A stretch of DNA of 28,381 nt from positions 1 to 28,381 of the IMG/VR virus record IMGVR_UViG_3300032288_000585. One strand, written 5' to 3'. The notes below the pieces were generated by a model, which was not told the DNA's origin, ran no database searches, and saw only the letters and a program-made list of their open reading frames with translations. Position 1 is the first letter of the stretch. Each line of letters starts with the position of its first letter. Both the position numbers and the translations under genes were made by a program. This document shows, one piece after another, positions 1 to 28,381 of this stretch. Origin of the DNA: a virus.

Positions 1-87
1 GGCCCATTTAGCTAGGGGGTCGTGAAAACACGCGCCCCAGACAAGCGCAATCGCGCAGGCGTACACCGCCAGGTGATGTCGTAACAT
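1..87 (-). CDS. N-terminus of an unidentified gene with a hydrophobic start (partial)
   Basis: An open frame starts with ATG at 87 and runs off the left edge with 29 codons and no stop. A strong ribosome binding site, GAGGAG, lies about 7 bases before the ATG, and a copy of the recurrent late promoter element lies at 107-122, so this looks like the first gene of a new leftward unit after the lysis genes. The first 20 residues are MLRHHLAVYACAIALVWGAC, a short basic head followed by a hydrophobic segment. This could be a signal peptide or membrane anchor. The position after holin and endolysin would suit a spanin or a virion protein, but too little is visible to decide. Confidence 0.5.
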   Translation of the reverse strand, partial: MLRHHLAVYACAIALVWGACFHDPLAKWA

Positions 88-106
88 AGAGTCTCCTCGT
101 TAGTTT

Positions 107-122
107 GCTATATACTAATGCA
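107..122 (-). promoter_or_regulatory. Late promoter element, copy 1 (weakest)
   Basis: The minus strand reads TTTGCATTAGT followed by ATATAG. The nine-base core TGCATTAGT (114-122) is identical to four other copies, all on the minus strand at the heads of gene blocks. This copy lacks the GGGC block: the position 15 bases upstream reads AGCCTT, and it overlaps the end of the endolysin gene (stop at 131), whose coding need may explain the difference. A start near 107 would give a leader of about 20 bases with a good GAGGAG site before the ATG at 87. Confidence 0.5.
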
Positions 123-130
123 AATTTATG

Positions 131-565
131 CTAAGAAAAGGCTCTTGTGCCTGTTTTGTCAATAATAAGCGCCTGCTTACGGGGCGCGGTGTCTTTAGTG
201 TTTGGCACGCTGATATGCGTCCAGGAGCCAAACTCTTCGATAATTTGATCAAATGGTATTCCTCCATCGATGCAGGCCTGTACGACCTGTTTGGGGGTCA
301 ATCCGGGGACTCTGATATCGGCGGCACAACCCAGCCTATGCTGGCTGGTGTCCTTGCTGCCAACAGAGTCGTTGACTGGTTTAGACCTGAATGCAGAGTT
401 TACAAGGATCGGCTTGTTTAGTAGCGATCTGACTTGCTCTAGTAACTCTGCGGTGCGTACTAAATTAGCCGTCTCGGTGGCGTTTGGGGTGTTGTCTAGC
501 CCCTTGCGTTGTGCCACCTCGCTGGCGGTTAGTTCTTCTAGTGTAAAGTTCGGGCTTACGTTCAT
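131..565 (-). CDS. Endolysin-type zinc peptidase, M15 family
   Basis: This 144-residue protein has the M15 (VanY/D-Ala-D-Ala carboxypeptidase-like, Peptidase_M15_3) signature: SAFRS at about 57-61, then SQHRLGCAAD at 74-83 (pattern SxHxxGxAxD) and WTHIS at 115-119. H76, D83 and H117 are the expected zinc ligands. Family members cut the peptide part of peptidoglycan, so the likely role is host lysis at the end of infection. There is no signal peptide, so export should depend on the holin. Its ATG overlaps the stop of the upstream holin gene, so the two are translationally coupled. The length is normal for small phage endolysins. Confidence 0.88.
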   Translation of the reverse strand: MNVSPNFTLEELTASEVAQRKGLDNTPNATETANLVRTAELLEQVRSLLNKPILVNSAFRSKPVNDSVGSKDTSQHRLGCAADIRVPGLTPKQVVQACIDGGIPFDQIIEEFGSWTHISVPNTKDTAPRKQALIIDKTGTRAFS

Positions 566-1065
566 TTTTTAAGCATTCCTTTAATCTCTTCGGTCTTGTC
601 CTTAGATCCCTGGCTCGAGCCAAAGTAAAAGGACAGCACCTGTCCCGCCGCCGAGGTAATAAACCCAAGGGCGAATATAATGATTTGTTGTTGGTCCTGT
701 GGCGTGTTGACGAACATGAGGATACCAATGAGGGAGAACGCCAGACCAACCACACCTAAAGCAAGGATAGGCACGACGGCCTTGTCTAGCTTTGTGGAGT
801 GCTCTGAGGTCGCCACGGCGGCGTATGCCTTGCGTGCCGAGTCACGATCTTGCGCGTCCATTTTGGCGTACTCTAGGTCCAACTCTTTTAACTTCATGGT
901 GAGCTCTGGGTTGCCGGTGAGGGCTTTTGTTACGCCCTCGACGGTGTCGTCTGGGATGCCTAGCTTGGAGGCGATCCAGCCCACCGCCGCGCCACCTGCC
1001 GGGCCAGCTACTGCGGTAGCCAGTACGGGCGCGACACCCTTTAGGATGGATAGTAGTGTATCCAT
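562..1065 (-). CDS. Holin, three-transmembrane GTA_holin_3TM type
   Basis: This 167-residue protein has an N-terminal Gly/Ala-rich hydrophobic stretch (about residues 8-35), a charged middle part with KELDLEYAKMDAQDRDSARK, and two further hydrophobic segments at about 95-117 and 128-147. It ends in a hydrophilic tail containing YFGSSQGSKDKTEEI. This arrangement and tail are typical of the gene-transfer-agent and phage holin family with three membrane passes. The role is to permeabilise the inner membrane and release or activate the endolysin. It overlaps the endolysin gene by four bases and follows a coiled-coil membrane protein gene by six bases. Confidence 0.82.
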   Translation of the reverse strand: MDTLLSILKGVAPVLATAVAGPAGGAAVGWIASKLGIPDDTVEGVTKALTGNPELTMKLKELDLEYAKMDAQDRDSARKAYAAVATSEHSTKLDKAVVPILALGVVGLAFSLIGILMFVNTPQDQQQIIIFALGFITSAAGQVLSFYFGSSQGSKDKTEEIKGMLKK

Positions 1066-1071
1066 TACTTC

Positions 1072-1515
1072 TTACCCCTTATGGCCCCATACAAGGTACC
1101 AGGCAATGACAGCAGCCACGAGGAAACAGTAGAGCTGTACTCTTTTAATTTTGTGTAGGTCTTGGTTAAACAGCTTTTCATTTTCTTTTTTCTCCTTTAA
1201 GAGACGCGCCTTGATGATCTGTATATCATCCCAGGCCTTGGGGCCGTAGTTTCGTATTACCTCGGCCTTCATCTTTTGCTCGAGGCGCTTTACTTCCTCG
1301 ATGATTTTGAACTCGTCAAACGCCTTTAGTATGGTCTGGTCGACGTGGACTTTCTGTGCCCTAATGCGCTCTTGGGCGCGTTGCTGGGCTAGGTCGGTTG
1401 CTTCTTTTTGTACGTTGGCGATGCTAGTCGACAGTTCCTTACTCACGCCGCGGGCGGAGTCAAGGGTGTTGCTAAGAGATTTTGCTCCTTCTAAAAAGCC
1501 GAATTGGTCTGACAT
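1072..1515 (-). CDS. Coiled-coil protein with one C-terminal membrane segment
   Basis: This 147-residue protein is predicted from composition to be long and alpha-helical: residues 20-120 are rich in Lys, Glu, Gln and Ala with heptad-like spacing, followed by a hydrophobic stretch VQLYCFLVAAVIAWYLVW near the end and a short GHKG tail. It is tail-anchored by topology. It sits between a 56-residue membrane peptide and the holin, so a lysis role (spanin-like or holin regulator) is plausible. Canonical i-spanins carry the membrane anchor at the N-terminus, so the orientation here is reversed. Its function is not recognised. Confidence 0.7.
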   Translation of the reverse strand: MSDQFGFLEGAKSLSNTLDSARGVSKELSTSIANVQKEATDLAQQRAQERIRAQKVHVDQTILKAFDEFKIIEEVKRLEQKMKAEVIRNYGPKAWDDIQIIKARLLKEKKENEKLFNQDLHKIKRVQLYCFLVAAVIAWYLVWGHKG

Positions 1516-1521
1516 TATCCA

Positions 1522-1692
1522 TTATTGTAGTTTTAAGAGTAGGGCGATCATGGTCGCCACAATGAATCCCACCGATCCGACTAGGATCTGCTCGATGCGT
1601 TTTAGTCTGGCGTTGATGCCGGCGTAGCGCTCGGCACAGACCGCCTCGTGCGCGGACAGCGCGGCTTCGTTTTTATCTATTAGGTCGGACAT
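1522..1692 (-). CDS. Small phage membrane protein, 56 residues
   Basis: ATG at 1692 and TAA at 1522 encode 56 residues beginning MSDLIDKNEAALSAHEAVCA. The N-terminal half is a charged helix (residues 1-36). The C-terminal half, LVGSVGFIVATMIALLLKLQ, is one clear membrane segment. Short proteins with an amphipathic helix, a C-terminal membrane segment and an AHEAVCAERY-like stretch are common in phage lysis regions and recall XhlA-type holin partners, though homology is not claimed. It lies directly after the cupin gene and six bases before the coiled-coil gene. Confidence 0.72.
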   Translation of the reverse strand: MSDLIDKNEAALSAHEAVCAERYAGINARLKRIEQILVGSVGFIVATMIALLLKLQ

Positions 1693-1971
1693 TTAATATT
1701 TACCCTCTGCGAATACGTTTACAAATACTGTGTTATCTTCCAGTGCCTCGATCTCATGCCACTTGTTGGCGATCAAATTAACGGGCTGTGTATCCTTGGT
1801 CATTACTAATTCTTTATCTTTTACTCGCACTACACAAGAACCTGCATTACACATGGTTGCGTGGCTATAAGCGTGTTCATGTCTTGGCAGTCCCTCGCCT
1901 TTGTTGGCGTGATACACATTAAGCTGTGTGCCATCATAGGTAAATTGAAAACGAGGGGCTACTGTAATCAT
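1693..1971 (-). CDS. Small cupin-fold protein
   Basis: This 92-residue protein has alternating short hydrophobic strands and the metal-ligand-like pattern HEHAYSHATMCNAGSC (about 31-46). A later His follows in ANKWHEIEAL, as expected for the two conserved cupin motifs. The length corresponds to a single-domain cupin. Cupins bind metals or small sugars or act as isomerases or dioxygenases, and the substrate cannot be read here. Its ATG overlaps the stop of the preceding gene (ATGA), and the 56-residue membrane gene starts directly after its stop. It sits between the fibre genes and lysis genes, so it could be a virion or host-modifying auxiliary protein. Confidence 0.6.
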   Translation of the reverse strand: MITVAPRFQFTYDGTQLNVYHANKGEGLPRHEHAYSHATMCNAGSCVVRVKDKELVMTKDTQPVNLIANKWHEIEALEDNTVFVNVFAEGKY

Positions 1972-2264
1972 AGTGTCTGAGTACCCTCAGTCGTTGGTTG
2001 TTGAGCTGGTGGATTTGGTTTAGGTTCATTAGTTGTGCAAACTGTGCCATCCCAAGTAAATCCAATAGATGCCACTCCAATTTGTTCAGTCAAAACATAG
2101 TCGGTCTTTTCAGCATTTAATTCCCAAACCATTGCTGGGGTAGTTGCCTGAACTAGCATTGTGTAGCCTTCTGGTGGTTTCCATGTATTTGTATCGCCAT
2201 CCCAAACGCAAATGTTGTCCACTACATTATCAAGATTAACCATTAAATAATTTTGAGTTGTCAT
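1968..2264 (-). CDS. Tail-fibre-associated small protein, possible fibre chaperone
   Basis: This 98-residue protein contains VVDNICVWDGDTNTWKPPEG (residues 14-33) and IGFTWDGTVCTT near the end, followed by a Pro-rich tail. This pattern (annotated value, PPEG, IGWTYDGT, poly-Pro tail) is seen in many small phage proteins next to fibre genes and is often annotated as tail-fibre assembly-like. It lies six bases after the glycine-rich adhesin gene and overlaps the cupin gene start by four bases. The assembly role is inferred from neighbourhood. Confidence 0.5.
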   Translation of the reverse strand: MTTQNYLMVNLDNVVDNICVWDGDTNTWKPPEGYTMLVQATTPAMVWELNAEKTDYVLTEQIGVASIGFTWDGTVCTTNEPKPNPPAQQPTTEGTQTL

Positions 2265-2270
2265 ATTAAT

Positions 2271-3014
2271 TTACCATTCAAAAATTACAGCTCCAGCAGC
2301 ACCATTACCTCTTGTGCCGCTTGAGCTACCACCGCCACCGCCACCGTAAACTGACCCAGTTGACGAAGATAAACCGCCCGCTCCCAATAACGAATTCCCG
2401 CCATTTCCGCCAAAATTAGCAGCAGCAGCTCCATAAAATGCGTTGGATAACACTTGTCCAGGCATTCCATTTCCGCCTGGTATATTGATTGTTCCATTAG
2501 TTGCAGTCCCACCAGCACCTCCCGCACCAGCACCAGTAGCACTATTACTTCCATCCCCACCAACGTTTCCGCCACCACCAGTAGTTGTTGTTACAGTTTG
2601 CGTTCCTGATGCTACGGTAGAGTTTCCACCGCTAGTTGATGTGCCGCCAGCACCAATAGTTACTGCTAAAGTGTTTCCTGGGGTTAATCCTGTTAAATAC
2701 CTGATTGCACATCCCCCCGAACCGCCACCACCTCCCGCATTGTATTGTGTAGACACACCACAACCACTTGGAGTATATTGCGCATTAGAACCTCCTCTAC
2801 CGCCACCACCCACTACTGTTATTTTAAGTGTGGTAATTCCTGTTGGAATAGTAAATGTGCCGTTGCTTGTAAATACTTGACCTTGGGCGCCAGAAGAGCT
2901 ACCCAAAGCAGCGCTGGTCCAAATAGTTCCATTAGAGACTAAAACGTTACCAGAAGTGCCAGGAAGAACACCTCCAGTTCCACCAACAGCGGGGTTTACG
3001 ATTGTTAATGGCAT
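2271..3014 (-). CDS. Glycine-rich tail adhesin
   Basis: This 247-residue protein has an N-terminal 45-residue part, then a beta segment (TFTIPTGITTLKITVVGGGG), then long Gly-rich stretches up to a closing AAGAVIFEW. The scheme of a strand entering a polyglycine bundle and a final V-I-F/V-E-W strand is that of the glycine-rich domain found at tips of phage fibres, analogous to the polyglycine sandwich of T-even gp38 adhesins. The role would be receptor binding. The Gly-rich loops differ in length and composition, as expected for variable binding loops. Confidence 0.72.
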   Translation of the reverse strand: MPLTIVNPAVGGTGGVLPGTSGNVLVSNGTIWTSAALGSSSGAQGQVFTSNGTFTIPTGITTLKITVVGGGGRGGSNAQYTPSGCGVSTQYNAGGGGGSGGCAIRYLTGLTPGNTLAVTIGAGGTSTSGGNSTVASGTQTVTTTTGGGGNVGGDGSNSATGAGAGGAGGTATNGTINIPGGNGMPGQVLSNAFYGAAAANFGGNGGNSLLGAGGLSSSTGSVYGGGGGGSSSGTRGNGAAGAVIFEW

Positions 3015-3023
3015 AGTTATTCC

Positions 3024-3551
3024 TTATTCATACAAAATGTTAATAGTGCCAGCATCGAATGTATCTGTGCCGTTTACTGTCGTAATGCGAACTTGTGTAA
3101 GAATGTCAGATAAAGTTTTATCACCGCCACCCATAGCAGTCGTTGTAGTATTATTTTTAGTGTAATGTGATGAAATCCAAATATTACCTGAAATGTTTGT
3201 TATAACCATATGACCACTTACTGTGTTTGTGGCAGTTGTAGAACGAATTATAAAACCTGCTGTGCTATTTGATACAGCAGTAGAAGAACTAACTATTACC
3301 CCACTAGTAGAAACATATCCAGTAGTTTCAATACCACCAGAATCACCAAGTTGCACAAGAATTTCAGAAGTTCCGCTAGTAGAAACACCATTAAACATCA
3401 CAGTAATTCTTTTTACCCAGCTTGGAATGCTAGTGAAGTCAATAACTGTAGGGCTTCCTGTAGCGGCATTTACAGCAGTTCCGCTAGTAATTAAAGTTCC
3501 GCCTGAGTTTGCGTTTGAGCCAACGGTGGCTAGGTTGACGGCTTTTGTCAT
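3024..3551 (-). CDS. Virion or fibre protein, beta-rich
   Basis: This 175-residue protein is rich in Thr, Ser, Gly and Val with regular short strands and no charged coils, typical of a beta-sandwich fibre head. The segment SIPSWVKRITVMFNGVSTSG (about 41-60) and the later NTVSGHMVITNISGNIWISS fit a phage fibre domain often found as a separate small gene. Its ATG overlaps the stop of the 73-residue protein upstream (ATGA). It is probably part of the receptor-binding apparatus. No specific family is assigned. Confidence 0.55.
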   Translation of the reverse strand: MTKAVNLATVGSNANSGGTLITSGTAVNAATGSPTVIDFTSIPSWVKRITVMFNGVSTSGTSEILVQLGDSGGIETTGYVSTSGVIVSSSTAVSNSTAGFIIRSTTATNTVSGHMVITNISGNIWISSHYTKNNTTTTAMGGGDKTLSDILTQVRITTVNGTDTFDAGTINILYE

Positions 3552-3769
3552 ACTGATAACCCTTTCAATTCTTCTAGCGTAGTAGCTTGGTCTGCTAGTT
3601 GTGTAATATCACGAAGGCGTTGTTTCTCAGCCACGATTGCAGAAGTATCAGAACCGCTTTCTAATGCCCGTTGAAACGCTACATCCTGTGCTTCTAATAG
3701 CGGAGTGCGTTCTGCTCTTAGGCGGTCTTTAGTAATTTCTTTAGCTTTGTCAAAGTTAATCGTAATCAT
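3548..3769 (-). CDS. Small helical fibre-associated protein
   Basis: The chosen start is the ATG at 3769, giving 73 residues that begin MITINFDKAKEITKDRLRAE. It overlaps the stop of the preceding gene as ATGA and has GGGAG upstream at good spacing. An in-frame ATG five codons earlier is less likely. The protein is helical, with the frequent phage pattern FDKAKEI..DRLRAERTPLLEAQDVAFQRALE and a C-terminal ATTLEELKGL. Such proteins accompany fibre genes in many phages and may be assembly chaperones. This is inferred from context. Confidence 0.6.
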   Translation of the reverse strand: MITINFDKAKEITKDRLRAERTPLLEAQDVAFQRALESGSDTSAIVAEKQRLRDITQLADQATTLEELKGLSV

Positions 3770-3951
3770 TCTTGATACTCCCATGCGTTACGGAATGTGC
3801 GGTCTGTAGGAATGTCTGATACATCTACAATCTTGTATGGTTTGCCAGCAGGTACATCTTTGGCGGCAATTTCTTCAATTGTTAATCCGCAATCGGCTGG
3901 CACAATAATTGCTACACCATCGTCTGTTGGGTAAATAATTCGTTGGTTCAT
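3766..3951 (-). CDS. Small conserved fibre-cluster protein, 61 residues
   Basis: This 61-residue protein, MNQRIIYPTDDGVAIIVPAD at the start and DRTFRNAWEYQE at the end, matches a pattern I recognise from many phage genomes beside fibre genes: GKPYKIVDVSDIPTDRTFRN. Function is unknown. Its place between the 315-residue fibre and the helical 73-residue protein suggests that both small proteins assist that fibre. Its stop overlaps the next ATG. Confidence 0.6.
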   Translation of the reverse strand: MNQRIIYPTDDGVAIIVPADCGLTIEEIAAKDVPAGKPYKIVDVSDIPTDRTFRNAWEYQE

Positions 3952-3964
3952 TTATTTCTCCTGA

Positions 3965-4912
3965 TTAGCGGAATATAGTTACAGCAACAATTGCACAATC
4001 ATATTTAGTGCCACCAGTAATTGCGGTATTAAATCTTAAACCTGATGTGGTAACTTGATTTGCACCATCTAGCATAAGTGGAAAAATGTTCTGAAATGTT
4101 ACTGAACCTGTATTGGAATTTTGACTAGCAAATGACCAAGAATAATTAGCATCAGGCATAGCAGTAGTAAAGTTAACTGTGTAGTCACCAGTATTGTTGT
4201 CTGTAATACTTGTTACATTCCCACTAGCACGAATGGCTACAGTACCAGTACCATTAAAGTTTACCCATGCACGACAGCCGTATGCAGTAGCGACAGAGCC
4301 GTAACCTGAGTTAAAAGACAAGTCACCACCAGATGTCCAAGATGGTCCACCAGTAGAAATTTTTTCTGGAAGTACAGCCCCACTCTGAATATATGTATCG
4401 TTTACCGAACCCGCTGTTGCTGGGATGGCGTTAAGGACTGAGCTAACTAAGAAACTAACAGTCTCAATTAAATCACCTGTTGTAGCTCCAACTGCTAAAA
4501 CGACAGTCGTACCGTTAGTGGCTGTGTAGTCAGCCGAGCCAAGCAATACACCATTACGATAAACATCAATAAAGCCAGGTGTGTACGATGGTGGTGTGAA
4601 GGTAGTCTGTCCTGAAGTGGCGGTGAACTCGGTCTGAGTTCTGTATGCTGTAGTAACAACACCGCTTGCTGGGATACCTAAGAAACGCACCGAGATATTG
4701 CCCGTACCAGAAGGAGGTGCAACCGAGAAGGTTAGGGTCGTACCGCTAACCGAGTAGGTCGATGGGTCTTGTAGTACGCCCGTGATAGCTACCAGAATCG
4801 AAGCAGTATTTGCTGGTGCAGCCGATAGTGTAAAAGCAGTTTGCGAACCCGTACCGTTAAATTGGTCGGTAAGGAAGGCTACTGTAGTGGGTTGATTACC
4901 TATATATGCCAT
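3965..4912 (-). CDS. Tail fibre protein with two N-terminal beta modules
   Basis: This 315-residue protein begins MAYIGNQPTTVAFLTDQFNG. Residues 17-80 (DQFNGTGSQTAFTL to ISVRFLG) form one beta module, and residues 90-155 (RTQTEFTATSGQTTFTPPSY onward) repeat the same layout. The first module is paralogous to the N-terminus of the 457-residue fibre at 5594-6967, so it is probably the virion-attachment part. The C-terminal 130 residues contain SWSFASQNSNTGS and YDCAIVAVTIFR and should be the variable, host-contacting part. TAATG-type coupling (4912) joins it to the C1q-like gene. Confidence 0.72.
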   Translation of the reverse strand: MAYIGNQPTTVAFLTDQFNGTGSQTAFTLSAAPANTASILVAITGVLQDPSTYSVSGTTLTFSVAPPSGTGNISVRFLGIPASGVVTTAYRTQTEFTATSGQTTFTPPSYTPGFIDVYRNGVLLGSADYTATNGTTVVLAVGATTGDLIETVSFLVSSVLNAIPATAGSVNDTYIQSGAVLPEKISTGGPSWTSGGDLSFNSGYGSVATAYGCRAWVNFNGTGTVAIRASGNVTSITDNNTGDYTVNFTTAMPDANYSWSFASQNSNTGSVTFQNIFPLMLDGANQVTTSGLRFNTAITGGTKYDCAIVAVTIFR

Positions 4913-5397
4913 TATGCTGCCCTCATTAAACAGGCTGAAAATTGTGATGTAGCTGCTGCGGTTGAAAAAGCAAAATTAGCAGTTCCTGTGCCATTTACTA
5001 AACCATAGACCTCTAAATAATCAGTTGTTCCATTCATATAAATAATAGAACTTACTTGCATCATTACAGTTGCTGTTGCCGTTAAATTTGCACCAATATT
5101 ACTTCTAGCAATTTCTGAGCCATTTTTATAAATAAAAGTAATCATTGATGTAAAAGTACTTGCTGCTGTCCCTCTTACTACTGCATTTACTTGATAATAA
5201 CCAGCAACAGTAGGTGTAAAACGATTATTTGTAGTATCAAAATTAGAATTAGTATCAAAGTTTTCTGTATCAATGGCTACTTTTGTTGCAGTGTTTAAAG
5301 TAACTGTTTGAGTTGCAGAAGCATAAGCACTAAACGCTGGACCAGTACCAGCCACGCCTGTAGATAAAGCTGGTTGAGGTAGTGTACTTACTGGCAT
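4912..5397 (-). CDS. C1q/TNF-like jelly-roll receptor-binding protein
   Basis: This 161-residue protein carries a C1q-like layout: FSAYASATQTVTLNTATKVA (about 22-41), then NSNFDTTNNRFTPTVAGYYQ (51-70) with the hallmark FTPTVAGYYQVNA, and a closing strand TSQFSACLMRA. C1q/TNF jelly rolls form trimers and are used as fibre heads in phages. The role is likely host recognition. It overlaps the genes on both sides by one base, so it is translationally coupled within the fibre series. Confidence 0.72.
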   Translation of the reverse strand: MPVSTLPQPALSTGVAGTGPAFSAYASATQTVTLNTATKVAIDTENFDTNSNFDTTNNRFTPTVAGYYQVNAVVRGTAASTFTSMITFIYKNGSEIARSNIGANLTATATVMMQVSSIIYMNGTTDYLEVYGLVNGTGTANFAFSTAAATSQFSACLMRAA

Positions 5398-5597
5398 TAT
5401 GGTAACTCCTTAATAAAGTCTTTTGCTGCTTGGGCGGTCATTGTATTACCCTCTGCGTCTTGTAGTTCACCGCCATTTTTTAGATATTCTTGAAACTCAG
5501 GATTATCAGCAACACAAGTTACTCGGCATAATCCATCGTCATCAATACGACCAAATACTGTGCCATCTTCGGTTTGGCTAATAATTTTATAAATCAT
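5397..5597 (-). CDS. Small fibre-cluster protein, 66 residues
   Basis: The start is set at the ATG at 5597, which overlaps the TGA of the 457-residue fibre gene (ATGA) and has GGAG at suitable distance. An in-frame ATG at 5612 would overlap the fibre gene by 19 bases and is less likely. The protein is acidic and begins MIYKIISQTEDGTVFGRIDD. Its end TAQAAKDFIKELP looks helical. Function is unknown. By analogy with the 61- and 73-residue proteins it may be a fibre-specific helper. Confidence 0.55.
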   Translation of the reverse strand: MIYKIISQTEDGTVFGRIDDDGLCRVTCVADNPEFQEYLKNGGELQDAEGNTMTAQAAKDFIKELP

Positions 5598-6967
5598 AAT
5601 TCTGCACTCCATGCTAGGTAAGCAGTAGTATTAGCTGCTCTTCCAAATCCGCCATAACCAGCAGTTAAACCTGATGCTACTGTCAATACAGTTGTTGAGG
5701 AATATGTTGTTGCCAAGCTAAAAGTTGGGACAGCAGAACAGGCTACTGTGCTTGTGCTTCTTACTTCGTAATTTGCGGCAGTTCCGTTTTGTTCTAATGC
5801 AGTAGGAGCGGTTCGCATTTCAACAGGAAATTTATTACAAGCATTAAAAGTTGTTGTGGTTACAGAATATCCAGTTTCAGTAAGAGGAGCACTTAAAACT
5901 TGCGGAAAAACTTTGTAATAATACCTCTGACACAAAGCCAACTCAGCACCATACGAACCACCAGCTAATGTGAAGGTCGTTGCCTGTGTGCCTACTTCAA
6001 GCATTACGCCTGTGATGTAGAAAGTTGCTCCGTTTGTGCCGACTACGGATGTTGCTCCTGTAGCACCATAAAAAGTAGAACCTGACCAAGCACCAGCAGT
6101 ACCACTAACAGATGAGCCAACACCTAAACCAAATCGTAAATTAAGTCCTGTGCCGTTTGTTGTTCCCCAAGTCCCAGTTGTATCGCCAGCAATAGTGATT
6201 GTTTCATATTCCCATGTATTAGCTGATGAAATAGTATATGTGAATGGGTAACTTCTTGAAGAACCATCATTATTAATTACACCGCCAAAAGTACCAGTAA
6301 GGGAACTACGCACCCAAAAAGATAAAGTTACTGTTTTAGCGTTAGCTGTTCCCCATCCCAAATCAGCAATGTTAAAACCTTCAATTTGTTGTGCAACTGT
6401 AAATAATTCAGAAGCACCTACTGTGTAAGCAGAAGATGATGTAACTCCTAAATAATTAGTAAAACCAGCAGGCGGTGTTACAGAACCAGCATTTCTTTGA
6501 ACTGTAAATTTGGAAGTTTGCGATAAACTTGAATACCATCTATCCAAACTATATTGACCGCTAGTAGGTGTAATAGAAGCACCAGCATTACGCTGGTCAA
6601 TCACCATATTGCCGTTAATAATTCTGTTTTTGAACGAAATACCCAAGTCTTGTTGGGTATCTGAATTTAGTTGGTTCCAGCCTACTGTTCCCTGTCCTGT
6701 GGCAATAGTCTGAGTCGTGGTGCTGAGGTAACGCACATAGACGTTCTGTGTACCAGCCGATGGAGCAGAGGTAAAGGTGATGGTAGTACCGCTAATGGTA
6801 TAGCCAGCATTTGGTTGTTGGACTACGTTATTAACTACTGCTTCAACGTCATTTTGACTAGCAACTGTGCGAGTTAAAGTAAACGCAGTCTGTGAGCCTG
6901 TGCCGTTGAAATAGTCAGTTCCAGAGATAAAACTCTGGGTAGTTGGTGTATTTCCGAGGTATGACAT
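5594..6967 (-). CDS. Large tail fibre protein
   Basis: This 457-residue protein begins MSYLGNTPTTQSFISGTDYF. Residues 18-80 (YFNGTGSQTAFTL to NVYVRYLST) are the same N-terminal module as in the 315-residue fibre, presumably the attachment domain. Residues 105-200 hold the widespread phage pattern FKNRIINGNMVIDQRNAGAS followed by SLDRWY and FTVQR, which is part of a lectin-like beta sandwich domain. A later ITGVMLEVGTQATTF and ELALCQRYYYK complete that pattern. The C-terminal 110 residues should be the variable head. It is the longest adhesin of the series apart from the collagen-like one. Confidence 0.75.
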   Translation of the reverse strand: MSYLGNTPTTQSFISGTDYFNGTGSQTAFTLTRTVASQNDVEAVVNNVVQQPNAGYTISGTTITFTSAPSAGTQNVYVRYLSTTTQTIATGQGTVGWNQLNSDTQQDLGISFKNRIINGNMVIDQRNAGASITPTSGQYSLDRWYSSLSQTSKFTVQRNAGSVTPPAGFTNYLGVTSSSAYTVGASELFTVAQQIEGFNIADLGWGTANAKTVTLSFWVRSSLTGTFGGVINNDGSSRSYPFTYTISSANTWEYETITIAGDTTGTWGTTNGTGLNLRFGLGVGSSVSGTAGAWSGSTFYGATGATSVVGTNGATFYITGVMLEVGTQATTFTLAGGSYGAELALCQRYYYKVFPQVLSAPLTETGYSVTTTTFNACNKFPVEMRTAPTALEQNGTAANYEVRSTSTVACSAVPTFSLATTYSSTTVLTVASGLTAGYGGFGRAANTTAYLAWSAEL

Positions 6968-6976
6968 AGTTTCCTC

Positions 6977-7303
6977 TTAGGTGATGTTCAACACGCTAGT
7001 TACAACGTCTGCCGATGATGCAGCCGAAGAGACGACCTTTAACGCATCGCCGGTAATTAATACAACCTTTTGATCTCCCCCTACAATAACTAACGAACTG
7101 CCTACTGGCACGGTTGCCGTCTCAATCAAATAATAATCAACCGCAGAGCGTGTGATGTAAGCATTTACCGTGATTGGTGATGTTGTAGTGTTAGCAACAG
7201 ACATGCCGATAACGGTCGTCTGTGTGCTCGCACCAACCGTCACCACCGTGGCGGCAGAAGTGCCAACGTCTTTGTTAACATAACTTGTAAATGTATTTGC
7301 CAT
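6977..7303 (-). CDS. Small structural protein of the fibre region
   Basis: This 108-residue protein, MANTFTSYVNKDVGTSAATV at the start, is a compact beta-rich protein with the pattern TVIGMSVANTTTSPITVNAY and a final DVVTSVLNIT. I recognise the pattern from many phage genomes, where it lies next to fibre genes and is annotated as structural or hypothetical. It is probably a virion component or baseplate-to-fibre adaptor. That placement is inferred only from neighbours. Confidence 0.6.
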   Translation of the reverse strand: MANTFTSYVNKDVGTSAATVVTVGASTQTTVIGMSVANTTTSPITVNAYITRSAVDYYLIETATVPVGSSLVIVGGDQKVVLITGDALKVVSSAASSADVVTSVLNIT

Positions 7304-7312
7304 TTGTTTTCC

Positions 7313-8113
7313 TTATCCTAATGCGATTGCTAGTGCCACAGCAGTGCCTGCTTGATCAGCTCCGACTGTGCTGTAGTCAATCGTTACTGCCGAACTTCCG
7401 TTAAATGTTGCAGGCGCAGTTGCACCGCCCGATGTTGTAATGGTTAATGTGTTTACCGTCGTGGCGGTAGCCGTTCCCCAAGCCAATGCCCCGCCGCTTA
7501 CAACGAGTGCTTGGCCGTTTGTGCCGATGCCTAATTTGCTAAGTGTCGTCGAACCAGTTGCATATAATAAATCACCGGCCGTGTACGAAGACTGTCCCGT
7601 GCCACCATTTGCCGCAACTAATGTGCCAGCTAATGTAACGGCACCGCTTGTTGCTGTGTTTGGCGTTAGTCCCGTTGTGCCACCATTAAATGTGGTTACA
7701 GCAACGCCGCTTAGTGTTGACCACTGTGGCGCGGTTCCAGTAGAAGTAAGGACTTGACCATTTGTGCCTATTGGCAATTTACTTAGTGTGGTGCCAGTTG
7801 CATAGTAGGGCAAATCACCAATAGTATAGGACGATAGTCCAGTACCACCATTGGCTGCAACTAGTGTGCCGGCTACGGTAATTGCACCACCCGTTGCGGT
7901 GTTTGGTGTTAGTCCAGTTGTTCCAAAGCTAATTGAGGATACGTCGCCAGACGATCCAAACAATGTGACAACACCAGAATTGTTTTTATAGTACAGTTTA
8001 CCGTCGGTAATGTTAATCGCCAGCTCACCGTTTACCAAATTGCCAGCAATAGGCACAGCACTTGCCGTGGTGCTGTAATATAAACTAATTGGTGTATAGC
8101 CCGCTTGTGCCAT
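7313..8113 (-). CDS. Fibre protein with an internal duplication
   Basis: This 266-residue protein starts with a short attachment-like part including NLVNGELAINITDGKLYYKN (28-47), a motif common at the N-terminus of phage fibre proteins. Two tandem copies of a roughly 80-residue unit follow: TTGLTPNTAT then GTLVAANGGTG then SSYT.GDL..YATG.TTLSKL.IGTNGQ. The copies begin near residues 65 and 145 and are highly similar. Such repeats form a beta-prism or beta-helix shaft. The unit also resembles the start of the glycine-rich adhesin (NPAVGGTGG), which suggests shared shaft modules. Confidence 0.7.
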   Translation of the reverse strand: MAQAGYTPISLYYSTTASAVPIAGNLVNGELAINITDGKLYYKNNSGVVTLFGSSGDVSSISFGTTGLTPNTATGGAITVAGTLVAANGGTGLSSYTIGDLPYYATGTTLSKLPIGTNGQVLTSTGTAPQWSTLSGVAVTTFNGGTTGLTPNTATSGAVTLAGTLVAANGGTGQSSYTAGDLLYATGSTTLSKLGIGTNGQALVVSGGALAWGTATATTVNTLTITTSGGATAPATFNGSSAVTIDYSTVGADQAGTAVALAIALG

Positions 8114-8115
8114 AT

Positions 8116-9159
8116 TTATTCCTTATAATACTCGAGGTTTTTTATTAATCTCTCGTTATTGGGTTCAAATTCCAAGGCGTTTGTGCCGTGTTGTATTGCT
8201 TCCTGTTTAAATCCTAACCTGTACGCCGCAATTGCCGCCAAGTCGTGCGGCCTTGCCTTCCAGTTCTCTGCGTCGATTGTGTACGTGTAGGTACACTCTG
8301 TCAGCTTGAGTGCGTTACATGCCGCGCCGTAACACTCCTCCCATAATCCTTTTCTGTAGCACGCCTGTGCTAGTTCACACCAGGTCTCACGCACGCCCGC
8401 GTCTTCTGATACTGCACGACGATACCAACCGATGCCGTCGTGTCCAAGGTTGTCGTAGCAGTTACCGATCAACCTCATGGCGTATGCACGCTCGTTGTTC
8501 CACGTCGCCTCTGGCATCGCTAAGTACTTTTGCAGTGCCACGATCGCATCGTTCCACTTCTGGTAGTACGTTAGCTCCCTGGCATAATAAAACGCATTGC
8601 GTGGACAGCTTGGGTCTTCTTTGACCGACATCTCCAGCAGATCTAAGTACTGGCCTCGTGACTTTGTTTCGTCAGGATGATGCGTAATCATCAACATCTC
8701 ACTATACGCAAACACTTCTTTGGTCCGATGATCTGGCCTAATGTACTCGTGGCAGGGATGATGCCAGTGGTAACCCTTGCGGGTGTGTACCTTCGTACTG
8801 TAAAACACTTTACCGTGTCCCCAGTCAAACTTATAACTGAGTCTGGTAGTCTCTGGTGTCCAGAGACGCTCTAATTCTTTACGCCATCCTGGCTCTAACT
8901 GCTCGTCTAAGTCTAGCGATATGCAAACGTCGATGTCTGCGGGAAGTAGTGCCAAAGCGGCATTCCGAGCATGATCGAAGCGCCAAGGAGAAATGCAAAT
9001 GCTATGAACAACAGCCCCATACTTTTTAGCCTCCTCGACCGTACCATCCGTAGAACCAGTGTCGGCGATCATAATATAATCGGCTAACTTACTGGACTCG
9101 CAGAATGTTTTTACAAACTGCTCTTCATTTTTGCTAATCGCATATACGGCGATTTTCAT
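8116..9159 (-). CDS. Glycosyltransferase family 2 with C-terminal TPR repeats
   Basis: This 347-residue protein has a GT-A type N-terminal domain: IADTGSTDGT at 31-40 (nucleotide-sugar binding) and SLDLDE at 81-86 with the DxD metal motif at 83-85. Residues 170-345 are helical pairs typical of tetratricopeptide repeats (for example DAIVALQKYLA, GWYRRAV, ECYGAACNALKL, EAIQHGTNALEFEPNNE). GT2-TPR enzymes transfer sugars to proteins or surface glycans. The gene lies directly after a GPT-rich collagen-like fibre gene, and Thr in GPT triplets of bacterial collagen-like proteins is a known O-glycosylation target. Modification of that fibre is a reasonable inference. Alteration of host surface sugars is the alternative. 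Confidence 0.85.
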   Translation of the reverse strand: MKIAVYAISKNEEQFVKTFCESSKLADYIMIADTGSTDGTVEEAKKYGAVVHSICISPWRFDHARNAALALLPADIDVCISLDLDEQLEPGWRKELERLWTPETTRLSYKFDWGHGKVFYSTKVHTRKGYHWHHPCHEYIRPDHRTKEVFAYSEMLMITHHPDETKSRGQYLDLLEMSVKEDPSCPRNAFYYARELTYYQKWNDAIVALQKYLAMPEATWNNERAYAMRLIGNCYDNLGHDGIGWYRRAVSEDAGVRETWCELAQACYRKGLWEECYGAACNALKLTECTYTYTIDAENWKARPHDLAAIAAYRLGFKQEAIQHGTNALEFEPNNERLIKNLEYYKE

Positions 9160-9172
9160 GTGCTACCCCTAA

Positions 9173-11122
<1,950 letters not shown>

Positions 11123-11127
11123 TTATA

Positions 11128-11751
11128 TTACGGTGTATATGTAAAAATATTCCTAGCTACCGCCGTTCTAAATGCTGAACCAACCGTAATATCAACGCTT
11201 CCAGTTGTTCCGTACTCTGGAACAATCGCATTAACCAATGTTGAATTTACCAATGTAAAATTAACAATTACACCACCAATTGTAACGGTGGTTACATTTG
11301 TAAAATTATGTCCGTTAATTGCAATACTATAATTTCCGTTTTTGCTACCAGATTGCGGGCTTACAGATACAATCGATGGATTTAGTACGGAAGTTGAAAA
11401 CGCTGTATTACTATTTGTTGATAAATTACCCTGAGCTGCTGCAGCTGGTAAAATACCTTCTAGCGTAATATTATCGTATTGTTGTGGATCGTTTGGATTG
11501 CCTTGTGTGTTAAGCAAGTTTGGTCCGACAGCCACAGATACATCTGGGCGTGGGAAACGCAACGCAATATTTTCGGTTTGACGGGCTGGTAATCTCCAGG
11601 GGTCAAAGTTATCTAAATCATCTTTACATACCCGCATTCCAGGAAAATTAGGATCGGGCATTAAATCTGTGTACGCAAATTTCCTGCTGCAGCGATCACA
11701 GATCGCCACAGACAGGACACTATTACCCCGAGTGTCGAGGTAGACAGGCAT
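11128..11751 (-). CDS. Structural protein with Cys-rich N-terminus and C-terminal IPT/TIG domain
   Basis: This 207-residue protein has an N-terminal part with CDRC (about 18-21) and a later VCKDD (about 41-45), suggesting a zinc-binding knuckle, then FDPWRLPARQTENIALRFPR. This combination is one I recognise in phage structural proteins. Residues 120-205 form an IPT/TIG Ig-like domain: SIVSVSPQSGSKNGNYSIAI, then INGHNFTNVTTVTIGGV, and a final strand. Ig-like domains decorate capsids and tails and bind cell-surface sugars weakly. Its ATG overlaps the upstream stop by one base (TAATG). Confidence 0.68.
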   Translation of the reverse strand: MPVYLDTRGNSVLSVAICDRCSRKFAYTDLMPDPNFPGMRVCKDDLDNFDPWRLPARQTENIALRFPRPDVSVAVGPNLLNTQGNPNDPQQYDNITLEGILPAAAAQGNLSTNSNTAFSTSVLNPSIVSVSPQSGSKNGNYSIAINGHNFTNVTTVTIGGVIVNFTLVNSTLVNAIVPEYGTTGSVDITVGSAFRTAVARNIFTYTP

Positions 11752-12053
11752 TACTTAACTCCGGATTGAATTACCGTTAAAGTGTCACCCTCAGCGGCGC
11801 CAGACAAACGAATAGCACGGTAGGGTTGTGCTAAAAAAGTTGCAGTGTTTGGTGCCGTTACTGGTGCAGTAATCCATGTAAAAGTAGCAGAAACAAAGTT
11901 TCCGTTTTCAACAGGATATGGGTCTGTCGCCGTTGCTTGAACGGTACCAGATCCAGTCTTTGAATATGTTACTTGGAACGGAGTAATGTATTGGTCGAGT
12001 ACAACTGGAGTAGTTACTCCAGTTGCATCAGCCGTCACGGTTACTTGACGCAT
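11751..12053 (-). CDS. Small beta-rich structural protein
   Basis: This 100-residue protein begins MRQVTVTADATGVTTPVVLD and has a regular beta pattern with WITAPVTAPNTATFLAQPYR and a final DTLTVIQSGVK. The composition is typical of phage neck, capsid-decoration or tail-completion proteins. It lies between the 152-residue protein and the TIG-domain protein in the unit that starts right after the capsid terminator. No family is assigned. Confidence 0.55.
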   Translation of the reverse strand: MRQVTVTADATGVTTPVVLDQYITPFQVTYSKTGSGTVQATATDPYPVENGNFVSATFTWITAPVTAPNTATFLAQPYRAIRLSGAAEGDTLTVIQSGVK

Positions 12054-12066
12054 GATTGGCTCCTAA

Positions 12067-12525
12067 TTAGTTGTTGGTGTAGCCAGAACCGTAGGGAGCG
12101 ATTGTGCCGTCAGCGTTACGTGCGGTGTAAGTTACAGACAAAGTTCCAGCAGAACTAGCTTCAGATGCAAGCGTTACTGTGCAGTTGTATGCGCCAACGT
12201 TTGCTAATAGGTTTGCTACTGCTGCGGTTGTGCTAAATGCTACGGAAGCAACGCCAAGCGCAGAAGTATCAAGAGTTCCAACGGAGGTTGTTACACCATT
12301 AACAGTTAGTGAAACGGCACGGCTAGTAGCTGCGTCGTTGATGTAACCTTGAATTTCATGGATGATTGAACCAGCGGGGATTACTACAGAGGCTGCGTTG
12401 CCGCTAGTAAAAGCCACTTGTTGGCTTAGTACGGCTGCACCAGTGTTGTCGGCAGAAATTGTGCCGTCATTGCTGGTAGTTTGGCGTGTGTTTACACGAA
12501 TGGGAGCTGTAAATGTACTAGACAT
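12067..12525 (-). CDS. Beta-rich structural protein heading the tail/fibre unit
   Basis: This 152-residue protein starts MSSTFTAPIRVNTRQTTSND and contains ASVVIPAGSIIHEIQGYIND (about 65-84), a pattern seen in small phage head or decoration proteins. It is the first gene downstream of the late promoter copy at 12616-12652. The predicted leader is about 90 bases and ends with AAGGAA before the ATG. It is strongly expressed by this reading, which would suit an abundant virion protein such as a capsid decoration or tail protein. Confidence 0.58.
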   Translation of the reverse strand: MSSTFTAPIRVNTRQTTSNDGTISADNTGAAVLSQQVAFTSGNAASVVIPAGSIIHEIQGYINDAATSRAVSLTVNGVTTSVGTLDTSALGVASVAFSTTAAVANLLANVGAYNCTVTLASEASSAGTLSVTYTARNADGTIAPYGSGYTNN

Positions 12526-12540
12526 TATTTGATTCCTTAT

Positions 12541-12569
12541 CTCAGTGGGTATCCCAAGCTGTCTCTGAG
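12541..12569 (-). promoter_or_regulatory. Possible leader hairpin before the tail unit
   Basis: On the minus strand CTCAG (12569-12565) can pair with CTGAG (12545-12541), and GGG with CCC inside the loop around an ATA turn. It sits in the 5' leader between the promoter at 12616-12652 and the ATG at 12525. It is modest in stability. It could protect the transcript end or shape the ribosome site. Confidence 0.3.
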
Positions 12570-12615
12570 TCGTCTCACCGGGAAGCGTCGGCGGTCAGAA
12601 TGGGATTATTCTTCC

Positions 12616-12652
12616 TATAACTACTAATGCAAATTAATTAGAAAAACCGCCC
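12616..12652 (-). promoter_or_regulatory. Late promoter element, copy 2
   Basis: The minus strand shows GGGCGG (12652-12647), 15 bases, TGCATTAGT (12631-12623), then AGTTATAGGAAG. The predicted start is the A at 12616. It lies just downstream of the capsid terminator and upstream of the 152-residue gene, exactly where a new unit must begin. The two boxes and their spacing are identical to copies 3 and 4. Confidence 0.68.
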
Positions 12653-12661
12653 CAAATAGTA

Positions 12662-12690
12662 AAAAAGCCACCCTTGTGGGGTGGCTTTTA
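12662..12690 (-). terminator. Rho-independent terminator after the capsid gene
   Basis: Read on the minus strand, AAAAGCCACCC, a short CACA-type loop and GGGTGGCTTTTTT form a strong GC-rich stem followed by six T residues. It begins about 20 bases after the stop of the major capsid gene (12709). The plus strand also ends in a short T run (GGCTTTTA), so some bidirectional activity is possible. It separates the capsid unit from the promoter at 12616-12652. Confidence 0.85.
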
Positions 12691-12708
12691 GGACTACGAA
12701 GGTGCTGA

Positions 12709-13626
12709 TTAAACGCCTTGAGTACCGTAAATGTTACGGGCATCGTGCCAGCCGGTAGCATAACGCTCGGTGGCTTTGTAGCGCATAGAATCAGTTTCGA
12801 AATCGCCTTCCATGGATTTCTCCATTGGACGACGCATTACGAGCATGAGACCATTCTCAGCATCGGTCTGTACCCACCATGCCTTGCTGGAGCTCAAACG
12901 GGTTACAACGTGTGTACCCTTTGGTAGCATGCCAGTGGACTTGATTGGGTTGAGATCGTTGTCAGCTGTACCAGAACGGAGAACAGACTTGAGGATAACC
13001 TCTGCCTGGAACTCGAGTGCTGGAGGAACAACTAACTGCTCGGCCTTCAAGCGAATACGCTTACCGTTGTTGTCGATTGCAGAACGGATCTGGATGAGCA
13101 TTTGCTCAACAGAAGTCTGCGACAAAGCGGCAGGAGTAGTCAACTTGTTGCTATAGGTGAGACCGTTAGCTACAGGGTGAGCTGTATTTACTAAGGTTAC
13201 GCCGTCACCGCCAGTATAACCGGAAGTAAATGCGAAGTTTAGTAAGTTAGCGCACAATGTCTCTTTGGTTTCAATCATAGACTGAGCCAAGTGCTTAGCG
13301 AAAGTGCTGCCGATACGGATGTGGTCACCGTCTTCCATCAATACCTTGGTTAAGGCGTATGCCAAACCATAGATTTGATAGATGAAACGTGTGATGTACA
13401 AAGTACCGCCCTGATCATAGCTGACAGGAGTTCCGTCAGGCATAGCAGGAGCTGCATTCATACCGTACAGCATTACTTCTTCGTGATAATTACGTGGAAT
13501 ACCTTGAATCTGTTCTACAAATCCCTTCCACTCGTCAGCGCGTTGTTCATAAACGCCATCAAAGACTTCGTTGATAATCGGCTCGACTACCGCACGAAAG
13601 TCTGTACTACGCATTGGGGTTGCCAT
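12709..13626 (-). CDS. Major capsid protein, HK97 fold
   Basis: This 305-residue protein has an N-terminal helical part (RAVVEPIINEVFDGVYEQRA) and central LTKVLMEDGDHIRIGSTFAK. The IRLKAEQLVVPPALEFQAEV stretch followed by ILKSVLRSG is characteristic of Mu gpT-like and related major head proteins. The C-terminal part, SMRYKATERYATGWHDARNI, is the usual P-domain end. It follows the scaffold and two further head genes and is the last gene before a strong terminator, as expected for the most abundant virion protein. No N-terminal prodomain is evident, consistent with a separate scaffold. Confidence 0.85.
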   Translation of the reverse strand: MATPMRSTDFRAVVEPIINEVFDGVYEQRADEWKGFVEQIQGIPRNYHEEVMLYGMNAAPAMPDGTPVSYDQGGTLYITRFIYQIYGLAYALTKVLMEDGDHIRIGSTFAKHLAQSMIETKETLCANLLNFAFTSGYTGGDGVTLVNTAHPVANGLTYSNKLTTPAALSQTSVEQMLIQIRSAIDNNGKRIRLKAEQLVVPPALEFQAEVILKSVLRSGTADNDLNPIKSTGMLPKGTHVVTRLSSSKAWWVQTDAENGLMLVMRRPMEKSMEGDFETDSMRYKATERYATGWHDARNIYGTQGV

Positions 13627-13649
13627 GTGTTAGTTCCTTTCGTTGTTAA

Positions 13650-14312
13650 TTAAATCGAGACCTTAGGCGCTACAAACGTGTTGTTAGCGATCTGTACCTG
13701 AACAATCGTGTAAGTGTCACCCCAAGCGTTTGTTTCGCCAGGTGGGTAAGCAGTTTCACGGCCTAATCCAATTACACGTACTTGGCCTTGTGCGCCAGAA
13801 GCTACTGGAGACGCGGCAAGTGCGGCAGTTGAAAAACCAGCGCCACCATTACCGATGGAAATACCATCAGCAGTTGTGTAACCAGTTGCACCACTAAAGT
13901 TGTACTGTGCGCCGATGGAGCTAGCGTCAGCAGAACCGTTGATCTGTGCTTCGTAAACCATAGCTGGGTCTGTCCAGATCCAGAAAATGATTTGGGTATA
14001 AGAATCTAATTGAACCTTAGAGGCCCACTTAGCTACAGAACGACGACCTTGGGAGTCGGTAAACTCTACACCATCAAATACACCGTATAATGGGGTAGTA
14101 TCGGTCGCACCGATAGTCAATTGGTTGGAGCTGTTTAAACCAACAGGCTGATATTGATAGAATGCTTGACCTTCACTCAAAGAGTAAGGAGCATTATAGC
14201 TATTATCAGTAGCAGCTTGGAAAGAGTTCGTACCCACGAATGCAGTAGCACGATCCAAACCGCTAGGATGGTATGCAGGCTTCAGACCAAAGGGTTTAAA
14301 TGTTGTGGACAT
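13650..14312 (-). CDS. Head structural protein, possible capsid decoration
   Basis: This 220-residue protein begins MSTTFKPFGLKPAYHPSGLD and has beta-rich blocks such as TPLYGVFDGVEFTDSQGRRS (about 81-100) and a Gly/Ala/Ser-rich stretch near 130-165, ending ANNTFVAPKVSI. I recognise similar proteins beside phage capsid genes, annotated as structural. It lies directly upstream of the major capsid gene with a 23-base gap. A decoration or minor capsid role is likely. A second capsid-like shell protein cannot be excluded. Confidence 0.6.
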   Translation of the reverse strand: MSTTFKPFGLKPAYHPSGLDRATAFVGTNSFQAATDNSYNAPYSLSEGQAFYQYQPVGLNSSNQLTIGATDTTPLYGVFDGVEFTDSQGRRSVAKWASKVQLDSYTQIIFWIWTDPAMVYEAQINGSADASSIGAQYNFSGATGYTTADGISIGNGGAGFSTAALAASPVASGAQGQVRVIGLGRETAYPPGETNAWGDTYTIVQVQIANNTFVAPKVSI

Positions 14313-14343
14313 TTATGTGTTTCCTTTGTTATTTTGAAGAATG

Positions 14344-14898
14344 TTATTGGAAGCGAATATTACTATTTGCTTTTGCGGCCTCTTTTTCCATTTCCAAAAT
14401 GCCACCCTCAAGAATTGATCTGCCACCTTTACCGTCCTTAGCAGTGCTACGAACGTTTGCGGTAATATTTCGCTGGTGCTCAAGGGGATCCTCAAGGTGC
14501 AGCATGCGCATCACTTCTTGATAGATTTCTTCTGGTAACTTGAAGAGAACCATCTCGTTACAGCTAACACAGCCTTCAAACTTGCCCGAGCTCATTTTAC
14601 CTAGTGCTTCAAAGCCTTTTCCTAATTCTGCGGCTTTCACTGGCTCATAACCCAACGCCATACGTTTGTCGATACTGTCATAATTATTTGTGGTGGATAA
14701 CCAGCACAAATGAAATCCAGGGATTGTTCCCCCTGGAATATCTGGCAACGCGCTATTTTGCCATTTATCTCTGAACGCCTCTGCACGTTCGCGCTTTGAT
14801 TTTGAATCCGGATCTTCTGCTGCCATCCGTTCTTTTGTTTCCTCGACTCGATCAATTAAACGATCTTCTAAGTCGCGTTTTATTCTTGTGTTTGCCAT
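14344..14898 (-). CDS. Conserved head-region protein, 184 residues
   Basis: The N-terminal 50 residues are highly charged and helical (MANTRIKRDLEDRLIDRVEE). The middle part contains IPGFHLCWLSTTNNYDSIDK, then MALGYEPVKAAELG and FEGCVSCNEMVLFKLPEEIY. The C-terminus is charged again. The pair CVSC suggests a redox or metal site. Such proteins occur between scaffold and capsid genes in several phages without known function. They may be part of the prohead core. It is five bases from the scaffold gene. Confidence 0.5.
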   Translation of the reverse strand: MANTRIKRDLEDRLIDRVEETKERMAAEDPDSKSKRERAEAFRDKWQNSALPDIPGGTIPGFHLCWLSTTNNYDSIDKRMALGYEPVKAAELGKGFEALGKMSSGKFEGCVSCNEMVLFKLPEEIYQEVMRMLHLEDPLEHQRNITANVRSTAKDGKGGRSILEGGILEMEKEAAKANSNIRFQ

Positions 14899-14903
14899 GA
14901 TAA

Positions 14904-15896
14904 TTATCCTTTGTTAGCGCGATCATACGAGGCGTATGCGCGGATCATTTTATTTCGTTTCTCAACATCGTCCCACGAGCCAGCGTCTTTAATTGCCTGC
15001 ACACGCTCACGACTTAACGTGATGGTGCCAGGTTTTGCGCTGCTTGTGTTTGCCACCCGACTAGAGGCCGTTGGGCCTGCGCGCCGTGTATTTGCCCCAC
15101 CTTTACTGGTGTAGCGGTGTGGCAGACGTGCCGATAAACGATTATCTAACTCTTCCCAGTACTCGGAATCACTTGGATCCCAACCATCTGCTGCGAGTTC
15201 TTGATCAATTACCTTGGCAATTCTACTATCTGTGTCTCGAGCTTGTGGATCAAACCAAGAGTTTTTCTTTAGCCACTGAGTCGCGTTGCGTTGTACCTCA
15301 GTGCTAATCTCATTTGGTACGTTTTGTTTAGGAGTTTTTACTTCCTCAAGCTGTTGTTTTTTATAATACTGAACTTGTTGCAGCCGTTGTTTTGCTTCTG
15401 TCAACTGTTCCAAGTATTCTATTTGCGCTGCTGCGTCATTTGATTGAGCAGCTTGCATCATTTTCATTTTGGCGTACTCTACACGAGTCGATTCGTCTTC
15501 GATTGCTTTATCAATCTGTGCGAATTGATATGATGTCGCGGTATTCTCTAATCTAACCAAACGTTCAGCCAATTCGGCATTACGTCTCTCTAAAGAAGAA
15601 ATTTTATTACGCGCTGTAATATCTTTTTGTTTAATTAATTCTTTTTTTAGCTTTCGCTCTTCTCTGCGCGCTTCACGAATCCGTTCCCGGTCTTCGTCTG
15701 TTTCTTCGTAGTCTGGGTCGTTTGACTGGGCTTCTGATTCACTCTCAGCCGAATAACTTTCTTCGCCTGTTTCGTCTGCTGTATTGTCTTCGTCTTCGTT
15801 TTCTTCAGCAAATGGATCTTTTTTTTCATCAATCGCTGCTAAAACGGTGCCATCGTTTTGTTCCTTGATAGGAACGTCTTTTTCATTATCTGCCAT
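14904..15896 (-). CDS. Capsid scaffolding protein
   Basis: This 330-residue protein has a very acidic N-terminus (residues 20-75, dominated by E, D and S), then a long coiled coil (about 75-195, with RRNAELAERLVRLE and YLEQLTEAKQRLQQVQYYKK). The C-terminal part is Lys/Arg-rich, including SKGGANTRRAG. This acidic-coil-basic layout, with the gene placed between portal and capsid genes, is typical of phage internal scaffolds, which bind the capsid shell through a basic C-terminus and leave before packaging. No protease gene is seen nearby, so exit rather than cleavage is likely. Confidence 0.75.
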   Translation of the reverse strand: MADNEKDVPIKEQNDGTVLAAIDEKKDPFAEENEDEDNTADETGEESYSAESESEAQSNDPDYEETDEDRERIREARREERKLKKELIKQKDITARNKISSLERRNAELAERLVRLENTATSYQFAQIDKAIEDESTRVEYAKMKMMQAAQSNDAAAQIEYLEQLTEAKQRLQQVQYYKKQQLEEVKTPKQNVPNEISTEVQRNATQWLKKNSWFDPQARDTDSRIAKVIDQELAADGWDPSDSEYWEELDNRLSARLPHRYTSKGGANTRRAGPTASSRVANTSSAKPGTITLSRERVQAIKDAGSWDDVEKRNKMIRAYASYDRANKG

Positions 15897-15911
15897 AATT
15901 TTCTTTCAAAA

Positions 15912-16352
15912 TTAGTCTACAAACGCTTTCATCTTCTGCGCATGGTCAAATGACTTAATGCGAGAGATAATTTCACGTGCCTGGATGGTAATAAACACCA
16001 CGGGCGAGCCGCCATCATCTGGGCTCACAACAAAACGGTCACCGCCGTACTTGATGGTCCTAACCAAATCGCCTTCTTTGCACCAAGGGCCTTCAATCCA
16101 AGGCTCTAGGGTATCTGGCGACTTATATGCTAGTGGGCCAATCTGGCGTACTTTAGCTACAGTCTCATTGAAACGTAACGTCTGTCGGGTCTCGTCAACT
16201 AAAATGATTCCACCCTTGCTTTTGTCCTTCTCCCGTCGTAGTTGTACTAACACGCGGTCTCCGGCCACTTCAATACCTGGATCGATGTCCGGAAAGCATT
16301 CAGCTTCCGAGCGAAGATCTGGGTCTTCCTTTTGTGATAAATCAAATGCCAT
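15912..16352 (-). CDS. GroES-like co-chaperonin
   Basis: This 146-residue protein has the Cpn10 beta-barrel pattern: VAGDRVLVQLRREKDKSKGG (about 29-48) followed by GIILVDETRQ as the start of the mobile loop region, then ETVAKVRQIGPLAYKS, KEGDLVRTIKYGGDRFVV and a closing strand. It is longer than bacterial GroES (about 97 residues), mainly by a 25-residue N-terminal extension. Phage co-chaperonins such as T4 gp31 replace host GroES on GroEL so that the capsid protein can be folded. The gene is located between portal and scaffold genes, consistent with that role. Confidence 0.75.
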   Translation of the reverse strand: MAFDLSQKEDPDLRSEAECFPDIDPGIEVAGDRVLVQLRREKDKSKGGIILVDETRQTLRFNETVAKVRQIGPLAYKSPDTLEPWIEGPWCKEGDLVRTIKYGGDRFVVSPDDGGSPVVFITIQAREIISRIKSFDHAQKMKAFVD

Positions 16353-16373
16353 GCGGCAGTCCTTTCTTGAATC

Positions 16374-16568
16374 TTACGATTCGTCTTCTTCGTCTTCCGT
16401 TAAAATCTCGTTAATAATATCCAACGTAATCTTAAATCCCTCGTGTCGGCCAACCAATCTCTGGTAGTCCTCAAAAGAATTTACGTTAGTTCCCGCGGTA
16501 ACGGATTCCGCTAGTGATTTTTGCTCAGCCTTTACACGACCGATAATTTCAGATAAAAAGTCCTTCAT
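16374..16568 (-). CDS. Small helical head-region protein, 64 residues
   Basis: It begins MKDFLSEIIGRVKAEQKSLA and ends with the acidic ILTEDEEDES. It is helical throughout, with FEDYQRLVGRHEGF in the middle, a pattern found in small proteins near phage portal genes. Its ATG is the first possible codon of the transcript predicted from promoter copy 3, and there is no Shine-Dalgarno sequence, so it may be read from a leaderless mRNA. The function is unknown. Confidence 0.58.
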   Translation of the reverse strand: MKDFLSEIIGRVKAEQKSLAESVTAGTNVNSFEDYQRLVGRHEGFKITLDIINEILTEDEEDES

Positions 16569-16604
16569 AATCTCACTAATGCAAGTGTATGAAGGAATCC
16601 GCCC
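16568..16604 (-). promoter_or_regulatory. Late promoter element, copy 3
   Basis: The minus strand shows GGGCGG (16604-16599), 15 bases, TGCATTAGT (16583-16575), then GAGATTATGAAGG. The predicted transcript start, six bases after the core, is the A of the ATG at 16568. The upstream gene stops at 16610, so the element fills the whole gap between the two genes. Confidence 0.68.
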
Positions 16605-16609
16605 TAAAA

Positions 16610-16828
16610 TTAATAAAAATTGCCGCCTTTGATATCTTTAAGGTTTTTGCCTGGGCCGATTGGCTTGGCGTTTCTTAAGTTACCTTGTTTGGCGCCGATC
16701 TTCCAGTTATTATCCCGGTGGCTGCCAGATGGGCCGGCGTCTAGGGTTTTATCTTCTGGGCCGCCGCCGCTAGATAGTTTACCAGTCTCCTGATATGTTT
16801 GACGAAAGCCTTTTAAATTTTCGGCCAT
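16610..16828 (-). CDS. Small basic protein after the portal, 72 residues
   Basis: The start chosen is the ATG at 16828 (MAENLKGFRQTYQETGKLSS), preceded by GGAG at good distance. An in-frame ATG at 16894 would overlap the portal gene by 65 bases. The protein is Gly, Lys and Asn rich, with SGSHRDNNWKIGAKQGNLRN and a C-terminal LKDIKGGNFY, and seems largely disordered. Its function is not recognised. The place next to the portal suggests a head-tail joining or DNA-ejection accessory role. Confidence 0.55.
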   Translation of the reverse strand: MAENLKGFRQTYQETGKLSSGGGPEDKTLDAGPSGSHRDNNWKIGAKQGNLRNAKPIGPGKNLKDIKGGNFY

Positions 16829-16829
16829 G

Positions 16830-19577
16830 TTATGCTCCTGTGGTGGGTTTTGGTTGTAGTGCTGCCTGTACTGCCTGTTTAGCCATTTCGGCATCGGTTA
16901 AAAACTGCTGTTTTTCAATCTCGATACCATGTTGACGGATATCTTTTTCTGCTTCGTTTACTGCCTGGATACCAAGCATTGCCTGCTCTTGGGCGAGCGC
17001 TATTTCTTGGTTTGTTAGTTGCATCTGTGCCTGCATTGCAGCCACCCGCTCGCGCGAGGAGTTGTTCATGCTGTTAATTGCAATGTTGGTAGAGTTCTTC
17101 TGGTTATCCAGCTCGGTCTGTACCTCGTACTTGCTTTGGAGTTCCAGCACCTTACGTTGCAATTCGGCGATCTTGAGCTCATAATCTTGCTGGCTCTTTT
17201 GCTGGTCCATCTGCATCTTAAACTGAGCCTCTTGCTGTTTACGCTGAGTTTCAGCCATTTGGGTCTTAAGAATAACCTGAGCAGTCGGATCCTGGGCCGC
17301 AACCTGCTCCATCTGGGCCTGTTGTGCCTGCTGTACTTGCTGGGCCAGCTGTTGAATCTGCTGGGTGTAGGGCTGCATTATTGTTTGGGCGTCTTCGCCA
17401 ACCATTTGTGATGCTAATGCCAAAGCTCGTTGTGATTCGATTGTTAGTGGTTTTTCTTGGTTCAATTCTAACGTATCTCTACCACCTTGCGCCTGCGCTA
17501 CGTATGATCTCATCGATTGCAGGTAGTGCAACGTTAAGTGTTGCTTAATGTGTTCCAACGCCAGGGGTGCGTACGCCGGTCCAACTACTGGATTTGCTCC
17601 GTAAGCTGGGTTCATTGCATATTCAAGGTGAATCTTAATGTGGCTGATGTGATCCTGGTCAGGATACGCCGCTGCGGGTCTACCCATTGTCATTGAAACG
17701 TTTTCCAACGCTGGGTTTGACTCTTTTGCTCCTAACGGATTTGGCAATATCTCGTCAATGTTAGGAACTTTTAATTGGGTTAATACTCTACGATACGCCG
17801 CCCGAACGTCAAACATTCCCGGAGGCGCGGATGTTGCCATCTGAAGAATTGCCTGGTTCTGAGCTACTCGTTGTGTCTCAGAGAAAATGTTAGGATCAGA
17901 TACTGGGCGTACATCGTTGTTATATGAGAAGTCACGTACTTCAATTGCCTCACCGGACTGGTTGTCCATATCGGCCAAGTACCAGTGGTTAATGCGGGAG
18001 ATAATTGCCAGCGACTTAGCTTGGCTGCGGTGTAGTCGTGCGTGAATGCTGGAGAATACCTTAGCACCTTGCTCGATTAGAGCCTGGGCCGTACCAACCG
18101 GCATGTTGTTGTTTGCTTCGCCAATCTTTTCTTCTGCTGTGGTGACAACGCCTTTAGCCGCGTCAGTTAACCAGCCAAGTAAATTGTATAGTACCGACGA
18201 TGGCTGGTTAAATGGCATTGGCATCGCAATCTTGCGAACGTCGTCAACACCAGGTGCTCCCTCAATCTCTACTACTTGCGTAGGTTCGATTCGATCGCTT
18301 TGGCCACCAATTCGTCCACCCTTGAGCTTAAGTAGCGTTTGGGAATTGTTAATATGCGCCGCGTCAAGGAGAGCGCGTAGAGCGCCAGTGAGAGCAGCGC
18401 TAAGGCCACCAATAAGATGGGGAAGACCAATAGCATAAGCGCCACGCCAAGGGATAAATTTAAACTCGACATACCAGTCCAGTTTTTCAAACTTCTCATC
18501 ATTTGCTTCCCAGTTACGATACAGACCCAAGACTTTACTTGTGGTCTCATCAATCATTAAAATGTAAGGGGCACGTTGTCCCTTAGTTTTGTCGTCTTCA
18601 TCCAAACGCATGAAGCAGGTAATTTCGTAAACACGACGCAATCCGTCGATGTTCTTCGATGGCATGTCTTTGCCTTCGATTTTATTGTTTGCTTTTTCAG
18701 ATTGTGTCTGATCATTTAACGGAGCATCGGAGGTATACTCGCTGTCGATGTCGATGTAAATGCCATTTTCAACGCGCTGCAAAAACGTGTCTTCGGTAAT
18801 GTCTTGTACTTCGGTTACACGCTGCGCTGTGTAGAAGTTAGTCGACGCGTATGGTAACAAGATGTTGTCAATTGCTACCCATTCGCAGATTGGACGCTTT
18901 TGTTCTTCGTCCCAGCGCCACTTAAGGAACTGTGATCCGCCCAGTGGCAACTGAGTGAGCAGCTGCTCCATCTCATCGCGATACTCAGGCACTTGTTCAG
19001 TTAACTGCCAGTTAAGGAAGTTAACTTTGCGGTTTGCTGTCTCTTCTTTTAATCGATCTGCTTCGCCTTTGATGTTAGACTTAACTAAACCGTCGGGGGG
19101 AAGTAATTCTTTAGCCGTTGACGCAGCGAAGTCAACGCAGGCCTCCGCCATAACTGGGTGCACCACCTTGGAAGCACCGTCAAACGTCGCCCCTCCAGGT
19201 GCATCTTTTCCAAGCCCAGTTCTACGCAATCCTTCTTCATACTGTTTATCTCGCTGTGTGCGTGACTCTTTGTCAACGTCAATTAAATCCAAGTATTCGG
19301 TTGCAAGGGCCTGTAGTGTGCCCTCATCAAGCGACTCTGCCAAGTTTTCATAAAACTCTGGGTTCTTACGTGGGCTTTGTTTTTCTTGGTAGTTAACAAT
19401 AACCGAACCGTCTTCTAGTTCAACTATTTCTTCTTCAACGTCACCTGGCTCTAAACCCAGTGCGTCTTCGTAATAGTCCATCTCGGCATCTTGTGCCATA
19501 GCCTCTTGAATGTTTTCTTCGGTGTCAAGGCCCGGCAAATTTGCACCAGACTGGATGGGTAGTATTGGATTTGCCAT
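16830..19577 (-). CDS. Portal protein
   Basis: This 915-residue protein begins with an acidic region (to about 65), then the portal body: YEEGLRRTGLGKDAPGGATF, MAEACVDFAASTAKELLPPD, LPLGGSQFLKWRWDEEQKRP, and ALTGALRALLDAAHINNSQT near the middle. The last 200 residues are a Gln-rich coiled coil (QQIQQLAQQVQQAQQAQMEQ and similar) ending in a Pro/Lys tail. A long C-terminal helical barrel is known in P22-type portals, which are about 725 residues. This one is longer. Its role is the dodecameric ring at the packaging vertex that binds terminase and the tail. The ATG overlaps the upstream stop (TAATG). Confidence 0.85.
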   Translation of the reverse strand: MANPILPIQSGANLPGLDTEENIQEAMAQDAEMDYYEDALGLEPGDVEEEIVELEDGSVIVNYQEKQSPRKNPEFYENLAESLDEGTLQALATEYLDLIDVDKESRTQRDKQYEEGLRRTGLGKDAPGGATFDGASKVVHPVMAEACVDFAASTAKELLPPDGLVKSNIKGEADRLKEETANRKVNFLNWQLTEQVPEYRDEMEQLLTQLPLGGSQFLKWRWDEEQKRPICEWVAIDNILLPYASTNFYTAQRVTEVQDITEDTFLQRVENGIYIDIDSEYTSDAPLNDQTQSEKANNKIEGKDMPSKNIDGLRRVYEITCFMRLDEDDKTKGQRAPYILMIDETTSKVLGLYRNWEANDEKFEKLDWYVEFKFIPWRGAYAIGLPHLIGGLSAALTGALRALLDAAHINNSQTLLKLKGGRIGGQSDRIEPTQVVEIEGAPGVDDVRKIAMPMPFNQPSSVLYNLLGWLTDAAKGVVTTAEEKIGEANNNMPVGTAQALIEQGAKVFSSIHARLHRSQAKSLAIISRINHWYLADMDNQSGEAIEVRDFSYNNDVRPVSDPNIFSETQRVAQNQAILQMATSAPPGMFDVRAAYRRVLTQLKVPNIDEILPNPLGAKESNPALENVSMTMGRPAAAYPDQDHISHIKIHLEYAMNPAYGANPVVGPAYAPLALEHIKQHLTLHYLQSMRSYVAQAQGGRDTLELNQEKPLTIESQRALALASQMVGEDAQTIMQPYTQQIQQLAQQVQQAQQAQMEQVAAQDPTAQVILKTQMAETQRKQQEAQFKMQMDQQKSQQDYELKIAELQRKVLELQSKYEVQTELDNQKNSTNIAINSMNNSSRERVAAMQAQMQLTNQEIALAQEQAMLGIQAVNEAEKDIRQHGIEIEKQQFLTDAEMAKQAVQAALQPKPTTGA

Positions 19578-20191
19578 TATTCTTTAATCTTTTTTGAAAT
19601 TGCCTTAACCGCTTTTTTAGCGGGCGCTTTTAATTTTTTTGCTGCCGCCGCAAATGGGCTGGCATTAAAAAGTGTAGACGCCAATCCAACACTATAGCCA
19701 AGGGGGTCTCCAGATTTAGCGGCCTCGTATGTGTCTTTAGCTGAGTCTGCCGCCGCCATACCCCACAATAGTGGGTTTGCGAGTGATTCCATGATTGGTG
19801 CCTCCATGCCTGTCTCGCCCATCCTAGCGTCACCTAAAAGCATTCTTGCCATCGTGGGGGAGATATTGCTTAGGGCACCGTGCGCGCGGGAGTACAGTGA
19901 CTCGTTTGGTATGGCCTGCATTGTCGCCTCTGGGTTGTAGTAGGGCACATAGTCTGTCCCCATAACACCGCCGCCATTGTTAAATCGTTGTGGCTCGTAA
20001 CCCAGCGCAATTAGTTCCGCCAACATGTCCTGTGGATTTGTGCCAGTGCTACCACCATCAGCAAAAAACCTGGGCTGTATGCCAGACTCTTCCAACAAAA
20101 ACTGTTGCGGGGTCTTTAACATACCCGGAGAGGCGGGCGTCATGCCAGCCTCTTCCATCAGTAATTGTTGGGGTGTCTTTAGAAAGTTCAT
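19577..20191 (-). CDS. Portal-adjacent protein with duplicated LKTPQQ motif
   Basis: The start is set at the ATG at 20191 (MNFLKTPQQLLMEEAGMTPA), which lies downstream of the predicted transcript start at 20212. A longer frame from 20230 would require translation of the promoter itself. The protein is 204 residues. Two near-identical motifs open it: FLKTPQQLLMEEAG and MLKTPQQFLLEESG. They are followed by FADGG, FNNGGGVMG, an Ala-rich middle part and a Lys-rich helical end (KKLKAPAKKAVKAISKKIKE). The twin motif looks like a short binding tag, and the basic end could touch DNA or membranes. No family is recognised. An ejection-protein role is a guess. Confidence 0.6.
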   Translation of the reverse strand: MNFLKTPQQLLMEEAGMTPASPGMLKTPQQFLLEESGIQPRFFADGGSTGTNPQDMLAELIALGYEPQRFNNGGGVMGTDYVPYYNPEATMQAIPNESLYSRAHGALSNISPTMARMLLGDARMGETGMEAPIMESLANPLLWGMAAADSAKDTYEAAKSGDPLGYSVGLASTLFNASPFAAAAKKLKAPAKKAVKAISKKIKE

Positions 20192-20211
20192 TTTGAGCGG
20201 GTAGTTATTCC

Positions 20212-20248
20212 TATTTATACTAATGCACAAATCCTGGGGTATCCGCCC
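20212..20248 (-). promoter_or_regulatory. Late promoter element, copy 4
   Basis: The minus strand shows GGGCGG (20248-20243) directly at the end of the terminase stop codon, 15 bases, TGCATTAGT (20227-20219), then ATAAATAGGAA with the predicted start at 20212. The ATAAATAG stretch also resembles a T4-type late promoter TATAAATA, but the other copies do not keep that sequence. It serves the gene at 20191, the portal and the following small gene. Confidence 0.68.
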
Positions 20249-21693
20249 TACTGGGCGTAGGGGTTGGCAAATCGTTTGCTTAGGTCGTCGTCCACGTAAC
20301 TATAGTCTCGAGCCGGTAGCGGGTCGAGCTGGATCCATCCAGAATCACGTAAAACGCGCAACGCTTGCGAGAGGGAGTCGACGTAGTCGTCGTGTCCACC
20401 AGCCTCTGGAAATGAACATACTTGACGCAGAAAACGTTTTGCCCAGTCTGCATATTCTCCTTTGCGTTGTGGTTCCTCTGGTATCCAGACCTTACCCTTA
20501 GACACCAGCGGCGCGACAATGTTTAACCGTTGTACCTTATCGGCGCGTCCTGGATTGTATCCACGCACCGGCACGCCGGCGCCCTGGAGCTCCTGGATTA
20601 GCGAGATACCCGCCGACTTATCTTCCATAAGGATCAGGTCTGCTTTTCGGCCCTTGCCGAAGTCATTATCGGCGCCGTAGACGACCTCCTTGAAGTCGTT
20701 GATTACCTTCCTGCGTAGCTCGGGGTACGACAGGTGCTCGTCCCAAGCGTCCAGTAGTATGATTGCCGTGCCAGAGTCTAGTTGTTCAAACACGCCCCAG
20801 ATGGTGCAGGCGGTCGGGTCGTTCATTGTCTTCTCAGAAGTCGCCGGGTCATACGACGCAATGACATACTCCAGCGTTGGAGTCGGTTTGTTTGCTGGCC
20901 AGAGCTTAAACTGTTTACGCTTAATGATACCTGACTGTTCCGGGTCAAGGATCTCACCATAGATCTCTTGTCTTCCAATGTCAGTTCCGTCATACGTTTC
21001 AAGCTGTTTGAAAAAAGTCTCTGAAAGGTTTGCTCGGTTGTCGTAGGACGACGCGTTTGATACGTATACATCTCCACCTACTTTCCCCTCGTTTAGGTCT
21101 ACAATTAATTCTTTTGGTTTGGGAGTGGTGGTAATAATCTGCTGCACTCGAGGGATGCGTGGGTCCCGTAGACGGAGGGTAAACTGTACTCCATCGTAGG
21201 CATCATCGATGTAATCAAATGCACACAGCTCGTCAAACCACGCCCCGTGATATTGTTTACCTCGGTAGCGCTCAGGCTCGGAGGCCGGGATCCCCTGTAT
21301 AAGAGATCCATTTGTAAGGGTGATTTCAAACAGGGACTTGTTGTAGTCTCGTATAAGTGACGGGGGAATGATATTGAGAAGTCCAGAGTCCCCCTCGAAA
21401 CAAGTTGCACGTATATCGTTTGAGGTGGGAGCGGTGACGAGCCAGCGGGTGTTGTCATACATCCAAGCCCGAATGCCAATCCAGTGGCTAGCAGTGTGCG
21501 TCTTACCCGACCCGCGGCCGGCAAGCATAAGAAACGTGTCATATTCGCCATCCTCTGGCTCCCGTTGGTGTGGTAGCGCCTGTAGGTGCCACTTGACCTG
21601 CCAGATGGCAGCCTCAAGCTGTTCCTTAGGCCAGTGTTTGTTGCTATCTGCGAACTTTTTTAGTACAAGTTCTTGTTTTGATGTTAACGACAT
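20248..21693 (-). CDS. terL: Terminase large subunit (TerL)
   Basis: This 481-residue ATPase-nuclease drives DNA packaging. Walker A is LAGRGSGKT (57-65), Walker B with the catalytic Glu is AWFDEL (151-156) and the coupling motif is ITTTPKP (187-193). The RNase H-like nuclease shows SYDPA (D282), LMEDKSAG (E357) and GHDDYVDS (D435, D436, D439). All key residues are present and the N-terminus is complete, so this TerL carries no intein itself. The ATG at 21693 overlaps the last codons of the intein-like gene by ten bases, so the two are probably co-translated. The length is usual for the family. Confidence 0.93.
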   Translation of the reverse strand: MSLTSKQELVLKKFADSNKHWPKEQLEAAIWQVKWHLQALPHQREPEDGEYDTFLMLAGRGSGKTHTASHWIGIRAWMYDNTRWLVTAPTSNDIRATCFEGDSGLLNIIPPSLIRDYNKSLFEITLTNGSLIQGIPASEPERYRGKQYHGAWFDELCAFDYIDDAYDGVQFTLRLRDPRIPRVQQIITTTPKPKELIVDLNEGKVGGDVYVSNASSYDNRANLSETFFKQLETYDGTDIGRQEIYGEILDPEQSGIIKRKQFKLWPANKPTPTLEYVIASYDPATSEKTMNDPTACTIWGVFEQLDSGTAIILLDAWDEHLSYPELRRKVINDFKEVVYGADNDFGKGRKADLILMEDKSAGISLIQELQGAGVPVRGYNPGRADKVQRLNIVAPLVSKGKVWIPEEPQRKGEYADWAKRFLRQVCSFPEAGGHDDYVDSLSQALRVLRDSGWIQLDPLPARDYSYVDDDLSKRFANPYAQ

Positions 21694-22676
21694 GAAATAA
21701 AACCCTCTCCTACGAGATAGCTGTTATCCGGCCCGTCTGTTTCGATGTGAACACAGGTCTGTGGCTGGATCTTTGTAATTTTTTCGATGTACCTACGCGC
21801 CTGGTGTACTTTTATCGGCTTAGATACCTGATTAGGTACCAGCTTTAGCCTGGTTTTAAAAAATAGCGAGTAAATTTTCTTTTGTTCTATAAAACTAAGC
21901 CGGGTCTTGCCGCCCAGGGACTCAACTAGGCCCTGAACTGCCAGCGCCGTGCCGTAATGCGTCGTAGAGAACCTAAACTGGTCTCTGTTTGTCGAATATT
22001 GCTGGGCCTTTGCAAACAAAATGCCACGCAGCAGCTCAATTCGCTGCTCTTTGTCCGCCAGCAGGTAGTTTGCCGGTAATTTTGTCGGAATATCTGGGGC
22101 CAACTGTGACTCTATGGTCGGCGATATGGTAAATTGACGCCAGCCATTCTTCAAAGTCTTGCGGATCTTAATTTTGTACCCAAATTGTTTGAGCTGCTGC
22201 TCAACTTCTTCGGTTGTGTCGGGGTTTGTTGTAAAATATCCGCTGGGTTTGCGGTTTATAAACCAGAACCCGAACACAAACGGCGGGACTGGTAGGGTCT
22301 GGTGGGGTAGCTCGATGGGTTTTGTGGTAGGGATCGAATAGATCCGGTGGTTGTCTTCCCGTTTATAGCCCTGCTCTATCAAATTTTCCACGTTCATGGG
22401 CCGTAGTGGCCTTCTAAACGGGTGGTATCCCTTGTATGTCATGGCACGCAGCCGGTACTTAAAGTTTTCCACCAAAAATTCTAGGCGTTTGTCCCCAGAG
22501 ATTGTAAGGTAATCGTTTAGGGTAACCTCGTAACAATCTTCTGAGAAGTATTCCTGGACCAGCTTTACCCTTACGGGCTTGCCATTTTGGTCAAACAGGT
22601 AGTCACCTGGCTGGATTTTGTTTGCTGGTTTCCAGTAGTCCAGGGTCAGGACTTTTTGATTTGCTAGTATCGCCAT
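21684..22676 (-). CDS. Free-standing intein-like protein: Hint domain with inserted LAGLIDADG domain, catalytic residues lost
   Basis: This 330-residue protein aligns by eye with a large intein. Residues 5-27 resemble block A (VLTLDYWKPANKIQPGD) and 54-67 block B (LTISGDKRLEF). Block C is 131-145 (PPFVFGFWFINRKPSG), block E is 213-224 (IELLRGILFAKA) followed by FRFSTTHYGTALAVQGLVES, and blocks F and G are 308-330 (CVHIETDGPDNSY, LVGEGFISCR). Expected catalytic residues are replaced: Cys1 aligns with Ala, block B His with K63, LAGLIDADG Asp residues with N141 and K223, and the final His-Asn with Cys-Arg before a stop. It should neither splice nor cut DNA. The frame is intact, which suggests selection. 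It sits where many phages encode TerS. A WhiA-like DNA-binding role is one hypothesis. Confidence 0.78.
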   Translation of the reverse strand: MAILANQKVLTLDYWKPANKIQPGDYLFDQNGKPVRVKLVQEYFSEDCYEVTLNDYLTISGDKRLEFLVENFKYRLRAMTYKGYHPFRRPLRPMNVENLIEQGYKREDNHRIYSIPTTKPIELPHQTLPVPPFVFGFWFINRKPSGYFTTNPDTTEEVEQQLKQFGYKIKIRKTLKNGWRQFTISPTIESQLAPDIPTKLPANYLLADKEQRIELLRGILFAKAQQYSTNRDQFRFSTTHYGTALAVQGLVESLGGKTRLSFIEQKKIYSLFFKTRLKLVPNQVSKPIKVHQARRYIEKITKIQPQTCVHIETDGPDNSYLVGEGFISCR

Positions 22677-22944
22677 AAAAATTCTCTAGGACCCACAGGT
22701 CCAGCCAACGCCCTAACGGCGCTCGAATCCTGTTCTGTACCTCGACCGGTAATCGGTTAATGTCGAGGTAATCACAGACCTTTAAACGAAACTCAATGTA
22801 CCTAGCCGTCTCCTTGTCCAATATTCCTATGGGCGCGTCGGCAGAATCAAAATGCGTGAGGGTACAGACAAGCACACGGAGACCACGCAAGACTCCATTG
22901 GAATCTTCTAGGGCACCCTGTATTTGGTAAACGTATTCGTTCAT
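22603..22944 (-). CDS. Unknown protein heading the terminase unit, 113 residues
   Basis: It begins MNEYVYQIQGALEDSNGVLR and contains KETARYIEFRLKVCDYLDIN (about 44-63) and APLGRWLDLWVLENFYGD, then a low-complexity Ser/Lys end. The last 74 bases overlap the start of the intein-like gene in another frame. Its small size and position before TerL would also suit a terminase small subunit, although no helix-turn-helix is obvious. Its ATG has no ribosome binding site and coincides with the predicted transcript start of promoter copy 5. The function is not recognised. Confidence 0.55.
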   Translation of the reverse strand: MNEYVYQIQGALEDSNGVLRGLRVLVCTLTHFDSADAPIGILDKETARYIEFRLKVCDYLDINRLPVEVQNRIRAPLGRWLDLWVLENFYGDTSKSKSPDPGLLETSKQNPAR

Positions 22945-22980
22945 ACATCTACTAATGCAAACATTTGATTATTATAGCCC
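22944..22980 (-). promoter_or_regulatory. Late promoter element, copy 5
   Basis: The minus strand shows GGGCTA (22980-22975), 15 bases, TGCATTAGT (22959-22951), then AGATGTATGAAC. The GGGC part of the upstream box is kept at the exact spacing of the other copies. The predicted start is the A of the ATG at 22944. This would drive the 113-residue gene, the intein-like gene and TerL. Confidence 0.62.
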
Positions 22981-22991
22981 CACCTTAACGC

Positions 22992-23008
22992 GATAGTTTT
23001 TAACTATC
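22992..23008. repeat. Palindrome GATAGTT-TTT-AACTATC
   Basis: Perfect 7-base arms flank a three-base centre. It lies about 15 bases beyond promoter copy 5, on its upstream side. On the plus strand it is followed by CAATTTT, so a weak terminator for plus-strand transcripts is an alternative to an operator. Confidence 0.45.
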
Positions 23009-23026
23009 AATTTTGCTCGCAGAAGC

Positions 23027-23131
23027 GCGGCACTTGCGGCACTTGCGGGGGTATATTCCAGGTTTCCCTCTATCTTTATTTTTCTTTTTTAAAAATAATA
23101 AAAATAGTAAAGTAACCCCCGCAACCCCCGC
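23027..23131. repeat. GC-rich repeats flanking an AT-rich core (possible origin)
   Basis: GCGGCACTT occurs twice in tandem (23027-23035, 23036-23044). AACCCCCGC occurs twice in tandem (23114-23122, 23123-23131). TTGCGGGGG (23043-23051) is the inverse of CCCCCGCAA (23116-23124). Between them lie about 60 bases of almost pure A and T. Short iterons beside an easily melted stretch, at a point of transcription divergence, suit a replication origin. A DNA-bend or protein site is equally possible. Confidence 0.35.
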
Positions 23132-23165
23132 ATCCCCGTCGAACATCAAGGACTTAGCGCATTTC

Positions 23166-23182
23166 ATTTCACATTGTGAAAT
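23166..23182. repeat. Palindrome ATTTCACA-T-TGTGAAAT
   Basis: Perfect 8-base arms surround a single central base. The size and symmetry are those of a dimeric repressor operator. No repressor gene is in the window. Confidence 0.45.
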
Positions 23183-23214
23183 TTGTTTCTCAAAATTTAC
23201 AAAAAAAATTTTAG

Positions 23215-23226
23215 AAAGTCGACTTT
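23215..23226. repeat. Palindrome AAAGTCGACTTT
   Basis: A perfect 12-base palindrome directly after an A/T-rich stretch (23193-23212). It may be a protein-binding site or chance, since short palindromes are common. Confidence 0.3.
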
Positions 23227-23320
23227 TGTGGGGAATGGAACGAGCTTGGGGTCTGTGGGGCCCCCGGGCCGCCGCCCCGCCACGGGACCCAAATTGGGGT
23301 ATCGCATTATGAAAAAGCCC

Positions 23321-23381
23321 CTGTGCACCAAAATGGTGCACAGATTCACCGCCTTGGTGCGCGTGCACCAACATGGTGCAC
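23321..23381. repeat. Two GTGCACCA-N3-TGGTGCAC palindromes, 40 bases apart
   Basis: Site 1 (23321-23343) is CTGTGCACCA, AAA, TGGTGCACAG, a perfect 10-base inverted repeat. Site 2 (23363-23381) is GTGCACCA, ACA, TGGTGCAC, perfect over 8 bases. Their centres are at 23332 and 23372, 40 bases or about four helical turns apart, so proteins bound at both would face the same side. A lone half-site GGTGCAC lies at 23559-23565. Confidence 0.6.
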
Positions 23382-23390
23382 AGCTCGAGC

Positions 23391-23426
23391 GCCTCGATGT
23401 TAGTGAGCGCTTACTAACATCGAGGC
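23391..23426. repeat. Near-perfect 36-base palindrome containing operator copy 1
   Basis: Fourteen-base arms GCCTCGATGTTAGT and its complement flank a GAGCGCTT centre, with only one mismatched pair in the whole 36 bases. Inside is the 20-base unit GTTAGTGAGCGCTTACTAAC (23399-23418), which recurs at 23456-23475 and 23532-23551. It could act as an operator in DNA or a very stable hairpin in RNA. Confidence 0.65.
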
Positions 23427-23455
23427 ACCGCGCCCCCCTGCCAAGTAGCGCATAG

Positions 23456-23475
23456 GTTAGTGAGTACTAACTAAC
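23456..23475. repeat. Operator-like repeat, copy 2
   Basis: GTTAGTGAGTACTAACTAAC keeps the outer arms GTTAGT and ACTAAC and the palindromic centre AGTACT, with one mismatched pair between them, the same plan as copy 1. The centre-to-centre distance to copy 1 is 57 bases. Confidence 0.6.
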
Positions 23476-23531
23476 ATGGGCGAGCGCCCACTCTGTCCCC
23501 ATTATCAGCACTCTCATTGCCTGAGTGCTAA

Positions 23532-23551
23532 GTTAGTAAGTGCTAACTAAC
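23532..23551. repeat. Operator-like repeat, copy 3
   Basis: GTTAGTAAGTGCTAACTAAC has the same outer arms and length as copies 1 and 2. Its centre AGTGCT is not fully symmetrical. The distance to copy 2 is 76 bases. It overlaps a direct repeat of AGTGCTAA and is followed by the small hairpin CTTGTTG/CAACAAG (23551-23571). Confidence 0.58.
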
Positions 23552-23812
23552 TTGTTGCGGTGCACAACAAGATTAGGGTTTCCCCTAGTTGACGGATTGG
23601 ACGCGTTCTAAGGGGTCGCCACGCCACGATCGCAGTTTGTGATGGTTAGGTATTAACTGGGTGACGATCGTTGAGCCATGGAGCTGGGGTGCTGTGGTAA
23701 AGGCTTTGCGGGCGCGAGGGCGGATAGGTGGGGTGGGCGAGTGATCAGGTAATTCGGATTACCACAATATCCCACAATCCCCCACAGTTTAGTCGGGTAT
23801 TTTATTTAATTG

Positions 23813-23842
23813 TTTACATTTAAATCAAAAGGTCTGTACAAT
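23813..23842 (+). promoter_or_regulatory. Sigma-70-like early promoter
   Basis: TTTACA (23813-23818) and TACAAT (23837-23842) are separated by 18 bases, close to the host consensus. The 17 bases AAAAGGTCTGTACAATA around the -10 box recur almost unchanged (one C to T change) at the second rightward promoter near 27330, so the site is likely used. Transcription would start near 23849 and yield the structured leader. Confidence 0.68.
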
Positions 23843-23848
23843 AGAGGG

Positions 23849-24187
23849 TATCGGAAGTGCAGTGGCTAATCCACTCAAACGCAAACCCAACCGCGATCTA
23901 TAAGGGGGAGCCGGCAGAACCGGTGCTGTTATCCAACACAGCGTATGCTAACAGTAATACAGCGCAGTATGTTGCTGAGTTATCAAGTAGGTAAGCAGGA
24001 AACGGGGTTCGCCTCGAAACGATTAGTTAGCTAGTCAAACAAGCAAACCGAATAGTCTTGGCCAAGAGTGTGGACTAGCATATCCACTTAACTCAGTAAC
24101 ATACTGCGCTGTAAGATAGTAATGCTCAGAGCGCATTGTTTACAGTGTGCTCGAGGCAGTACTAACCAAACAACAGGAGATTACACC
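23849..24187 (+). ncRNA. Structured leader RNA of the early genes
   Basis: About 340 bases lie between the promoter and the first early gene. A 23-base arm (23959-23981) is complementary to 24090-24112, with only one G-U pair in RNA. Inside are a hairpin CGGGG-UUCG-CCUCG (24003-24016) and a 7-bp stem (24030-24036 with 24073-24079) that holds the self-complementary TCTTGGCCAAGA. Outside are hairpins AGTGG/CCACT (23861-23875), GCTGT/ACAGC (23925-23942) and GAGCGCA/TGTGCTC (24129-24152). The last ends 35 bases before the ATG. It fits no RNA class I can name. It could be a stable small RNA, a riboswitch-like leader or an attenuator. Confidence 0.58.
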
Positions 24188-24439
24188 ATGGCAAAATTCA
24201 CAGTCGTTAAGTTAATCGATCAAAAGAAAGTAGTACCCGCAAGATTGTTACCTGAGCAGTCAGGTGACTGCCTTGAGTGGACAGTGGATGATAAAGACAT
24301 CCTCCAGTACAATACCAAGACCAAGCAGTTTAGTCTTGAGATATACGAGTTTCAAAATGATGACTACGAGCTAGTCAACACCCTTGGCCACGACGACGCG
24401 TATCAGGTCGCGTTAGATGAGGGCATCTGCTACAAGTAA
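24188..24439 (+). CDS. Early small acidic protein, 83 residues
   Basis: The start is the ATG at 24188, with ACAGGAG seven to eight bases upstream. An in-frame ATG at 24122 lies inside the structured leader and has no such site. The protein starts MAKFTVVKLIDQKKVVPARL and is a mix of strands and acidic turns (DDKDILQYNTKTKQFSLEIY, FQNDDYELVNTLGHDDAYQV). It is the first gene after the early promoter, which is often where host-takeover or anti-defence proteins are encoded. No family is recognised. Confidence 0.65.
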   Translation: MAKFTVVKLIDQKKVVPARLLPEQSGDCLEWTVDDKDILQYNTKTKQFSLEIYEFQNDDYELVNTLGHDDAYQVALDEGICYK

Positions 24440-24450
24440 TACAGGTCGAA

Positions 24451-24484
24451 ACTGGCGCAAGCCAGTCTGCACGTTAGGCGTGCA
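24451..24484 (+). promoter_or_regulatory. Two tandem hairpins between early genes 1 and 2
   Basis: ACTGGC-GCAA-GCCAGT (24451-24466) is a perfect 6-bp stem with a GNRA-type tetraloop. TGCACG-TTAGG-CGTGCA (24468-24484) is a second perfect 6-bp stem directly after it. No T run follows, so they are not classic terminators. RNase processing or mRNA 3' protection is more likely. Confidence 0.55.
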
Positions 24485-24512
24485 CTGATGATGACCAAAC
24501 AACGGAGGATTT

Positions 24513-24668
24513 ATGCAAACATTTGGAGAGCTAGGCATACTTAGCGTATTTTATTTTGGTGGCACCAAGTGGGTTAAACAGTCAACGCGCACTGCCCACG
24601 TATATGGCACACCATCACGTTACTTTTATTTTAGTAAAAACGAGCTAGTAAAACAGGAGACCAAGTAA
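24513..24668 (+). CDS. Early small protein, 51 residues
   Basis: ATG at 24513 and TAA at 24666-24668, with CGGAGG eight bases before the start. It begins MQTFGELGILSVFYFGGTKW and is rich in aromatic residues and Lys (YGTPSRYFYFSKNELVKQ), so it is basic, unlike most of its neighbours. The 23 bases before the start resemble those before the first early gene (ACCAAACAAC then a purine-rich site). The function is unknown. Confidence 0.58.
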   Translation: MQTFGELGILSVFYFGGTKWVKQSTRTAHVYGTPSRYFYFSKNELVKQETK

Positions 24669-24669
24669 T

Positions 24670-24975
24670 ATGCAAACAATCAACATCGGACTAGACAACC
24701 CAGTCACCGGCAAACAAAACACAGTCGACCAAACCATCGCCGTCGCGATCCGCTACCTCAAGGGTATCAGCTACATCACAATCGCAAAGGATCGTGGCGA
24801 GGTGACCCTAGTCGTTACCTACTTCGAACCAATCGGATCCCTGACAGTGCTATGCGCTGAGCTCGATCAGGACTGCGTCGCAGTCTACGACCACGACATC
24901 GGGCGTGGCGCGCTCATCGGGCCCAAGGCCGAGGCATGGGGTGGCTTTGACAACGAGCAGTTTAAGTTTATATAA
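24670..24975 (+). CDS. Early protein, 101 residues
   Basis: It begins MQTINIGLDNPVTGKQNTVD one base after the preceding stop, with AGGAG inside the end of that gene. It contains YITIAKDRGEVTLVVTYFEP (about 35-54) and a C-terminal GPKAEAWGGFDNEQFKFI, suggesting an alpha/beta fold. Codons here use more C and G at third positions than the late genes. The function is unknown. Confidence 0.6.
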   Translation: MQTINIGLDNPVTGKQNTVDQTIAVAIRYLKGISYITIAKDRGEVTLVVTYFEPIGSLTVLCAELDQDCVAVYDHDIGRGALIGPKAEAWGGFDNEQFKFI

Positions 24976-25000
24976 CAGTGGCTCAGTCTATGAGCCACTG
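24976..25000 (+). promoter_or_regulatory. Perfect 10-bp hairpin after the 101-residue gene
   Basis: CAGTGGCTCA-GTCTA-TGAGCCACTG starts immediately after the stop codon. Ten uninterrupted pairs with a five-base loop and no T run suggest an RNase processing site, a 3' protection hairpin or a partial, factor-aided terminator. Confidence 0.6.
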
Positions 25001-25034
25001 ACCCAGTACAATAATCACATCAACAGGAGAGATT

Positions 25035-25253
25035 ATGAGCTACAACACAGACTGCGCTAAGATTTGGAACCCAACGGGCGATATCACGTTCGAGGTGCGC
25101 ATGGATCCACTGGGTGCGGGTAAGTACGACGTGTGGGCAGTGCAGAGCGGTTATGCACGCAAACTTACATCAAACTGGTTTGCCAATCGTAAGGATGCAG
25201 AGGCATTATTTTTATCTAAGGATTACAATCAATGGATGGAGGAATTACAATGA
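25035..25253 (+). CDS. Early protein, 72 residues
   Basis: It begins MSYNTDCAKIWNPTGDITFE, with CAGGAG before the start. It contains DPLGAGKYDVWAVQSGYARK and a helical end DAEALFLSKDYNQWMEELQ. It looks like a compact alpha/beta protein. The stop overlaps the next ATG (ATGA). It may be related to small phage proteins that read like truncated host-interaction domains, but nothing specific is recognised. Confidence 0.6.
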   Translation: MSYNTDCAKIWNPTGDITFEVRMDPLGAGKYDVWAVQSGYARKLTSNWFANRKDAEALFLSKDYNQWMEELQ

Positions 25254-25513
25254 AAGCACTACAAACATATATCAAGCGCAACAATGACTGGGATGCGCTC
25301 TTTAATCGCGTTAACGCGCGCCCACTGGGTATCGATACCCATGAGGATCGTCAGCGCCTAGCACGTCGCATTGACAACGAGCTGAGCCCCGAGAATCTAT
25401 CGTGTGACGGCGAGCTCTCACGCACTGAGGTCAATCGCCGGTACAATAATCTAATCCGAGTCGCTGAGCAATTACAGAAACTCGACCCATCAATTCAATT
25501 TTCGGAGGTGTAA
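25250..25513 (+). CDS. Early helical protein, 87 residues
   Basis: The start is the ATG at 25250, which overlaps the TGA of the previous gene and has GGAGG seven bases upstream. An in-frame codon at 25232 lies within the previous gene. The protein begins MKALQTYIKRNNDWDALFNR and is mostly helical with many Arg and Glu residues (HEDRQRLARRIDNELSPENL, TEVNRRYNNLIRVAEQLQKL). It could be a nucleic-acid or protein-binding helical bundle. The function is unknown. Confidence 0.6.
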   Translation: MKALQTYIKRNNDWDALFNRVNARPLGIDTHEDRQRLARRIDNELSPENLSCDGELSRTEVNRRYNNLIRVAEQLQKLDPSIQFSEV

Positions 25514-25514
25514 T

Positions 25515-25733
25515 ATGAGAATTAAAAATCCAGTGTTGATATCTAAACAGGTAGTCGCAGTGTATGAGGTCGACGTCGAGGGCACCAAAATCGAGGTCTT
25601 TTACTCGTACAACATGGACGACGAGGGCAAGGGTGGATGGGACTGGGATCTGTCACCCTGCTACGAGGGATTGACCGACGACGAGATCCAAGAGCTCGAC
25701 GACGAGTTTGAAGAAGTTATTTCTAATTTATAG
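25515..25733 (+). CDS. Early strongly acidic protein, 72 residues
   Basis: It begins MRIKNPVLISKQVVAVYEVD and becomes very acidic: DDEGKGGWDWDLSPCYEG, then LTDDEIQELDDEFEEVISNL. I count about 19 acidic and 5 basic residues. Such net negative charge in a tiny early phage protein recalls DNA-mimic inhibitors of restriction or nucleoid proteins (Ocr or Arn types), but no homology is claimed. CGGAGG lies before its ATG. Confidence 0.58.
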   Translation: MRIKNPVLISKQVVAVYEVDVEGTKIEVFYSYNMDDEGKGGWDWDLSPCYEGLTDDEIQELDDEFEEVISNL

Positions 25734-25741
25734 GAGGCAGT

Positions 25742-26008
25742 ATGGCAGATCTACAATTTGGCGTGCGCGAGCTAGGGCGCAGGTTTTACGAAGAGTATCA
25801 CGAGGAGCTTTTTAGCGCGATCAATGACATCGAAGACCCGATCCGTGCGCTCAGGTTTTTGCAGGGCATAGCACGCTCTAACCAGTCGTCATGGTCGGGT
25901 GGCTTTAGCGCGACTAATATGGAAGAGCAGATTAAGCGCGAGCTCGCCATCACATTGATGGAGTATGTAATTAATAAGATTGAGTACTCAACAAAGGAGG
26001 CAGTATGA
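25742..26008 (+). CDS. Early helical protein, 88 residues
   Basis: It begins MADLQFGVRELGRRFYEEYH, with GGAGG before the start, and is largely helical (EELFSAINDIEDPIRALRFL, EEQIKRELAITLMEYVINKI). Its last codons overlap the next gene (ATGA type). The function is not recognised. It may form a small helical bundle or partner with neighbours. Confidence 0.58.
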   Translation: MADLQFGVRELGRRFYEEYHEELFSAINDIEDPIRALRFLQGIARSNQSSWSGGFSATNMEEQIKRELAITLMEYVINKIEYSTKEAV

Positions 26009-26274
26009 CACGCAAGCACAGACTAGCATATAACGCACTCAGGAAGATCAACGCACCGGTATACGAGCGTGTTGATATCAATAACTTTCAGATCAGCGCC
26101 GAGCATAATTTCGACCCAAAGTACGGCAACACGCTATGGGCAGATTATTACGACGGGCACACGATCGGATCAGATTGGGAGTTTGGTGTCAACCCACTGA
26201 TCACCGAGACGTTAAACAAGTACGGGCTGTACGCAGAGTGGATCAACGCAGGTGAATTAGGGGTATACGAATGA
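26005..26274 (+). CDS. Early protein, 89 residues
   Basis: It begins MTRKHRLAYNALRKINAPVY, then is aromatic and acidic: FDPKYGNTLWADYYDGHTIG and SDWEFGVNPLITETLNKYGL. This composition and size match small alpha/beta phage proteins of unknown role. The start overlaps the preceding gene and has GGAGG upstream. The stop overlaps the next ATG. Confidence 0.58.
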   Translation: MTRKHRLAYNALRKINAPVYERVDINNFQISAEHNFDPKYGNTLWADYYDGHTIGSDWEFGVNPLITETLNKYGLYAEWINAGELGVYE

Positions 26275-26546
26275 GCACAAACAACGTAGACAATTTAAGT
26301 GATCAAGAGGTATCGCAGATAACCCTATACGCAAAAGGGTTAATCGAGGGCATCAGGGACGTCTTGCCAAAAGACAAGGCAGACTTTATACTCGAGGATT
26401 ATTGGTACGCGTGGGACAATACAATTGATATGAACATTATGTACGACCCACAATACAATAACCACGTGCTCTGTTTATACCCAGTGTATAATCAGGTACG
26501 TGATGATTCAACATTTCAACGATTCATTTTAGGGACAGGGGGATAA
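26271..26546 (+). CDS. Early protein, 91 residues
   Basis: It begins MSTNNVDNLSDQEVSQITLY. It has a helical first half with GLIEGIRDVLPKDKADF and an aromatic middle, YWYAWDNTIDMNIMYDPQYN, then LCLYPVYNQVRDDSTFQRFI. The alternating charged and aromatic layout resembles its left neighbour. Shared ancestry among these small genes is possible but not shown. The function is unknown. Confidence 0.56.
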   Translation: MSTNNVDNLSDQEVSQITLYAKGLIEGIRDVLPKDKADFILEDYWYAWDNTIDMNIMYDPQYNNHVLCLYPVYNQVRDDSTFQRFILGTGG

Positions 26547-26547
26547 C

Positions 26548-26856
26548 ATGGCATTCACATTAGCAGACGTAAACAATATCGAGTTTGACGAAGAGATCAG
26601 CGAGGCGGACTACTACGCCTCCATACAGCGCGCTATTAACAGTGGCATGTGGTCACTACAAGGATCGTATGGTCGCACCATGATGGAGGCAATCGAGGCA
26701 GGCAAGTGCCTCCTAGGTCTCAAGGGTGCCAGTGACTACTGGGGCAACACCATTCCATCACGCCTCCAAGTTAAGGACGGCACCAAGGGATCGTGGGAGT
26801 ATGTCAAGCAACACAACGGCGTAGTATGGGCAAACAAAATGGCAGGAGTGAAATAA
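26548..26856 (+). CDS. Early protein, 102 residues
   Basis: It begins MAFTLADVNNIEFDEEISEA. The middle part is helical (YYASIQRAINSGMWSLQGSY, RTMMEAIEAGKCLLGLKGAS), and the end is basic and aromatic (KGSWEYVKQHNGVVWANKMA). The sequence from YGRTMMEAIEAGKCLLG resembles small phage proteins sometimes found near replication genes. I do not assign a function. Confidence 0.56.
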   Translation: MAFTLADVNNIEFDEEISEADYYASIQRAINSGMWSLQGSYGRTMMEAIEAGKCLLGLKGASDYWGNTIPSRLQVKDGTKGSWEYVKQHNGVVWANKMAGVK

Positions 26857-26857
26857 C

Positions 26858-26968
26858 ATGACAGCAGAACAATTGTATGACCTATTGGAAAAGGCGGGCA
26901 TCGAGTTTGACGTGGTGGAGGTATTCGAGGGACTGCGCACGATTAACATTGTGGTGGAGGAGGAATAA
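26858..26968 (+). CDS. Very small early protein, 36 residues
   Basis: ATG at 26858 and TAA at 26966-26968, preceded by CAGGAG. It begins MTAEQLYDLLEKAGIEFDVV and ends INIVVEEE, one helix followed by strands. The stop codon shares a base with the next ATG (TAATG), which supports real, coupled translation. The function is unknown. Confidence 0.5.
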   Translation: MTAEQLYDLLEKAGIEFDVVEVFEGLRTINIVVEEE

Positions 26969-27111
26969 TGGGAGCACTGTACGAAGTAATCGTTGATGGC
27001 GATTCAAAACCATTGATATACGCATACGATGACGATGACGCACGGGAGATTGTTAATCGTTGGTATGACAACCCGAGTAACTTTGAGATTAAAATAAAAG
27101 AGGAGGAATAA
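26968..27111 (+). CDS. Very small early protein, 47 residues
   Basis: It begins MGALYEVIVDGDSKPLIYAY, followed by DDDDAREIVNRWYDN and a charged end FEIKIKEEE. A strand-helix-strand layout and strong negative charge are visible. GGAGG precedes the ATG within the end of the previous gene. The pattern, a short beta hairpin then a helix with DAREIVNRW, recalls the 68-residue protein that follows. The function is unknown. Confidence 0.52.
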   Translation: MGALYEVIVDGDSKPLIYAYDDDDAREIVNRWYDNPSNFEIKIKEEE

Positions 27112-27113
27112 CC

Positions 27114-27320
27114 ATGGCATTCTATTATTTTGGCGACATGGAGTTTGGTGATTTTGTGAAGGGTGACGACCACTACCCAGTGGCGCTGATCCACGCAGTG
27201 CACGACACACGGGAGTTTGCCACGGAGGAAGAGGCAGACGACTACATGGTCGAGCAGGGGTTTGGTGGGTATGTAAACGCCGACTCTAAGAACATTGAGA
27301 TATACTTTGCAAAGAAATAA
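27114..27320 (+). CDS. Early acidic protein, 68 residues
   Basis: It begins MAFYYFGDMEFGDFVKGDDH, then YPVALIHAVHDTREFATEEE and ADDYMVEQGFGGYVNADSKN. It is acidic and aromatic. AGGAGG stands before the start. It is the last gene before the second early promoter at 27307-27335, whose -35 box overlaps its final codons. The function is unknown. Confidence 0.57.
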   Translation: MAFYYFGDMEFGDFVKGDDHYPVALIHAVHDTREFATEEEADDYMVEQGFGGYVNADSKNIEIYFAKK

Positions 27321-27335
27321 AAAGGTCTGTATAAT
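27307..27335 (+). promoter_or_regulatory. Second sigma-70-like early promoter
   Basis: TTGCAA (27307-27312) and a perfect TATAAT (27330-27335) are spaced by 17 bases. The surrounding AAAAGGTCTGTATAATA matches the first early promoter at all but one base. The start would be near 27342, with ACGGAGG just before the ATG at 27357. Confidence 0.72.
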
Positions 27336-27356
27336 AAAATCTTTAACGGAGGAATT

Positions 27357-27665
27357 ATGAACACAATCAACGTACCATCATTTAACGAAGTACCTGCATT
27401 CACCGACGACTTGGTCGACCAGTTGGGCACAGTCAAGCAGGCAATCGACGAGCTCGAGGCAACAGCACGCAAGTTTAAGGCAGAGCTCATCAAGCGCGGT
27501 GTTGGCACCTACGAGGGCGCTAAGTTCTTTGCCGAGGTGCAACACTACGATCGTGCCACGATCAGCCCGACACTGGTGCGCAAGCTCAGCAACGACGAGT
27601 TTGTTAAACAGGTCACCGAGGTCAAGGCAATCGACGCAGTAGTAGTCAAGCCACTGGAGGTGTAG
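27357..27665 (+). CDS. Early coiled-coil protein, 102 residues
   Basis: It begins MNTINVPSFNEVPAFTDDLV. A helical, coiled-coil-like part follows (QLGTVKQAIDELEATARKFK), then GVGTYEGAKFFAEVQHYDRA and TLVRKLSNDEFVKQVTEVKA. Helix plus small beta part is a layout often seen in phage proteins encoded next to recombination or nuclease genes, which would lie further right. It is the first gene after the second early promoter, with ACGGAGG before the start. The function is unproven. Confidence 0.62.
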   Translation: MNTINVPSFNEVPAFTDDLVDQLGTVKQAIDELEATARKFKAELIKRGVGTYEGAKFFAEVQHYDRATISPTLVRKLSNDEFVKQVTEVKAIDAVVVKPLEV

Positions 27666-27666
27666 T

Positions 27667-27864
27667 ATGAAGATAGGTGACGTGCTACACAATGGCGCCA
27701 CTGTACTCCAGTTTAGCGACAACGCTATCTTGGCAACGTGGCGCAGTAAGGTAACGCCATTCGTAACATGGCGCTACTTTGAGGGCGATCCCAAATCAAC
27801 ATCATGGGGTCACTATTTTAGTAATCTTGAAGACGCAGTAAAAGACTATGAGGAGAGAAAATAA
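27667..27864 (+). CDS. Early protein, 65 residues
   Basis: It begins MKIGDVLHNGATVLQFSDNA, followed by ILATWRSKVTPFVTWRYFEG and a helical end SNLEDAVKDYEERK. Small beta-rich proteins of this type (a strand pair, aromatic middle, and a final helix) occur in many phages among the early genes. The stop overlaps the next ATG (TAATG). No function is assigned. Confidence 0.6.
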   Translation: MKIGDVLHNGATVLQFSDNAILATWRSKVTPFVTWRYFEGDPKSTSWGHYFSNLEDAVKDYEERK

Positions 27865-28031
27865 TGCACGGACTACAAACAATGGCTTACCTAAACTACC
27901 AATCTGCCGAACAGCAGAAATTTATCAATGACGTACTAACCAAACCACGTCCTCCTGAGCAAAACCTGCTCGAGGTGTGGATTGACTGGAAGAGATCCCA
28001 AGATGAGCAATTACAAGTACGTTCTAATTGA
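27864..28031 (+). CDS. Small early protein, 55 residues
   Basis: ATG at 27864 overlaps the previous stop, and GGAGAG lies nine bases upstream. It begins MHGLQTMAYLNYQSAEQQKF and continues INDVLTKPRPPEQNLLEVWI, with a helical end. The last 29 bases overlap the start of the next gene in another frame. The function is unknown. Confidence 0.5.
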   Translation: MHGLQTMAYLNYQSAEQQKFINDVLTKPRPPEQNLLEVWIDWKRSQDEQLQVRSN

Positions 28032-28182
28032 CGAGTTTGGCGGGGCTGTACGCAAGTTTGCGAGTAAGTTGGAGGCTACCCCCTACCTTACTGACGGAAC
28101 GCGCCTAGAGCCCCTGCCAAAGGCTCCAAAAGTCAATCTATACCAACAGGCATTACTAATTTGTGGGGAGGCACCATTTTGA
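28003..28182 (+). CDS. Conserved small phage protein, 59 residues
   Basis: The start chosen is the ATG at 28003, giving MSNYKYVLIDEFGGAVRKFA. An earlier ATG at 27982 would overlap the previous gene further. The protein continues KLEATPYLTDGTRLEPLPKA and ends YQQALLICGEAPF. I recognise the combination of a FGGAVRKF strand pair and a PYLTDG turn from many aquatic phage genomes, where it stays unannotated. It may bind a host protein. Confidence 0.62.
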   Translation: MSNYKYVLIDEFGGAVRKFASKLEATPYLTDGTRLEPLPKAPKVNLYQQALLICGEAPF

Positions 28183-28358
28183 ATGTTATCGGCGCATTTA
28201 TTGTACTGATCACGGGGTACTGGATGACGGAGGGGTTAATTAACGTCACCACTATCTTGTGGTTTTTGTTTGGCGTATGCCTGCTCATTCCCGAGCAGGT
28301 ACGAGACCTAATTAAATTTACATGGGAGCTATATGAAAGAAAACGACATCCTAAGTGA
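28179..28358 (+). CDS. Small membrane protein, about 59 residues
   Basis: No ATG is available. The best start is the TTG at 28179, whose bases overlap the previous TGA and which has GGGGAG eight bases upstream. A TTG at 28161 lies inside the earlier gene. Two hydrophobic segments are evident: NVIGAFIVLITGYWMTEGLI and TTILWFLFGVCLLI, then a charged helical end LIKFTWELYERKRHPK. A two-pass inner-membrane protein is likely. The function, for example superinfection exclusion, is open. Confidence 0.58.
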   Translation: MNVIGAFIVLITGYWMTEGLINVTTILWFLFGVCLLIPEQVRDLIKFTWELYERKRHPK

Positions 28359-28381
28359 CTACCTCAAGTCACTATACGGCA
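28333..28381 (+). CDS. Start of the next early gene (partial)
   Basis: ATG at 28333 begins MKENDILSDYLKSLYG and the frame continues off the right edge. GGGAG lies eight bases upstream, and the start lies within the end of the preceding membrane-protein gene. Too little remains for a function. Confidence 0.45.
   Translation, partial: MKENDILSDYLKSLYG

Follow-up and report, generated by a model that had tools for sequence, protein, structure and literature searches.

The window, i.e., the whole 28,381-nucleotide stretch of viral DNA that was analyzed, encodes on its minus strand a free-standing, catalytically dead class 3-type intein, IL330 (positions 21684–22676, 330 aa plus stop), as judged from its reading frame, an AF2 model, and profile comparisons. 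Inteins are commonly regarded as selfish elements that vanish unless they splice. IL330 is unable to splice or cut, yet it is kept intact in hundreds of phage contigs; its existence and its constraint are well supported, and it is a domesticated intein rather than a decaying one. A selfish element has thus probably come to serve the phage as a normal protein, most likely as a helper that binds DNA. The task of the protein is our best guess, a reasoned one. The explanation as a whole, that a class 3-type intein was domesticated and is now a basic, non-cutting DNA-binding accessory, is in our judgement slightly likelier right than wrong, the function being the part that we infer. No report of a domesticated full-length intein in phages was found in the open-access papers searched.

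The frame of IL330 is complete, with an ATG, 330 codons, and a TAA, and stands directly before TerL, as an earlier note on this DNA had described. The TAA overlaps the ATG of TerL, such that the end of IL330 and the TerL start share 10 nt (21684–21693, minus strand) in the manner of coupled genes, and this overlap is present in most loci. TerL (20248–21693, minus strand) is, again as described, whole and has its own start; its 481-aa frame is uninterrupted, its Walker A motif (LAGRGSGKT) is intact, and its identity is clear from matches to Terminase_6N (E 1.3e-16) and to PHROG TerL families. On the other side, a conserved gene, up113 (22603–22944, minus strand), lies directly before IL330 and overlaps its start. 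The AF2 model of up113 (pLDDT 82) shows a beta-beta-beta-alpha-alpha arrangement, and up113 belongs to no known family or fold; with no PDB match above Z 4.8, its assignment as TerS or as a known fold was rejected. The order up113–IL330–TerL–portal holds in all loci reaching far enough, apart from a few in which up113 is not detectable. In all relatives, IL330 is a separate ORF, never an in-frame insertion in a host protein, and TerL is whole. A sequencing error that splits a TerL intein was rejected since the same layout occurs in more than 120 loci, and an active intein or fused TerL was rejected because there is no extein, the residues required are lost, and TerL is whole.

Searches of curated families with IL330 gave no NCBIfam or PADLOC match and only a sub-threshold LAGLIDADG_3 match in Pfam; thus, the assignment rests on PHROG profiles, profile–profile comparison, and fold. 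PHROG 15 (terminase large subunit) matches IL330 with E 1.7e-13; the match begins at profile position 83 and is read as covering the intein part of that profile. An hhalign comparison of 63 IL330 relatives with 12 phage inteins gave a probability of 100% and E 6e-44 over 309 columns. The AF2 model of IL330, built from the 63-member alignment (pLDDT 93.6, pTM 0.89), is matched by PI-SceI along the whole chain (Z 25.5, 312 residues, 3.4 Å; Foldseek, VIA-align), and its splicing part is matched by the class 3 intein MchDnaB-1 (6rix) with Z 19.5 over 128 of 130 residues at 1.8 Å. The large-intein make-up with a DOD endonuclease part, which had earlier been read by eye, is thus borne out by both profile and fold. 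Structure and profile alignment place the N-terminal half of the Hint fold at residues 1–95 or so (22392–22676), the LAGLIDADG (DOD) endonuclease part at about residues 96–293 (21798–22391; net positive, with 29 K/R and 17 D/E), and the C-terminal part of the Hint fold at residues 294–330 (21687–21797), all on the minus strand. The Hint fold runs from position 1 to the C-terminus in comparison with 6rix, and the two-fold LAGLIDADG core is present, with I-DmoI and WhiA among the Foldseek hits.

A tblastn search of phage genomes with IL330 returned 368 records, none of which reached 60% identity; inteins within TerL, helicases, and exonucleases were the best matches. The 12 nearest full-length phage inteins, which comprise those in TerL of Constella, YungMoney, CMP1, ACF1, Nebkiss, and B23, in DnaB of Rousseau, in a Cas4-like exonuclease, and others, are all class 3-like, with His B:10, Trp B:12, Cys F:4, and the terminal Asn invariant and Thr G:5 mostly present. 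Class 3 inteins normally have no Cys1, and none is found in 11 of these 12. IL330 thus descends from a class 3-type intein that carried a LAGLIDADG domain, and the Ala at position 1 (Ala2 of IL330) is ancestral; the earlier reading, that Cys1 had been lost to Ala, does not hold, since a class 3-like ancestor need not have had Cys1. In a tree, the IL330 family forms a single long branch among class 3 inteins whose hosts include TerL, DnaB, and Cas4-like exonuclease; apart from a long-branch pairing at 76%, no sister group receives support. An origin from any particular host protein was therefore not accepted, which includes the escape from TerL proposed by the earlier note.

The residues needed for splicing and cutting were counted in 63 non-redundant relatives (below 95% identity). 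His B:10 is replaced by L65 (L or M in 63/63), rather than falling at K63 as had been read by eye, Trp B:12 by F67 (F or L in 63/63), and Cys F:4, in the C-terminal part, by H310 (H, Y, or T in all 63). The places of the two LAGLIDADG acids had been read correctly, with N141 (22254–22256, minus strand; N, A, S, or G in 63/63) at the first and K223 (22008–22010, minus strand; K or R in 63/63) at the second, and the glycines beside them are replaced in nearly all of the 63. Splicing further requires a C-terminal Asn followed by a Ser, Thr, or Cys extein residue, whereas IL330 stops one residue earlier: the structure alignment pairs R330 with residue 144 of MchDnaB-1, in which the Asn is residue 145, showing that R330 corresponds to the penultimate intein residue and that the final Asn is simply absent. 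The earlier pairing of the last His-Asn with Cys-Arg was thus right as to the loss of the Asn and wrong as to the residues paired; moreover, it is largely the shared TerL ATG that fixes the last two residues, so that their conservation is no evidence by itself. The B:10 alignment may be off by one residue, as position 64 is His in 23 of the 63 relatives (Arg in the window protein). Neither this doubt nor the one concerning C308, discussed below, restores an active set in any member.

With the window protein as query, one scan of viral contigs yielded 42 loci; candidate relatives numbered 202 in an alignment-based search and 296 when a second, more divergent alignment was used. The carriers are a large freshwater phage group. 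From the fetched loci, 126 near-complete proteins of 323–331 residues were extracted, 63 of them below 95% identity; the window protein shares 45–87% identity with the 62 other representatives and 98% with the truncated locus L022. Three further IL330-bearing virus contigs (L094, L095, and L096), binned in one betaproteobacterial MAG, give a hint at the host.

Selection was measured as pairwise Nei–Gojobori dN/dS (dS 0.15–1.5) over codons 30–325, which avoids both gene overlaps, and gave a median of 0.088, the values coming from pairs of related sequences rather than from independent events. The Hint N part (0.056), the DOD part (0.105), and the Hint C part (0.044) are all constrained, as are the neighbors TerL (0.042) and up113 (about 0.21). 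Whereas a pseudogene would show dN/dS near 1 and frequent frame breaks, an internal stop was found in only one IL330 locus (L056/L130) of well over 120. The earlier note had held that splicing and nuclease residues were lost in an open frame and that this argued against simple decay, and had named relatives keeping the catalytic residues, a fusion to TerL, or dN/dS near 1 as results that would count against it. On these points its reading is upheld: no relative keeps the catalytic set, none is fused to TerL, and dN/dS is nowhere near 1. The catalytic loss in all 63 relatives, the single broken locus, the dN/dS of about 0.09, and the fixed solo place thus argue for domestication.

A mobile element would show a patchy and incongruent distribution, whereas IL330 is always found at one locus and is congruent with TerL. 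The two distance matrices agree (Mantel r 0.73, with 0 of 2000 permutations as high), suggesting vertical descent in one lineage rather than homing. The retrieved TerL relatives fall into two sets, those at least 83% identical to the window TerL (83–100%), which have IL330, and those at 38–57%, which lack it; TerL lineages at 58–82% identity, in which a half-degraded IL330 might be seen, were not found in the collection searches. TerL is far more conserved than IL330, with mean distances of 0.13 and 0.46, respectively, such that IL330 evolves about 3.5 times faster.

The data show a class 3-type phage intein that, with its endonuclease domain, has come to stand as a gene of its own in the late/packaging operon (up113–IL330–terL–portal). 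Splicing and cutting were lost once, in the common ancestor of the family, and the gene has since been passed on alongside terL while strong purifying selection acted on it. IL330 would keep its DNA-binding scaffold (Hint plus LAGLIDADG) without catalysis. The pI is 9.3–9.9 in all members versus 6.1–9.3 in active intein relatives, and with both cores kept, non-cutting DNA binding is the simplest use of the scaffold; DNA recognition, which the earlier note had suggested as the retained task, remains plausible. Made just before TerL via the overlapping start, IL330 may serve the packaging/late operon as an accessory protein that binds specific DNA sequences and does not cut them, either presenting or protecting a site for terminase or controlling the operon from the repeat-rich region about 0.5–1.25 kb upstream. 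A more specific version, in which the complete intein was exapted as a non-catalytic, sequence-specific DNA-recognition subunit of the packaging machinery or of late-operon control, with the former splicing and homing endonuclease domains both used, is put forward tentatively, its chances being a little short of even.

The upstream region is a 1.2-kb non-coding divergent region before the operon (22945–24121). It contains two copies of a palindrome A (TGCACCANNNTGGTGCA; 23324–23340 and 23364–23380) and one palindrome B (AGTRAGYRCTYACT; 23402–23415), which are candidate regulatory sites. Among the 82 testable IL330-bearing loci, A is found in 61 and B in 43, almost confined to the pre-operon region, and 10 have neither; both are absent from the 80 loci without IL330, and none is expected from shuffles. 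The palindromes are thus candidate IL330 targets that could also belong to another regulator; as they show co-occurrence only and 10 of the 82 loci have neither, we do not claim that they are tied to IL330. A 25-nt inverted repeat (96%; 23958–23982 and 24089–24113) is also present in this region.

Constraint on the Hint part is no weaker than on the endonuclease part, which means that the function of IL330 may instead be protein–protein. IL330 could be a partner of TerL or of head assembly, e.g., a chaperone or a regulator of the ATPase or nuclease, with its contacts made through the Hint fold and DNA recognition playing no part; the strict adjacency to terL and the coupled start codons fit such a role, and the loss of splicing residues would leave it unharmed. 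However, IL330 evolves about 3.5 times faster than TerL, and the strongly basic character and the complete LAGLIDADG core would be needless for a pure Hint adaptor. We consider this partner role unlikely, although it deserves to be taken seriously.

IL330, alone or with up113, could also have replaced the small terminase subunit and recognize the packaging site, as LAGLIDADG scaffolds bind long specific sites and as IL330 is the gene directly before terL, a position by which TerS is recognized. Among TerL relatives without IL330, a phrog_1482-type TerS is found near TerL in 75 of 80 loci, as it is in the annotated phages MW202545 and Caulobacter GB2A, both without IL330, but it is absent from the fetched stretches of all IL330 loci; absence was not counted in the first phrog_1482 search, which missed known TerS genes (no match in G012, though L142 has one). 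However, 9 of the 11 long IL330-bearing records chosen first (38–68 kb) encode another TerS-like protein of ~130 residues (phrog_309, E 3e-13 and 4e-10), e.g., at G001 45409–45792 (minus), G002 33986–34378 (plus), and G006 23776–24165 (minus), with six more records. Wherever its distance was measured, this gene lies ~20 kb from terL and on the opposite strand, and the window, a 28-kb fragment, ends short of it. The phrog_309-type protein was found in none of five records without IL330 and in neither of two further partial IL330-bearing records (G016 and G017). TerS thus seems to have been exchanged and moved in the IL330-bearing phages, and IL330 need not stand in for it. In addition, TerS profiles do not match IL330, which has the intein fold over residues 1–330 and no HTH or ring-forming TerS fold. 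Replacement of TerS as the sole explanation was set aside once the phrog_309-type gene was found, and we regard it as quite improbable; of the earlier suggestion that IL330 stands in the usual place of TerS, the position holds and the substitution is not needed. In Caulobacter phage GB2A, a second TerL ATPase-like ORF of 222 aa follows TerS directly (L099 2445–3113), besides a full TerL.

In comparison with a DNA-binding accessory, the remaining explanations fare worse. A dead endonuclease sitting on the empty terL intein site could serve as an anti-homing guard that blocks class 3 inteins, given that TerL inteins located behind the GK of the Walker A motif are among the nearest active relatives and that no TerL of an IL330 carrier is interrupted; however, the TerL relatives without IL330 are uninterrupted too and the group shows no competing intein, which makes the guard very improbable. 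It is harder still to credit that IL330 retains some chemistry of the Hint type, be it autoprocessing or ligation in trans, in which C308 would replace the class 3 nucleophile. C308 is invariant in 63/63 relatives and lies two residues from the F:4 column, and phmmer pairs it with the F:4 Cys via a two-residue gap, whereas gapless, MAFFT, and profile alignments place H310 there; no extein is attached, and with His B:10, Trp B:12, and the terminal Asn gone, the usual splicing steps cannot be completed. Least credible is an inert relic kept open only through translational coupling, since, for all that the stop overlaps the TerL ATG in most loci and only one locus has an internal stop, this explanation appears largely refuted already by the substitution pattern, with low dN/dS across the frame away from the overlaps and 36 invariant alignment columns, and the frame is open even at L003 and L127, where an HNH-like ORF parts IL330 from TerL.

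Compared with known systems, IL330 shares with class 3 phage inteins (those of TerL, DnaB, and Cas4-like exonuclease; MchDnaB-1, 6rix; MsmDnaB1, 6bs8) the Hint fold, which begins at position 1 and extends to the penultimate residue, an identically placed LAGLIDADG insert, and the lack of Cys1, whereas Trp B:12, Cys F:4, His B:10, the terminal Asn, both LAGLIDADG acids, and the exteins are missing. The full-length fold is shared with PI-SceI/VDE. Yeast HO endonuclease is likewise a stand-alone, non-splicing, domesticated intein relative; however, HO has remained a nuclease and acquired a zinc finger, whereas in IL330 the nuclease acids are gone and no domain has been added (PMC7282813). WhiA (DUF199), whose LAGLIDADG core has ceased to cut and now serves a DNA-binding regulator (PMC7282813), is a precedent for the proposed DNA binding, but it is bacterial and has an HTH and no Hint domain, while the IL330 chain is wholly Hint plus LAGLIDADG with no WhiA-type HTH. 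Closest in its state of loss is the Arth_1007 intein pseudogene of Arthrobacter FB24, which is class 3-type, lies outside its proper host protein, and lacks Cys F:4 and His B:10 (PMC3196547). The 2011 report on this decayed intein held that inactive inteins should drift beyond recognition; Arth_1007 is a single decayed locus in one genome, whereas IL330 is intact in hundreds of contigs under purifying selection. IL330 makes it testable whether the Hint fold can serve a purely structural or binding role.

It also makes testable how homing elements beside terminase genes join the packaging module. The HNH protein (HEG-like) encoded beside the HK97 terminase helps cos cleavage and works with terminase (PMC10448857). 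Such nucleases resemble IL330 as homing-type proteins encoded beside terminase and possibly recruited to packaging, but they have a different fold, are active, and are not intein-derived (PMC10448857). The HNH-like ORF at L003 (128 aa, 5889–6275; CEYTGLPF...PSLDRIDP, read by eye) lies between IL330 and TerL, and gaps of similar size separate the two genes at L018, L019, L127, L128, and L137.
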